Assembly (NCBI GenBank): GCA_028277445.1
Contig: JANQGG010000004.1
Coordinates: forward strand, 1 to 64,000
Length of the DNA: 64,000 nt
DNA from: Chloroherpetonaceae bacterium
GTDB lineage: Bacteria; Bacteroidota; Chlorobiia; Chlorobiales; Chloroherpetonaceae
Reading direction: 5' to 3'
Shown here: in pieces, positions 1-64,000 of the stretch
Layout: each line of letters opens with the position of its first letter
Numbering within the stretch: position 1 is the stretch's first letter
Notes under the pieces: model-generated
What the model was told of the DNA's origin: nothing
The model's database searches: none
Seen by the model: the letters and a program-made list of their open reading frames with translations, nothing else
Program-made: the position numbers and the translations under genes

Positions 1-125
1 GTGCAAATAATGTGAATGTAACCGTTGGTAATACCGGTGGCAGTCAATCTCATGATAACAGGCAACCATTCCAAGCCATTAATTTCATTATTGCACTGGA
101 AGGTACGTTTCCATCTCGCAGCTAA
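1..125 (+). CDS. C-terminal end of a phage tail collar / microcystin-dependent (MdpB-like) protein, partial
   Basis: The third reading frame is open from base 3 to a TAA at 123-125 and encodes the last 40 residues of a protein whose start lies outside the window. Its end has a Gln-Pro-Phe-x-Ala-Ile-Asn-Phe-Ile-Ile-Ala-Leu-x-Gly-x-Phe-Pro-Ser-Arg pattern. That is the hallmark C-terminus of the tail-collar/microcystin-dependent protein family, which form fibre-like, trimeric phage-tail or tail-related structures. The next gene starts 37 bases downstream on the same strand, so the two may be co-transcribed. Family assignment is from the motif only; whether the protein belongs to a phage, a contractile tail device or a stand-alone secreted protein cannot be told from this piece. 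Confidence 0.75.
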   Translation, partial: ANNVNVTVGNTGGSQSHDNRQPFQAINFIIALEGTFPSRS

Positions 126-162
126 TTGAAAGTGCTTACATGAACCTAAAAAATTTTAAGCC

Positions 163-2553
163 ATGGCCAGACTATTTCTTTCCATTTTTCTGTGGCTGAT
201 GTGCTTCTCAGGCGCGTTACATGCCCAGAACATTTTCTATACAGATGCCGGTGATTGGGTGGTTAAAAGCGCAGACACAAACGGGATAAATTCAAATATC
301 CAAACCATTGTCTCAGCGCAACCCGATCTGGTACCCGGTAAAATTGCCGTTGATAACATCAATAATAAAATCTACTTCTCAGACTTTTATGGGGACAGGA
401 TTTTCAGGGTGAATACTTTTTCAAGTTTTGTTGAAGAACTCGTCACAGGCACAGATCACCCACGTGGAATCGCGCTTGATGTGGAGAACAACACCATGTA
501 TTGGGTGAGTAAAAATTCTCACCTGATGGAATCAGCCAACCTGGATGGCAATAATCGCTCTCAGATTCTGGATAATACGTCGCTCCAGCTTCCCGATAAC
601 CTGAGGATAGATTTGCAGAATCAAAAATTGTATTGGAATGGCACTACGCTGGATAGCAGCAAAGATGTAATCCAACGATGCGATCTGGATGGTCAGAATG
701 TTGAAACGGTTGTAATAGCCAACTCTGGCGATATCTGGGGTTTTGATATTGTGCCAAGTTCAAATGAGCTGTATTATTTTTGGGCCGATACCTCATCTCA
801 GGACTATGTTCGAATCGCTTCAACAACACTAATCAATCAGGATGCGTCTACAAATGCCATTTTTCATGATTTTGGCCTTTCCGACGCGTTGATTCAGGAT
901 ATTACAGTAGATACAACAACATCAAAAATCTTCTGGACGGATAGCCATAACAACCTGGTTGGATATAGAAATCTGGCACCTTTAAGCCTAGTTCAAACGC
1001 TGATTGATCAGGATGTGAATCACATCCAGGGGTTTGCGTTATCAAATGCCACATCAGAGCTGCCAACGATTATCATAACTGAGGTTATGCAAGATCCGAC
1101 TACTGTTTCAGACGCAAATGGTGAATGGTTTGAGATATACAATCCAACCGAGCACCAAATAGACTTGAGCGGCTGGAAAATCAAAGATAATGGTTCAGAC
1201 CTGCATGTGATTGATCCGGGTTCAAATCTATCTATTCCAGCATATGGATTTTTAGTTCTCGGAATAAATGCCGATACAACCGCAAACGGCAATGTTGAAC
1301 TCGATTATCAATATTCAAATTTTTTACTAACCAATTCAAATGATGAAATCATACTTACCCTTGATGATGATTCAGTTATAGATAGTGTAGCATATGGTGG
1401 TGGATGGCCTCTGGCTGGTGGCGCATCAATGGTATTGAATGATTTACGCCTTGATAACAACGACCCCGCGAATTGGAGTAACTCCCTGCTGCAATGGACT
1501 CCGGGCAATCCGGACAAGGGTTCGCCAGGGTATTTTGATAGTGGAAACCCTCCTAATCCTCCAGCCGGCGGTACACAAGAATATGGCTTTGGGTTGCTGG
1601 ATGGGACCAATCCATTTTTTGCCTTAACCGATATTGGATTTGGGAACACCATAATAACTGATTTTAGCATCTTTATAGGCGAAAAGAATCCAAATCTAGG
1701 AGTGAACGACAAAGCGATTGGAAGTTATCTTGTCATCCATGGGACTCCTGATGGGGCAACGCTTACCATGTATTACACCGATGCTCTATTTGAGGCCTCT
1801 GGGCTCAGCTCCGAAGAAGAACTCCAATTAGCTGCCTGGGATGGCTTTACTTGGTTTAAATATCCCAGAGGGCCCGGCTCAAATGTAACAACGAATATTG
1901 TTACAGCCGAAGGCGTATTTTCATTCTCTGAATGGGTGATTGTAGGCAGTGACAGCGATTCGCCTCTTCCAGTAGAACTTACTTCATTTTCAGGCACGTT
2001 GGTTGAAAATGGTGTTAGGCTTAGTTGGAGAACATTATCTGAAACGGATAACGCCGGGTTTATTCTTTACCGAAATGGCGAAGTGATTGCCAGTTATGAG
2101 ACATCCGATGAATTAAAAGGCCAAGGTACAAAGTCAACGGCGACAAACTATCAATATGTAGATCAATCTGTTGAACTAGGAACTATGGTGTATAGCATTG
2201 AAAGTCAGGATTTATCCGGGCTAGTTCACAAATATAATCCTGTTGTCGAGCTTAAGGTTTCAGAGTTGCAAAATCCGAATCCGAAAGACATTGATTATAA
2301 TCTATCACAGAACTATCCCAATCCGTTTAATCCTTCTACCAATATTACTTACACCATGAAAGAAGCTGGTTTTGCAACCATTAAGGTGTATGACTTGTTA
2401 GGACGGATAGTTTTCAAAACAAACATTTCTTCCGGACAGGGTGTAAATACATTTTTATTTAATGCTTCAAAATACACAAGTGGCATGTATTTTTATCAAA
2501 TGTCAGCCAAAAACTACACCAGTCCTATGAAACGGATGGTTTTGATCAAGTAA
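163..2553 (+). CDS. secreted beta-propeller / lamin-tail-domain protein with T9SS C-terminal sorting signal
   Basis: The 796-residue protein begins with a Sec signal peptide (about residues 1-21, ending Ala-Leu-His-Ala). Residues about 22-295 carry repeated YWTD-like motifs typical of LDL-receptor-type beta-propellers. Residues about 300-430 resemble a lamin-tail domain (ITEVMQDP, GEWFEIYNP and LSGWKIKDNG motifs). The last 80 residues, from about 717, form a type A Por secretion tail starting NYPNPFNPST and ending in a basic Lys-Arg-Met segment. Such proteins are exported by Sec, then moved over the outer membrane by the type IX system and often anchored at the cell surface. A ligand is not evident; adhesion or binding of extracellular polymer is a guess. 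A good hairpin terminator follows the stop codon. Confidence 0.85.
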   Translation: MARLFLSIFLWLMCFSGALHAQNIFYTDAGDWVVKSADTNGINSNIQTIVSAQPDLVPGKIAVDNINNKIYFSDFYGDRIFRVNTFSSFVEELVTGTDHPRGIALDVENNTMYWVSKNSHLMESANLDGNNRSQILDNTSLQLPDNLRIDLQNQKLYWNGTTLDSSKDVIQRCDLDGQNVETVVIANSGDIWGFDIVPSSNELYYFWADTSSQDYVRIASTTLINQDASTNAIFHDFGLSDALIQDITVDTTTSKIFWTDSHNNLVGYRNLAPLSLVQTLIDQDVNHIQGFALSNATSELPTIIITEVMQDPTTVSDANGEWFEIYNPTEHQIDLSGWKIKDNGSDLHVIDPGSNLSIPAYGFLVLGINADTTANGNVELDYQYSNFLLTNSNDEIILTLDDDSVIDSVAYGGGWPLAGGASMVLNDLRLDNNDPANWSNSLLQWTPGNPDKGSPGYFDSGNPPNPPAGGTQEYGFGLLDGTNPFFALTDIGFGNTIITDFSIFIGEKNPNLGVNDKAIGSYLVIHGTPDGATLTMYYTDALFEASGLSSEEELQLAAWDGFTWFKYPRGPGSNVTTNIVTAEGVFSFSEWVIVGSDSDSPLPVELTSFSGTLVENGVRLSWRTLSETDNAGFILYRNGEVIASYETSDELKGQGTKSTATNYQYVDQSVELGTMVYSIESQDLSGLVHKYNPVVELKVSELQNPNPKDIDYNLSQNYPNPFNPSTNITYTMKEAGFATIKVYDLLGRIVFKTNISSGQGVNTFLFNASKYTSGMYFYQMSAKNYTSPMKRMVLIK

Positions 2554-2564
2554 TTGAGAAATAC

Positions 2565-2589
2565 ACAAGCCGGCGTTGTGCCGGCTTTT
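2565..2589 (+). terminator. intrinsic terminator after the T9SS protein gene
   Basis: A perfect 7-bp GC-rich stem (AGCCGGC, 2568-2574, with GCCGGCT, 2580-2586) and a 5-base loop are followed by a short T run, 12 bases after the stop codon. Confidence 0.8.
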
Positions 2590-2868
2590 CCTAATTAGTT
2601 AAAATATTTCCAATGCTTTGAGCTTCGAGATGCAGATATCAGAAAGATTATCAACCACATGAATACCAGCAAATGAATGCATAGATTTTTAAATGGCGGC
2701 AAATCCTTGTGGGATGAAATCTATGCTTTTTTCAGCGAATTTAAGATAACTATATATGGCAGGATGAACCGTTCCAAATAACTATATTACATTGCAATTG
2801 CTTAACCATGCCATACAAGCTCACTTTTTTGGCGTGATCTTTTTTAACCTTATTAAACATTTCCTTTC
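2590..2868. other. intergenic region with a long-stem hairpin
   Basis: No coding potential is seen. The notable element is a perfect 10-bp stem (GCATAGATTT at 2679-2688 with AAATCTATGC at 2717-2726), with a 28-base loop, followed at once by six T residues (2727-2732). It could terminate a short transcript on the plus strand or be the 3' end of a small RNA. The loop can form a second small hairpin (ATCC with GGAT). Confidence 0.45.
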
Positions 2869-3264
2869 ATGAAACTCGAAGTTTTTTTTGAAGACAATTT
2901 GAAAATTAACGCTAAAGTTGGTGATCATCTTATTCAAACCGATCAACCGATTCATAGCGGTGGCGACAACTCTGCTCCTGCGCCTTTTGAACTTTTTCTT
3001 TCGTCAATTGGAACATGCGCAGGAATTTTCATCAAGCATTTTTGTGCCAGCCGCGATTTGGATACCTCCGGCATTAAGCTAACTCAAAACCACAACTTTA
3101 ATCCCTTAACCGGCATGATTGAAAGCATTGATATTAATGTTCAACTCCCGGAAGACTTCCCCGAAAAATACCACGGTGCAATCAAAAAGGTTGTTGATCA
3201 ATGTGCTGTAAAACGCCATTTAATGCAACCACCGCAAATTAATGTTCATACCCTCAAAGCCTGA
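2869..3264 (+). CDS. OsmC/Ohr family protein
   Basis: A 131-residue protein of usual OsmC family length, with the two conserved cysteines at residues 50 (IGTCAG) and 112 (DQCAVKRHL). In characterised members this pair reduces organic or inorganic hydroperoxides in the cytoplasm. The N-terminal strand region, the segment with SAPAPFELFLSSIGTC and the C-terminal helix with the second cysteine all fit the YhfA-like subgroup better than Ohr itself. The gene stands alone between two non-coding stretches, with no clear ribosome binding site. The physiological substrate is not known from sequence; detoxification of peroxides is inferred from family membership. Confidence 0.85.
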   Translation: MKLEVFFEDNLKINAKVGDHLIQTDQPIHSGGDNSAPAPFELFLSSIGTCAGIFIKHFCASRDLDTSGIKLTQNHNFNPLTGMIESIDINVQLPEDFPEKYHGAIKKVVDQCAVKRHLMQPPQINVHTLKA

Positions 3265-3988
3265 GCCACTTCATTGTGGTTTTAGGGTTCATACATTGCA
3301 GATTGCGCTGGAATCGGGGTGTATGGAAAAAGAGTTCTGCCAGACGAGTTTCCAATGATAACATTATTGTTCCCTGAGCGCTTATTGAGAGATATGCTGA
3401 GAGATTGCTGAGCTTGCAGAAATACAGCCGAAGCATTACCGAAAAATCGCCGAACAGAACATTTAAAATTGGTCATTGAGCGGAGCCGAAATGCCGATTT
3501 TGCAGTTTGTACTACCCATTCGTTAGTTTTTCAGCCAGCTCCAACACACGATTTTATCCTATCATTTCCTATTTGTATTTGGCTTGTCCATATAATTAAC
3601 TCCTAATAACGGATTTAAAAATTAAGAACACGCATTCTTAAGTGTCATTGGAAAGCTAAAATATTTGGGTATAAACAAACAGAAAATGACACTCATTTTC
3701 TAGTCATGCTGAACTTGTTTTCAGCATCTCAACCAAATTGGCATTTTCTGAGACCCTGAAATTAATTCAGGGTGACCAATAACGTAAATCCGTCATTGGA
3801 AGCATTGAAACAAACATCGTGTGGGATTTCGGATGGTTTTTAGTTTGTCTTCTGTGTCTTTAAGAAACAATCCAGCTTTTTCATTCCGCTCTATCTTTTA
3901 TAAGACAAAAAGGGGGAAAATGGTTAAAATTATTTTGAGATTCAGGATATAGACTAAAATGAAACCCGGTTTAATTCACAGCAATCTT
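3265..3988. other. 724-bp non-coding gap with dispersed-repeat-like sequence
   Basis: No reading frame here looks protein-like on either strand. The stretch holds an inverted-repeat element at 3703-3776 (listed separately) and, at 3471-3493, a GTCATTGAGCGGAGCCGAAATG-like segment that resembles a repeat seen between genes in many bacterial genomes. Other short pieces at 3370-3460 (runs of GCTGAG and CCGAA) look like decayed copies of the same kind. Convergent genes are not involved: the left neighbour ends into it and so does the right one, from the minus strand. Confidence 0.5.
3703..3776. repeat. REP-like inverted repeat element
   Basis: Two imperfect palindromic arms face each other across about 20 bases. 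The left arm (3703-3730) starts GTCATGCTGAAC and ends TTCAGCATCTC; the right arm (about 3749-3776) starts GAGACCCTGAA and ends TTCAGGGTGAC. Each arm can fold alone (GCTGAA with TTCAGC; CCTGAA with TTCAGG), and the left arm is also roughly the reverse complement of the right. This two-hairpin design is typical of mobile intergenic repeats of the REPIN type. Only one copy is present in the window. Confidence 0.55.
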
Positions 3989-4972
3989 TTACTCCTCAGG
4001 CGTCCAGATCAATTTCCCTGATTTATCAATCCCGCTCCAGAGCAACCCATCCCTGATCGGAGCAACGCCTTGGATAAAATTGCCCACGAAATCAAACTGT
4101 GGTTTAATGACGAATTGTCCGTTTTTATCAATAAACCCCCAGTACTCGCCTTGTCGGGCAGCAGCAAGGTCTTCGGAAAATGGTTTGAGTTCATCAAATT
4201 TGATGCTTATAAGCAGTTCTCCGTTTTTTTGAATCATGCCCCATTTTTCATTTAGCTTTACGCAAGCAAGGCCGTCATGAAACTCATGGCAATAATCGTA
4301 CTTGGGAAGGATTTTAAGTTTTCCGCTCGTATCAATAAATCCCCATTTATCGATCACTTTTACTGGGGCGTAGCCTTCTCTAAAGGGATTGGCATCAGCA
4401 AAGGAAGAAGACCAAAGCCTTTTTTCCTGTTTGTTGATGCAAAAGTAAAGCGAGTCGTAAGTAACCCAAGCTTTGCCTTCCGTGAATAGTTTGGCATACT
4501 TAAACTGAACCAGTATCTGAAGCTTCCCGGCGCGATTCACATAGCCCCATCTCCCTTGATATTTCACAGCAGCAAGACCGTCGGAAAATGGCTGAGCGGC
4601 GCTATACTCAGGTTTCACAATCACTTCGCCAAGCGTATCAATAAAACCGAATCGAAATCGTGAGGTAAAAATTGCCAGATTTTCAGAAAATGGCCGAACA
4701 CTGCCGAACTTCAATGGAATGGCAAAATCACCATAAACATTTACAAACCCATACAAATGTTTTTCTTTGATGCCCCCATAGCCTTCGGAAAACTCCAGGA
4801 CATCCAAATACTTTGGCGGGACAATGACTTTACCATACGCATCAACATAGCCGTAATAGCCTTTATGACGGATTGGAATTAAGCGGTCGCTGAATGGTGT
4901 GGATTGGCAGGAAAGGCCAAAAAAAATGAGAACGAAAACCATTAAAAATGGTTTTAAGTTAAAAACTGACAT
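3989..4972 (-). CDS. WG-repeat lipoprotein
   Basis: The 327-residue protein consists of about nine WG (Trp-Gly) repeats of 35-45 residues, seen as YYGYVDAYGKVIVPPKY, KWGFIDTSGKLKILPKY, YWGFIDKNGQFVIKPQF and similar units; the fifth is degenerate. WG repeats form a beta structure of uncertain function in many Bacteroidetes and other bacteria. I chose the ATG at 4972 because it is followed at once by a hydrophobic signal and a Cys at about residue 22 (GLSC), a relaxed lipobox. An upstream in-frame start at 5053 would put 27 odd residues before the signal and is less likely. The gene is divergent from the VOC gene at 5086. Envelope location is inferred; the function is unknown. Confidence 0.75.
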   Translation of the reverse strand: MSVFNLKPFLMVFVLIFFGLSCQSTPFSDRLIPIRHKGYYGYVDAYGKVIVPPKYLDVLEFSEGYGGIKEKHLYGFVNVYGDFAIPLKFGSVRPFSENLAIFTSRFRFGFIDTLGEVIVKPEYSAAQPFSDGLAAVKYQGRWGYVNRAGKLQILVQFKYAKLFTEGKAWVTYDSLYFCINKQEKRLWSSSFADANPFREGYAPVKVIDKWGFIDTSGKLKILPKYDYCHEFHDGLACVKLNEKWGMIQKNGELLISIKFDELKPFSEDLAAARQGEYWGFIDKNGQFVIKPQFDFVGNFIQGVAPIRDGLLWSGIDKSGKLIWTPEE

Positions 4973-5085
4973 GGTGTGTAAAGATGGCGTTAGTTTCGAT
5001 CCTATAAAATATATTGATTTCAGGTCATCCAAACTAATTGTGCCGGTCACCAATCCTAACTAAATCTACTTAACAATTGTGCTTT

Positions 5086-5499
5086 ATGAAACAACTTGCG
5101 GTATATTTTAATTTTTCCGGTAAAACCGAAGAAGCCTTGCATTTTTATGAAAGCTGTTTTAATGGCGCCATTGAAAATCTGCAACGCTTTGAAAATTCAC
5201 CATTGGATATTCCGGAAGGGTATGAGAAAAAAGTCATGCATGCCGAGTTTAAAGCCGGTGAGCTCTTTTTTATGGCTTCCGATGGCATGCCCGATCAAAC
5301 TTGCCATTCAGGCAATAATATTTCCCTGAGTTTGTCGTTTAATGAAGAACTGGAGTTAATGGATGTGTTTAACGCGTTATCTGAACACGGGAAGGTGGTT
5401 TTAAAACCTCAGGAAACATTTTGGGGTGCGTTGTTTGGTAAGGTGGTCGATCAATATGGCATTGAGTGGATGCTTAGCTGCACAAAACAGCCCGATTAA
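5086..5499 (+). CDS. VOC family (PhnB / glyoxalase-bleomycin resistance-like) protein
   Basis: A 137-residue protein with the pattern of the PhnB-like branch of the vicinal oxygen chelate superfamily: an N-terminal beta strand (QLAVYFNFSG), the helix with EEALHFYESCF, a central strand with MHAEFKAGELFFMASD, and the C-terminal FGKVVDQYGIEWML. Proteins of this type are small dimeric cytoplasmic enzymes or binding proteins of diverse activity, and substrate cannot be assigned. The ATG at 5086 is favoured over a TTG three codons upstream because family members begin close to this point. The gene is divergent from the WG-repeat lipoprotein, with a shared 113-bp upstream region. Confidence 0.8.
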   Translation: MKQLAVYFNFSGKTEEALHFYESCFNGAIENLQRFENSPLDIPEGYEKKVMHAEFKAGELFFMASDGMPDQTCHSGNNISLSLSFNEELELMDVFNALSEHGKVVLKPQETFWGALFGKVVDQYGIEWMLSCTKQPD

Positions 5500-5619
5500 A
5501 GTTGTTTTGAATAAATGAAACAGTAAATCACACTAGAATTACCAACTTGAATTTCTAAGAACGAATGCACCAGCTAAAGCTCCATTTTTCTTAATTATTT
5601 CCTTACAAATTTAATTAAT

Positions 5620-5649
5620 AAAAAAGAGCCGCCTTTTGGCAGCTCTTTT
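5620..5649 (-). terminator. bidirectional intrinsic terminator downstream of pckG
   Basis: AAAAAGAGC and GCTCTTTT arms with inner GCC/GGC pairs around a TTTT loop give a U-rich tail on either strand. It lies about 20 bases past the pckG stop codon on the minus strand and could also serve the VOC gene from the other side. Confidence 0.7.
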
Positions 5650-5668
5650 GAGGAATGTTTAAGGTCAT

Positions 5669-7564
5669 TTAATCCTGATTCATGACATAGCGCTCGTGAG
5701 TCATACCCCAATGTTTTGGCGAACGCCACAAGCTGGAAAGGATCAACTCGCGAATAAAAATGAATTCTTTCGGCAGTCTGTCGTAGAGTTTTTCCAGAAA
5801 TTCTTCTTGAGAAAGCACTTCTTTTTTCCAAGCTTCACGATCTACAGACATCAGCTCATCAAATTTTTTCTGTGAAAAATCTTCAAGCCCCGTCCAATCG
5901 ATATCTTTATAATGAGGCATCCAACCGATAGGACTTTCTACGGCAGCCGTTCGGCCATGGACGCGATCAACAATCCATTTTAATACGCGCATGTTTTCGC
6001 CAAAACCTGGCCAGAGGAATTTGCCATTTTCATCTTTCCTGAACCAGTTAACCCCGAATATGCGAGGCGGTTCGGCAACGTTACGGCCCATTTGTAACCA
6101 ATGGTTAAAATAAGTTCCCATGTGATAACCGCAGAATGGTAGCATGGCAAATGGATCACGACGGAGATTACCAACTTTTCCGGCGGCGGCAGCCGTTTTT
6201 TCCGAGCCCATTGTCGCTGCCAGATACACGCCAAAATTCCAGTTTACGGATTGATAAACCAATGGTACGGTAGTTGCGCGTCGTCCGCCAAAAATGAAGG
6301 CATCAATTTTTACGCCTTTAGGATTTTCCCAATCGGGATCAATACAAGGGCACTGACCGGCCGGCGCAGTAAAACGGGCATTTGGGTGAGCTGCTGGCGT
6401 ATCGGAATCAGGCGTCCAGGGATTTCCTTTCCAATCGATAAGCTCGGCTGGCGATTCATCGGTCATTTCTTCCCACCACACATCGCCGTCGGGTGTCAGA
6501 GCAACATTCGTGAAAATGCTGTTTTTTTCTAACGAACTCATGGCATTCGGATTGGTTTTGTAGGATGTTCCCGGTGCAACGCCAAAGAAGCCATATTCCG
6601 GATTGATCGCCCGAAGTTCGCCATCCGGGCCGGGTTTAATCCAGGCAATGTCATCACCAATGGTCGTGATTTTCCAACCATTAAAGCTTTCTGGCGGAAT
6701 GAGCATGGCAAAATTAGTTTTGCCGCAAGCGCTTGGAAATGCCGCAGCCACATAAGTTTTTTCACCTTCCGGTGATTCTACGCCTAAAATCAACATATGC
6801 TCGGCAAGCCAACCCTCATCACGGGCCATGGTAGAAGCAATACGAAGCGCAAAGCATTTTTTGCCTAACAGAGCGTTTCCGCCATAACCGCTGCCATACG
6901 ACCATATGGATCGTTCTTCAGGAAAATGAACAATATATTTATTGTCTTTATTGCAAGGCCAGGGAACATCTTCTTGCCCTGGTTCTAAAGGCATACCAAC
7001 CGAGTGAAGACAAGGTACGAAATCGCCATCCCCAAGAACATCCAAAACTTTGGATCCCATGCGAGTCATGATACGCATGTTAGTAACAACATAAGGAGAG
7101 TCTGTGATTTCTATACCGATATGCGCAATAGGCGAGCCCAATGGTCCCATGCTAAACGGAATAACATACATGGTACGCCCTTTCATTGAGCCATCAAAAA
7201 GCCCCTTCAGTGTGGCCTTCATTTCTTTCGGGTGCACCCAGTTGTTTGTTGGGCCGGCATCTTGTTTGCTTATGCTGCAAATAAATGTCCGGTCTTCCAC
7301 TCGGGCAACATCATTTGGATCGGATCGGCATAGGAAGCTATTTGGCCTTTTTTCCTGATTAAGCTTAATGAATGTGCCGTTATCAACCATCAGCTGGCAA
7401 AGTGAATCATACTCTTCCTGAGTGCCGCTGCACCAAACTACCTCATCAGGCTTGCATAGGGTAGCAATTTCAGATACCCATTGCTTAAGTTTATCGTTGG
7501 CTAAATTATCAGGAAAATTTAAATCGATCTGCGACGAGGTTGTTGCGGGAGCTAGTGCGCTCAT
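5669..7564 (-). CDS. pckG: phosphoenolpyruvate carboxykinase (GTP)
   Basis: The 631-residue enzyme interconverts oxaloacetate plus GTP with phosphoenolpyruvate, GDP and CO2 in the cytoplasm, linking the TCA cycle (reductive in green sulfur bacteria) to sugar synthesis. The GTP class is recognised by the kinase-1a/P-loop [13 protein letters not shown] at about residues 276-288 with the reactive cysteine of this class, the substrate-site [16 protein letters not shown] near 222-237, and the conserved [20 protein letters not shown] stretch near the C-terminus. Length is normal for the family. A clear ribosome binding site (AAGGAG) lies 8 bases ahead of the ATG, one of the best in the window. A hairpin terminator follows. 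It appears to be a single-gene unit. Confidence 0.96.
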
Positions 7565-7643
7565 AAAACTACTCCTTCTTTTTTAGATGGATTTAACACG
7601 ATGGCTAAATGAAGATTTAATATGAATGCAAATGAACATTCGA

Positions 7644-8237
7644 CTATTTAAACCAAATCGAATCAGGATACAATCCATTAAATTTTTTATCCAACCCAAA
7701 CCAATGGCCGGAAGGAAGGCTCATAAACAATAAAGCGCAAAACATTAATGGAAAGGATGTGTGAAATTGAAAATACCCGCCTGCGGCAAAATTAACCAAA
7801 ATAAATAACGCCAACGCTGCGTGCATTCTGACCGTCAATCCTAAAATCAAAGACAAACCAACCATAAGTTCGCCAATGGTTACCACCCAAGCGATTGGCA
7901 AATAAAATGGGATGGCAAAATATGTTAAATAGTAAGGTTCAAATGCATATAAGGGAGAGTGTGGTTCAATTGCAGATAGGGTTTTATTAGCGTCCAGTTG
8001 GTTGATGAAATAGTCGTTTAGATGATTAAGAGTCTCCAACTGATTTTGAAAAACAATTTGAAGTTTATCCGTCCAAAGCCAATCTTTTAAAAGCTTATAA
8101 GCAAAACCAAGCATAAAATATGCCCCAAAAAGATATCTGATTATTAAAGTAAAAATGATACCTAATGATTTTAATGGATGTTGGAGGAGATAGTCTTTAG
8201 ACCATGTGAATTCTTGAAGAGATTGAGCTGTTGCCAT
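7644..8237 (-). CDS. DoxX-like integral membrane protein
   Basis: A 197-residue protein with about four hydrophobic segments: near residues 24-45 (IIFTLIIRYLFGAYFMLGFA), 113-135, 140-160 and 165-180. The arrangement, with a charged loop after the first segment and GELMVGLSLILGLTVR in the third, is that of the DoxX/DUF-like four-helix family, whose members include subunits of terminal or thiosulfate:quinone oxidoreductases and many uncharacterised proteins. I start at the ATG at 8237; an in-frame ATG at 8321 would add a hydrophobic 28-residue leader without support. It is downstream of the thioredoxin-like gene and 187 bases from it. Function is unknown; a link to thiol or quinone chemistry is only a possibility. 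Confidence 0.7.
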   Translation of the reverse strand: MATAQSLQEFTWSKDYLLQHPLKSLGIIFTLIIRYLFGAYFMLGFAYKLLKDWLWTDKLQIVFQNQLETLNHLNDYFINQLDANKTLSAIEPHSPLYAFEPYYLTYFAIPFYLPIAWVVTIGELMVGLSLILGLTVRMHAALALFILVNFAAGGYFQFHTSFPLMFCALLFMSLPSGHWFGLDKKFNGLYPDSIWFK

Positions 8238-8423
8238 ATTTAGAATAAAGTGTTGGCAAAAATTAACGATGCGAAAGACCGAACAAGCAAAGATAAAAAA
8301 AAAATAAGGCAAAGTTCCCAACTGAAAAATTAGAAACGCTTTGGCCAGATGTAAAAGTTCTGTTTAGAAACGTGTGAACCGCCCGAATAATTTATCCGGG
8401 CTTGCACAAAACTTCATTCAACT

Positions 8424-9005
8424 CTATTTTTCTTTTAAGCTTTCAATAATAGCTTCTTCAAATATTTCTTTTGAGCGAGCGCCTACAAAATGGCCTAAAA
8501 CTTCGCCTTTGGTATTGATAATGAACGACGTGGGTATGCCGCGAATCCCGCCATCTATAAACTTTCCATAATCATTGGTAATTTCAGGAGAGCCCATAAC
8601 TATTGGATAATTGATTTTTTGTTTCTCCACAAAAGCTTTTACATTTTCAAGCCTGTCACCGACAGCTACGCCAATGAAGCTAAAATTTTTAGTTTCATAA
8701 GCCGATTGAAGTTCTATCATATCCGGGATCTCAGCTCTGCACGGTGGGCACCATGTTGCCCAAAAGTTTAAAATCACACCTTTGCCTTTAAAATCGGCCA
8801 TTGAAATCGTTTTTCCATCTATTGTCGTTAGACTAAAATCCGGAGCAATATTTGCATTTTTAACCTGAGTTGCAGTAGAGGAAGTTGTTGTTTTTGACTG
8901 AGCAGATTGATTATGCTCAGGTTCTGATGTGTTGAAGGCCATGACAAAGCCGGCGACAAGAATTACTACAGTAAGTGAAATAACGAGAACTTGTTTTTGT
9001 TTCAT
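8424..9005 (-). CDS. TlpA/ResA-type membrane-anchored thioredoxin
   Basis: A 193-residue protein with an N-terminal membrane anchor (residues about 6-24), a Ser/Thr-rich linker (about 30-50) and an AhpC/TlpA-like thioredoxin domain. The active site is WCPPC at 85-89 and the cis-proline is in GIPTSF. The fold is placed outside the cytoplasmic membrane, where such proteins reduce or oxidise disulfides, often in cytochrome c maturation. That fits the ccm genes found 5 kb away, although they are not adjacent. Length is typical of ResA-like proteins. A promoter -7-like element (TAACTTTG on the minus strand) is present about 85 bases upstream. Confidence 0.9.
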   Translation of the reverse strand: MKQKQVLVISLTVVILVAGFVMAFNTSEPEHNQSAQSKTTTSSTATQVKNANIAPDFSLTTIDGKTISMADFKGKGVILNFWATWCPPCRAEIPDMIELQSAYETKNFSFIGVAVGDRLENVKAFVEKQKINYPIVMGSPEITNDYGKFIDGGIRGIPTSFIINTKGEVLGHFVGARSKEIFEEAIIESLKEK

Positions 9006-9341
9006 GAGTTAAAAATTGATAAGACTGACTAAAACGATATTGAGACTTCAGTACGAATTAGAAATATTTTTGTTCAATAAATAAGAACACAAAGTTAAGC
9101 ATTTATCTTGTTAAAACTAGAGGTATAAATTTTAAAAACAATGGGCAGCTTTTAGGTAAAAAAAATCTAAACCAAAAAAATAATTGAATCGACTGAAATT
9201 TTAGTTAATCTCATGATGATTTGGTATCATTAGGTTTTTTAGTATTACAGGAAAAACTTTGAGAAACAGAAAGTAATCCGTATATTCTTTGCCCAATTGT
9301 TAGTATGATTTAGCAAAGATTTTTTGCCGTGCATCTACAAT
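9006..9341. other. intergenic region between tlpA-like gene and tRNA-Thr
   Basis: A 336-bp AT-rich divergent region without coding potential. It should hold the promoters of the thioredoxin gene (minus) and of the tRNA-Thr/atpDC unit (plus). A TATTCTTTG sequence at 9280-9288, preceded by TTTG at about 9257, loosely resembles a Bacteroidetes promoter but does not fit the consensus exactly. Confidence 0.4.
9090..9097 (-). promoter_or_regulatory. possible promoter -7 element for the TlpA-like gene
   Basis: Read on the minus strand this is TAACTTTG, an exact match to the Bacteroidetes -7 pattern TAnnTTTG and identical to the element ahead of rpsL. A -33 TTTG at the right distance is missing (TTTTAAC is found instead), so the call is weak. 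Confidence 0.3.
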
Positions 9342-9414
9342 GCCACTTTAGCTCAGTTGGTAGAGCAACAGTTTCGTAAATTGTAGGTCGCGGGTTCGAG
9401 TCCCGCAGGTGGCT
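9342..9414 (+). tRNA. tRNA-Thr (anticodon CGT)
   Basis: A full 73-base cloverleaf: acceptor GCCACTT pairs with AGGTGGC, D-arm GCTC-AGTTGGTA-GAGC, anticodon stem ACAGT/ATTGT with loop TTCGTAA (anticodon CGT, reading ACG), variable loop AGGTC, T-arm GCGGG-TTCGAGT-CCCGC, discriminator T. The 3' CCA is not encoded. The gene lies 82 bases upstream of atpD on the same strand, so it may be cut from a common transcript. Confidence 0.95.
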
Positions 9415-9478
9415 CGGTGGTAACAGACATGAAATAAGTTACCCTTTTGAATTTACTTATAATAAATAAACCATTTAA

Positions 9479-10885
<1,407 letters not shown>

Positions 10886-10896
10886 TCAATTGATTT

Positions 10897-11157
10897 ATGG
10901 CAAAGAATGCTTTTAATTTGGATCTGGTAACTCCTGAAAAATCGTTGTTCAGCGGCGAAGTGATCAGTGTAACAGCGCCTTCGGAATACGGCTCGTTCCA
11001 GGTTTTAAAAAACCATGCCCCAATGCTTGCAGCGCTGGGTGAAGGCGAAATTAAATTGGCGCTCCCAGATAAGAGTGAAAAGAAGTTTAATGTTAAAGAA
11101 GGCTTTTTTGAAGTAAGCGATAACAAGGCCATATTGCTTGCTGAAAATGTTATGTAA
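10897..11157 (+). CDS. atpC: F1 ATP synthase subunit epsilon
   Basis: This 86-residue protein is the N-terminal beta-sandwich of the epsilon subunit ([59 protein letters not shown]). It lacks the C-terminal helical hairpin found in the 130-140 residue enterobacterial protein. The short form is usual in green sulfur bacteria and some others. Epsilon joins gamma to the c-ring in the central stalk; the missing helices are the part that inhibits ATP hydrolysis elsewhere, so that mode of control is probably absent (inference). It forms an operon with atpD and ends before a strong terminator. Confidence 0.93.
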
Positions 11158-11186
11158 GCCGGCTTTATCTTAAATTCTTAAATTTG

Positions 11187-11223
11187 GCTATCACCACCGT
11201 TTGGCGTGGTGGTAGCTTTTTTT
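11187..11223 (+). terminator. intrinsic terminator of atpDC
   Basis: GCTATCACCAC and GTGGTGGTAGC arms form a stem of about ten pairs with one bulge around CGTTTGGC, followed by seven T residues (11217-11223). The next start codon is only 4 bases beyond the T run. Confidence 0.88.
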
Positions 11224-11227
11224 ATTT

Positions 11228-12169
11228 ATGATGATTTTAAAACCCAAACGATTACATAAAGGCCAAACCATTGGCATTGTTGCTCCGGCCAGCCCTGTTG
11301 AGCGAAGGGATAAAATGCAAAGAGCGCTTATGTATTTAAAGAATTGTGGTTTTAAAGTAAAGCTAGGAAAGCATGTTAAAGATGTTTATGGGTATTTAGC
11401 CGGCACTGATGAAGCACGCGCGCAGGATATCAACACAATGTTTGAAGATCCTGATGTCGATGCCATTTTTTGTTTAAGAGGGGGTTATGGTTCGCCTCGT
11501 TTGCTGAATTTAATTGATTATGAAACCATTGCACGGCATCCCAAAATATTCGCCGGTTATTCGGATATCACCGCATTATCGTGTGCAATTTTTGCAAAAA
11601 CAGGTTTGATCACGTTTTCCTCGCCAATGGTTGTTTCGGATATGGTAAATCCCGATCCCTACTCGTTCAATATTTTTTGGGATTTGCTCATGGGTTCGAG
11701 GTCAATTACTGAGATCAAAAATTTTACGAAGCATCGCCGGACGGCTCTAAAAAAAGGTAGTGCTCAGGGACGGTTGATTGGCGGCAATCTTACATTATTT
11801 ACCGGACTGATTGGCACAGGCTACATGCCATCACTTAACAATGCATTGATTTTTTTTGAAGACGTTGCAGAAGAACCCTATCGTATCGATCGAATGCTTT
11901 CGCAATGTGAACATGCTGGGATATTAAATCAATTATCGGGGCTGGTGCTTGGGAAATTTGAAAATTGTGCGCCTGAAAGTAAGCCTTCACTTAGCCTTCA
12001 CCAGGTTTTCAAGCATTATTCTGAAAAACTCCCTCAAGCCACACCTGCCGTGCAAGGCGTTTCTTATGGACATACCTTAAACAAGCATACGCTCCCATTT
12101 GGCGCAATGGCACGTTTAATTGTAAGCGATACCATTAAAATTGAGCTTTTGGAAAATGTTGTGGTATGA
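11228..12169 (+). CDS. LD-carboxypeptidase (peptidase family S66)
   Basis: The 313-residue protein matches muramoyl-tetrapeptide LD-carboxypeptidase, which removes the terminal D-Ala from murein tetrapeptides during cell wall recycling, or a relative such as microcin immunity protein MccF. The nucleophile is Ser112 in FAGYSDITAL after the CLRGGYGSPRLL motif; the acidic member lies in the IFFEDVAEEPYRIDRML region and the catalytic His in GVSYGHTLNKHTLPFG near the C-terminus. There is no signal peptide, which fits a cytoplasmic recycling enzyme. The ATG at 11228 (or the next codon, 11231) comes directly after the T tract of the atpC terminator, so the gene either depends on read-through or has a promoter inside the terminator region. 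Confidence 0.9.
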   Translation: MMILKPKRLHKGQTIGIVAPASPVERRDKMQRALMYLKNCGFKVKLGKHVKDVYGYLAGTDEARAQDINTMFEDPDVDAIFCLRGGYGSPRLLNLIDYETIARHPKIFAGYSDITALSCAIFAKTGLITFSSPMVVSDMVNPDPYSFNIFWDLLMGSRSITEIKNFTKHRRTALKKGSAQGRLIGGNLTLFTGLIGTGYMPSLNNALIFFEDVAEEPYRIDRMLSQCEHAGILNQLSGLVLGKFENCAPESKPSLSLHQVFKHYSEKLPQATPAVQGVSYGHTLNKHTLPFGAMARLIVSDTIKIELLENVVV

Positions 12170-12227
12170 AAAGACGTTTAGCAAAATGGTCTTTTAGGAG
12201 TTGAAAACCTGTAAATTTCATATAAAA

Positions 12228-12271
12228 AAAGCCTACATACTACCGGATTTTTAATCCAATATGCAGGCTTT
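12228..12271. terminator. bidirectional terminator between the LD-carboxypeptidase and response regulator genes
   Basis: AAAGCCTACATA pairs with TATGCAGGCTTT with one mismatch, around an 18-20-base loop that itself contains GGATT/AATCC. A-run and T-run flanks serve both converging genes. Confidence 0.7.
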
Positions 12272-12315
12272 AGTATCTATAATTTGTATAAAACGAATTC
12301 TAGAGAATTATCAAT

Positions 12316-13002
12316 TCAGGCTTTTAAGCGATAACCCACGCCTTTGATGGTTTCAATATTTTGATCGCCAAATTCATCAAGTCTTTGACGAACTTTACAA
12401 ATATGAACATCAACAGTTCTGTCGGTCACGTAGATGTTTTCACCCCATACCCGTCGTAGTAGCATTTCTCTGGAAAAAACTTTGCCAACATTTGTGCTTA
12501 ATATCCAAAGAAGCTCAAATTCTTTTCGGGGAAGAAAAATTTCTTTCTCTCCAAGTTTTACGGTATGTGTGCTTCTATCGATTTCCAAATCTTTAACCTT
12601 GAGTTTAGTGACTTCCTCTGAAGTATTAATATTGTAGCGTTTTAAAACATTTTTAATTCTTGCAGAAAGAAGCTTAGGGCTTGTAGACTTCGTTAAGAAA
12701 TCATCAGCGCCTAACTCTAAACCAAGCACTTCCTCCGATTCATCATTTTTATTGGAAAGCATAATGATCGGAAGCGATTTGCCTTCAGGTATAGATCGAA
12801 GCTGTCTGAACAAATCAAATCCTTGAGAATCATCTTGTTTGAGATCAAGCAAAATCACTTCAGGCTTTTTTGAAAGCTGAGCAATGGTTTCAGCTTTATC
12901 TTTAGCCCAAACAATGGAATACCCTTCTTGTTCAAGTCGTTTTCGAATCCAGGAAACATATTGAGGCTCATTGTCAGCAATAAGAATGGTTCTCGGGTTC
13001 AT
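12316..13002 (-). CDS. OmpR/PhoB-family response regulator
   Basis: A 228-residue two-domain regulator. The receiver (about 1-120) has the acidic pair Asp10/Glu12, phosphoacceptor Asp53 (VILLDLKQDD) and Lys105, though followed by Ser rather than the usual Pro. The winged-helix DNA-binding domain (about 130-228) shows LPRKEFELLWILSTNVGKVF, the recognition helix region TDRTVDVHICKVRQRL and the terminal IKGVGYRLKA. It acts as a DNA-binding transcription factor in the cytoplasm. No kinase is adjacent, so it is an orphan; the equally orphan kinase at 56,755 is one possible partner in the window, without further evidence. Confidence 0.92.
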   Translation of the reverse strand: MNPRTILIADNEPQYVSWIRKRLEQEGYSIVWAKDKAETIAQLSKKPEVILLDLKQDDSQGFDLFRQLRSIPEGKSLPIIMLSNKNDESEEVLGLELGADDFLTKSTSPKLLSARIKNVLKRYNINTSEEVTKLKVKDLEIDRSTHTVKLGEKEIFLPRKEFELLWILSTNVGKVFSREMLLRRVWGENIYVTDRTVDVHICKVRQRLDEFGDQNIETIKGVGYRLKA

Positions 13003-13378
13003 AAAAATAAATTAAGTTGTTGCGTAACTAGTATGTGTTATGGTTAAAACTAATCGAAATTGTTTGAGGAAATCACAATACAAAAAATCTGACCCAAATA
13101 GCGTTTCGGGCTTCAAAGATGTGTCTCTGTAAAATTGGTTTGAAGCAGGTTTGATTGCTACATCCATAAAGTTCTGTATTGGTCAAACAAAACTCTCCAT
13201 GTTGTGAAGAGGTTGAGCACTTGAAATAATACTAACAATGCACTCACAAACGATGATAATATAACACATGAAACCTTAAAACTCAACGTTTTGGGTTCTT
13301 ACATAACTGTAGAAAATCAACCAAGAAGTGAGGGTAAAAACATGAACTGAAAATTCAAAAGATAGGTAAGGTTTTCAA
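13003..13378. other. 376-bp intergenic region, no recognised element
   Basis: AT-rich with no convincing coding frame, RNA gene or strong hairpin. It should contain the promoter of the response regulator gene on its left edge. Confidence 0.35.
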
Positions 13379-14176
13379 TTAAAACGTTTTATGAAAGGAG
13401 ATTTTTAATCCATTCATAATGTATTTTCGATTTAAGGCCATCAGCGGGGTTACATGTAACTTTAAATTCTTTGTTAAATTATTGTTAAATTCAGCCGTTG
13501 ATCTGACCGCATTTATGATGCTTATTAATCGATTTAAACCCATTGCTGCAATAAAGTAATAAGCGGATTGAAAAGCCTGATCACTTGAAATACGCTTGCT
13601 ACGGTAATCTTTGCGCTGCTCTTCCGACTCCCAAGACCAATAGTTGTTTTTGCTATACATGCCATCGTAATTTCGATCTTTTAAGCGCTCATTATTAAAA
13701 TTTTCCCAGCTACTATAATTGGAGATATCTTTCCAAAATTGCTCGGATTTTTGTCCGCTAGAAACACTGGCAGAATTCCTGGCTAAAATTTGATAATCCG
13801 ATTCAAGACTATTGGCATAGACCACAGTACTTATTAAACCCGATACTAAAGCAATTTCAATACCTAAAGAATATTTTCCGGAAGAAAAATCGCCCGCATA
13901 AGCTTCTCCCAGTCCGGGTAAAAGAAAGGAATAGAATCCGGCAAGCGTCTTTGATTTTGTTTCATGTGTTTCAAAATCAATATCATAAACCATCTGATGC
14001 TTTAAGGTTAAATAATCAGATGAAGTAGACTGTTGATTAGGAGACGGGCTTAGCGAAGCCAAAACATAATCGGGTGTTAAGCTCTCAATTTTTTGAGCAT
14101 TTGCTTCACTGGCAATGCCCAAGTGGGTTATAAGCAGAAAAAGAACCAGATATAAATATTTAGGAGATGCGATCAT
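13379..14176 (-). CDS. DUF5683-like exported protein of unknown function
   Basis: About 265 residues from the ATG at 14176, which opens directly into a signal peptide (residues about 1-27, ending EANA). An earlier ATG at 14272 would add a 32-residue leader with another hydrophobic piece and is less likely. After a low-complexity Ser/Gln stretch comes LAGFYSFLLPGLGEAYAG, similar to the motif that opens DUF5683-type proteins of Bacteroidetes, then a hydrophobic helix (LGIEIALVSGLISTVVYA), a Tyr/Trp/Asn-rich middle part and another hydrophobic helix (SAYYFIAAMGLNRLISIINAV). Location in the envelope is inferred. It lies 130 bases downstream of ccmE, so it may be the last gene of that unit, but no role in cytochrome maturation is known. 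Confidence 0.6.
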   Translation of the reverse strand: MIASPKYLYLVLFLLITHLGIASEANAQKIESLTPDYVLASLSPSPNQQSTSSDYLTLKHQMVYDIDFETHETKSKTLAGFYSFLLPGLGEAYAGDFSSGKYSLGIEIALVSGLISTVVYANSLESDYQILARNSASVSSGQKSEQFWKDISNYSSWENFNNERLKDRNYDGMYSKNNYWSWESEEQRKDYRSKRISSDQAFQSAYYFIAAMGLNRLISIINAVRSTAEFNNNLTKNLKLHVTPLMALNRKYIMNGLKISFHKTF

Positions 14177-14306
14177 ATAACCGATTAAATTGAGAAAAAA
14201 TTGTTTTGGCCTAAGATAGGATAAATCCAAAAAAAATGGAAGGTCAAAATAAACGCCCGAATTAAGCTTCAATTAATTTTTTTTTATGATCAAAAATATT
14301 GGATCA

Positions 14307-14702
14307 TCAAATATTTTTTTCACCCTCAGGTTTCTCAGATTGATATTTTGAGGGGCACTTTATCAATATATTTTGTGCATGAAATATCCCATCGGCTTCG
14401 AAAGCGCCCTGAACCACAATACTTGTTGAGTTTTCAAAATTATTGGGTTTTCCCTTGGCGTAAATCACTTTTGAAACCGTCCCGGATTCATCTTCCATGT
14501 AAAAGGTGAAAAACTGTGCATTTGTTGTCGTCGGTTTTTCTTTGACCCAATACCCTTTCACATAACTAGTTTTTCCGTTTTCTTTTGCCTGAGAAAGGTT
14601 TTGGTAACCAATGGTGTGCGAGCCCCATTCCTTGGCTGTAAAAAACAACCACCCACCAATGATGACAATGAGAATTGTTCCAACGACATGCTTCTTTTTC
14701 AT
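14307..14702 (-). CDS. ccmE: cytochrome c maturation protein CcmE, CxxxY variant
   Basis: A 131-residue heme chaperone with an N-terminal membrane anchor (about residues 6-22) and an OB-fold periplasmic domain. CcmE takes heme from the CcmC complex and passes it to CcmF for attachment to apocytochrome c. The usual heme-binding residue is a His in an HxxxY motif; here the motif is KCPSKY, with Cys116 and Tyr120. This CxxxY form is known from archaea, some sulfate reducers and a few other lineages. The gene follows ccmD by 16 bases. The C-terminal tail is short and charged. Confidence 0.88.
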   Translation of the reverse strand: MKKKHVVGTILIVIIGGWLFFTAKEWGSHTIGYQNLSQAKENGKTSYVKGYWVKEKPTTTNAQFFTFYMEDESGTVSKVIYAKGKPNNFENSTSIVVQGAFEADGIFHAQNILIKCPSKYQSEKPEGEKNI

Positions 14703-14718
14703 AGGATCGGTTCTTCAA

Positions 14719-14883
14719 TTAATTTGACTGGTCGCTTTTATTGGCAGGTTTGGTCATGATTGCCTGTTCTAATCGTGATACTTTTACATCCAGCTTAAAA
14801 ATAAAAATAAATAACCCTGTCCAAATAAGTAGAACAACAACTAATACAATATAAATCGAATTGGCTTCTAAAAAATCTATCAT
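14719..14883 (-). CDS. ccmD: CcmD-family small membrane protein
   Basis: A 54-residue reading frame between ccmC and ccmE. It starts with MIDFLEANSIYIV, has one transmembrane helix (about residues 10-30, rich in Val, Leu and Ile with a central Trp), then the LDVKVSRLEQ motif and a polar tail. This matches the CcmD family of FCB bacteria (single helix followed by Leu-Asp-x-Lys-Val-x-x-Leu-Glu). CcmD supports release of heme-loaded CcmE from the CcmABC complex. Gene order ccmC-ccmD-ccmE, with gaps of 32 and 16 bases, supports the call. Confidence 0.85.
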   Translation of the reverse strand: MIDFLEANSIYIVLVVVLLIWTGLFIFIFKLDVKVSRLEQAIMTKPANKSDQSN

Positions 14884-14915
14884 ATGCAGATATCTAATAG
14901 TGTTTTTTGCGCTAG

Positions 14916-15596
14916 TTAAAGATAGTGTTCCGTTTGTTCATCCAAAAGATGAATGCGGTAAGTGAGGTTTTTAAGCCAAAAAAACAAAGCAATAAACCCG
15001 ATCATAGATAAATAAAGGATAATGCGAATTTCAGGATCGGTTGAGCTTGAAACACTTGGATTAACATCCGTTGTATCTTTTTCAGGAGACCCCGGGTGCA
15101 GTCCGGGAATTAGCCTCGGCAGAATAAAATACAGAAAGATAACCGATGGAAATGCAAATATGTTATAGACCGCTGATAAATTTCCTCGTTTTTCAGGCGA
15201 TTCAATCGCAGATCTTAAGGCAAAGTAAGCCGAATAGATCAAAAAAAGCAGAAAAATAGTGGTTTCACGAGGATCCCAATGCCAGTATTCACCCCACATA
15301 AATTTTGCCCAAAAAGCGCCCGTCAGCATTGCAAGGATATTAAAAACAAAACCGAGTTCTGCCGAAGAAAGGGCTTTTAGATCATATTCTATGGTCTTTG
15401 AGCGTAGATACTGCAAACTGTGCCATAATGCAGAAAAAAATGCTACCGTAGCGGTAATGGCCATTGGAACATGGAAATACATATTTTTGGTTGTTTCATC
15501 CAACATGCCAATGGTGTTTGGCGACAAAATTGCAATGATAACAACCAGTGTTATCCAAAAATATATGAGAAGTTTGAACCAGGCTTTTCTAATCAT
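14916..15596 (-). CDS. ccmC: cytochrome c maturation heme-handling protein CcmC
   Basis: A 226-residue integral membrane protein with six predicted helices. It carries the tryptophan-rich heme-binding signature WGEYWHWDPRET (about residues 101-112), flanked by the two conserved histidines, one in YFHVPMA and one in GLHPGS. CcmC presents heme to CcmE at the outer face of the membrane. It heads the run ccmC-ccmD-ccmE. The genes for CcmA, CcmB, CcmF, CcmG and CcmH are not next to it, so the pathway is split over the genome or reduced. Confidence 0.93.
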   Translation of the reverse strand: MIRKAWFKLLIYFWITLVVIIAILSPNTIGMLDETTKNMYFHVPMAITATVAFFSALWHSLQYLRSKTIEYDLKALSSAELGFVFNILAMLTGAFWAKFMWGEYWHWDPRETTIFLLFLIYSAYFALRSAIESPEKRGNLSAVYNIFAFPSVIFLYFILPRLIPGLHPGSPEKDTTDVNPSVSSSTDPEIRIILYLSMIGFIALFFWLKNLTYRIHLLDEQTEHYL

Positions 15597-15629
15597 CAGA
15601 TACCCATAGAATGAGTTAAAAAATTAAAG

Positions 15630-16727
15630 CTATACTTTGCCAGCTTTCATGATACGAATGGCACGCCATGTTAACCCAATCAGCAAAATTGCTGTGAGAG
15701 GAACAACGCCATACAACAAAACTTGAAAAAAAACAGGCATCAATGGGTGAGACGACGCATTAAAAAATAAATATAAGAGATATAAGACATAAAGAATAAT
15801 AAAGAAAGCGCCTTCCCATCTGGAAACTTTGCCGTTAAAAAAAATGGGCAGACAAAGTGCGGCAACCCCAATCATAACCGGTATGTCAATTTGTATGGCC
15901 GTTTCGCTAACCAATAATCCATCCGGTGAAACAACGCTCGATAGCCCTAACACCAATAAGATATTATAAAGGTTGCTTCCAACGGCATTGCCAACAGCAA
16001 TATCACGCTCGCCTCTAAAACTGGCTACTACCGATGTGGCTAGTTCAGGTAATGAGGTTCCAATGGCAACGATTGTTAAACCAATAACAAGTTCACTAAT
16101 GCCAAATGCTTTTGCAATATCAACAGCGCTTTGAACCAGCAAATCCGACCCGAAAATAAGCATAACAAAGCCCATAATTATAAATAAAGGATTTACAATC
16201 CAGGTTTGAGCAGGGGTTAGGGATTTAATTTTGCCATATTCTTTTTCAAATTCATCATCTTCAATCTTTGTTTGATTTTTTTTGCTTTCTGAAATCAGAA
16301 AAAAAGTATATCCGATGAGTAGTAAGACAAATAAAATACCATCAACAAAACCAAGATTATTATCAAAACCAATGATGAGCAATAAAACCGAAATTCCAAT
16401 CATTATGGGAACATCGAGTCGTATCAGTTGACGCGATACCAATAACGGTGATGCCACAGCTGAAAACCCCAGAACCAATAAAATATTTGCGATATTGCTG
16501 CCAACAACATTGCCGATAGCAATATCCGCTTTTCCGATATAGCTGGATTGAACGCTAACGGCTATTTCAGGTGAGCTCGTTCCAAACGAAACAACCGTTA
16601 ACCCGATGAGAAGCGGAGCCACGCCAAGGGCAGCGGCAATTCGCGAAGCGCCTCGCACTAAAAATTCAGCGCCAATGATGAGCAATGCAAATCCCCCAAT
16701 AAGCAGGGCTAACGTTAAAAATGACAT
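15630..16727 (-). CDS. Na+/Ca2+ antiporter (CaCA family, YrbG-like)
   Basis: A 365-residue membrane protein with the two inverted alpha repeats of the CaCA superfamily: VSFGTSSPEIAVS with GNVVGSNIANILLVLG in the first half, VAIGTSLPELATS with GNAVGSNLYNILLVLG in the second. The Glu in each GTSxPE motif binds the exchanged cation. About ten helices plus one or two extra C-terminal ones are seen, with an acidic cytoplasmic loop (IEDDEFEKEYGK) between the halves. It probably exchanges Na+ or H+ for Ca2+ across the cytoplasmic membrane. The ATG at 16727 is used rather than a TTG two codons upstream. It lies 33 bases upstream of ccmC and is probably co-transcribed with it. Confidence 0.92.
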   Translation of the reverse strand: MSFLTLALLIGGFALLIIGAEFLVRGASRIAAALGVAPLLIGLTVVSFGTSSPEIAVSVQSSYIGKADIAIGNVVGSNIANILLVLGFSAVASPLLVSRQLIRLDVPIMIGISVLLLIIGFDNNLGFVDGILFVLLLIGYTFFLISESKKNQTKIEDDEFEKEYGKIKSLTPAQTWIVNPLFIIMGFVMLIFGSDLLVQSAVDIAKAFGISELVIGLTIVAIGTSLPELATSVVASFRGERDIAVGNAVGSNLYNILLVLGLSSVVSPDGLLVSETAIQIDIPVMIGVAALCLPIFFNGKVSRWEGAFFIILYVLYLLYLFFNASSHPLMPVFFQVLLYGVVPLTAILLIGLTWRAIRIMKAGKV

Positions 16728-17355
16728 AAGCAAAAAATGGTTTAAAAATGTGCGAGAACTTAATCAAAAAATACCATTGTGTAAAACACAAAAAAGCATT
16801 CATGCCTAAGATTACATGTGTTTAAAACCAACCAATTCTTATACATCGATGAAAGATTGCCCTCCAAGCTATTTGATTATCTATCGACTTTCTACAACGT
16901 TTATATGGCTGTTTCTAGCCCGTCAAAAAAGCTTTTCAGAACAGGTGAGTTTAAATACGCAAGAAATCCGATTTATCGTGGAATGGTTTCAGCGCTTATA
17001 GGTAAGACCATTTTATGCAGTAATCTGCGTGTTTTTGTTTCGCCTGTATTTTTTATGCTGTTATTGCAATAAAATCAAACGTTCGAAGATGGCTAAGGTT
17101 TATCAATGGGAGCTTAAAATAACGCTCGTGTTTATAAATGATGGTTTTTTATAGGTTCTAACCGCACATATGAACGATATTTCCTGACTTATTATTTTCT
17201 TAGCAAAAATTGATATTATTCGTATGATCAAACAGTATCTAAAAAACCTTTTGAATTTAGCTTCTGATTTCTGAACTTGGCAACTATGGGACTTAAGTTT
17301 ATACCTGCTATCACTCCCCACGGTTTTGACATTAATCTTGTAATCTTAATCGTCT
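16728..17355. other. 628-bp region containing only a gene remnant
   Basis: Divergent region between the antiporter and the B12-binding gene. It contains the methyltransferase fragment at 16818-17072 (listed separately). The remainder (17073-17355) has no protein-like frame; it must carry the promoter for the signalling cluster, though no consensus promoter is clear. Confidence 0.45.
16818..17072 (+). pseudogene. remnant of an isoprenylcysteine carboxyl methyltransferase-like (ICMT/PEMT) gene
   Basis: The 84-codon frame ends with a stretch containing SKKLFRTGEFKYARNPIY followed by a hydrophobic segment. This is the core of the ICMT/phospholipid methyltransferase family (Thr-Gly-x-Phe-x-Tyr-x-Arg-Asn-Pro-x-Tyr) that binds S-adenosylmethionine in membrane methyltransferases of about 150-220 residues. 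The upstream half does not look like the expected transmembrane region, and the frame stops before the usual C-terminal helices and Glu-containing motif. I read it as a truncated, probably inactive relic. A short functional protein cannot be excluded. Confidence 0.5.
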
Positions 17356-18024
17356 ATGATTAATGAACAATTATATCAAAACTATTTTAAAGCTCTGCTT
17401 GATGGCAATCGTGAAGCTTGTTTTGAAACCGTTCAATCCCTTCTTGAACAAAAAATTAATATCAAATCACTATATACCCACCTCTTTCAGCGATCAATGG
17501 TGGATGTTGGTTTGTTATGGGAACGGAGTAAAATATCGGTGGCAAAGGAGCATTTGGCAACTTGTATGACCCAAAACCTGATGCAATTGGTGTATCCGAT
17601 ATTATTTACCGATGAACATCTTGAAAAGAAGGCTATCGTTACGAGCGCTTTTAATGAGTATCACCAAATAGGCGCCCAAATGGTTGCCGATATTTTTGAA
17701 ATCAATGGTTGGCATAGCTACTATTTAGGGGCAAACACACCAATAAATGATCTCAACAAATTGGTTCAAGAACTAAAACCCGATGTTATTGGAATTTCGG
17801 TCAGCATTTCGTTTAATTTACCAAATGTTGTATCGAGTATTGAAGAGCTAAGAAAGCATTTTCCGAAAACGCATATGATAGTTGGCGGTCAAGCGTTTTT
17901 GTGGGGTAAGAACTATCGGTACAAATTAGAGCAATACCCATTAGTAGATTGCATTTTAACATTAGATGAGTTGGAAACGTATCTATTAAATTTTGATAAG
18001 CCGACCATTAATGAAACCGGTTGA
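17356..18024 (+). CDS. stand-alone cobalamin-binding protein with CarH-like W-x9-EH motif
   Basis: A 222-residue cytoplasmic protein made of a four-helix B12-binding-2 domain (about 1-85) and a Rossmann-type B12-binding domain (about 90-210). In the first, Trp55 is followed after exactly nine residues by Glu65-His66, the W-x9-EH signature of CarH/CarA adenosylcobalamin photoreceptors. In the second, His103 lies in EYHQIG, a slight variant of the base-off DxHxxG motif that supplies the lower axial ligand; the later GG at 177-178 fits the fold. Unlike CarH there is no MerR DNA-binding domain. It overlaps the following kinase gene by 14 bases, so a sensory role feeding that kinase is likely: cobalamin level, or light through adenosylcobalamin photolysis. 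Methyltransferase-associated corrinoid protein is the alternative. Confidence 0.85.
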   Translation: MINEQLYQNYFKALLDGNREACFETVQSLLEQKINIKSLYTHLFQRSMVDVGLLWERSKISVAKEHLATCMTQNLMQLVYPILFTDEHLEKKAIVTSAFNEYHQIGAQMVADIFEINGWHSYYLGANTPINDLNKLVQELKPDVIGISVSISFNLPNVVSSIEELRKHFPKTHMIVGGQAFLWGKNYRYKLEQYPLVDCILTLDELETYLLNFDKPTINETG

Positions 18025-19129
18025 TATTCAACAATGGGTGGATCAATATGTACGCTCAGTAGCCCCTATTTTTTTTATCAAAATTGATGCCGATCATATT
18101 ATACAAGATACCAACGAATTTACCAGTAAACTTGTAGGAAAGCCTCTAATAGGAGTACATTATAAAGAGATAATTTTAGATTTCTCGGGAACTATAAATT
18201 TCAAACAACTATCTGAAAATCCGTTAAAAACACATATCATAAATGTTGTAACATTTTCAGGCTTGCCCCAAACTTTACTTTCAACTTTTACTGCGTTAAA
18301 TGATGGCTATGTGGTTTTAGGACACGTTGATGTAGAGGAAATGGAGAGCCTGCAAAAAAAGGTTTTAGAGCTAAATAACAATCTTGGAAAACTCAACAGG
18401 GAATTACATAAAAAGAATGTTGAACTCAAAAAATTAAATCGACTGAAAAATCAATTTTTAAGCTATGCCACCCACGATTTACGTAAACCCGTAAGCGTAA
18501 TTTTAACATATGCCGAGTTTTTGGAAGAAGATGCCGATGATGTATTAAGCCTGGAGCATAAAGCATTCTTAAAAAAAATTAAGGCTTCAGGTATTTTTAT
18601 GAAAAACCTCATCAACGACTTTTTGGATATTTCAATGATTGAATCGGGGATGTTTAAACTTGATCGGCAGAAGTTAAAATTAAAATCGCTTTTAGACTCG
18701 GCATTTTGGCGGCTTGAATTAAAGGCCAAAAAAAAAGACATTAACATCAACATTACTCACGATGAAAAGCTGCCGGAAATGTATTTGGACGCTTCCAAAT
18801 GTGAGCAAGTATTTTTAAATATTATCGGTAACGCCATTGAGCATTCGTATCCCGAGTCTTGCATTAATGTAAAAACAATAAAATCGGGAAATGAAGTTAC
18901 GGTTTTGGTGCGCGATTTCGGCGTTGGTATGTCGGCGCAACAACAGAAAAACCTTTTTAATCCTAATAAGCGCATTAGAACCACTAAAACCGGCGGTGAA
19001 AAAAGTACAGGCATGGGGCTTTTAATATCAAAAAAAATTATTGAAGCCCATGGGGGTAGAATTGAATTAAGTTCAAACTCAGGAAAAGGTACATGTTTTA
19101 AGCTTGTGTTACCAATAACCCAAAAATAA
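18011..19129 (+). CDS. soluble sensor histidine kinase coupled to the B12-binding protein
   Basis: A 372-residue kinase without membrane segments. Residues about 15-115 look like a PAS-type sensory fold (IFFIKIDADHIIQDTNEF and GYVVLGHVDV). A coiled coil of Leu/Asn/Lys repeats (about 118-147) leads to the HisKA domain with His155 in YATHDLRKPVS. The ATPase domain follows, with the N box NIIGNAIEHS, G1 box RDFGVGMS and G2 box TGMGLLISKKIIEAHGG. The start ATG at 18011 lies inside the end of the B12-binding gene, indicating translational coupling. No dedicated response regulator of conventional type follows; the receivers of the two large hybrid kinases downstream are the nearest candidates. Confidence 0.88.
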   Translation: MKPVDIQQWVDQYVRSVAPIFFIKIDADHIIQDTNEFTSKLVGKPLIGVHYKEIILDFSGTINFKQLSENPLKTHIINVVTFSGLPQTLLSTFTALNDGYVVLGHVDVEEMESLQKKVLELNNNLGKLNRELHKKNVELKKLNRLKNQFLSYATHDLRKPVSVILTYAEFLEEDADDVLSLEHKAFLKKIKASGIFMKNLINDFLDISMIESGMFKLDRQKLKLKSLLDSAFWRLELKAKKKDININITHDEKLPEMYLDASKCEQVFLNIIGNAIEHSYPESCINVKTIKSGNEVTVLVRDFGVGMSAQQQKNLFNPNKRIRTTKTGGEKSTGMGLLISKKIIEAHGGRIELSSNSGKGTCFKLVLPITQK

Positions 19130-19136
19130 ACACCCT

Positions 19137-19610
19137 ATGACTCAGCATGAAATACTCTTGAAGTCGGCGCAGGCCTTAAAAAGACCTTCAGCTGAAGCAA
19201 CCGGCGAATTTGAGGGAAAAAACCAGCAAATTGCCGAACTCATGATCCAGAGGATGCATAAGCGCCCAAATATTGAACAATTTATTGGCAAAAGCAACAT
19301 GCAGCTTATGGAAACCAACAGCCGGAATTTTTGCCGGTTTATGAGCACATTGTTTTCTGAGTACGATCCTCAAATGTTTGTTAATACCTGTTTATGGGCA
19401 TTTCGCACTTACCGCTCGCATGGCTTTCATGTCACATACTGGGCGGTTAATCTGGATACCACGCTCACATTACTTCAAGAGGAATGCTCCGAAAAAACTT
19501 ACAAGGAACTAAGTCCGTTCTTTGACTGGATATTAATCAACATTCCTAGGCTTACGGTAATAACCGATGAGCAGCTTTCCGAAGACAAACCTGATGATGA
19601 ACATGTTTAA
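19137..19610 (+). CDS. small helical protein of unknown function in the B12/kinase cluster
   Basis: A 157-residue soluble protein, probably all-helical, that I do not recognise. It has a variable first 35 residues, then a dense core with conserved-looking aromatic, His and Cys positions (RNFCRFMSTLF, FRTYRSHGFHVTYW and SPFFDWILINIPRL), and an acidic tail. It begins 7 bases after the kinase stop and ends 32 bases before the giant hybrid kinase, so it belongs to the same unit. By position it may be a sensory or adaptor protein passing a signal between the B12 receptor/kinase pair and the hybrid kinases. A cofactor-binding helical bundle of globin or photoreceptor type is possible but unsupported. 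Confidence 0.65.
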   Translation: MTQHEILLKSAQALKRPSAEATGEFEGKNQQIAELMIQRMHKRPNIEQFIGKSNMQLMETNSRNFCRFMSTLFSEYDPQMFVNTCLWAFRTYRSHGFHVTYWAVNLDTTLTLLQEECSEKTYKELSPFFDWILINIPRLTVITDEQLSEDKPDDEHV

Positions 19611-19642
19611 ACGTTTTCTTTTCAGTTTCCCGAAGGTAGACC

Positions 19643-22600
19643 ATGGAAGAGAAACTAACCATATTAGTTGCAGATGATGATGGCGATTTGCTGGAAGCAA
19701 CAGCCGGGATAATCAGAAAAACTGGCCATAATATCATAACGGCTGTTGATGGCGAAGATGCGCTTGAAAAGCTCCAACAAAATCACCCCGATCTGATACT
19801 TACGGATATTGAAATGCCAAAAATTGATGGTTTGCAGTTGTGTAAAACCATAAAAAATGATCCGGCATTTCAGCATATTCTTGTTGTGTTGATTACGGCA
19901 TCAAAAGTCAGGTTAGAGCAGCAAATGCAAGCATTAGAAACAGTTGCGGATGGTTATTTGGTTCGGCCAATTTCCAACAAGTCGTTATTAGCATGGGTGA
20001 AATCGTTTTGCCGCATTGCTCATTCCGAAAAAGCCTTATTGCAAGCTAACCGGCGAATTCAGCATCTTAATTACATCCTCAATTCTATTCGAAAAATCAA
20101 CCGGTTGATAACCCAAGAGCTTCAACCCAAGGAGTTGATGGAAAAAGCCTCTGAATTGCTTACTCAATCAATGGGCTATTATAACGTTTGTATTGTATTG
20201 AGTGATTCCAATGGTCGTTTCGAATCAGTTGCAAAAGCCGGAGATTTTAGCGGCAAGTTTCAGGAAATCCAACGTGCATTAGAAAATAACCAAAGGCTTG
20301 AATGCTTTGAATTGGCATGCAAATCCAAAACGTTTTGCGTTATTGAGCATCCCAAACAAACCTGTACAATTTCCTCACTTATTAATAATCCTGAGAGCCA
20401 CTGCATGTTTTGCGCAGAACTTAAATATGAGTCATCCACTTATGGTTTTATTATAGTTTCCGTGCCAAAAGAATATGCCCATGAAAATGATGAACAAGAC
20501 CTTTTTGAAGAACTGGTTCGGGATTTGAGTTTTGCATTGCATCGTAATGAAATTAACACCAAGAAATTACAGATCGAACGCCAAAATGCGTTGTATGCAA
20601 AAATTGTTGAAACAACGACAAATATCTTGGCGGTTTTAGACCGGGATTATCGGTATGTAGTTGTCAACAATGGTTATAAAAAGCATATTGGCCTTTCAGG
20701 AAAGGAGCTAGAGGGAAAACGTGTTGTTGATATTTTAGGAGAGGATGATTTCAAAACTACGGCTAAAAAGAACATGGATAAAGCCTTTCGAGGTAAGCAT
20801 GTTCACTACACCGCCAAAATCATGAACAAGGATGGCAAATGGGTTTATCACGATGTTCACATCTCGCCATATAAGGATCCTGATGGTAAAATCAATCATT
20901 TAATTTTAAGCGCCGTTGATCTGACAGAAGTTCATCAGCATCAACAGGAACTAAAACAAAGTCAAGACCGATACCAATGGTTGTTTGATGCTTCCCCGGT
21001 TCCATTATGGGAAGAAGATTTTAGCCAGCTCATCAAACATCTGGAAAGTATTAAAGAAAATGGCATTACGGATTTAAGGGCATATTTCCGGGATCATCCA
21101 GATGAAGTGGCAAATTGCATTGAAAAGATTAAAATCCTGGATGTCAATCATGCAACACTCGAGTTTCATGAAGCGACAAATAAAGAAGACCTCCTCAATT
21201 ATTTAGAAAAAGTTTTCACCCCAAAATCTCAGGAAGCTTTTGTAGAAGAATTAGTCACAATATTTGAAGGCAAAGATGTTTTTACAATAGAAGCTGAAAT
21301 TAAAACGATTTCAGGAAAGCTTAAACAGATATTTTTAAAGTTAAGGCTTGAAAAAAGGCAACCTGATGATTACAAGGCAGTGGTTTCGACAATGGATATT
21401 ACAGAACGAAAGCGCGCTGAAAACATTCTCCAGGAAAGTGAGCAAAAGTTTCGAAAGATGTTTGAAAATACATCGGTTGGCGTAGCAATTGTGGGATTGG
21501 ATTACCAAATCCAACAAGCCAATTCAGCATTTTGTAACATGCTTGGTTACAGTGAAAAAGAGCTCAAAACGAAAACTATCAAAGATATTACTTACCCGGA
21601 AGATTGGCCCAAAAATCAAAACATGCAAAAGAAACTGGGGCAACAAGTTGTTCCAAAATATGAGCTGGAAAAGCGCTTTGTGCGCAAAGATGGTAAACTG
21701 GTTTGGGGATTATTGAACGCAAATTTAGTTGAGGACTCTGTTGGTGAGCCGTTATTCTTTTTAGGTAATGTGGTTAATATTTCTGAGCGAAAAGCAATGG
21801 AAGATGCGTTATTAAACAGTGAGGAAAAGTTTCGTTCGCTGTTTAATCTTACCACAGATGCGCTTTTTATTGTGGATTTTACCGGTAAGATCATTGAAGC
21901 AAACAAAACCGCTTCGGACTTATTAGGTTACCCTTATACAGAATTAGTTACATATTCATTATCGGAATTCCAACCTGAAGATGCCATTAAAGACTTTGAC
22001 CGCATTTCTAAAACTCAATTAAATCATGGACTTGCATTGTTTGAAACTTACTTTCGAACCAAGGATGGACGGCATATTCTTGTAGAAGTTAGTTCAAAGT
22101 TAATTGATTTTATGCATAAAAAAGTGGTGCTGGCGCAAGTCCATGATATAACCCAGCGTAAAGAAGCTGAATTAGAGCTTCAAAAAAGCAGGGAGCGTTA
22201 TATGAATTTATTTACAGATAGCGCGTCCGTGATGCTTTTAATTGATCCTAAAACCGGCAAAATTATCGATGTAAATCATGAGGCCGAAGCCTATTATGGG
22301 TATGAAAAAGAAGCATTGCTTTCAATGAATATTAATGATATCAATGTTTTAACCCCGGAAGACGATATGAAAAACATTGAGCTGGCTGCTTCAAAAAAAC
22401 GTCATCATTATTTTGTTACACAAAAATTATCCTCCGGCAAGCAACGAGAAGTTGAAGTGTTTAGCGGTCAGGTTGAGATTGAAGATCAAACGTTATTGTA
22501 TGCGATTATTCATGATATCACTGAACGGATAGCGGCCGAGCATGCAGTAGAAAAGCGCCTGGCCTATGAAAGTTTGTTGGCAAACATATCAAAATTGGCT

Positions 22601-25600
22601 ATTGAAGAATCTGATGAGAAGGTATTTATAAACAACAGCTTTCGGCTAATCGGAGATGTGTTTTCAGTATGCCGGGTTTATATCTTCGAGTATAATTCAA
22701 CCAAAGAAAATCAAAGCAATACATATGAGTGGGTAACTAAGGGCTGTGCATCTCAAATTGATCATTTACAGGATTTACCGGTCAATGTAACACCCTGGAG
22801 GCAGGAAATGATGTTAAAAAAGAGGGTGATTAATGTTGAGAACATCGAAAAAATCCCTTCAGAGACTGAGAAAGAGTTACTGCAACAACAGGAAATTAAA
22901 TCGTTGCTTGTTGTGCCAATGTATGTCAGCGGCGCTTATTATGGTTTCCTTGGGCTAGATGAATGCCGGGTTAACAAACATTGGCCCAAGGAAGATGTTG
23001 AGATTTTAACATCCATTGCTTCAATTTTTTCAACATATATAGGGCATAGAAAAGCTGATCAGGCGTTGAAATTAAGCCAGGAGCATTACCAAAGATTGTT
23101 TGAGCTGCCCCAGGATTTTGTATTCCTGCATGAATTTCAACAAAACGACGAGACGGGATATTTTATTGAAGTCAATCAATGGGCATGTGAACGGCTCAAG
23201 TATTCTCTGGATGAGCTCAGACATATGAGGCCTACTGATCTTATTAATAAAAAGGACAAAGACCTCTTACGCGAGGAATCAGAGACTTTATCTGCCAGTG
23301 GAGAATTAAAAATTGTTAAAAACCTTTTAACCAAAGACGGAGATGCAATACCTGTTGAACTGCATGCTAGGGTATTTGAGCATGAAGGAAAAAAACTGGT
23401 GATTTCAATTGGACGAGATATTTCGGAGCGGTTGCGAACGGAAAAAGAGATTAGGGAAAGTGAAGATCGATTTAGAGGCATATTTAACAATATGGCTAAT
23501 GGCGTCATTATTTATGAGGCGATCAACCAGGGAGATGACTTTGTGGTCAAAGAGATAAATCGTGCTGGAATGGGATTAACAAAACATCACTCCGAAGTCG
23601 AAGTTGGAAAACGGTTATCGACCCTAAAAGCCGGATCAAAGCATATGGGCATGATGGAGATGCTTAAAAAAGTGCTTGATACTGGTAAAGCCGAATATTT
23701 ACCGACTCGTGAAATTACCACACAAAAACGAGAGATTTGGCTTGAAAATTACATCTTCCGAATCACTAATGGAGAAGTGATTGTGGTGTTTGAGGATGTT
23801 TCCGAACGAAAACATTATACGGAAGCATTGCGGAAAAGCGCTGAGAAATATCGTTTGCTGGCCAATAATGCAACCGACATTATTTGGCAAATGGATTTGA
23901 AAATGCGGTTTACTTATGTAAGCCCATCCGTGTTTAATATTACCGGATTTACAGTATCAGAATGGATGACGATGAATTTAAGCGATCATAAGACGATGAA
24001 CAATATGATTTTACTAGAGCGTAATATTCTCAATTCGCTTAAAAATAAAAATCATATGGATGTTATATCGTTTGAATCTCAAATCCTTAAAAAAGACGGT
24101 TCAACGATTGATGTTGAAATATCCGCAAAAGTTATCCGTAACGAAAAAGGCAAATCGATTGGCATACAAGGTTCAATACGTGATATAACGGAGCGAAAAC
24201 AAGCCGAACGAGAACTGATTGAAAGCCAGCAAAGTCTTCAAAGCATTTTCAAAGCTTCGCCGATTGGTATTGGGTTAGTTGTCGGAAGAAAGTTTTACCG
24301 GGTCAATGATACGTTTTGCCAGATGGTTGGATATAGCCAAAGCGAGCTCCTTGAAAAAAATACTCGTATGATTTATCCATCCCAAGATGAGTACGACAGA
24401 ATTGGCAAAGATCATTATATACAGATCGCTAAAGAAGGCCTTGCATTTACAATAACTCAGTATAAACGGAAAGATGGTAAAATTATAGACATTCATTTAC
24501 GCTCTACTAAAATGGAGATGTATAAAGATCAAATCGGGATAATTTTTACGGCTATCGATGTCACGGAACAGCTTAAGGCAAGCAAGGCGTTGCAGGAAAG
24601 TGAAGCTAAGTTCAGAATGGTGATAAATGCCATCAAAGATGTCTTCTGGATACAAAAACCTGATTTTACTGAAATTATTTTTTGCAGTCCGGCCTATGAA
24701 GAAGTTTTTGGGCGGCCTTTATCCGAGTTAATGGCGTTTCCAACGACCCGGTTAGACTATATGAATGAAGATGATCGAACATTGTTTAATGAAGCATTCG
24801 CCAATAGCCTTAAGACGAAAGAGTCATATACATTGGAATACAGAATTGTCATGCCAGATGGCGCTATTAAATGGATTTTAGAACGCGGCTTTCCAATTAT
24901 TGACGCTAATAATGATATTGAGTTTGTTGCCGGTAGCAGCACCGATATTTCCGAAATGAAATCTTTGATAAATGAGCGTTTCAAATTACAGGATCAATTA
25001 AGGCAAAGCCAGAAAATGGAAGCCATTGGTCAGTTGGCAGGAGGCGTAGCTCACGATTTTAATAACATTTTGCAGGCTACAATGGGCTATTCACAATTAT
25101 TGAAGGATAGCTTAGAAAATAGTACTACTGAGTACGAATTCGTTGAGGAAATATACAACGGAACTGAAAGAGCGGCAGGTTTAACCAGGCAACTCTTGGC
25201 ATTTAGTCGCCGCCAGGTTATTGAACTGGTAGATCTGGATTTAAACCAATTGATAGAAAACCTCACGAAAATGATGCGTCGGTTGATCGGGGCAACCATT
25301 GAGTTAAAAATGGAGTTGAAGCCCAAATTGGCAACCATTAGTGGCGATGTGGGTCAGATCGAACAAATTTTAATGAACCTCTCGGTAAACGCCCGGGATG
25401 CCATGCCTGAGGGTGGGCAATTGCAGATTATCACTCAGGAAATCACCATTGACGATGATTTTTGTAAAGCCAATCATTGGGCGCAAAAAGGTAACTATGT
25501 TCATTTGAGCGTCTCCGATAACGGCTGTGGCATTGAGCCTGAAATCCAAGAAAAGATATTTGAGCCATTTTTTACGACAAAACCGCTTGGAGAAGGCACC

Positions 25601-26140
25601 GGATTGGGTCTTTCTACGGTTTATGGAATCATAAAACAACTCAACGGTTTTATTTTTGTCGATAGTAAGCCGGGTGAAGGCAGCACGTTTAATATCTATT
25701 TCCCAACCATAAAAGCGCCAAAAAAACCGGTGAAGCCCCAAACTGAGATTCATCCAAAAAGAGGCAGTGAAACCATTTTAATTGCCGAGGATGATGAAGC
25801 TTTACGAAAATTAGTCTGTAAAATTCTTTCGGACTATGGTTACAGGGTTTTGGATACCTCGGATGGAGAAGAAGCCATAAACGTTGGCAAAGAAAGTATT
25901 CAGGATATTCAGTTGGCATTGCTTGATATTGTGATGCCTAAAAAAAATGGAAAAACTGTAATGAAAGAGTTGCGAAAACTAAATCCGGATTTACCGGTAT
26001 TGTTGATTAGTGGATACAGTCCCGGCGGCATTCATACCAATTTTATTTTGGAACAAGGTGTTGATTATATTCAAAAACCATTTAATATCAATAAAATGCT
26101 CTCTAAGATTCGTGATCTGTTAGATAAAAAAGAAAATTAA
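19643..26140 (+). CDS. giant hybrid sensor histidine kinase (REC-GAF-PASx5-GAF-PASx5-HisKA-HATPase-REC)
   Basis: A 2165-residue soluble protein. Order: receiver (about 5-125, Asp55; Arg108 replaces the usual Lys), cysteine-rich GAF (about 160-310; Cys 221, 226, 232, 241, 254, 257), five PAS units (about 315-970), a second GAF (about 970-1145), five more PAS units (about 1145-1785), the kinase core with His1804 ([11 protein letters not shown]), an HATPase domain with DNGCGIEPE and [12 protein letters not shown], and a C-terminal receiver from about 2042 with a normal Lys-Pro. PAS units are joined by the DITERK-type linkers expected for signalling helices. No transmembrane segment is present, so it senses cytoplasmic signals. 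It is translated shortly after the helical protein gene and is probably co-transcribed with the B12-binding unit. The domain count is by eye; borders are approximate. Confidence 0.93.
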
Positions 26141-26366
26141 AATCATTAACCGAGATGCAGAAATGATAGAGTTAAGTAAATGCTATTCCAATTTCATTTA
26201 GCTAAACGTTTTTTATCGTTCATTTTACCTAATATATTTATAATTGTATAGCTTTATTGTAGATGGATATGAAATACCTGGCTTTGTTAAGCATATCAGG
26301 TTAAAAGCCGATCATATGTTGTAGTACATGTAACAAATAATTGTTAACACACGTTATTCACCCCTT

Positions 26367-29300
26367 ATGGATGATTTTATTAGTGGCACAAACTTGTCGG
26401 AAAACGTAGCTGTACTAGTTGTAGATGACGATGAAGAACTTCGCAAAATTACCATTGGTCTACTGCCAACAAAGAACCTAACTATTCTTGAAGCAGCAGA
26501 TGGTAAAACCGCGTTGGATTTGATACATGTTCACCACCCTGATATAGTAATATCAGATGTGATTATGCCAGAAACCGAAGGACTTGATCTGTGTTTATTG
26601 GTTAAATCGGATCCAAAAATCAAACATACCTTTTTTGTACTGATCACCGGTTATAAAATTACCCCAGAAGATAGAATACAAGGTTTAGATTCAAAAGCCG
26701 ATTCATACATAACCCGACCAATTTCGAATCGTGAATTAAAAGCTAAACTTGATTCCTTTTTAAGAATTGTTGCTGCCGAAAAACAAGTTCGTGAATCGAA
26801 TGCGCATTTAGAATATCTAAAAGCGATTATAGAAGCGATTCAAAAAGTTAATCGTTTGATTGCCAAAACCTCAGATGTTCAGGAGTTGATCGATAAAACA
26901 TGTCAGTCCCTGATTAGTGAGATGGGGTATAACAACACCTGGATTGCATTGTGCAATGAAAATAAAGAGATCACACATGTTGCCAGCGCCGGATTTGATC
27001 GATTGAACGTATCATTGGAAGAAGTATTAACCAAAGAAGGATGTTTGGCATGCATGGAAAAAACCAGACTAAATAATAAGCTTGTTGTAATACAAGATCC
27101 GGCAATAGAGTGTAAGAACTGTCCCTTATCACAGTATTATAAAAACTATTGTGGATTGTGTGCACTTATTGAATACAAGGATCGCATTTATGGGTGGCTA
27201 ACCATATCGGCGATAAAAAAATATGCCAACGATGAAACCCAATGGCAGTTGCTCAATGAACTAGCGTCGGATTTAGGATTTGCGTTGCAAAACCTCGAGT
27301 TAAAATCCATTCATCAGAAAACACAAATAAATCTGGACAATTTTGCCAAAATGGCAGCTCAAACGCGGGATTTTATTGCGATTATAAACAAAGATTACAC
27401 ACTTCAATTAGCCAACCCCGCCACATGTGAATTGTTTGAAACCCAACAATCATTAATCGTTGGTATGCATTTACAAGATGTCATTGGTGATGAACTTTTT
27501 AAGAAATTTAGCGATGAGCATCTTCAAAAAGCTTTTGCCGGGGAAATGGTGGAGTTTGTCTCTGATATAACCACAAACCAAGGCCCGACACGACATTATC
27601 AGATAAAGTTAACCCCAGATAATGAAAATGAACCCATCGAACACGTTTTTGTTTTAGGGACAGAGGTTACGGAAATCATAAAAACTCAAAAAAAACTTGA
27701 GCAAAGCGAGCAAAAATACAAACATCTTTACCAAAGTATTCCCAGTGGTATTGCTATTGTAAGCATTGCTGAAGGTAAAATTCAGGAAGCCAATGATATT
27801 CTATGCCATATGCTTGGGTATAGTCCTAAAGAATTCATTGGCAAAAGCATTCAAGAAATAACACACCCTGAAGATCAACATATTGATGAAGAGGCCATAG
27901 AAGAACGGTTGCATGGTCATCATGGTTTGCACATGATGAACAAGCGTATGTTAAAAAAAGATGGGGCAATTATCTGGGTTTCTATTACAACTTCAGTTAT
28001 TGACTTTGAAGAAGGTGAACCTAAACATGTATTAGGTGTGATTCTTGATAACACTGAACTCTTCAATACAGCGCTTGCGCTTAAAGACTCTGAAAAACGA
28101 TACCGTACGGTGGCTGAAAATTTCCCAAACGGAACGTTGAGCCTATTTGATAAAGATTTCACGTATGAATTTGTGGATGGCAAAGGTTTAGCGCTCGTGG
28201 GCTTAAAGAAGGAAGATTTAATTGGCAAATCCATCTATCAGCTTTTTCCTGAAGATATGGTTAAAACCAAAGAGAAGGCGTGGAAAGAAGTTTTTGAGGG
28301 GAAGTCGTCTGAATATGAATTTAGCTATAAAGGCCATGTATTTATTAATAGAGCGGTACCAATTAAGGATCCCAACACTGAAATTGCGCATGGCGCGGCA
28401 TTTTCTCAGGATATTACTGAAATAAGAAAGTACGAGCAGGAGCAACGAAAAAATCAGACCCTACTTGAGCTATCGGAAGAGATGTCCTTAACCGGAAGTT
28501 TTGAAATCGATTATAAAACGAATGTTCTCACGGTTTCAAAGGGCTGGCAGGAAATCGTCGGGATACGCAAAGCAACCCTTGATGTGAATCTTGATCTTTG
28601 GAAGTATGTTTATGAAGAAGACAAATCAAGAATTTTTAAGGTCTATGAAGAACACCTTATCAAAAAATCTGATTATCGAATTGAGCATCGGATCAACAAT
28701 CAGGAAACCGGTGATACACGACTGGTTAAAATTGTAATGAAAACACATTTTGATGAATTAAGCAATCCAATATCGAGTATTGGCACGATTCAGGATATTA
28801 CCGAACAACGAAAGTTCGAAGAAGAGAAAAAACAAGTAGAGGCTGAGCTGCAGCAAAGTCAAAAAATGGATGCTATTGGTCATCTGGCAGGCGGTGTTGC
28901 GCATGATTTTAACAATATCATACAATCGGTGTTGGGTTATTCGCAACTGCTTTTGGAAAATCTCCCGAATGATTCCGAAGAATATAATCAGGTTCTTGAG
29001 ATTTTTAAAGGCTCTGAGCGGGCGGCATCCTTAACCAGACAATTGCTTGCATTTGGGCGTCGGCAAATCATAGAACCTCAGGCCATTGATCTCAATCTGC
29101 ACATTTCATCCATAATGGATATACTAAAGCGGACAACAAAAGAAGATATTCAGTTGGAATTTGAACCCATGCCAAATTTGCTGAAGATAAACTTCGATAA
29201 ACATCAACTGACACAGGTAATTTTAAATTTAGTGTTGAATGCTAAAGATGCCATGCCTGAAGGCGGAGAGATTATGATCGCTACAACCCAAGACAGTGTT

Positions 29301-29996
29301 GATGAGGATTATATTGATTTGCATTTTCATGGGGTAGAAAAGCCAGACAAAGGTTTTTATGTTATGATGCACATTTCTGATAATGGCCAAGGAATGAATG
29401 ATGAAACACTTAGGCATATCTTTGAGCCTTTTTTTTCCACAAAACCTTTAGGCAAAGGTGTCGGATTAGGGCTTTCAAGCGTTTATGGAATTGTCAGGCA
29501 ACATAAAGGCGCAATATCGGTTCATAGCGGCTTAGGTAAAGGCTCATCGTTCGATATTTATTTTCCGGCATTGCCTTTAGAAACAAAACATGGTGAAGAA
29601 AATGAAACGCAGCAACTAGAACCGGTGAAAGGATCGGGAACAATTTTATTTGCTGAGGACAATGAGGTTTTAAGAAAGCTTACAAAAAAAGTTGTAGGGG
29701 ATTATGGCTACAACCTCTTGATAGCAAAAGATGGCCAGGAGGCCATAGAACTAGGAACGAAAAACATCCATAGAATTGATATCATCATATTGGATGCGGT
29801 TATGCCTAAAAAAAACGGGGTTGAAGTTTACCAAGTGTTGCATGAATTGCGTCCCGATTTGCCCGTTATTTTTACAAGTGGATACACTGAAAGCGAAATC
29901 CATAACAATTTTATTTTAAAACATGGATTGACGTATTTCCAAAAGCCGTATTCGCTTTCAGTGCTTTTAGCAAAAATTAAAGAACTCACCGATTAA
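26367..29996 (+). CDS. hybrid sensor histidine kinase (REC-GAF-PASx4-HisKA-HATPase-REC)
   Basis: A 1209-residue relative of the preceding giant kinase with the same ends. The N-terminal receiver (about 14-135) has Asp64 and Arg117 in place of the invariant Lys. The GAF domain (about 165-310) has three CxxC pairs: 226/229, 249/252 and 262/265. Four PAS units follow (about 320-820), then HisKA with His846 ([11 protein letters not shown]), HATPase with DNGQGMND and GVGLGLSSVYGI, and a C-terminal receiver with a normal Lys-Pro. It is soluble. A 226-bp gap separates it from its neighbour, so it may have its own promoter. The pair looks like an old tandem duplication with later loss or gain of PAS units. 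Confidence 0.93.
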   Translation: MDDFISGTNLSENVAVLVVDDDEELRKITIGLLPTKNLTILEAADGKTALDLIHVHHPDIVISDVIMPETEGLDLCLLVKSDPKIKHTFFVLITGYKITPEDRIQGLDSKADSYITRPISNRELKAKLDSFLRIVAAEKQVRESNAHLEYLKAIIEAIQKVNRLIAKTSDVQELIDKTCQSLISEMGYNNTWIALCNENKEITHVASAGFDRLNVSLEEVLTKEGCLACMEKTRLNNKLVVIQDPAIECKNCPLSQYYKNYCGLCALIEYKDRIYGWLTISAIKKYANDETQWQLLNELASDLGFALQNLELKSIHQKTQINLDNFAKMAAQTRDFIAIINKDYTLQLANPATCELFETQQSLIVGMHLQDVIGDELFKKFSDEHLQKAFAGEMVEFVSDITTNQGPTRHYQIKLTPDNENEPIEHVFVLGTEVTEIIKTQKKLEQSEQKYKHLYQSIPSGIAIVSIAEGKIQEANDILCHMLGYSPKEFIGKSIQEITHPEDQHIDEEAIEERLHGHHGLHMMNKRMLKKDGAIIWVSITTSVIDFEEGEPKHVLGVILDNTELFNTALALKDSEKRYRTVAENFPNGTLSLFDKDFTYEFVDGKGLALVGLKKEDLIGKSIYQLFPEDMVKTKEKAWKEVFEGKSSEYEFSYKGHVFINRAVPIKDPNTEIAHGAAFSQDITEIRKYEQEQRKNQTLLELSEEMSLTGSFEIDYKTNVLTVSKGWQEIVGIRKATLDVNLDLWKYVYEEDKSRIFKVYEEHLIKKSDYRIEHRINNQETGDTRLVKIVMKTHFDELSNPISSIGTIQDITEQRKFEEEKKQVEAELQQSQKMDAIGHLAGGVAHDFNNIIQSVLGYSQLLLENLPNDSEEYNQVLEIFKGSERAASLTRQLLAFGRRQIIEPQAIDLNLHISSIMDILKRTTKEDIQLEFEPMPNLLKINFDKHQLTQVILNLVLNAKDAMPEGGEIMIATTQDSVDEDYIDLHFHGVEKPDKGFYVMMHISDNGQGMNDETLRHIFEPFFSTKPLGKGVGLGLSSVYGIVRQHKGAISVHSGLGKGSSFDIYFPALPLETKHGEENETQQLEPVKGSGTILFAEDNEVLRKLTKKVVGDYGYNLLIAKDGQEAIELGTKNIHRIDIIILDAVMPKKNGVEVYQVLHELRPDLPVIFTSGYTESEIHNNFILKHGLTYFQKPYSLSVLLAKIKELTD

Positions 29997-30068
29997 TCCT
30001 GGAGTTAATGCCCGAAGATAATAGATGTTAAGCGTTACCAACGGCGTGTGAATGTTCAAGGAAGACGT

Positions 30069-30917
30069 TTATCGGCAAATCAAAAGTGAGCAATTTGTTG
30101 ATCGCATCACTTTTTCGGTAGTGCTTCCCATAATCATGCGTTTGATCTGTCCTTCACCTTTTTCGCCAAGAACAATCAAATCTGTGTCATCATCTTCGGC
30201 ATAATTTAAGATCACCTGGGCCGGATTTCCCCAAAGCACATGTTTTTTAATCGTTGTGCCGTCTGTGTTATAGTCGCTGACAAATGCATCCAATTCATCA
30301 GTTTTTTGGGCTTTATAAGCCAAAATTTTTTCTTCGCCAATATTTTTGGACAGGCCAATAGCTTCCACATTGGGTACGTGGATCACATGCAAAACTTCCA
30401 GGCTGGCTTCAAAATTTTGGGCCATGGACAAGGCTTTTTCAAAAGCTCCTTTTGATGAGGGTGAAAAATCTACCCCGCATATAATTTTTTGGATGCCTTT
30501 GAATGAGTCGGCTTTATGGATCCAGACAATTTGCCGGGCTTGGCGAACAATCGCCTCGGCCGATGCGCCAAAAACTACCCGTTGCAACGCCGATTTTTCT
30601 TCAGCCCCGATAATGATAATATCGGCATCCATGCCATCGGCTGCGGCTAGTACCTGGTCAGCCACATTACCCACTTCAATGATCACATTTCCGGTTTGGG
30701 TGCCATCTTCATTAAGCCTCTGCAAATAATGGCGAAGGCGTTGCTCGGCCACCCGTTGCACCTCGTGCGAACTGATCCAATCCGAAAAGTACGATTTCAC
30801 CACATAGATCAACGATAGCTGTCCTTGTAGCTTTTTAATGAGTGGGCCAATATGTAAAATGGCTTTGATAGACAGATCGGAGAGATCGGTGGCCAGAAGA
30901 ATGTTTTTATTAATCAT
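30069..30917 (-). CDS. tandem universal stress protein (two UspA domains)
   Basis: A 282-residue protein with two Usp folds (about 1-138 and 143-282). The second domain ends with GEKGEGQIKRMIMGS, which fits the ATP-binding pattern G-x2-G-x9-G-S/T; the first has a weaker version (GAEEKSALQRVVFGAS). Such cytoplasmic proteins bind nucleotide and modulate stress survival, and often sit beside ion pumps. Here the P-type ATPase gene is 41 bases upstream on the same strand, so the two probably form an operon. The precise role is not known. Confidence 0.92.
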   Translation of the reverse strand: MINKNILLATDLSDLSIKAILHIGPLIKKLQGQLSLIYVVKSYFSDWISSHEVQRVAEQRLRHYLQRLNEDGTQTGNVIIEVGNVADQVLAAADGMDADIIIIGAEEKSALQRVVFGASAEAIVRQARQIVWIHKADSFKGIQKIICGVDFSPSSKGAFEKALSMAQNFEASLEVLHVIHVPNVEAIGLSKNIGEEKILAYKAQKTDELDAFVSDYNTDGTTIKKHVLWGNPAQVILNYAEDDDTDLIVLGEKGEGQIKRMIMGSTTEKVMRSTNCSLLICR

Positions 30918-30958
30918 GTGCTTTCAGGTTTAAAGGGAACATAAGCTTCTCAATGTTA

Positions 30959-33661
30959 TTAATGTTTAAAGTAACGTTCTTTGAATTTATTGGTGATAAA
31001 TTTATGAACTTCCATGACTGGCAGAATTATAAGCGCCAGGCTAAATGCTATGATCCAGTGATCCATACTTACCGGCATTACTCCCAGAATTTTGGTTCCA
31101 AAATCCATATGCATGAAAAAGACATGAATGCTGAACGCAAGCATGGTACCTGTCATTAAAATCGGGCTTTTGAACGGGGAGAGTTTGAAAATGGATTTCC
31201 ACTCCGAGCGGCAATTGGCAATGTGAATATTTTCGAACAAAACCATTAAGAGCAGAACCATATTGCGACTTTCATCTACCGACATGCCCTTGCCCAGTAA
31301 GTGATTGAACAGCCAAACAGAGAGAATGCCCATGGTGACTGAAGCAATAACGGTGCGCTCAATCATGAGCCGGTTAAAAATATGCTCGTGTGGCGCACGT
31401 GGCCGACGTTTCAGAATGCCTTCTTCTTTGGGTTCAAACGCCAGGGCCACATCCTGAATGCCATTAGTGACAAGGTTCAGCCAGAGAAGCTGAACGGGCA
31501 ATAATGGCAACGGCAGGCCAAGGGCAATGGAGCAGGCCACCATAACCAGCTCGGCCGCACCGGTTGAAATCAACAAATAGATGACTTTTCTGATATTGTC
31601 GTAGGCCGCGCGCCCTTCTTCCACACCACCAACAATGGTTGAAAAGTTATCATCGCTGATTACCAGGTCGGCGGCTTCCCTGGCCACATCGGTTCCATTT
31701 TTACCCATGGCAACCCCAATATTAGCTGCCCGCAATGCTGGCGCGTCATTTACCCCGTCGCCGGTAACAGCTACAAAATTCCCGTTTCGGATGGCTGAAT
31801 TAACAATATCCAGCTTTTGATGTGGGGCAACCCGGGCAAACACCCGAACCTGTTCTATCAATTTATCCAGGTTGCCTTCAGTAGTTTGCTCAAGTTCTCT
31901 TCCTGTTATCGTTTCTTCTTGGGTAGTGGCAAGCTGCAGGTCTTTGGCAATGCTCAGAGCGGTGATTTGATGGTCTCCGGTAACCATAGCAACCTGGATA
32001 CCGGCTTTATGACAGGTGTCTATGGCCGTTTTGACACCCGGCCTCAAGGGATCCTGCATGCCAACAAAACCAAGAAAGGTTAAACCGTTGGGTTCGGTTA
32101 CGGTTTTCTGAACGATTGTTTCATCTTCTATCCGGCCCTCTGCCAGCGCAATAACCCGAAATCCGGATTGGGCCATCTCATTCATTACGTTAAAATGATT
32201 TTGCAGCTCATCCTTTTTATCCGAAAAATCACACATGTTAAGAATGCGCTCGGGTGCCCCTTTTGCAAAGACCAGCACGCCGGTTTCATCGCGGTTGTAG
32301 GAGGCCGAAAACTGAAGTTCCGGCTCAAAGGGTATGCGATTAATTTCGGGATGATTTGTCAGAAGCGTTTCCTGCTTGAAACCGGCTTTATGACCAAGGC
32401 TCAACAGGGCAATATCAACCGCATCCCCGCGATTAACCCAGTTTTTATCTCGTAAAAACAACGCCGATTCATTACACAGGACACTCGCCCGGATCAACTT
32501 GATAAGCTGTGGATGCTCTGCAGGAGTAACGGTTTTGTTGTCTTTTAAAATTTCACCTACCGGGGCATATCCCTCGCCGGAAACTTCAAACACTTTACTA
32601 TTACCCAAATAGATGTGTTTTACAGTTAATTCGTTGCAGGTGAGTGTGCCGGTTTTATCCGTGGCAATCATCGTGCAACTGCCCAGCCCTTCAACCGCCG
32701 AGAGATTTCTGACAATTACCCCGCGTTTGGCCATACGATTTGTGGCAATGGCAAGCGCGATCGTCATGGCTATAGGAAGGCCTTCGGGTACTGCAGAGAC
32801 AGCCAGGGCCACCGTAAACATGAACATATCCACAATGTCCAGATTCTCAAGAGCAATGCTGATAATACTTATTAAAACAGAAATCCCAAGCACAGCAAAG
32901 GCAATGGCTTTAGTGAAGGATTCCATCCGGTGAATTAAGGGTGGCTTGGCTGAAGGAGCGCTTAAGATATCAGTGGCAAGCTGCCCGACGGTGGTTTGAA
33001 TACCTGTAGTGGCAACCACACCCTTTGCGCGCCCCCGATTGACTACCGAACCGGCAAATACCATATTTTGCTGGTCGGCGAAGGGAATGTCTTTATCGCC
33101 AATCCAGCTGGGATTTTTTAGTACCGGCAGACTTTCACCGGTAATGAGGGATTCATCTACCTCCAAGCCCCGAGCTTCGATAATGCGGATATCGGCGGGA
33201 ATGCGGTTGCCCGATTCCAGCACAACCACGTCGCCAGGCACAACTTCTTCAGATGAGATTTCTGTAAGCTCATTGTCGCGGAGCACCATGGAGCGGATTT
33301 TCAATAATTGTTTGAGGGCTTCATTGCTTTTTTCAGCTTTCCATTCCTGAGTGGCTCCGATAACGGCGTTTAAAATCAAAACCGCTGCAATAAATGATGC
33401 ATCGGTGACTTCATTTATCGCCAAAGATAAGATCGCGGCAACACCAAGAATTGCTATTAACGGGCTTTTGAACTGTGCCAGACTGATTTGCCACCAGGTT
33501 TTTTTTCCTGTTTCAGGCAATCGGTTATACCCGAAAGTTTCTATATGCTCGGTTGCTTGGTTTGTGGAGAGCCCGTTTTCGCTACAATTCAGGTGTTTAA
33601 AAACCTCTTCAAGGGAAATGGCATGCCAAAGCGGCTGGTTTTCTTTTACTGATTCTGCCAT
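30959..33661 (-). CDS. P2-type cation-transporting ATPase
   Basis: A 900-residue pump with the complete P2 architecture: N-terminal cytoplasmic cation-ATPase domain (about 1-75), actuator with TGES (LITGESLPV), helix M4 motif VPEGLP, phosphorylation site Asp335 in DKTGTLT, nucleotide-binding KGAPE, hinge TGDGVNDAPAL and a C-terminal helical bundle. In M6 the motif is NLVTNGIQDVALAFEP; SERCA has Asp where this has the second Asn, so the ion cannot be assigned safely. Ca2+ is the family default; Na+ or another cation is possible. It acts in the cytoplasmic membrane and is probably co-transcribed with the UspA gene downstream. Confidence 0.93.
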   Translation of the reverse strand: MAESVKENQPLWHAISLEEVFKHLNCSENGLSTNQATEHIETFGYNRLPETGKKTWWQISLAQFKSPLIAILGVAAILSLAINEVTDASFIAAVLILNAVIGATQEWKAEKSNEALKQLLKIRSMVLRDNELTEISSEEVVPGDVVVLESGNRIPADIRIIEARGLEVDESLITGESLPVLKNPSWIGDKDIPFADQQNMVFAGSVVNRGRAKGVVATTGIQTTVGQLATDILSAPSAKPPLIHRMESFTKAIAFAVLGISVLISIISIALENLDIVDMFMFTVALAVSAVPEGLPIAMTIALAIATNRMAKRGVIVRNLSAVEGLGSCTMIATDKTGTLTCNELTVKHIYLGNSKVFEVSGEGYAPVGEILKDNKTVTPAEHPQLIKLIRASVLCNESALFLRDKNWVNRGDAVDIALLSLGHKAGFKQETLLTNHPEINRIPFEPELQFSASYNRDETGVLVFAKGAPERILNMCDFSDKKDELQNHFNVMNEMAQSGFRVIALAEGRIEDETIVQKTVTEPNGLTFLGFVGMQDPLRPGVKTAIDTCHKAGIQVAMVTGDHQITALSIAKDLQLATTQEETITGRELEQTTEGNLDKLIEQVRVFARVAPHQKLDIVNSAIRNGNFVAVTGDGVNDAPALRAANIGVAMGKNGTDVAREAADLVISDDNFSTIVGGVEEGRAAYDNIRKVIYLLISTGAAELVMVACSIALGLPLPLLPVQLLWLNLVTNGIQDVALAFEPKEEGILKRRPRAPHEHIFNRLMIERTVIASVTMGILSVWLFNHLLGKGMSVDESRNMVLLLMVLFENIHIANCRSEWKSIFKLSPFKSPILMTGTMLAFSIHVFFMHMDFGTKILGVMPVSMDHWIIAFSLALIILPVMEVHKFITNKFKERYFKH

Positions 33662-33800
33662 AAATGTGAGTTTAATTTTTTAAAGTTATGGAAAAAAAGT
33701 ATCTATCGCCAAAGTTCGATGGAACTCTTTTGCATATGATGTGACTTTATTACTAAACCAATTCTTTGTTTTCCTTAAAAACCTTAAACATATCGATCCT

Positions 33801-34436
33801 ATGTCCATAGAGTTATTGTTTGTTGTTATTGGTTTAACTTTTATCATTGGATTTGCCCATATCGCTGACTCCCTGTTTGAAGACACCGATCACGGGTTGG
33901 CTTACATTACTGAAAAAAAGATGTTTATGCTTACCACGTTGTCTGTAACCGGAAAAAGTTATGATATTCATTCCACTATAGAATTCAATGAAAGCAGCGA
34001 TCAATTTAAGGTACATGTTTCAGTACCGGTAGAATCCTTAGACTCTGGTATGATTGAAAGAGATAAAAGTGTTCAGGATTTTCTGCAAATAGCTGATCAT
34101 CCTAAGATTACGTTTACATCTGACTGGTTAGCATACGATAGCTTAAATTTTGATACACATTTAAGCAAAAACATTTCTGGATTACTTTGTTTTGCCGGAA
34201 AACAGTTTCAAGTTGATTTCCCACTACATTTTATTCGCCACGACAACTTTACTCACATAACAGGTGTTTTGGAATCTACTTTTACAAAATTGGATATGGC
34301 GTGTCCAAGAGTTGTGGGCGGTTTGGTTGCCGACGTAAAAGATAGATTGGATATTATTGTAAACTTAAGGTCTGATAAAATCGATGGTTTAGAAGAATTG
34401 CTTTTGCCAAAGAAAGTTGAAACTGAGTTAGGTTAA
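33801..34436 (+). CDS. membrane-anchored YceI-like protein
   Basis: A 211-residue protein from the ATG at 33801, with one N-terminal hydrophobic anchor (about residues 3-22, IELLFVVIGLTFIIGF) and a YceI-like lipocalin-type domain. The family pattern is clear in FKVHVSVPVESLDSGM, the helix ERDKSVQDFLQIADHPKITF and the repeated strands near the C-terminus. YceI proteins bind isoprenoid-like lipids in the periplasm. An in-frame start at 33741 would put 20 extra residues before the anchor and is not favoured. The gene converges on gyrA, with a shared terminator between them. Confidence 0.75.
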   Translation: MSIELLFVVIGLTFIIGFAHIADSLFEDTDHGLAYITEKKMFMLTTLSVTGKSYDIHSTIEFNESSDQFKVHVSVPVESLDSGMIERDKSVQDFLQIADHPKITFTSDWLAYDSLNFDTHLSKNISGLLCFAGKQFQVDFPLHFIRHDNFTHITGVLESTFTKLDMACPRVVGGLVADVKDRLDIIVNLRSDKIDGLEELLLPKKVETELG

Positions 34437-34444
34437 AGATTAGC

Positions 34445-34490
34445 AAAAAAGGCTGTCTCGTAAGATAACGCTTACAAGACAGCTTTTTTT
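34445..34490. terminator. bidirectional terminator between the YceI-like gene and gyrA
   Basis: GCTGTCT pairs with AGACAGC, with inner GTAAG/CTTAC pairs around ATAACG. An A run precedes it and seven T residues follow, so it works on both strands. Confidence 0.85.
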
Positions 34491-34508
34491 ATTTACGGTT
34501 TCCAAGGA

Positions 34509-36992
34509 TTAAGAATCTGATAACGGCAATTCCATCTGACTATCATCAATATCCGGGTTATCGCCATTTTCTTCTTTAGGCACTCGGGCTACTGAAGAAA
34601 TAATATCATCTTCTCCCAGACGGATCAAGCGAACGCCTGATGTGTTTCGTCCCATAACGCGAATATCGGCAACATGCTGGCGTATTACAATGCCCTTTTG
34701 GGTGATTATGATCAAATCATCACTATCATTTACTTCCAGCATTCTGACGAGGTTGCCAACTTTTTCCGTAGATTTTAAAGTGATCACACCCGAAGCGCCT
34801 CTACGGGTCATTCGGTAATCATCAATATCGCTTCGTTTGCCATACCCTTTATCCGTTACAATCAAGAGCGTGGCGTCGTTTCGTTTGGTTGAAACCATCG
34901 AAACAATAAATTCATCATCCGATAGATTTGCGCCTTTTACGCCAATGGAATTGCGCCCCATGCTGCGAACGCCGTTTTCATGGAAACGAATAGCGTAACC
35001 GGTGTTTTTGGCAAGTAATATCTGATTATCGCCATCAGTAAGCGACGCATCAATCAGTTCATCGTTTTCGGAGATGTTGATTGCAATAATGCCGGTTTTT
35101 CTTGGATTGGAATACTCTTTCAAGGATGTTTTTTTGATCAGGCCATTTCGGGTGCCCATCAAAATATAATAGTCTTCATTAAACTCTTTGATGTTGATCA
35201 TGGCACGTATGCGCTCATCTTTTTCAAATTGGATAAGATTGGCAATGGAGCGTCCTCGTGCAGTTCGGCCAGCTTCGGGTATTTCATGGACTTTAATCCA
35301 ATAACACTTTCCGAAATTGGTAAAGAACAAGATGTAATTATGCGTAGAGGCAATAAACATATGTTCAATGAAGTCGTTGTCTTTGGCCATGGCTCCCGAA
35401 ATGCCTCTGCCGCCACGCCCCTGACGGCGATAACCCGAAACCGGAAATCGTTTGATAAAGCCCTGATGGGTTATGGTAATCACAACATCTTCTTCAGCGA
35501 TCATATCTTCGATACTGAATTCATCGGTTTCATAAACGATTTCTGTGCGCCGTTCATCACCATAGGTTTTTTTGATGGCCAGAAGCTCATCTTTGATAAT
35601 TTGGAATTGTAAAGCCGGACTGGCTAAAATGGATTTCAACCGTTCAATGGTTTTAAGCAACGCCTTGTACTCATCTTCGATTTTTTGGCGTTCCAGACCG
35701 GTAAGCCGCTGAAGCCTCATATCTAGGACCGCTTTGGCCTGGATTTCCGAAAGACCGAAGCGTTCCATTAATCGCGTTTTTGCGGTCTCGGTATCCGGCG
35801 ATTTTCGGATGGTGGTGATCACTTCATCAAGGTTATCCAGACATATTTTCAGACCTTCCAAAATGTGGGCTCGTCGTTCAGCTTCATCCAACTCAAATCG
35901 AGTACGCCTTAAAACCACATCATGTCGGTGTTCGATATAGTGGCTCATCAGCTCTTTGAGGTTCATGACCTTTGGCGAGCCTTTAACCAGCGCCAGCATA
36001 ATGCATCCAAAGGTTTCTTGGAGCTGAGTGTATTTAAACAGCTGGTTTAACACAACCTGCGTTACAGCATCTCGCTTTAGCTCAATCACCATACGCATGC
36101 CATCTCTGTCCGATTCATCCCTTAAATCTGAAATGCCTTCAATTTTTTTGATCTGAACCAGACCGGCAATTTTTTCTATTAATCTCGCTTTGTTGACCTG
36201 GTAAGGAAGTTCAGTGACAATTAACGATTCACGGCCGCTTTTTTGATTGACTTCTACCTGTACTTTAGCGCGCAAAATAACCCTACCCCGACCTGTTGTA
36301 TAGGCTTGCTTTACGCCTTCATACCCATAAATAATACCAGCGGTTGGAAAGTCCGGCGCTTTTACATGTTCCATTAATTCTTCGATTGCGATATCCCGAT
36401 TATCCAGATAAGCACATAAACCGTCTATAATTTCATTGAGATTATGCGGCGGGATATTCGTTGCCATACCGACGGCAATACCGGAAGCGCCATTAACGAG
36501 CAAGTTTGGGATTGCTGATGGTAAAACCGTAGGCTCTTCCAATGAATCATCAAAGTTCGTGCTGTAATCGATGGTGTCTTTATCAATATCGCGGAGCATT
36601 TCACTGGCGATTCTCATCATACGAACTTCGGTATAACGCATGGCAGCCGGTGAATCGCCATCAACCGAACCGAAGTTGCCTTGCCCATCGATAAGCGGAT
36701 AACGCAATGAGAAATCCTGAGCCATGCGAACAATACTATCATAAACCGCTGTGTCGCCATGGGGATGATATTTACCTAAAACCTCACCCACTACACGGGC
36801 AGATTTTTTATAGGACCGGCCCGATTGCAATCCTAACTCATTCATGCCAAACAATACCCGACGGTGAACCGGTTTCAAGCCATCACGTACATCAGGCAAC
36901 GCGCGGCTAACAATAACTGACATTGAATAATCGAGATACGAATCCCGCATCTCGTCTTCAATGTTAATAGGGATAATCTTTTCTCGTTGCAT
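34509..36992 (-). CDS. gyrA: DNA gyrase subunit A
   Basis: An 827-residue type II topoisomerase subunit that cuts and rejoins DNA to introduce negative supercoils with GyrB. Seen: the winged-helix region with [10 protein letters not shown] (quinolone-determining region; Thr at the place of E. coli Ser83, Asp at the Asp87 place), the catalytic Tyr in AMRYTEVRM, the coiled-coil tower and a C-terminal beta-pinwheel with the GyrA box QGRGGRG needed for DNA wrapping, followed by an acidic tail. The ATG at 36992 ([15 protein letters not shown]) is used; a TTG three codons upstream is less likely. gyrB is not in the window. Confidence 0.96.
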
Positions 36993-37336
36993 ATAATCCA
37001 AAGCAAATTAATGATGATACAAACTTCTGAATATAATATTTATTATGAAGATTTTGGGGCAATTGAGCGGATATATTGTAACACTTACTGAGAAAACGTT
37101 ATAAACATGAGCAATTACACGTAACAATTTGGGTGAGCGCCAATAAGATTAAAATGTATTTTCGGAAATTGCTGAAAAAAGTAAGGGAAAAGAGAAAAAA
37201 CAGGTAGGGTACATTTTGTTTTTAAACGATTATCGATTAACTTTGTTGCCCTCATATTTGTTTAAAAAGCATATTTTGCGGTTTTAGATAAGTTTGAAGG
37301 AGGAATTGATTAATTGTTTTTAACGAAATTTTATAA
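36993..37336. other. divergent promoter region of gyrA and the str operon
   Basis: A 344-bp non-coding stretch with AT-rich DNA. It carries a strong match to the Bacteroidetes promoter for rpsL (listed separately) and a GGAGG ribosome binding-like sequence about 35 bases before rpsL. No element was recognised for gyrA. Confidence 0.5.
37215..37245 (+). promoter_or_regulatory. Bacteroidetes-type promoter of the str operon
   Basis: TTTG (37215-37218) and TAACTTTG (37238-37245) are separated by exactly 19 bases. This fits the known -33 TTTG / -7 TAnnTTTG consensus used by the primary sigma factor of Bacteroidetes. Transcription would start near 37,252, leaving a leader of about 85 bases before rpsL. 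Confidence 0.6.
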
Positions 37337-37720
37337 ATGCCAACGATTCAGCAATTAGTAAGACGGGGTAGAAAAAGTCAGCGTTCAAATACCGATTCAC
37401 CGGCTCTTGAAAGTTGTCCTCAAAAAAGAGGCGTATGCACAAGGGTATATACAACAACGCCAAAGAAGCCGAACTCAGCGCTAAGAAAAGTGGCTCGTGT
37501 TCGTTTGTCAAATGGCATAGAGGTAACCGCTTATATTCCCGGCGAGGGGCATAATTTACAGGAGCACTCTATTGTATTGATCAGGGGTGGTCGTGTGAAA
37601 GATTTGCCGGGTGTTCGTTATCATATTGTTCGTGGTTCGTTAGATACATCAGGTGTTGCTGATAGAAAAAACGGGCGATCAAAATACGGGGCTAAAATGC
37701 CTAAAGAAGAGTCTAACTAA
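37337..37720 (+). CDS. rpsL: 30S ribosomal protein S12
   Basis: A 127-residue decoding-centre protein. [18 protein letters not shown] (41-58) and [14 protein letters not shown] (87-100) are the two conserved loops that contact mRNA-tRNA pairs. Lys43/Lys44 and the PGVRYH loop are the places where streptomycin-resistance changes occur; both look wild type, and Asp89 is the residue that is methylthiolated in other bacteria. First gene of the str operon (rpsL-rpsG-fusA-tuf), 28 bases ahead of rpsG, behind the promoter at 37,215. Confidence 0.98.
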
Positions 37721-37748
37721 AAACACATAAAGAATTTATTAAAAAAAC

Positions 37749-38216
37749 ATGCGCAGAAAGTCAGCTTCCAAAAAAATTGAACAAACTGATGAGCGGTATA
37801 ACGATCCTGTGATTTACTTCTTGATCAACACCTTAATGAGAGACGGTAAAAAAACAATCTCAAAAAAGATTGTCTATGATGCGATGGATATTATAGCTGA
37901 AAAATCCGAAGAGGGCGCTCTTGAGGTATTTCAAAAGGCAATGTCGAACATTTCACCGGTTGTTGAAGTAAGGGCAAAACGAGTTGGTGGAGCAACCTAT
38001 CAAATCCCTGTAGAAGTTCGTGCAGACAGAAGAGTTGCGCTGGCATTAAGATGGCTAAAAACTTATTCGACAAAACGTTCGGGTAAATCAATGGCACAGA
38101 GGTTGGCATCAGAGTTATTGGATGCGGCAAACAATCAAGGTTCTTCTGTAAAGAAAAGAGAAGAAGTTCATAAAATGGCGGAAGCTAATAAAGCGTTTTC
38201 GCATTTCAGATTCTAA
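37749..38216 (+). CDS. rpsG: 30S ribosomal protein S7
   Basis: A 155-residue primary binder of the 3' major domain of 16S rRNA that starts assembly of the 30S head and lines the E site. The conserved pattern RVGGATYQIPVEVR, the helix with LALRWLKTYS and the C-terminal KREEVHKMAEANKAFSHFRF are present. Length matches the short form seen in most bacteria. Its gene lies 28 bases from both rpsL and fusA. S7 represses the str operon in E. coli; no such operator was recognised here. Confidence 0.98.
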   Translation: MRRKSASKKIEQTDERYNDPVIYFLINTLMRDGKKTISKKIVYDAMDIIAEKSEEGALEVFQKAMSNISPVVEVRAKRVGGATYQIPVEVRADRRVALALRWLKTYSTKRSGKSMAQRLASELLDAANNQGSSVKKREEVHKMAEANKAFSHFRF

Positions 38217-38244
38217 AATTTAAACCATAAGTATTTCATTAGTT

Positions 38245-40365
38245 ATGCCAAGGCAAATTCCATTAAATAAAGTTAGAAATATCGGTATCATGGCTCATAT
38301 TGATGCCGGTAAAACAACTACAACCGAGCGTATTCTTTATTATACCGGTCGTACGCACAGGCTGGGTGAGGTTCATGAAGGCGCAGCTACCATGGACTGG
38401 ATGGAGCAGGAAAAAGAGCGTGGCATAACCATTACATCGGCAGCAACCACATGTTTTTGGAAGCCAAAGTACGGGCTTTTAAAAGATGTTCGCCATAGAA
38501 TTAATATCATTGATACGCCGGGTCACGTTGATTTTACAGTTGAAGTAGAGCGGTCTTTGCGAGTGCTGGATGGCGCGGTAGCCGTATTCTGTGCGGTTGG
38601 CGGTGTTGAACCTCAGTCTGAAACCGTATGGCGACAGGCGAACAAGTACAAGGTTCCGCGCGTGGCTTATGTGAATAAAATGGATCGTATGGGCGCTGAT
38701 TTCTATAATGTGGTTGAAATGATTAAAGAGCGTCTGAAAGCCAATGCGATTCCGGTTCAGATTCCTATCGGTCAGGGTGAGCTTTTTGCGGGATTTGTTG
38801 ATCTGATCCGTATGAAAGGCATAATTTACGATAAGGATGATGGGACAAGCTATCAGGAAGTAGAAATTCCACATGATCTGGAAAATGAGGCTAAGCATTG
38901 GCGTATTGTGATGCTGGAAGCTGTTTCTGAAATTAATGACACCCTTCTTGAGAAATACTTGAATGGTGATGAACTTACCGAAGAAGAGATTCGCGAGACA
39001 CTTCGTGAAGCGGCGCTTCAGACTCAAATTATTCCGGTTTTGTGTGGTTCATCATTTAAGAATAAAGGCGTTCAGTTTATGCTGGATGCGGTAATTGATT
39101 ACCTGCCTTCGCCAATTGATGTTGGTGATGTAATAGGGCATGATCCAAAAAATGATGATAAAAAATTGCAGCGTAAGCCCGATGATAGTGAGTCATTCTC
39201 CGGGCTTGCATTTAAAATTGCTACTGATCCATATGTAGGTAAGCTGACATTTATGAGGATTTATTCAGGAATGTTAAAGTCTGGCTCATATGTCATCAAT
39301 ACCATTAGTGGTAAAAAAGAGCGTGTCGGGCGTTTGATCCAGATGCATTCTAATCACCGCGAAGATCTTGATGAAGCTTATGCCGGTGATATTGTTGCAG
39401 TTGTGGGATTGAAAGAAACGCGAACCGGCGATACGTTGTGCGTTGAAAATAAGCCGATCGTTCTTGAAAAAATGGTATTTCCCGAGCCGGTTATTCAGAT
39501 TGCCATTGAGCCAAAAACCAAAGCCGATTCCGATAAGCTTGGTTTATCATTGGCCAAACTTTCTGAAGAAGACCCAACATTCAGGGTTTCAAGCAATGAA
39601 GAAACCAATCAAACGCTTATTGCGGGTATGGGTGAGCTTCATTTGGATATTATTATTGATCGCTTGAGGCGCGAATTTAAAGTTGAAGCAAATGTTGGTC
39701 AGCCTCAGGTTTCTTACAAAGAAACGATTCGTAAAAAAGTTGAAGCGGAAGGCAAGTTTGTTCGTCAGTCTGGTGGTAAAGGTCAGTTTGGTTTGGTGAA
39801 TATCGTTGTTGAGCCTTGTGAAAAAGGAAAAGGATACGAGTTTGTGGATCAAATTAAAGGCGGCGCTATTCCAAAAGAATATATTCCGGCGGTTTCCCAG
39901 GGAATTCAGGAAGCAATGAGAAATGGCTTTATTGCCGGCTACCCGATGCTCGATGTTAAAGTTACATTGTTTGATGGAAAGTATCACGATGTGGATTCAT
40001 CTGAAATGGCCTTTAAAATTGCAGGTTCTATCGGATTTAAGGAGGCTGCTAAAAAAGCAGATGCCGTGTTGCTTGAGCCGATCATGGCTGTAGAAGTGAT
40101 CACACCTGAAGAGTACATGGGCGATGTGATGGGTGATCTTTCAGGGCGAAGAGGCCATATCGAGGGTATGAGTCAACGCGCGGGCGCTCAGGTTATCAAA
40201 GCAAAAGTGCCTTTGGCTGAGATGTTTGGATACTCAACAGATTTGAGATCAATGACGCAAGGAAGAGCGAATTACTCAATGGAATTTGATGATTATGCTG
40301 AAGTGCCGAAGAATGTTGCGAAAGAAATTGTTGAAAAAAGCGGATCTGGGAAAGTAACTGCATAA
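38245..40365 (+). CDS. fusA: elongation factor G
   Basis: A 706-residue GTPase that drives translocation of tRNA and mRNA. Domain I has the P-loop [15 protein letters not shown], switch [22 protein letters not shown] and NKMD motifs; domains II-V follow, with [10 protein letters not shown] in domain III and the SGGKGQFG loop at the tip of domain IV, which reaches the decoding centre. It looks like the canonical translocating form rather than the recycling-only paralogue, since it sits in the str operon and has normal length. Followed 41 bases later by tuf. Confidence 0.98.
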
Positions 40366-40406
40366 ATTTATAACACCTTAAACTTCAATTATAGGAGATT
40401 AGATTC

Positions 40407-41588
40407 ATGGCAAAAGAATCTTTTAAGAGGGATAAACCTCATGTAAATATTGGAACTATTGGTCACGTTGACCATGGAAAAACCACGCTAACTGCAGCTA
40501 TCACTAAAGTTCTTGCAGAAAAAGGGCAAGCTGAAAAAATGGACTTTGATGAAATTGATAAAGCGCCTGAAGAAAAAGAGCGTGGTATTACAATTTCAAC
40601 GGCTCATGTGGAATACGAAACGGCAAACCGACATTATGCGCACGTGGATTGTCCCGGTCACGCCGACTATGTAAAAAATATGATTACCGGTGCGGCACAG
40701 ATGGATGGCGCTATCTTGGTTGTGGCGGCTACCGATGGCCCGATGCCTCAAACTCGTGAGCATATTCTATTGGCTAAGCAGGTAAATGTGCCTTCTATGG
40801 TTGTTTTTATGAACAAAGTTGATATTGCTGATCCTGAGTTGATTGAACTTGTTGAAATGGAACTGCGTGAATTGCTCTCCGAGTACGGTTTCCCAGGTGA
40901 TGATATTCCGATTATTAAAGGTTCGGCATTGCAGGCGTTGAATGGTGAGGCTGACGGCGTTAAAGCTATTGAAGAATTGATGGATGCAGTCGATAGCTTT
41001 ATTCCTGAACCGCTTCGTGATGTAGATAAGCCATTTTTGATGCCAGTTGAAGATGTGTTCTCAATTTCTGGTCGTGGAACTGTTGGTACCGGCCGTATTG
41101 AGAGAGGTATCGTCAAGGTGAATGAAGAGATTGAGATCGTTGGTATTACTGAAACTCAAAAATCGGTTGTGACCGGTATTGAGATGTTCCGTAAGCTTTT
41201 GGATGAAGGTCGTGCTGGTGATAACGCCGGTCTTTTATTGCGTGGTATTGATAAAGATAAGCTTGAGCGTGGTATGGTTATTTGTAAACCAAAATCCATC
41301 ACGCCGCATACCCAGTTTAAAGCTGAAGTTTATATTTTGAAAAAAGAAGAAGGCGGTCGTCATACGCCATTCTTTAATGGTTACAGACCACAGTTTTACT
41401 TCAGAACCACAGACGTAACCGGTTCAGTTCAACTTCCCGAAGGTGTAGAAATGGTTATGCCAGGTGATAACCTTTCTATTGAAGCCGAACTTATTTCTCC
41501 GATCGCTATGGAAGAAGGTTTGCGCTTTGCTATTCGTGAAGGTGGTAGAACCGTTGGCGCTGGAACAGTTACAAGCATTGTAAAATAA
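40407..41588 (+). CDS. tuf: elongation factor Tu
   Basis: A 393-residue GTPase that brings aminoacyl-tRNA to the ribosomal A site. GHVDHGKTT (19-27), [28 protein letters not shown] and NKVD are present, with domains II and III complete up to [11 protein letters not shown]. It is very similar in flavour to other bacterial EF-Tu proteins. A ribosome binding site, AGGAG, lies 11 bases upstream of the ATG. It closes the str operon: a strong intrinsic terminator follows within 25 bases. A second tuf copy, common in other lineages, is not in this window. Confidence 0.98.
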
Positions 41589-41610
41589 TTTTATTGTATC
41601 GTCCGATATT

Positions 41611-41644
41611 GGGGCGGGTTGTTTGGCTCGCCCCATTTTTTTTT
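41611..41644 (+). terminator. intrinsic terminator between tuf and rpsJ
   Basis: GGGGCG(G)G pairs with C(T)CGCCCC around a TTGTTTGG loop, followed by nine T residues. It stands 23 bases after the tuf stop and 28 bases before the rpsJ start. Confidence 0.88.
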
Positions 41645-41672
41645 GAGATAAATTTTAATTAGGGATAAAAAA

Positions 41673-41984
41673 GTGTCCGTACAGCAGAAGATCAGGATTA
41701 AACTAAAGTCATACGATCATAGCTTGGTAGACAAGTGGGCTGAAAAAATCATTGATGCGGTGAAACAAACCGATGCAATTATCTCTGGACCTATACCGTT
41801 ACCAACGAATTCTCATGTGTATACCGTCAATAGATCACCACATGTAGATAAAAAGTCTAGAGAGCAATTCATGATTGCTTCTCACAAACGATTAATTGAA
41901 ATTATTAATCCTAGCAGCAAGACTATTGATTTGTTGATGAAGTTAGAGTTGCCAAGTGGGGTAGATGTTGAAATTAAAAGCTAA
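41673..41984 (+). CDS. rpsJ: 30S ribosomal protein S10
   Basis: A 103-residue head protein of the small subunit, also able to act with NusB in transcription antitermination. Conserved [11 protein letters not shown] and the loop [31 protein letters not shown] region (quoted in part) are present. The start is GTG, preceded by AGGGATAAAA. First gene after the tuf terminator and hence first of the S10 operon; only 28 bases separate it from the T run. Confidence 0.97.
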
Positions 41985-42013
41985 CCATAATTATTGGTCA
42001 AAATAAAAGTAAG

Positions 42014-42643
42014 ATGAGCGCTATTCTTGGAAAAAAAATTGGAATGACAAGTCTTTTTGATGAGAATAAAAAGGCAATTCCATGCACGGTTATTGAAGCC
42101 GGTCCATGTTTTGTAACGCAGGTTAAAACAAATGAAAAAGATGGTTATGAGGCCTACCAAATTTGTTTTGACGAAAAAAAGGAAAGCCGGGTAAGTAAGC
42201 CATTGCTTGGGCATTTTAACAAAGCGGGCGTTAATCCGGCATACAAAATGGTTGAGTTTAAAAAAGAGCAGATGCCCGAAGATTATAACGAAGGCGATGA
42301 AATAAAGGTGGAAGTGTTTAAAGAAGGCCAGAAAGTTGATGTGCGAGGCATTTCTAAAGGCAAAGGATTTGCCGGCGTTGTAAAACGACATAAATTTGCA
42401 GGGGGATCAAAAACTCATGGACAAACCGATAGGCTTCGTGCTCCGGGTTCTATTGGTAACTCATCCGATCCGTCTCGTACATTTAAAGGCATGCGAATGG
42501 CTGGCCGAATGGGCACCGATATGATTACGGTTAAAAATCTGAAAGTATTGAAAGTGATTCCCGATTCAAATTTGATTGTTATAAAAGGCGCGGTACCTGG
42601 ACCTAACAACACATATTTACAAATTATATCAAGAAAGAACTAA
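42014..42643 (+). CDS. rplC: 50S ribosomal protein L3
   Basis: A 209-residue early-assembly protein of the large subunit, whose long loop ([15 protein letters not shown] and [17 protein letters not shown]) reaches toward the peptidyl transferase centre. Length equals the E. coli protein. The Gln that is methylated in other bacteria is kept in the HGQ motif. It starts 29 bases after rpsJ and ends 28 bases before rplD. Confidence 0.97.
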
Positions 42644-42671
42644 CGTAAGCGAATCGCAACCGGGTATAGAC

Positions 42672-43304
42672 ATGGAATTAAAAATTGTAAATAAAGATGG
42701 GGCCGATACCGGTAAAACGGTAGAGTTAAATAAAGATATTTTTGAAATTGAGCCGAATGATCATGCCATCTATATGGATGTGCGATCAGTAATGGCAAAT
42801 TTGCACCAGGGAACTCATAAAACGAAAACCAGGTCCGAAGTCAGAGGCGGCGGTGCAAAACCCTTTCGACAAAAAGGTACGGGTAATGCAAGGCGAGGTT
42901 CAAATCGTTCGCCTGTAATGGTTGGCGGTGGTAGAACTCATGGCCCACAACCGCACGACTATGTTGTGAAAATCAACAAAAAAGTTAAAAAATTGGCTCG
43001 TAAGTCTGCGTTGTCTTATAAAGCAAAAGATCAGCAGATTGTGATTTTGGAAGATTTTAAGCTCGATGAAATAAAAACTAAAAATGTGGCATCGCTGCTT
43101 AAAAATCTGGGTTTGGATAATGTGAAAACATTAATGCTGACATCAGCCAAAGATGATGTGTTTTTAAAATCCGGCCGGAATATTGAAAAGTTCAACATTT
43201 TAGAGGCCTACAAAGCTTCTACATACAACATTCTGAATTGTAAAACATTGGTTATTCAGGAAAGCGCTGTTAAAGTCTTAGAAGAAAGCATTGCCGGCGC
43301 TTAA
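42672..43304 (+). CDS. rplD: 50S ribosomal protein L4
   Basis: A 210-residue protein whose extended loop (KTRSEVRGGGAKPFRQKGTG and ARRGSNRSP, about residues 54-84) lines the peptide exit tunnel near the macrolide site. The globular part ends with the usual Rossmann-like region (MLTSAKDDVFLKSGRNI). In E. coli it also represses its own operon; no matching leader was recognised here. The spacing to rplW is 25 bases. Confidence 0.97.
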   Translation: MELKIVNKDGADTGKTVELNKDIFEIEPNDHAIYMDVRSVMANLHQGTHKTKTRSEVRGGGAKPFRQKGTGNARRGSNRSPVMVGGGRTHGPQPHDYVVKINKKVKKLARKSALSYKAKDQQIVILEDFKLDEIKTKNVASLLKNLGLDNVKTLMLTSAKDDVFLKSGRNIEKFNILEAYKASTYNILNCKTLVIQESAVKVLEESIAGA

Positions 43305-43329
43305 CCCAAATTGAAAATAGATACAGGAA

Positions 43330-43647
43330 ATGATTACTGCGTTAATACATCCGGTTTTAACCGAAAAGTCGACATTGCTGACTGAAAAAAAGAATCAATA
43401 TACCTTTAAGGTTGATCCGAATGCTGATAAAACACTGATTAAAAAAGCAATTGAAGAGAAGTTTGATGTAAAGGTTACATCGGTAAGAACGGTTGTGTGC
43501 ATGGGTAAGCGAAAAAGGCAATTTACCAGAAAAGGTTTGATTGAAGGCAAAAAAAGTAATTGGAAAAAAGCAATTGTGACTTTAAAAGATGGCGATGCTA
43601 TTGATTTTTATTCAGGCACCAGTTCATCAACGGAGAGTAACAGCTAA
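43330..43647 (+). CDS. rplW: 50S ribosomal protein L23
   Basis: A 105-residue protein at the tunnel exit that docks trigger factor and [16 protein letters not shown] and the loop with [15 protein letters not shown] are typical, with the usual NVRTV-like strand as VTSVRTV. A short Ser-rich tail ([11 protein letters not shown]) is extra. It lies between rplD and rplB in standard order. Confidence 0.96.
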
Positions 43648-43685
43648 GCGATAAAAATTTATAATTGATTTGTTATTAAAGCACT

Positions 43686-44525
43686 ATGGCGATTAGATCA
43701 TTAAACCCGAGAACACCGGGAACACGATACCAAACTTATTCAGGGTTTGAAGAAATTACAACTGATAAGCCATTAAAACGGTTAACCAAAAGCCTTCATA
43801 AGTCCGGTGGTAGAAACACTAACGGGCGAATTACTTCTCGCCATCGTGGCGGTGGTCATAAACGCGCATACCGGCTTGTTGATTTCAAACGTGATAAAGA
43901 GGGTGTTTTGGCAACGGTTGCAACAATTGAGTACGATCCGAATCGCTCAGCGCGAATTGCTTTGCTAAATTATCAAGACGGAGAAAAACGATATATTCTT
44001 GCGCCAAATGGAATTAAAGTTGGCGATAAAATTGAATGTGGCGTTGGTGCCGATATCAAACCCGGAAATTGCCTTCCATTAAAGAATATTCCGGTGGGTA
44101 CGGAAGTTCATAATGTTGAAATGAAAAAAGGCAAAGGCGGGCAAATTGCACGAGGCGCAGGAGCCTATGCTGTGTTGGTTGGTCGTGAAGATCAATATGC
44201 AACATTGAAAATGCCATCCGGTGAAGTGCGAAGAGTAAGGGTTGAATGTAAGGCTACAATTGGGGTTGTTGGAAATTTGGACCATGAAAACATATCTCTG
44301 GGTAAGGCCGGTCGCTCTCGATGGCTTGGTATCAGGCCTCAAACACGCGGTATGGCCATGAACCCTGTTGATCACCCTATGGGCGGTGGCGAAGGTAGAT
44401 CCAAATCAGGCGGCGGACGTAAGCATCCGAAATCACCTTGGGGTCAAAAAGCTAAAGGCCTAAAAACCCGTCATGCAAAGAAGAGTTCTAATAAGTTAAT
44501 CGTTCGAAGAAGAGATACTAAGTAA
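43686..44525 (+). CDS. rplB: 50S ribosomal protein L2
   Basis: A 279-residue protein needed for subunit association and close to the peptidyl transferase centre. The conserved [19 protein letters not shown] near residue 40-58 and the C-terminal [19 protein letters not shown] with its essential His are complete. It ends in a basic tail ([15 protein letters not shown]). rpsS begins 7 bases after its stop, so the two are tightly coupled. Confidence 0.98.
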
Positions 44526-44532
44526 TAGAAAT

Positions 44533-44820
44533 ATGGCTAGATCACTAAAAAAAGGACCATTCATTCAGGATAAATTATTGCAACGAGTTCTTGACTTAAA
44601 CTCAAAAGGCGATAAAAAAGTCTTGAAAACATGGTCAAGAAGTTCAATGATATCACCGGATTTTGTAGGACACACCATAGCGGTTCATAACGGCAAAACA
44701 CATATTCCGGTTTATATTTCTGAGAATATGGTTGGCCACAAGCTTGGTGAGTTTGCACCTACACGTACCTATCGTGGACATGCCGGGGGTAAAGCTGAAA
44801 AAGGCGGCAAACGAAAATAG
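44533..44820 (+). CDS. rpsS: 30S ribosomal protein S19
   Basis: A 95-residue protein of the 30S head near the A-site finger. [36 protein letters not shown] and [15 protein letters not shown] are the family signature. A short Lys/Gly-rich tail reaches toward the decoding site. Between rplB (7 bases) and rplV (47 bases). Confidence 0.97.
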
Positions 44821-44867
44821 TATTAACAGGGAATATCCATAAAATTGTTTAGGAAGTCATTAAGGTC

Positions 44868-45233
44868 ATGGAAGCTAGAGCAATATTAAGACATACACCG
44901 ACATCGACAAGAAAAATGAGGCTTGTCGCAAATTTGGTAAAAGGTAAGCAGGTGGAAAATGCGAAAGCAATACTTGAAAATTCCACCAAACATGCATCAA
45001 AAGCTGTTTTACAAACATTGAAGTCTGCCGTTTCTAACTTTATGCAGCTTAATACTGAAAATCCTAATGATGAATCGCAGCTTTATATCAAGCGAATTTA
45101 TGTGGATCAGGGTGTAACATTAAAACGAATTCAACCCGCGCCAATGGGTCGGGCTTATCGAATACGAAAAAGGGCAAACCATCTGACAATTATTGTCGAT
45201 GAGTTAGAGAGCAACACAAATTCTAATAATTAA
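44868..45233 (+). CDS. rplV: 50S ribosomal protein L22
   Basis: A 121-residue protein with a long beta-hairpin ([20 protein letters not shown]) that lines the exit tunnel opposite L4. The N-terminal [19 protein letters not shown] and the helix with [14 protein letters not shown] are conserved. It is a little longer than the 110-residue E. coli protein. The tail is Asn/Ser-rich. Between rpsS and rpsC in standard order. Confidence 0.97.
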
Positions 45234-45249
45234 TTAAGAGGAGCAAACT

Positions 45250-46056
45250 TTGGGGCAAAAAGTTAATCCTACAGGTTTTCGTCTGGGTGTTATTAAAGAT
45301 TGGGACTCCCGATGGTATGACAACACAGAGATGATTTCTTCAAAGATCAAGGAAGATCAAACCATCCGAAATTATGTTTTAACGCGTTTAAAACGCCAAA
45401 AAGCAGGAGTTTCGAAAGTCGTTATTGAAAGAACAACAAAGAATGTTCGTTTGATCATTTATGCAGCACGACCAGGCGCTGTCGTAGGTAGAAGCGGCGA
45501 AGAGATCAATACATTGGCCCAGGAGCTGGGTAAGATTACAGGTCGTGATATTAAGATTGACGTTATTGAAGTAAAGCGTCCGGAAACCGAAGCCCAATTG
45601 GTTGCCGATAATATTGCCCAGCAGTTGGAAGGTCGTATTTCATTCAGAAGAGCAATGAAACAAGCGATTCAGCAAGCTCAACGTGGCGGCGCAGAAGGCA
45701 TTCGTATCCGTTGTGCGGGGCGTTTGGGTGGCGCTGAAATTGCGCGCGCAGAACAGTATAAAGAGGGTAAAATCCCGCTGCATACCATCCGTGCTAATAT
45801 TGATTATGCCGGATCCACAGCTCACACCATTGCCGGGTGCGTTGGCGTTAAAGTATGGATATACAAAGGTGAAGTTCTCGGACAGCGTATAGATATGCTT
45901 GAAGAAGAAGAACGCCAGCAAGCCAAGGACCGTCGTGAAAATGCAAGAAATCGAGGCGGCCGTAACGATAGAAGCCGTCGGAGACGCCGTCGTTCAAACA
46001 AATCAGGGGGTTCGCAGAACAAACCTGAATCAAGTGAAATGGAATCAAACGATTAA
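45250..46056 (+). CDS. rpsC: 30S ribosomal protein S3
   Basis: A 268-residue protein at the mRNA entry site with helicase function. The N-terminal [20 protein letters not shown], the KH domain with [16 protein letters not shown] and the C-terminal domain with [20 protein letters not shown] are conserved. The start is TTG (45250), forced by the MGQKVNP beginning; a GAGGAG site sits 5-8 bases upstream. The protein has an extra 40-residue tail, first Arg-rich ([17 protein letters not shown]), then Ser/Glu-rich. Confidence 0.97.
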
Positions 46057-46086
46057 TAAAATCAAACCAAATTTGGAGCTATTACC

Positions 46087-46515
46087 ATGTTAATGCCAAA
46101 GCGTGTAAAATATAGAAAGACTCAACGGGGACGAATGAAAGGTAATTCGACGCGAGGCACTGAGATTTCTTTTGGTTCTTTCGGTCTTAAAGCGCTAGAG
46201 CCAGCCTGGATAACCAGCCGTCAGATTGAATCGGCTCGCGTTGCGATCAACCGTCGAATGAAACGTGATGGAAAAATCTGGATTCGAATTTTTCCTGATA
46301 AGCCTGTTACCAAAAAAGCTGCTGAAACCAGAATGGGTTCAGGTAAAGGCGCGCCGGAATTTTGGGTGGCTGTTGTAAAACCCGGCAGAATTATGTTTGA
46401 AGCGGATGGAGTGCCTAAAGATGTCGCTATGGAAGCGTTGAGACTTGCTTCAAAAAAATTACCGATCAAAACTAAGTTTGTTGTTAGACCGGATTACGAA
46501 GAAGCTCAAACTTAA
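46087..46515 (+). CDS. rplP: 50S ribosomal protein L16
   Basis: A 142-residue protein that positions tRNA in the A and P sites of the large subunit. [18 protein letters not shown] at the start and [20 protein letters not shown] in the middle are the signature; the Arg residue that is hydroxylated in E. coli lies in this region. ATG at 46087 gives the typical MLxPKR start. Spacing is 30 bases from rpsC and 24 to rpmC. Confidence 0.97.
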
Positions 46516-46539
46516 TTAATAAGCATTAAACCAATACCT

Positions 46540-46752
46540 ATGAAAAAGTACGAGATTGCAGCAATGAACGAAGATGAATTAAAGACTCAAGTGGTTGAGC
46601 TTCGTCGTCGTCTTCATGATCTTAGGTTTAACAAGGTGATTGAACCGCCGCAAAATCCGATGATTTTTAGAAATATCAAGAAAGATATCGCGAGAATTAA
46701 AACGGCTTTAGCCAACGTGCAAAAACAAGACCGTTCAGAAACAAACGATTAA
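46540..46752 (+). CDS. rpmC: 50S ribosomal protein L29
   Basis: A 70-residue two-helix protein at the tunnel exit next to L23. LRRRLHDLRFNKVIEPPQNP and the RNIKKDIARIKTAL helix match the family. Between rplP and rpsQ, as expected. Confidence 0.95.
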   Translation: MKKYEIAAMNEDELKTQVVELRRRLHDLRFNKVIEPPQNPMIFRNIKKDIARIKTALANVQKQDRSETND

Positions 46753-46784
46753 TTTATTAAAGTTTAAAATTGATTTAACCGGAT

Positions 46785-47090
46785 ATGTCTGAAGAGCCAA
46801 CAGTTGAAAATGTAGAAACAGCCACAGCTAATGAAGCTGTACGCAGTCGAAGAAAAGAAAAAGTCGGTAAGGTTGTCAGCAATAAAATGCAAAAAAGCAT
46901 TGTTGTTGCCGTTGAGCGATATGTACAACATCGTGTTTATAAAAAGTATTATAAACAAACCACAAAGCTAATGGCTCACGATGAAAATCAGGATGCCAAC
47001 ATTGGCGATGTGGTGCGCATTATGGAAACAAAACCGTTAAGTAAAAACAAAAGTTGGCGTTTGATTGAAATACTGGAAAAAGCGAAATAA
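46785..47090 (+). CDS. rpsQ: 30S ribosomal protein S17
   Basis: A 101-residue OB-fold protein of the 30S body. The core begins at about residue 24 ([22 protein letters not shown]) and ends with the [14 protein letters not shown] motif. The first 20 residues ([17 protein letters not shown]) are an acidic extension not found in the 84-residue E. coli protein. There is no alternative ATG that would remove it. It ends 43 bases before rplN, which opens the spc set. Confidence 0.96.
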
Positions 47091-47133
47091 TTGAGTAACG
47101 CAGGATTTTTAAACATTTAGGATATTATAAGTC

Positions 47134-47502
47134 ATGATTCAAAAGGAATCAAAATTGGAAGTTGCTGATAACAGTGGCGCAAAAAAAGTTCAGTGTATCC
47201 ATGTTCTTGGAGGAACCGGGCGTCGTTATGCATCAATTGGCGATACTATTGTTGTATCGGTTAAATCAGCCATACCGGGTGGTGCGGTAAAAAAGAAAGA
47301 AGTCTCCAGGGCTGTAGTGGTGCGAACCAAAAAAGAATTCCGACGTAAGGATGGTTCATACATTCGTTTTGATGAAAACGCTGTGGTTTTGTTGAATGCG
47401 AACGATGAACCAAGAGGAACACGTATCTTTGGCCCGGTTGCCAGAGAGTTAAGGGACAAGCAATTCATGAAAATCGTATCCCTTGCTCCGGAAGTATTAT
47501 AA
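47134..47502 (+). CDS. rplN: 50S ribosomal protein L14
   Basis: A 122-residue beta-barrel protein at the subunit interface and a docking site for ribosome silencing factor. [20 protein letters not shown], the [23 protein letters not shown] loop (quoted in part) and [20 protein letters not shown] are typical. The stop codon lies only 5 bases before the tRNA-Gly gene, which separates it from rplX. Confidence 0.97.
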
Positions 47503-47507
47503 GATAT

Positions 47508-47580
47508 GCGGGAGTAACTCAGTTGGTAGAGTCACAGCCTTCCAAGCTGTTGGTCGCGAGTTCGAGTCTCGTCTCCCGCT
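47508..47580 (+). tRNA. tRNA-Gly (anticodon TCC) inside the spc operon
   Basis: A complete 73-base cloverleaf: acceptor GCGGGAG/CTCCCGC, D-arm ACTC-AGTTGGTA-GAGT, anticodon stem ACAGC/GCTGT with loop CTTCCAA (anticodon TCC), variable loop TGGTC, T-arm GCGAG-TTCGAGT-CTCGT with one G-T pair, discriminator T; no CCA encoded. It starts 5 bases after rplN and ends 36 bases before rplX, on the same strand. No promoter or terminator is seen around it, so it is probably cut out of the ribosomal protein transcript. Confidence 0.97.
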
Positions 47581-47616
47581 CAATGAATAAACGATTAAAG
47601 ATCAATAGAAAAGATT

Positions 47617-47859
47617 ATGAAACTTGGTGTTAAAAAGCCTAAAGTGCATGTTAAAAAGAACGACCTTGTTGAGGTAATTGCGGGAAATGATAAAGGCAAA
47701 TCAGGAAAAGTACTCCGTGTTTTTCCTGAAAAAAATCGCGTGATCATTGAAGGGGTAAATATTCGAAAACGACATATGCGCCCAACTCAGGAAAATCCTC
47801 AGGGATCAATTTTAGAGCGTGAAATGCCCATACATGCATCGAATGTGAAAAAAGTATGA
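47617..47859 (+). CDS. rplX: 50S ribosomal protein L24
   Basis: An 80-residue protein with the KOW motif ([20 protein letters not shown]) and the [20 protein letters not shown] segment. It binds the 5' end of 23S rRNA and initiates large-subunit assembly. It is about 20 residues shorter than the E. coli protein; the final zinc-free C-terminal part is trimmed. First ribosomal gene after the tRNA-Gly. Confidence 0.96.
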
Positions 47860-47907
47860 TTGTTGTAATTGTGAATGACCAAGACCATTCACACAATTGA
47901 GATTAAA

Positions 47908-48528
47908 ATGGCAAAAAAAGCAAAGAAAAAACAAGAACAGGGATCGGTTTCAGAAGCTGAATTAGCATTACCGGTACCTAAGCCAAGGCTCTTTGAAAAA
48001 TACCGAAGTGAAGTTGTACCGAAGTTGATGGAGCAGTTTAAGTACGACAATGTGATGATGGTTCCTAAGCTGAAAAAAATTTCCATCAATATTGGCGTAG
48101 GACTAGCAACCCAAGATCCGAAATTGCTTGAAAATGCGGTGCAAGAGTTGGAAATTATTTCAGGTCAAAAACCCGAAATCAGAAAAGCCAAAAAAGCGGT
48201 TTCAAATTTTAAGCTTAGAATCGGCCAACCGATCGGCTGCCGGGTTACGCTTCGAAAAGCTAATATGTACGAATTTTACGATCGGTTCATTGCTTTAGCT
48301 GTGCCACGTATCCGTGACTTCCGAGGTTTAAGCGATAGCAGTTTTGATGGTCGGGGTAATTACACGGTAGGTATTCGTGAGCAAATTATTTTTCCTGAAA
48401 TTGATATTGATAAAGTATCCAAAATTCAGGGTATGGATATCACTTTTGTGACATCAGCAAAAACCGATGAAGAGGCATACGCATTGTTAAAAGAAATTGG
48501 TATGCCATTTAGAAAAAAAGTTAAATAG
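47908..48528 (+). CDS. rplE: 50S ribosomal protein L5
   Basis: A 206-residue protein that holds 5S rRNA in the central protuberance. Conserved parts are [40 protein letters not shown] and [17 protein letters not shown]. The ATG at 47908 ([11 protein letters not shown]) gives a Lys-rich extension of about 25 residues before the usual core; an earlier in-frame ATG at 47875 would add 11 more residues and is less likely. It lies 27 bases ahead of rpsN. Confidence 0.96.
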
Positions 48529-48555
48529 ATTTTATAAACACTATCAATTTAGTTT

Positions 48556-48825
48556 ATGGCTAAGAAATGCGTTGTCGTTCGTAATGAAAAGCGATTAAAG
48601 ACCATTGAAAAATATGCTGAAAAGCGTGCTGAACTAATTAAAGCCGGTGATTATGAAGCCTTACGTAAATTGCCGCGCGATAGTTCTCCAACACGTTTGC
48701 GCACAAGATGTAGCATAACCGGAAGAGGCAGAGGCGTCTATAAGAAATTTGGTTTATGCCGTCATCAATTAAGAAAACTTTCTCTGGAAGGTAAAATTCC
48801 GGGAATGAAAAAAGCAAGTTGGTAA
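48556..48825 (+). CDS. rpsN: 30S ribosomal protein S14 (zinc-free type)
   Basis: An 89-residue protein of the 30S head. [20 protein letters not shown] and [23 protein letters not shown] are the conserved C-terminal half. It lacks the paired CxxC motifs of the zinc-binding short form and belongs to the long, zinc-free (C-) class, although at 89 residues it is shorter than E. coli S14 (101). Followed by a 77-base gap to rpsH. Confidence 0.95.
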
Positions 48826-48902
48826 TATAATTCATAACGCTTTGTGGCTGCTACTTATCCTTTGGCGGGATTTTTAGGACGCACAAAGAAATTTTCAAAT
48901 CT

Positions 48903-49298
48903 ATGCCAGTTACTGATTCTATTGCAGATTATATCACGCGTATTCGAAACGCTGGAAAAGCTAAGCACAAACATACCGATATACCATACTCAAAGTTAAA
49001 AGAAAATATTTCCAAACTGCTTTTGGAAAAAGGGTATATCAAAGATTATACCGTAATAACTACAGATAAATTTCCTATCATTCGTGTTCAGATTAAGTAC
49101 GATATGTATGGAAATCATGTCATTAAAAGTTTAAAACGTCTCAGCCGTCCGGGATTGCGACGCTATTCCGGAAAAGATATCCGATCTTATTTAGGTGGAT
49201 TAGGCTTGTATGTATTAACTACATCAAAAGGCATTGTATCTGATAAAGAAGCTCGCCAAATGGGATTGGGTGGGGAAGTTTTATTTAGTATTCATTAA
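48903..49298 (+). CDS. rpsH: 30S ribosomal protein S8
   Basis: A 131-residue protein that binds helix 21 of 16S rRNA and in E. coli represses the spc operon. [18 protein letters not shown] at the start and [20 protein letters not shown] with the final GGEVLFSI are typical. Normal length. It lies between rpsN and rplF, in standard order. Confidence 0.97.
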
Positions 49299-49315
49299 AA
49301 ACGCGATTTGAAGTC

Positions 49316-49855
49316 ATGTCAAGAATTGGAAAATTACCGGTTAAAATAGCCAAAGGTGTAAAAGTCGAGCTTAAAGACGATTTAGTGATCGTCAACGGCC
49401 CAAAAGGTCAGCTCGAACAAAAGATCACTGGTGATATTGCTGTTGAAATAGAACAAGATGAAGTGAAAGTTACCCGAAAAAATGATGACAGAAAATCTCG
49501 TGAGCTTCATGGATTGTATCGTGTTCTCATCAGCAACATGGTTACCGGAGTTTCGGAAGGTTTTGTTAAAAAACTTGAACTCTCCGGCGTTGGCTACAAA
49601 GCAGAAGTCAAAAAAGATATGCTGATCCTTTCATTGGGGTACTCGCATCAGATTTATTTTAAACTTCCTGAAGGGATTAAAGCTGAAACGCCATCGGTAA
49701 CGAATATCTCAATCAGTGGTATCAGCAAAGAATTAGTCGGCCAGGTATCGGCTAAAATTAAATCATTCAGGAAGCCAGAGCCATACCAGGGCAAAGGCGT
49801 CAGATACGAAGGCGAATATATCCGTCGTAAGGAAGGTAAGGCGGCAGGTAAGTAA
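49316..49855 (+). CDS. rplF: 50S ribosomal protein L6
   Basis: A 179-residue protein with two similar beta/alpha domains near the factor-binding site. SRIGKLPVKIAKGVKVEL, LSGVGYKAEVKKDMLILSLG and the C-terminal KPEPYQGKGVRYEGEYIRRK are conserved. Spacing to rpsH is 17 bases. Confidence 0.97.
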   Translation: MSRIGKLPVKIAKGVKVELKDDLVIVNGPKGQLEQKITGDIAVEIEQDEVKVTRKNDDRKSRELHGLYRVLISNMVTGVSEGFVKKLELSGVGYKAEVKKDMLILSLGYSHQIYFKLPEGIKAETPSVTNISISGISKELVGQVSAKIKSFRKPEPYQGKGVRYEGEYIRRKEGKAAGK

Positions 49856-49905
49856 TCTTTTTAATTTAAAGGTGGCAACTATCATCTTTATAACATTGAA
49901 AGCAG

Positions 49906-50268
49906 ATGAGTCAGAAAAATAAATTTGAACGACGCACTCGGATCAAACGAAAAATCCGAAGCAATATTTCAGGAACTTCCCAGCGACCACGATTAACGGT
50001 TTATAGAAGCCTGAACCATATTTATGCACAGTTGATTGATGATGTTAATGGTACTACGCTTGTTTCTGCCAGTAGTTTAAGCGGGAAAGAACAAGCAAAA
50101 ACTGAGGATGATAAAACCACTACTTCAAAACAAGTAGGCGCTCAGTTGGCAGAAAAAGCCATTGCAAAAGGGCTTGAAAAAGTAGTGTTTGATAGAAACG
50201 GATACCGCTATCATGGCAGGGTTAAAGCATTAGCAGATGGCGCACGTGAAGGTGGTCTTAAATTTTAA
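49906..50268 (+). CDS. rplR: 50S ribosomal protein L18
   Basis: A 120-residue 5S rRNA-binding protein. [20 protein letters not shown], the strand [17 protein letters not shown] and the C-terminal [20 protein letters not shown] match the family. It is flanked by rplF and rpsE. Confidence 0.97.
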
Positions 50269-50287
50269 CAACAATTTTAGTTAGCCA

Positions 50288-50800
50288 ATGAAGTCAAGTA
50301 AGAAATTCAGACCCGGAGAGTTAAATCTTAAGGAAAAATTAGTTCATGTGAACCGAACTGCTAAAGTTGTAAAAGGTGGTAAGCGTTTTGGTTTTAATGC
50401 AATTGTTGTGGTTGGCGATGGCGAAGGCCACGTCGGGTATGGCTTGGGAAAAGCCAATGAAGTTCAGGATGCTATTGCAAAAGGCGTAGAAGATGCCAAA
50501 AAGAATGTGATTGAAGTTCCGATCATTAAAGGATCAATACCGCATCGCATTTTAGCAAAATACGGAGCAGCCAAGGTTTTGATGAAGCCTGCAACCCCAG
50601 GTACCGGATTGATTGCCGGAGGCGCAGTACGCGCAGTTTTGGAAATGGCCGGCATTCGCGATGTATTGACCAAATCGTTAGGATCTTCGAATCCACATAA
50701 TGTTGTTAAAGCTACCGTTCATGGGTTGGAAAGTTTATCTGACGCGTTGGATGTATCTGTCCGCAGAGGAAAGAATTTGCAAGAAGTCTACGAAAGCTAA
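50288..50800 (+). CDS. rpsE: 30S ribosomal protein S5
   Basis: A 170-residue protein of the mRNA entry tunnel and accuracy centre. The dsRNA-binding-like N-domain ([38 protein letters not shown]) and the C-domain ([36 protein letters not shown]) are complete. Length is close to the E. coli protein. Confidence 0.97.
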
Positions 50801-50824
50801 AGAAATTAAACCATTTGTCTTAAA

Positions 50825-51022
50825 ATGTCCGAGTCATCTGTTAAACTAAAGATTACCCAGACCCGAAGCACGATCAATTGCACCAAAAAGCAAAAAGCAA
50901 CCATTCAAGCTTTGGGATTGGGGCGACCAAATTATAGCAGGGTATTAAACGACAATCCATTGTTAAGAGGTCAGTTGAGGGTTGTCAGTCACCTTATTAA
51001 AGTTGAAGAAGTTAGTGAATAA
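50825..51022 (+). CDS. rpmD: 50S ribosomal protein L30
   Basis: A 65-residue protein with the family pattern VKLKITQTRSTINCTKKQKATI (quoted in full family span, shortened here), ALGLGRPNYSRVL and a C-terminal VVSHLIKVEEV strand. It binds 23S rRNA near the 5S RNA. Between rpsE and rplO. Confidence 0.95.
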   Translation: MSESSVKLKITQTRSTINCTKKQKATIQALGLGRPNYSRVLNDNPLLRGQLRVVSHLIKVEEVSE

Positions 51023-51059
51023 ATTAACCGCTTGAGGAAAGCTTATCAGTAAATAAGAT

Positions 51060-51614
51060 ATGAATCTAAGTACACTACGCCCTCACGAGGGATCGCGGAA
51101 AAGAAAAAAGAGAATCGGACGAGGACCAGGTTCCGGTTCGGGAACAACAGCTGGCAAAGGTAATAAAGGGCAGCAATCGCGAAGCGGTTATAAGCGTTCC
51201 AACCGTGAAGGCGGTCAAATGCCTTTGCATAGAAGATTGCCGAAATTTGGGTTTACCAAACCAAACCGGGTAACTGTTCGCACAATTAGCCTGGAGCAGA
51301 TCGAAGCCTTTATTAAAAAAGGATTGCTAACAACTGAAATCACCATTCAGGATTACAAAAGTCTTGGCTTGATTCGCCGTGCTGATAAAATTAAGGTATT
51401 GGGAGATGGCGAGCTTGAGTCAACGTTGAAAATTTCTGCTCATGCGTTCAGTCAGTCGGCAAAAGATAAGATTGAAAAAAAGGGAGGCAGCATTGAAATC
51501 GCTCAACGTACCCTTGAAGAAGCAAGCCGAATGAAGGAACTTGAACTTGAAGAGGCGATAAAACAGCCAAAAGTTGAGGTTGCTGAAAAGAAAAAACAAG
51601 CCAAAAAATCTTAA
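51060..51614 (+). CDS. rplO: 50S ribosomal protein L15
   Basis: A 184-residue late-assembly protein. LRPHEGSRKRKKRIGRGPGS and GTTAGKGNKGQQSRSG in the extended N-terminal arm are conserved, as is the globular domain with LPKFGFTKPNR. A 35-residue Lys/Glu tail after about residue 148 (ASRMKELELEEAIKQPKVEV and following) makes it longer than the 144-residue E. coli protein. secY starts 3 bases after its stop, indicating coupling. Confidence 0.96.
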   Translation: MNLSTLRPHEGSRKRKKRIGRGPGSGSGTTAGKGNKGQQSRSGYKRSNREGGQMPLHRRLPKFGFTKPNRVTVRTISLEQIEAFIKKGLLTTEITIQDYKSLGLIRRADKIKVLGDGELESTLKISAHAFSQSAKDKIEKKGGSIEIAQRTLEEASRMKELELEEAIKQPKVEVAEKKKQAKKS

Positions 51615-51617
51615 AGT

Positions 51618-52943
51618 ATGAAGCTCGTAGATAGCATCAGGAACATTAGTAAGATACCTGAACTACGTGATCGCATTATCTATACAATATTGCTTTTAGT
51701 TGTATACAGGATCGGTTCACATATAACCATGCCCGGCGTTGATGCAGCGGCAGTAGCTGCAGCGGCTCAGCAGCCTTCAAACGACCTGTTTGGGTTGTTT
51801 GATTTATTTGTTGGTGGTGCATTTAAACGAGCCTCTATTTTTGCGCTTGGTATTATGCCATACATTTCTTCGGCAATTATTGTTCAATTGCTCGGCGCAG
51901 TAACACCGTATTTTCAAAAATTGCAAAAGGAAGGTGAAGATGGCCGAAGAAAGATCAATCAATACACACGATATGGCACTGTTGTAATTGCTGCAATGCA
52001 AGCATGGGGCGTAAGCGTTAGTCTTTCAAGCCCGTCATCATTTGGGCAATCTATCGTTCCTGAACCAGGGGCATTTTTCACAATGACAACAGTGGTGATG
52101 CTAACGGCCAGCACCATTTTTGCGATGTGGCTTGGCGAACGGATCACCGAACGCGGAATTGGTAATGGTATTTCGCTTTTGATTATGATCGGTATTTTAG
52201 CCCGGTTGCCACAATCGCTTGTTGCGGAGTTCCAATCCATTTCGCTTAGCAGCAAAAACTGGATTGTTGAAATCATTATTCTGGCAATCATGGTAGCAAT
52301 CGTTGCCGGAGTGGTTATGATAACAGTTGGTACGCGCCGAATTCCGGTTCAATATGCCAAGCGGGTTGTTGGGAGAAAAGTATATGGCGGTACGATGCAA
52401 TACATCCCGATGCGAATAAATACGGCGGGTGTTATGCCTATCATCTTTGCGCAATCCATTATGTTTGTGCCAAGCACTGTGGTTTCATTTTTCCCGGAAA
52501 GTGAAACCATGCAGCAAATTTCGGGATTTATAGCATACGACTCGTGGGGGTATGCCTTTATTTTTGGCTTAATGATCATGTTTTTCACCTACTTTTATAC
52601 GGCCATTGCATTTAATCCCAAAGATGTAGCCGATACGATGCAAAAGCAAGGTGGCTTTATTCCGGGCGTTAGACCGGGTAAAAGCACTTCGGATTTTATT
52701 GACAATATTTTAACAAAAATCACATTACCGGGTGCAATATCTTTGGCGTTTATTGCGATTCTTCCAACAATACTGACAAAGTTTGGAAATGTAACACCGG
52801 GATTTGCACAGTTTTTTGGTGGCACGAGCCTTCTGATTATTGTTGGTGTGGCTTTGGATACATTGCAACAAGTCGAAAGCCATCTTTTGATGCGCCATTA
52901 TGATGGGTTTATGAAATCCGGAAAAGTCAGAGGACGTCGATAA
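51618..52943 (+). CDS. secY: preprotein translocase subunit SecY
   Basis: A 441-residue channel protein of the Sec translocon with ten transmembrane helices. The plug/helix 2 area (LGIMPYISSAIIVQLLGAVT), GIGNGISLLIMIGI, the cytoplasmic loop with RRIPVQYAKR used by SecA and ribosomes, and the final cytoplasmic loop FNPKDVADTMQKQGGFIPG (quoted in part) are present. It follows rplO by 3 bases and precedes infA directly; adk and map, often placed here, are absent. Confidence 0.98.
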   Translation: MKLVDSIRNISKIPELRDRIIYTILLLVVYRIGSHITMPGVDAAAVAAAAQQPSNDLFGLFDLFVGGAFKRASIFALGIMPYISSAIIVQLLGAVTPYFQKLQKEGEDGRRKINQYTRYGTVVIAAMQAWGVSVSLSSPSSFGQSIVPEPGAFFTMTTVVMLTASTIFAMWLGERITERGIGNGISLLIMIGILARLPQSLVAEFQSISLSSKNWIVEIIILAIMVAIVAGVVMITVGTRRIPVQYAKRVVGRKVYGGTMQYIPMRINTAGVMPIIFAQSIMFVPSTVVSFFPESETMQQISGFIAYDSWGYAFIFGLMIMFFTYFYTAIAFNPKDVADTMQKQGGFIPGVRPGKSTSDFIDNILTKITLPGAISLAFIAILPTILTKFGNVTPGFAQFFGGTSLLIIVGVALDTLQQVESHLLMRHYDGFMKSGKVRGRR

Positions 52944-52985
52944 AACGGTAGATTGAAATTTTACAACATTTAAAATTTAAGGATT

Positions 52986-53204
52986 TTGGCGAAAGAAGAA
53001 GCAATAGAAGTAGACGGTGTTATTCTGGAAGCTCTTCCAAATGCAAGCTTTAAAGTTAAATTGGAAAATGAATTAGAAGTATTGGCTCACGTATCTGGTA
53101 AGATGAGAATGCATTTTATAAAAATTTTGCCAGGTGATCGTGTTCGGGTTCAACTTTCTCCCTACGATTTAACAAAAGGGCGCATAACATATCGATTTAA
53201 ATAG
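52986..53204 (+). CDS. infA: translation initiation factor IF-1
   Basis: A 72-residue OB-fold factor that blocks the A site during initiation. [39 protein letters not shown] and [15 protein letters not shown] are the signature. The start codon is TTG (52986) with AAGG a few bases upstream; no ATG would keep the conserved AKEEAIEV start. It lies 42 bases after secY. In many bacteria the initiation factor genes have unusual starts that respond to initiation factor levels; a similar control here is only a possibility. Confidence 0.95.
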
Positions 53205-53301
53205 ATCGTATTTAATAAATCATTTTTAATAGTGACTAAATTTTGTTATCTTAAACGCCCTTTTTAGTTGTTATTAAGTTTAATAATAATTTAATGAGTT
53301 C

Positions 53302-53418
53302 ATGAAAATTGCATCATCCATTAAGAAACGCTGTGAGAGCTGCAAGATCATTAAGCGAAAAGGCAAGATTTATGTCATTTGTAAGAAAAATCCTAATCAC
53401 AAACAGCGTCAAGGCTAA
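53302..53418 (+). CDS. rpmJ: 50S ribosomal protein L36
   Basis: A 38-codon gene with [19 protein letters not shown] at the start and [12 protein letters not shown] at the end. Zinc ligands Cys11, Cys14, Cys27 and His33 are all kept, so this is the zinc-binding (C+) form. It lies in the standard place between infA and rpsM, 19 bases ahead of rpsM, after a 97-base gap. Confidence 0.95.
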
Positions 53419-53437
53419 AGCAAGATAAGTTCGTAAC

Positions 53438-53815
53438 ATGAGAATAGCAGGGGTAGATTTACCAAGAAATAAGCATGCCGTAATTGCTCTGACTTACATT
53501 TATGGTATTGGAAGAACGACAGCACAACAAATATTAGGCAGAGTAGATGTGCCTGAAGATCGCAAAATATCAGATATCAGTGATGAAGAAGCAAAGCTGA
53601 TTCGTGAAATCGTATCAAATGAGTTCAAAGTTGAAGGTCAGGCGCGAAGCGAGCAGCAACTTGCAATTAAGCGTTTAATGGATATTGGGTGCTATCGTGG
53701 ATTAAGGCACAGACGAGGATTGCCTGCACGCGGTCAGCGCACTCGGACAAATGCCAGAACACGTAAAGGAAAACGTAAGACGGTTGCTGGTAAAAAGAAA
53801 GCAGGTAAAAAGTAA
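53438..53815 (+). CDS. rpsM: 30S ribosomal protein S13
   Basis: A 125-residue protein of the 30S head that makes intersubunit bridges and touches P-site t[35 protein letters not shown] and the C-terminal [20 protein letters not shown] are conserved. A Lys-rich tail ([16 protein letters not shown]) ends the protein. First large gene of the alpha set. Confidence 0.97.
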
Positions 53816-53851
53816 ATAATTGCTAAATAAGTTGTTTAAATATCAATCATT

Positions 53852-54238
53852 ATGGCTGTAACGACTGGAAAAAAGAAAAAGAAAATTAATGTAACGCCGG
53901 AAGGTATTGTGCATATAAAAGCAAGTTTTAATAATATACTTGTGACAATTACCGATAAGTCGGGAAATACGATTTCATGGTCGTCTGCAGGTAAAAATGG
54001 CTTTAGAGGGTCGAAAAAAAACACCCCATATGCCTCTCAAGTTACAGCAGAATCAGCGGCAAAAGAAGCTTATGATTTGGGATTGAGAAAAGTAGAAGTT
54101 TTGATTAAAGGACCAGGTTCGGGAAGAGATGCTGCTATACGATCGCTTCAAAACGTAGGTATTGAAGTCACTACAATCAGGGATATTACACCTCAACCTC
54201 ATAATGGTTGTAGGCCTCCAAAACGACGAAGAGTTTAA
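53852..54238 (+). CDS. rpsK: 30S ribosomal protein S11
   Basis: A 128-residue platform protein near the Shine-Dalgarno helix. [40 protein letters not shown] and the C-terminal [18 protein letters not shown] match the family; the Asn-Gly site prone to isoaspartate formation is in the last motif. Standard place between rpsM and rpsD. Confidence 0.97.
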
Positions 54239-54269
54239 GTTTCTAAAATAAATATTTGAAAGTAATTAC

Positions 54270-54881
54270 ATGGCTAGATTTAGAGGGTCTATTACAAAAA
54301 TGTCTCGCCGTTTAGGTGTTGCTTTGGCGCCTAAGGCTGAAAAGTACATGGGTAGAAGACCATATGCACCTGGACAGCATGGACAGTCAAGACGCGGTAA
54401 AATTTCCGAATACGCCCTTCAGTTAAGAGAAAAACAAAAAATGAAGTACATCTATGGTGTATTGGAGCGTCAATTCAGAAATTATTTCAAAAAAGCAGTA
54501 GCTCAGCGTGGCATTACGGGTGAAAACTTGGTTAAGCTTTTGGAACGACGCTTGGATAATGTGGTTTATAGATCGGGATTTGCACCGTCACGAGCATCCT
54601 CGCGTCAATTGGTCTCTCACTGCCATGTTAGAGTTAATGGAAAAAAAGTAAATATTCCATCCTATTTGGTGAAACCAGGTGATATTGTTGATTTCAGACA
54701 AAAAAGCCAAAATATGGATGCTGTCAGAAATTCATTAAATAAAACGCCAGATAGTCAAATTCCTGCTTGGATTCAGGTCGATAAAGCAAATATGAAATCC
54801 GTATTTTTAAATGTTCCCGAACGAGCTGATGTGCAGGAGCCGTTTAATGAACAGCTTGTCGTTGAATTGTATTCCAAGTAA
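54270..54881 (+). CDS. rpsD: 30S ribosomal protein S4
   Basis: A 203-residue primary assembly protein and mRNA entry component. The S4 RNA-binding domain ([52 protein letters not shown]) covers about residues 88-150. The N-terminal region lacks zinc-binding cysteines, so it is the zinc-free form. In E. coli S4 represses the alpha operon. A 92-base gap to rpoA follows. Confidence 0.97.
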
Positions 54882-54889
54882 CGCTGAAT

Positions 54890-54918
54890 TTTGTTTTCAA
54901 GTATCGGATTTAAGTTTA
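54890..54918 (+). promoter_or_regulatory. possible internal promoter ahead of rpoA
   Basis: TTTG (54890-54893), 17 bases, then TAAGTTTA (54911-54918), one base off the TAnnTTTG pattern. The spacing is shorter than usual. It lies in the widest gap of the alpha set apart from that before rpmJ. Confidence 0.25.
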
Positions 54919-54973
54919 GAAATCATTTTGAATACGCTATTAAACCAAGGATTAAGCTAACAATAAGGTTATT

Positions 54974-55957
54974 ATGATACAGCAAATGCAGATGCCGGAC
55001 AAATTAGAAGTTGATGAGGCATCCTATACACTTTTTTACGGACAATTCGTTGCACAGCCACTTGAACGTGGCTTTGGGGTAACCATTGGAAATGCAATGC
55101 GGCGTGTACTGCTTTCATCTTTACCCGGTACGGCCATTACCGGAATTAAGATAGAAGGTGTCTTGCATGAGTTTTCAACCATTGAAGGCGTAAAAGAAGA
55201 TGTCCCCGAAATCATATTAAACCTCAAGCAAGTAAGGTTTCGATCGATTAGCAAACGTAATGCTGCTGTTTCAATTATTGTTAAAGGTGAGAAAAATTTC
55301 GTAGCCGGCGATATTGTTAGCCCAGAAGGTGATTTTGAAGTACTTAATCCTGACCTTCATATTTGCACACTCAATGAAAATGTGGTGTTAAAAGTTGATA
55401 TTTTTGTAGGAAGAGGACGCGGATATGTACCTGCAGAGGAAAATAAAATGGAAACCATGCCCATTGGTTTTATAAGCATGGATTCAATTTTCACGCCGAT
55501 CAAAAATGTAAAATACAGTGTTCAAAACACTCGTGTCGGTCAGCGAACCGATTATGAAAAGTTGATTTTGGAAGTTGAAACGGATGGCTCCATTGCTCCG
55601 GATGAAGCGATAAGCTTAGGTGGAAAAATCATCAACGATCACATCAAGCTTTTTTCACAATTCTCACCAACGCAGGAAGAAGAAACCGAAGAAGAGGTGC
55701 AGCAAGAGGATGAAGAATATGAAAATATGCGTAAGCTGCTTCTAACGAGAATTGAAGACCTTGAATTGTCGGTTCGATCACATAACTGTTTGAGATCTGC
55801 TGAAATTGATACTTTAGGACAACTTGTGAGCAAACGTGAAGATGAGTTGTTAGGTTATAAAAACTTTGGTAAAAAATCCTTGGCTGAGTTGAAAGAACTT
55901 TTAGAATCTAAAAATCTCAGCTTTGGCATTGATATTTCAAAATACCGTTTAGCATAA
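54974..55957 (+). CDS. rpoA: RNA polymerase subunit alpha
   Basis: A 327-residue subunit that forms the dimer on which core RNA polymerase assembles. The N-terminal domain has [20 protein letters not shown] and [20 protein letters not shown]; an acidic linker ([16 protein letters not shown]) joins the C-terminal domain (about 250-327) with [20 protein letters not shown] and the helix-hairpin-helix [13 protein letters not shown] that contacts DNA and activators. Full length for the family. It is followed 46 bases later by rplQ. Confidence 0.98.
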
Positions 55958-56003
55958 TTCGTCAGAATTATTTGTTAGGTTATTATTAACGCACAGACTA
56001 ATC

Positions 56004-56645
56004 ATGGAAAATCGTATTATTGCTCGGAAATTAGGACGAAATGCAAGTCATAGAAGAGCGACATTCGCAAATCTGTCTACAGAGCTTATTTTACACAAAC
56101 GCCTTACGACTACTGAAGCAAAAGCCAAGGAAATGAAGCGTGTTTTTGAGAAATTAATTACAAAAGCCAAAAAAGGTACGCTTCATTCACAGCGCGAAGT
56201 ATTTAAGTTGATCAAAAATAAAGAAGCCATTAAAACGCTGTTTACTGACGTAATCAGCAAAACAGCCGATAGGAATGGCGGCTATACACGTGTGATCAAG
56301 TTACCGCCTCGCTTGGGCGATGCTGCAAAAATGGCTTTGATTGAGCTTGTGGATTACAGTGAAATGACAACTGAAAAAGCCGTTAAAAAGCAAGACAGAA
56401 GCCGTCGTGTTCGAGGTTCTAAAAAAGCAGCCTTAAAAGAAAGTCAAGAGCCTGAAGCACAAGCTGAAGAATCGGTGGTAGAAACTGAAGAGAATGTTGA
56501 AGAACAAGATGTTCAAACACAAGCAACCGCTGAAGCAATAGAGCCTTCGGTTGAATCAACTGAAAATGTTGAAAAACCTCAACAGGAGGAAGAAAAGGAA
56601 AATGATAGCGACAACGAAAAAGAGTCGGAATCCAAAGAAAGCTAA
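56004..56645 (+). CDS. rplQ: 50S ribosomal protein L17 with a long acidic tail
   Basis: A 213-residue protein. Residues 1-120 are normal L17 ([60 protein letters not shown]), a component of the tunnel exit side of the large subunit. After a short basic stretch ([15 protein letters not shown]) comes a tail of about 75 residues rich in Glu, Ser, Asn, Gln and Thr with almost no hydrophobic content, probably disordered. E. coli L17 is 127 residues. Last gene of the supercluster; a hairpin terminator follows. Confidence 0.96.
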
Positions 56646-56701
56646 TTAATCTCTATGGGCTTGATTAACTTATTTTATTTGAATTTTCTTACGTAAATTT
56701 T

Positions 56702-56731
56702 AAAGGCTTGCCTGAAAAGGTAAGCCTTTTT
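56702..56731 (+). terminator. intrinsic terminator of the alpha operon
   Basis: AAAGGCTTGCC pairs with GGTAAGCCTTT (one G-T pair) around TGAAAA and ends in a T run, about 57 bases after the rplQ stop and 24 bases before the next gene. Confidence 0.85.
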
Positions 56732-56754
56732 ACTTTTCATGAAAATGAAAACCC

Positions 56755-57933
56755 ATGAAAAGAAATACCATTAAATTTCTTTTTATTTTAGCTTCTCTCA
56801 TCGGAGCGTTTTTCCTATATGTTTTTACCCAGGATACCGTTCAACAAATCAGGCTTCAACAAAAGCAGTCAATTGAATTATGGGTTAAAACTTTAAAACG
56901 CATCGTAAACTCTCAATCCGAAGAAACAAAAGATTTATCCTTCATCTACAGTGAAATTGTAACCAATATTGATTTCCCGGCAATTCTAACAGATCCTGAA
57001 AATAACCCCATTAATTGGCGAAATATTGATATAGACACAACAAAGTCCGAGGAAGAAATCTATAGTGAGTTTCAGGAAATCCTAAAGGAAATGGACTCAA
57101 AATATGATCCGGTTAAAGTAACCATTGGCGATAGTCTTGTATTGCAAGTTGTGCATTATGGCGATTCACAATTGATTAAAAACTTGCAACTTGTTCCAAT
57201 AATATCAACAATTGCCGTATCCATTTTTTTTGTTTTTGCCTATTTCTCGTTTAAAATCATTAAAGAAAATGAAGAATCCAGCATTTGGGTCGGCCTTGCA
57301 AAAGAAACCGCTCACCAATTAGGAACGCCGCTAACATCACTGTTAGGCTGGATTGAATTATTAAAGCATTCAATCGGTAACCCGGAGCAACAGTCACAAA
57401 TTCTGTTGGACATTCAAGCCGATATCAATCGGTTAAACCGAATTACAACACGCTTTTCCAAAATTGGCTCAAAAGAAGAATTTGAATCATGCGATCTTGT
57501 TGATGTGATTGAGTCGGTTTATGAATACTACCGCCGAAGAATACCTAACATGAACAAAAATGTTGAACTAAGTATTCTGGCACATGAGCGTATTATGATT
57601 AAGATGAACAGGGAGCTTATGGAATGGGTGTTTGAAAATATTACCAAAAATGCCATTGATTCGATTGAAAACGATCATGGCAAAATTGAAGCAAAGATCA
57701 AACTGGAGCGAAAATATGTATGCATTGAACTTTCCGACAATGGCAAAGGTATTGCTACGAAAAATAAGCATGATATTTTCAGACCGGGATTTAGCACTAA
57801 AAAACGCGGATGGGGTTTGGGATTAAGCTTATCGAAACGAATTGTGGAGAATTATCATAATGGATCGTTAATCCTAAAGGAAAGCCGTGTCGGGGTTGGA
57901 ACAACGTTTTTAATTAAAATGAAACTATCGTAA
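56755..57933 (+). CDS. membrane-bound orphan sensor histidine kinase
   Basis: A 392-residue kinase with two transmembrane helices (about 7-25 and 147-168) enclosing an extracytoplasmic sensor part of some 120 residues. The HisKA-like segment has His187 in KETAHQLGTPLTSLLGW, a variant common in the FCB group, and the ATPase domain shows the N box ENITKNAIDSI, G1 DNGKGI and G2 RGWGLGLSLSKRIVENYH. No regulator gene is adjacent. A PhoB-like orphan regulator exists at 12,316, but nothing links them beyond presence in the same window. The signal is unknown. Confidence 0.9.
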   Translation: MKRNTIKFLFILASLIGAFFLYVFTQDTVQQIRLQQKQSIELWVKTLKRIVNSQSEETKDLSFIYSEIVTNIDFPAILTDPENNPINWRNIDIDTTKSEEEIYSEFQEILKEMDSKYDPVKVTIGDSLVLQVVHYGDSQLIKNLQLVPIISTIAVSIFFVFAYFSFKIIKENEESSIWVGLAKETAHQLGTPLTSLLGWIELLKHSIGNPEQQSQILLDIQADINRLNRITTRFSKIGSKEEFESCDLVDVIESVYEYYRRRIPNMNKNVELSILAHERIMIKMNRELMEWVFENITKNAIDSIENDHGKIEAKIKLERKYVCIELSDNGKGIATKNKHDIFRPGFSTKKRGWGLGLSLSKRIVENYHNGSLILKESRVGVGTTFLIKMKLS

Positions 57934-57952
57934 GCATCTAGGCCAGGGGTAT

Positions 57953-58639
57953 TTATAAACAGATAACGATATATTTTTCATCAAACCTATCGCCTAAAAA
58001 ATCAATGGGATGAGCCTGAATGTCCTCAGGAAATGTCAGATTTTCGGCGCCATAAAGCATGGCTTCATTGATTTCATCATCAATTTTTCCGCCTTTAAGG
58101 CAAATTAATTTTCCGTTAGGTTTTAGATACGGCGTCACCCATTTACACAACTGAATGAGTGGTGCAACCTGACGGCTGAGAACCAGATCGAATTTTTGTT
58201 TATGTAATTCTTCAATACGAACTTTTTGAGTTTTAACATTGGTTAGGCTTAAGTGTTCGACAATGTTTTGGCAGGCATTAATTTTTTTCCCAATCGAGTC
58301 AATAAGTAAAAAGTGAGCGTTGGGGTTTAAAATAGACATCGGAATGCCGGGCAATCCTCCACCTGTTCCAATATCCAGTACCGAATCACTTGGAGCGAGG
58401 CGGTAGAAAAAATTGATGCTTAACGAATGTAATATATGTTTAATTAAAACCCCATCTTCATCTTTTCGGCTGATCAGGTTAATTTTCTTGTTCCATTCTA
58501 AAATGAGTTGGCCGTACTGCCACAATAAATTCAGTTGTTCGTTAGTAATTGGACAATTGTGCTTTTCAAACCAATGTTTGATAATGTCTAATTCAGAAAT
58601 TTTCAAATTCAGGTATGATTTTAATTCGTAGTTCGTCAT
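57953..58639 (-). CDS. rsmG: 16S rRNA (guanine-527 N7) methyltransferase RsmG
   Basis: A 228-residue SAM-dependent enzyme (formerly GidB) that methylates N7 of G527 in 16S rRNA; loss gives low-level streptomycin resistance in other bacteria. The SAM-binding motif SVLDIGTGGGLPGIPMSI, the NLISRKDEDGVLIKHILHSL segment before it and VLSRQVAPL after it are typical of the family. ATG at 58639 is used; a TTG lies one codon upstream. It is convergent with the kinase gene, only 19 bases away, and divergent from the TPR lipoprotein gene. Confidence 0.95.
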   Translation of the reverse strand: MTNYELKSYLNLKISELDIIKHWFEKHNCPITNEQLNLLWQYGQLILEWNKKINLISRKDEDGVLIKHILHSLSINFFYRLAPSDSVLDIGTGGGLPGIPMSILNPNAHFLLIDSIGKKINACQNIVEHLSLTNVKTQKVRIEELHKQKFDLVLSRQVAPLIQLCKWVTPYLKPNGKLICLKGGKIDDEINEAMLYGAENLTFPEDIQAHPIDFLGDRFDEKYIVICL

Positions 58640-58694
58640 CAATAATAGGGAAATAAAACAACATTTTTAATTCTATCAAACCTTATTAACTTAA

Positions 58695-59711
58695 ATGATG
58701 ATCAAAAAACTGATCAAATGGTTTATCAATTATTTTAGCCTGATGTTGTTAATTCAGGCATGCAGTTCAACATCAACCATTCAACATATCGATACAGAAG
58801 CCCAATCGGATAGTTTAAATAAAGCTTATGGGCTCTTGTATTACAAAGAGGGCATTGCATTATTGGCGTCGAAACGTTACGAGGAATCACTCGCATCATT
58901 TAAAAATGCGCATCCTCATGTCATGAATCCACGTGTGTTTAATGCCAAAGATAGAGCTGCGTTATATAATGCCTACGGAAAAGCATTTTTTTATTTGAAT
59001 CAAAATGATTCGGCCAAACACAAGTTCGAATACGCCGTAGTATTGAATCCCGGTTATGCTGAAGCATACAACAATTTGGGGTATCTGGCATTCATGAAAC
59101 GAAATATTGCGCGTGCTACCGAGCTGTATAAGAAAGCTTTGTCGGTTAATCCGAATTATGCGATTGCAAAAGAAAATCTGGAATTGTTAGAATCGTTCGA
59201 AAACGGAAAAGTAAGTTGGAATGCATACGGATTGTTTGAAAAGGCACAAAAGATTCAAAATATCGAGGAGCAAATCCGGATTTATACCCGGATAATTGAA
59301 GAATTTCCTTTATACAGCGATGCTTACAACAATCTGGCCGTGGCATTGTATCAAACCGGAGATGTTGAAAAAGCGCTAACCTTGCTGAAACAACTGATAC
59401 TTATCGATAAAAATTATGCGATGGCGCATAATAATTTGGGCTATTTGTATTTGGAATTAGGATTTACCAGTCAAGCGATTGAAGAATTTTTAATCGCAAC
59501 ATCGTTAAAGAAAGATTTTACACTAGCGATAATGAATTTAGCAACAGCCTACTTTCAAAATGCCGATTATGAACGGGCTAAAACTTATGTTGAAAAAGTT
59601 CTTGCTATAGAACCGAAACATGTTGAGGCATGGCGAGTTTTAAAATTATGTGAAGAAATGATCACTTCGGAAAACAAATCTGTATTAAATAAGGAGATGG
59701 ATAATGAGTGA
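58695..59711 (+). CDS. TPR-repeat lipoprotein
   Basis: A 338-residue protein with an N-terminal signal (about 1-23) ending in LIQACSS, a lipobox-like Cys, followed by about seven to eight tetratricopeptide repeats. Clear units are AYNNLGYLAFMKRNIARATE, AYNNLAVALYQTGDVEKALT and AHNNLGYLYLELGFTSQAIE. It is probably anchored in the envelope, facing the periplasm, and serves as a protein-protein scaffold. Its stop overlaps the start of the mannose-1-phosphate guanylyltransferase gene by 8 bases, so the two are translated together. The partner is unknown. Confidence 0.85.
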   Translation: MMIKKLIKWFINYFSLMLLIQACSSTSTIQHIDTEAQSDSLNKAYGLLYYKEGIALLASKRYEESLASFKNAHPHVMNPRVFNAKDRAALYNAYGKAFFYLNQNDSAKHKFEYAVVLNPGYAEAYNNLGYLAFMKRNIARATELYKKALSVNPNYAIAKENLELLESFENGKVSWNAYGLFEKAQKIQNIEEQIRIYTRIIEEFPLYSDAYNNLAVALYQTGDVEKALTLLKQLILIDKNYAMAHNNLGYLYLELGFTSQAIEEFLIATSLKKDFTLAIMNLATAYFQNADYERAKTYVEKVLAIEPKHVEAWRVLKLCEEMITSENKSVLNKEMDNE

Positions 59712-60843
59712 GATTCAGGATCAAGTTCACGAAAAACCAGAGTTATTTTCAGTAATAATGGCCGGAGGCGTTGGAAGCCGGCTTTGGCCGTTATCCCGAA
59801 AAAATCACCCAAAGCAATTTATTGACTTTTTAGGCGATGGTACAATGATATCCAAAACCATTGAGCGTTTAAGGGGGTTGGTACCATTAGAAAACATTAT
59901 GGTTGTAACCAATAAGCTTGGCGGCGATTTAACCAAAGAATGTGTGCCCGATTTGCCCCATGAAAATATCATTGTTGAGCCAACCGGTAAAAATACGGCG
60001 CCATGCATTGCCCTTGCCACAGCTTACATCAAAAAACGAAATCCAAACTCAACAACGATTGTTTTGCCAGCCGACCATCTGATTATGGATACGGTTCGCT
60101 TTCAGGATACGCTCAAAGCGTCGATTGAAATAGCCAATCGCTCGTTTGCTTTGGTTACACTGGGTATAAAGCCAACGCGGCCGGAAACCGGATACGGCTA
60201 CATCCAGGCGGATGATACAAAAACCGATTTATTGAATACCATCGAAGACATGTTTGATATTCGCGCGCATAGGGTTAAAACATTTGCCGAAAAGCCGGAT
60301 CTTGAAATGGCTAATGTTTTTTTGAACAGCGGTGATTTTTTATGGAACAGCGGCGTGTTTATCTGGCACAATAGCAGCATAACGCGGGAGTTCGAGCATA
60401 ACATGCCGGAACTTTATAAGGATATGATGGCCATTTACGATAGCATTGGGTGCAGTGAAGAAAAAGAAACCATTGAAAAAATTTACACATGGACTCATCC
60501 AATTTCAATTGATTACGGCATTATGGAAAAAGCGGATCCGGTGTTTGTTATTGAAAGCACATTCAATTGGTCCGATTTGGGTAGTTGGGATGAAGTGGCA
60601 AAGTTACGCCGGCAAGAATTGAATGGTGAAACTCAGGATGAAGATGGCTTATTACAAATGGTGGATTCACACCAAACCGTTGTTGTGAAACCCGAGCATA
60701 AAGCCGTTGCCATTATTGGCGCGGATGATTTGATTGTGGTGGATACAAAAGACGCATTGCTTATTTGCAAGCGGGAGCACTCTCAGAAAGTAAAATCGGT
60801 GGTTGATACCTTAAAACGCAAACAACAGGAAGATTATATTTGA
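59704..60843 (+). CDS. manC: mannose-1-phosphate guanylyltransferase
   Basis: A 379-residue nucleotidyltransferase that makes GDP-mannose from mannose 1-phosphate and GTP, feeding polysaccharide, lipopolysaccharide or glycosylation pathways. The signature is the N-terminal MAGGVGSRLWPLSRKNHPKQ, then VEPTGKNTAPCIALAT, FAEKPDLEMA, NSGVFIW and NWSDLGSWDEV. It has only the transferase domain; the isomerase (cupin) part of bifunctional ManC/AlgA is missing, as is normal for this length. An AAGGAG ribosome binding site lies inside the end of the TPR gene. Confidence 0.92.
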   Translation: MSEIQDQVHEKPELFSVIMAGGVGSRLWPLSRKNHPKQFIDFLGDGTMISKTIERLRGLVPLENIMVVTNKLGGDLTKECVPDLPHENIIVEPTGKNTAPCIALATAYIKKRNPNSTTIVLPADHLIMDTVRFQDTLKASIEIANRSFALVTLGIKPTRPETGYGYIQADDTKTDLLNTIEDMFDIRAHRVKTFAEKPDLEMANVFLNSGDFLWNSGVFIWHNSSITREFEHNMPELYKDMMAIYDSIGCSEEKETIEKIYTWTHPISIDYGIMEKADPVFVIESTFNWSDLGSWDEVAKLRRQELNGETQDEDGLLQMVDSHQTVVVKPEHKAVAIIGADDLIVVDTKDALLICKREHSQKVKSVVDTLKRKQQEDYI

Positions 60844-60902
60844 TTTCGAAAAATTTCAACCAGTTTTTTTGAATTAGTTAAGAAATATAAGAGATACCTT
60901 GG

Positions 60903-61301
60903 ATGCAAAGATTTTATCAACTAATAGAAAAATTGAGAAATGAAGACCCAAATGATTGGTGGATTAAAAGATTTGATGACTACGGGAAAGGTGAAAATTT
61001 GGGTGAATCTGAGCGTTACAAAAAAAAAGCGACTGTAATGAAGAACTATCATAGTGTAAGTGATTTAAAATTAGAAAGTAATTTTCTTGTAATGTACAAT
61101 TGATGGAGAACAAAAACGATTTGATTTAAAAAAAGTATCACCGATTATTGAGAAAGCATCGGAGCAAGAAAGAAGTATTTTTGAAATCGCGCCATCTGGT
61201 TATGGCATTCATTGGCCGCTTTTAGATGAAGATATTTCGATAGATGGTTTGCTTGGCTTGGCATTGTTCATGCTCCACCATTAAAGAAAAAAATTGCGTA
61301 A
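60903..61301 (+). pseudogene. frameshifted DUF2442-type gene
   Basis: The first 66 codons stop at a TGA (61101-61103) within a DUF2442-like domain (YHSVSDLKLESNFLVMYN). Reading the next frame from 61102 continues it without a break in sense: DGEQKRFDLKKVSPIIEKAS, SIFEIAPSGYGIHWPLLDED and ISIDGLLGLA. Near 61262 a second frame change is needed to reach a plausible end (HAPPLKKKIA, stop at 61299-61301). One extra T at about 61100 accounts for the first break. Two lesions suggest a real pseudogene rather than a single sequencing error. DUF2442 proteins are small and often linked to toxin-antitoxin pairs. Confidence 0.7.
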
Positions 61302-61363
61302 TAAAAAAACGGATTCTTTTTGACAAATTTAAGTTGAAAGGTTCTCGGAAAAATTGGGAGCAA

Positions 61364-61627
61364 ATGGTAAAAAAAGATTCAAAATTAACTCGCCCAATAC
61401 ATCCTATGTCGGATTTTATCAAGCAAGCGCTTGAAGAACGAGGATTAATGGAGGATTACAGAAAACGACCGGCTTACCAGCAGAATGATTACATTGGATG
61501 GATCAATGATGCTAAACAACTGGAAACGAAGAATAAAAGACTTACCCAAATGCTTGATGAGCTTGAAAAAGGCGGTGTTTATATGAAAATGGCACATCCA
61601 GCTTCAAGGAAAAACCAGAGGGTTTAA
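61364..61627 (+). CDS. YdeI/OmpD-associated family C-terminal fragment or short protein
   Basis: An 87-residue frame whose body (MSDFIKQALEERGLMEDYRK, RPAYQQNDYIGWINDAKQLE and TKNKRLTQMLDELEKGGVYM) is the C-terminal helical motif of the YdeI/OmpD-associated (bacteriocin-protection) family. Full members are 150-200 residues with a beta domain ahead of this motif; here that part is replaced by unrelated sequence, so it is either a truncated gene or a short family form. The frame is open upstream to 61244 without a convincing start; I chose the ATG at 61364. It lies just after the frameshifted DUF2442 gene, in an area of apparent gene decay. Confidence 0.6.
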   Translation: MVKKDSKLTRPIHPMSDFIKQALEERGLMEDYRKRPAYQQNDYIGWINDAKQLETKNKRLTQMLDELEKGGVYMKMAHPASRKNQRV

Positions 61628-61683
61628 AATTTGTATTTTTTTTTCATGTAAATTCCAACTAGGGAAGCACAAATAATTCCAAA

Positions 61684-63111
61684 TTAAATCATCTTCCACG
61701 TGCTTCCATCTTTACCATCCTTGACCTGTATGCCAATTTCGGATAAGCGATCGCGGATTTGATCGCTTAACGCAAAGTTTTTACTTTGGCGCGCTTCTTT
61801 TCTTAAATCCAGCACAAGCTGCATCACATCGGGCAACACATCTTTTGAAGCGCTGTTCTGAGCGCTAGTGGCGACAATCCCTAATACATTTTTGGCGTAA
61901 CGCTCAAAAAATCCCTGAACCGTGGATAAAGAAGATTCCTTAAGTCCGCCTTTATCCAAAAGCGAATTGAGCTCACGCGAAAGATCAAACAAAACAGCAA
62001 TCGCGATTGGAGAATTAAAATCGTCGTTCATGGCTTCGGAAAAACGCATTTCGTATTCTGCCAAATCAATCGCATTATTTCCAGCTGGCACTTGCTTTAA
62101 GCGGTCAATGGTTTGTTGGAGTTTGCTTAAACCGGATTTTGCCGCATCAAGGGCCGAGTCGGAAAAATCGAGTGTTGAGCGATAATGCGATTGTAAAATG
62201 AAAAAGCGGATCACTACGGGGTCAAATTTCTGAAAGATATCTTTCAATAAAATGGAATTGCCTAACGATTTACCCATCTTTTGGCCATCAACCGTGACCA
62301 TGTTGTTGTGCAGCCAGTATCGAACAAACGGTTTTTGGGTTGCGCCCTCGGATTGGGCAATTTCACACTCGTGATGCGGAAACTGGTTTTCCAAACCTCC
62401 GCCGTGAATGTCAAATGTTTCACCAAGGTATTTCATCGACATGGCCGAACATTCAATGTGCCAGCCGGGATAGCCTATGCTCCAGGGCGAGGGCCATTTC
62501 ATCAAATGGTTAGGTTCAGCCTTTTTCCAAAGGGCAAAATCAGCAGGGTGTCGTTTCTCCGATCGAACATTTACGCGCGCGCCCGCTTCTAACTCGTCTT
62601 GATCAGTTCGGCCTGAAAGTTTACCATAATCTTTAAATGAGGTTACTTGGAAATAGACATTGCCATTAACTTCATAAGCATGACCATTTTGGATCAGTTT
62701 TTCAATGAGAAAAATCTGCTCAGGGATATGGCCGGTAGCCGTTGGGGCAATGTTAGGCCTGAGATTTCCTAACGCATCCATATCTTCATAAAAACTGCGG
62801 GTATAAAACTGAGCGATTTCCATAGGATCGGTGCGTTCTTTTTTGGCCTGCCTAGCAATTTTATCTTCACCCTCATCAGCATCATCGGTTAAATGACCAA
62901 CATCGGTGATGTTTTGAACATACTTTACCCGATACCCCAAGTCCTTTAACCAGCGAACAATCACATCAAACGAGACATAGCTTTTGGCGTGGCCCAAATG
63001 CGAGTGCCCATAAACGGTTGGGCCGCAAACATACATCGAAACTTCGCCGGGCTTTAGCGGGTTAAAAACTTCTTTGGTTCGGGTAAGCGTGTTATAAACG
63101 TTTAAGGGCAT
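61684..63111 (-). CDS. cysS: cysteinyl-tRNA synthetase
   Basis: A 475-residue class I enzyme that charges tRNA-Cys in the cytoplasm. The HIGH-type site is YGHSHLGHAKSY, the zinc-binding Cys/His/Glu residues are in YVCGPTVYGH, CSAMSMKY and HHECEIAQSE, and the KMSKS loop reads KMGKSLGNS. The anticodon-binding helical domain and a C-terminal segment ending STWKMI complete it. The ATG at 63111 (MPLNVYNTLTRTKEVF) fits the family start; an upstream ATG at 63177 would add 22 unusual residues. It is convergent with the YdeI-type fragment. Confidence 0.96.
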   Translation of the reverse strand: MPLNVYNTLTRTKEVFNPLKPGEVSMYVCGPTVYGHSHLGHAKSYVSFDVIVRWLKDLGYRVKYVQNITDVGHLTDDADEGEDKIARQAKKERTDPMEIAQFYTRSFYEDMDALGNLRPNIAPTATGHIPEQIFLIEKLIQNGHAYEVNGNVYFQVTSFKDYGKLSGRTDQDELEAGARVNVRSEKRHPADFALWKKAEPNHLMKWPSPWSIGYPGWHIECSAMSMKYLGETFDIHGGGLENQFPHHECEIAQSEGATQKPFVRYWLHNNMVTVDGQKMGKSLGNSILLKDIFQKFDPVVIRFFILQSHYRSTLDFSDSALDAAKSGLSKLQQTIDRLKQVPAGNNAIDLAEYEMRFSEAMNDDFNSPIAIAVLFDLSRELNSLLDKGGLKESSLSTVQGFFERYAKNVLGIVATSAQNSASKDVLPDVMQLVLDLRKEARQSKNFALSDQIRDRLSEIGIQVKDGKDGSTWKMI

Positions 63112-63868
63112 GAAAACTGATGGTTTGAAATAATTAAATGAAGCGAATTTCGTTGCAACCTGTTTTATTAGGTACATCTTTAAAATGTAGCATAAAAAAG
63201 ATTGACCGGCAATAATAGTGCGATAAATGGTTTTTTAATATCGATGTTTAATTCTACGAATGTAAGGCATTTTGAAAAGGAGTCTGTTTAAGTTAAAAAA
63301 CAGTGTTAGGTGTTCAGGGGTACAACCGCTAGAACACATTTTAGATTGAAGTGTTAAAAGAGTTGGATGAAAATGTTTGGTAAATAAAAAAACTATATCT
63401 AAATTTTTTCAAAGCAAATTTCACCCAGGCTTGGTCTGGTTTTCCCTAAAGCATAACAATTTGTTTTACCCCTACATCAATAATAGAACTAAGATTTAGC
63501 GGGCATAATCGCTGGCATTACTTGCCGCTCAGTTGCCGGAAACTGAGTTATATAGGGGGTTTATTCAGCTTATATAGATGAGCCTACCATGCTTTTATGC
63601 ACGTGATTCATTCTGGCGCTCGCATTACTATAGATGGGTTTTAGGCATCATGTTTAAATTGATTTCTGCAAAAAAGTTTAACAAAAAGCAAAATGTTCTA
63701 AGTGTATGAAAATGAATCTATTGAAGATTTTGTAGAGCCTGTATTCGTATTTGTGCGTTGAAAATAAAAAATCTGATAGGCATGTTAATCGATTTGTTGT
63801 TAGGCATTACAATAAGCCCTCATGTAATACCTGACAAATTTAATCGAGGGCAAATAAGGAGATAAATC
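63112..63868. other. 757-bp intergenic region with a small perfect hairpin
   Basis: AT-rich, with stop codons in all frames and no convincing small gene. A perfect 7-bp stem, CTCAGTT (63527-63533) and AACTGAG (63540-63546) around GCCGGA, is the only clear structure. It lacks a T run, so it is not a terminator. The last 20 bases carry the AAGGAG site of the next gene. It should contain promoters for cysS (minus) and the gene at 63869 (plus); none fits a consensus. Confidence 0.4.
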
Positions 63869-64000
63869 ATGTATGGTACAGCAAATGTAGAACGTAATTT
63901 GGAATTAGGCGGCGGCGCTCAGTTCTGGGCGTATATTTCACCTCAAGAAGAAACGTCGAAATTTGTGACAAAATGGACAGTAAAAATTGAGCAAAAAGAT
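63869..64000 (+). CDS. unidentified protein, 5' part only
   Basis: An ATG with a strong ribosome binding site (AAGGAG at 63856-63861, 7 bases away) opens a frame that runs uninterrupted for 44 codons to the end of the window. The start reads MYGTANVERNLELGGGAQFW. There is no signal peptide and no motif I recognise; alternating polar and hydrophobic residues (KFVTKWTVKIEQ) suggest beta structure. The good ribosome binding site supports a real gene. The function is unknown. Confidence 0.6.
   Translation, partial: MYGTANVERNLELGGGAQFWAYISPQEETSKFVTKWTVKIEQKD

Follow-up and report, generated by a model that had tools for sequence, protein, structure and literature searches.

Three adjoining genes in the window, the 64,000-nucleotide stretch of Chloroherpetonaceae DNA analysed here, appear to specify an unfused version of the recently discovered photoreceptors known as photocobilins, which would act in trans to control a soluble histidine kinase; to this split photocobilin reading we assign a probability of about 0.7. 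A B12-type light-sensor protein and a separately encoded globin would probably control the kinase jointly, and the reading draws on motifs, folds, a conserved gene neighborhood, and the equivalence of fused and split forms of the system, all of which are observed computationally. It gives a function-linked identity to a gene family that has no name and no Pfam or NCBIfam model and that occurs in at least eight phyla, and it describes what is apparently a B12-based light-sensing two-component system whose sensor acts in trans. The features, all on the forward strand, are as follows:

17356..18024, +, B12-binding photoreceptor-type protein, 222 aa, with a four-helix B12-binding_2 domain and a Rossmann B12-binding domain
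17518..17553, +, Wx9EH adenosyl-caging motif (W55 at 17518-17520, E65-H66 at 17548-17553)
17656..17673, +, lower axial ligand motif E101-x-H103-x-x-G106, invariant in the alignment
18011..19129, +, soluble histidine kinase, 372 aa, ATG at 18011
18473-18475, +, predicted kinase phospho-acceptor H155, conserved in the 49-row alignment
19137..19610, +, free-standing photoglobin-like globin ('P3'), 157 aa, predicted phycobiliprotein fold
19317..19319, +, globin Asn61, in the place of Asp270, which binds biliverdin in SasPcob
19395..19397, +, globin Trp87, at the position of Trp296 of SasPcob
19643..26140, +, REC-headed hybrid kinase, 2165 aa, probable phosphorelay partner (domains from Pfam)

The initial annotation had reported that the B12 and kinase reading frames overlap by 14 bases, that 7 bases separate the kinase and the third gene, and that the B12 protein carries W55, E65-H66 after exactly nine intervening residues, and H103; all of these are seen in the sequence. 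Its statement that the B12 protein lacks a DNA-binding (MerR) domain is borne out by Pfam, which gives B12-binding_2 (PF02607, E 7.8e-13) and B12-binding (PF02310, E 3.9e-17) and nothing else. Because such a domain is absent and the operon with a soluble kinase is conserved, output by protein contact, as was also proposed there, is likely.

The B12 protein closely resembles known light sensors. Its AF2 model, predicted for the protein alone (pLDDT 95.1), finds its best PDB matches in 8JBS, 8J2X/8J2W and 5C8D, and light-sensing B12 domains make up all 50 of the Foldseek matches listed. The photocobilin SasPcob is closer in fold (TM 0.82-0.84) than CarH (about 0.75), and the sequence comparisons agree: the photocobilins 8J2W/8J2X are nearest by phmmer against the PDB (E 1e-14), they reach E 2e-32 in a PDB profile search versus 1.5e-12 for CarH 5C8A, and they rank ahead of both CtMerR (8JBS) and TtCarH among solved structures. 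CarH as the nearest relative is thus ruled out, and of the earlier description of the protein as CarH-type it is the adenosyl-caging B12 core that stands, the closest known proteins being photocobilins.

Alignment with SasPcob (residue numbers from PMC10979010, equal to the chain index plus 6) sets W55 and E65-H66 against Trp61 and Glu71-His72, and H103 against the axial His108. The Wx9EH motif is present in 61 of 61 B12 proteins from loci with relatives of the third gene and is invariant, together with the rest of a set comprising G52, W55, E65, H66, E101, H103, G106, S148, G177 and G178, in a 35-row alignment; from these alignments we conclude that it is no chance occurrence. A placement of W55 and E65-H66 around the adenosyl group is predicted from the alignment and the fold match. 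The residue that follows W55 is Glu56, and at this position the 61 relatives have Glu or rarely Gln and never His. Since E56 thus stands in place of the His that forms the bis-His state in CarH, the light-state chemistry of CarH is not transferable to this protein. This substitution counts against a split photocobilin, though the site varies (Arg, Gln, Tyr) among proven light-responsive CBDs (PMC11796333).

The third gene had been described as encoding a helical protein of unknown family. It is indeed helical, and phmmer and profile searches of the 157-aa protein against the PDB, Pfam and NCBIfam gave zero matches; what has changed is that its fold is now identified, and that it appears not as an unrelated partner but as the missing globin half of a photocobilin, as indicated by fold, fusion and gene swap. 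Its identity came from the AF2 model only (47 rows, pLDDT 95.1, pTM 0.88), for which Foldseek against the PDB places allophycocyanins and phycobilisome subunits at the top, followed by other globins, with probabilities up to 1.00 and TM of about 0.6. The accompanying E-values of 0.04-0.2 are weak and count against the main reading. Comparison of the split globin with the globin domain of fused relatives by hhalign likewise yields no more than a weak similarity (P 7e-5 and 1.3e-3, probabilities 63% and 18%), and the globin assignment therefore rests on the combination of fold, register and gene exchange. Going by the modelled fold, the 157-aa protein is a free-standing photoglobin. The register is given by alignment: the fused relatives have Asp49 and Trp75 where SasPcob has Asp270 and Trp296, and the 26 residues from Asn61 to the invariant Trp87 in the window globin are identical in spacing to Asp49-Trp75, so that Asn61 and Trp87 correspond to Asp270 and Trp296. 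Both are found in 47 of 47 split globins by column counts.

The distribution of the genes and their fusions link the globin to the B12 protein. When 85,000 species genomes were scanned, relatives of the globin gene turned up at 70 loci, in Bacteroidota, Thermodesulfobacteriota, Planctomycetota, Lentisphaerota and Myxococcota, with further hosts in Spirochaetota, Fibrobacterota, Balneolota, Ignavibacteriota, Riflebacteria and others; the three-gene system spans at least eight bacterial phyla, mostly in anaerobic lineages. A conserved neighborhood of B12-binding protein, kinase and helical protein, for which the initial annotation had proposed a genome survey, is evident: a B12 gene adjoins the globin gene in nearly all 70 loci and the kinase is usually adjacent, in the order B12-kinase-globin (n=14, window included) or B12-globin-kinase (n=41). 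Genomes of the same phylum also encode fused B12 proteins of about 355 aa that carry an extra N-terminal domain, and the kinase encoded next after them scores 145-185 bits against that of the window. Searched as a profile, this added domain hits allophycocyanin at E 6e-7 and the globin of SasPcob at E 3e-5, and a full-length profile of the fused relatives covers both SasPcob domains. Nested within the fused clade (support 100/96) are the B12 proteins of L109 (Prolixibacteraceae) and L150 (Marinilabiliales), which have no globin domain; a separate globin gene lies 3' of the kinase instead. Conversely, single-chain globin-B12-histidine kinases, with a globin-type N-terminus, a B12 domain and a kinase in one polypeptide, are encoded by two Myxococcota MAGs (L161:1459-3702; L162:about 1345-3339), and the kinase part of L162 resembles that of the window (1e-44) and shares its coiled-coil linker. 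The fused relatives, the globin swap in L109 and L150, and the L161 and L162 fusions together argue for a split photocobilin two-component system.

Three globin genes lie without a recognised B12 gene nearby, in Desulfonatronum (L133:1695-2183), Desulfovibrionales (L141:8001-8471) and Desulfosarcinaceae (L124:7986-8456). In L133 and L141 a gene of identical type, unrelated in appearance, is found directly 5' of the globin gene.

The kinase has the domain content of a soluble enzyme, as had been stated, with Pfam recognising only HisKA (E 8e-15) and HATPase_c (E 9e-23). The H, N, G1 and G2 boxes are all present (H155, N270, D302xGxG and G334xG in the 49-row alignment). An N-terminal domain of about 110 aa lies outside the Pfam matches and is followed by a conserved coiled-coil linker; the PAS region ascribed to the kinase earlier was not recognised in the window protein, with sub-threshold PAS matches in two relatives only. 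The 2165-aa hybrid kinase gene starts 32 bases after the globin gene, and its product has the order REC, PAS/GAF repeats, HisKA, HATPase, REC. Because several loci of B12-kinase-globin order (L084, L085, L086, L087, L095, L100 and L114) also have a REC-headed gene 3' of the globin gene, the receiver domain heading the 2165-aa protein may be the phosphate acceptor. We note that PAS repeats are numerous in this protein, that its receiver precedes a Cys-bearing GAF-like region, and that a second REC-headed hybrid kinase (26367-29996) is encoded next after it. A conserved downstream GAF module was considered and rejected, being present in 2 of 65 loci, with a REC-headed downstream gene commoner. 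Elsewhere in the window, an OmpR-type response regulator (12316-13002, reverse strand) has no obvious cognate kinase adjoining, and is a possible target of the kinase.

The host genome encodes a Fenna-Matthews-Olson (FMO) protein (E 6e-214), which identifies it as that of a green sulfur bacterium, and hence a phototroph. Two homologues of cob(I)alamin adenosyltransferase are encoded as well, and so, separately, is a canonical CarH of the MerR type (G000:C27:49865-50899; L157) with 62% identity to the CarH of its family relative. Both the adenosyltransferases and the phototrophy of the host favor a split photocobilin, and against it stands that many of the hosts are sediment anaerobes, for which light may be scarce. 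Among 98 genomes of its class, which has one order, only the window genome has the globin gene, and the nearest relatives of the window globin are in other phyla, with 50% identity to one from a PVC-group MAG; the operon was therefore probably acquired laterally.

In the mechanism that we propose, AdoCbl in the dark would be held base-off between the Rossmann domain, with H103 beneath, and the helical bundle; W55 and E65-H66 would enclose the adenosyl group at the interface of a dimer. The separate globin would use its invariant Trp87 to bind at the edge of the corrin, in the manner of the fused globin of SasPcob. Under green light the Co-C bond would break and the adenosyl group would be expelled, and its loss would rearrange the adenosyl-lined dimer interface and disturb the globin contact. 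The B12-globin complex would then alter its grip on the kinase N-terminal domain and coiled-coil linker, producing a change in kinase activity, and phosphate would most likely pass to the receiver domain at the head of the next gene. Action in trans has a precedent in photocobilins, whose sensor domains, when isolated, influence a partner enzyme (PMC10979010). If AdoCbl binding, the light response and complex formation are as predicted, a compact green-light kinase switch made from three small soluble proteins is conceivable.

SasPcob senses two colors. That the window globin does likewise, holding biliverdin or another linear tetrapyrrole and thereby extending sensing to red light, is quite unlikely. 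The phycobiliprotein fold would suit such a role, as would the pocket Trp and a retained [HR]-G-F motif, which matches R-G-V of SasPcob and corresponds, in an inferred register, to RGMC of BBAG-2 (PMC10151467). However, Asp270 holds biliverdin in SasPcob, where Trp296 touches both biliverdin ring D and the corrin ring, and AbPcob, with His at the Asp270 site, binds biliverdin poorly (PMC10979010); the split globins have Asn in all 47 rows at this site, and none of the 47 has Cys at position 98, where the BBAG-2 Cys would fall. Heme oxygenase (PF01126) was not found in the window genome, and is present in only 2 of the 47 other genomes of split type and in 1 of 20 additional relatives; control genomes matched as expected in this survey, which covered PF01126. 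The invariant Asn at the bilin Asp site and the near absence of heme oxygenase suggest that the window-type globin probably keeps the corrin contact and works without a bilin, conceivably with some other ligand. More tentatively, and at somewhat below even odds in our judgment, there may be a bilin-free branch of photoglobins, in which a detachable globin senses an AdoCbl photoreceptor at its corrin face and signals to a kinase in hosts without biliverdin synthesis. If so, globin and B12 protein can cooperate with no bilin bound, and their partnership may even be older than bilin binding. The role of a phycobiliprotein-type globin lacking the bilin Asp, in hosts where heme oxygenase was not found, becomes a testable question.

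A more serious alternative, although still an unlikely one, is that the complex is a sensor of cobalamin status, reporting whether AdoCbl is bound (apo versus holo), with any photochemistry being incidental. AdoCbl-dependent assembly alone could switch a kinase, a good many of the hosts, to judge from their record titles, are sediment-type anaerobes, and one B12 protein of a separate, standalone clade (L060) is encoded just downstream of an apparent cob(I)alamin adenosyltransferase, as read by eye. Nonetheless, CBDs with a proven response to light (PMC11796333) have this adenosyl-caging motif and this entire fold, and the window host is phototrophic and also encodes the canonical CarH. It is far less probable, and in our view barely credible, that the B12 protein serves a methyltransferase system as its corrinoid carrier, the kinase being adjacent by chance or sensing methyl donors. 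The protein does resemble MtbC, MtgC and MetH domains in sequence, but its NCBIfam scores are far under the cut-offs, photoreceptors outrank carriers in both sequence and fold searches, Wx9EH is invariant, the constant partners are a kinase and a globin, and no methyltransferase gene was recognised beside the B12 gene in the window.

The split photocobilin reading places the window system among several known ones. Both domain types of the photocobilins (SasPcob, 8J2W/8J2X; AbDPcob, 8J2Y), the B12 domain and the photoglobin, appear here, with identical adenosyl-caging and axial-ligand residues and with the corrin-contacting Trp kept in the globin. The window system would thus work as a photocobilin does, but a definition that requires a single chain leaves it outside that class. 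The window domains differ in being two polypeptides and not one, in having a histidine kinase as a partner in trans, and in the change of the bilin Asp to Asn in hosts almost devoid of heme oxygenase. BBAG-2 is similar in that its globin gene is associated with a gene for a B12-binding protein, but heme oxygenase is encoded in BBAG-2 genomes, and biliverdin is bound by that globin through a Cys motif (PNAS 2023, PMC10151467), whereas the window type is without the Cys and nearly without heme oxygenase, and has a kinase as a regular partner. CarH/LitR (TtCarH, 5C8D) and CtMerR (8JBS) share the B12 domain fold, Wx9EH and the His axial ligand, but the window protein has neither the MerR domain nor the bis-His residue after the Trp, and its partners are different, with output predicted to be by protein contact. 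The L161 and L162 proteins have the same three modules and kinase linker, differing in that all modules are in one polypeptide and a separate globin is absent. Against the literature compared, the new elements are the split form with a regular kinase partner, Asn at the bilin Asp site, hosts that almost all lack heme oxygenase, and a broad distribution.

Associations of photoglobins with B12 domains and signalling domains were reportedly proposed by Schneider et al. in 2022, a study cited in PMC10979010.

The standalone Wx9EH B12 proteins, of about 215 aa, form a separate clade of 25 rows (support 100/98; L044-L055, L057, L058, L060-L062, L064-L067 and L069-L072), with neither a globin nor a kinase gene adjoining. 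Their neighbors, as judged by eye, resemble a PAP2-type phosphatase and an alpha-amylase, an Mla-like ABC transporter set or, at L060, the adenosyltransferase noted above, and the clade is possibly another B12 photoreceptor family with different partners.
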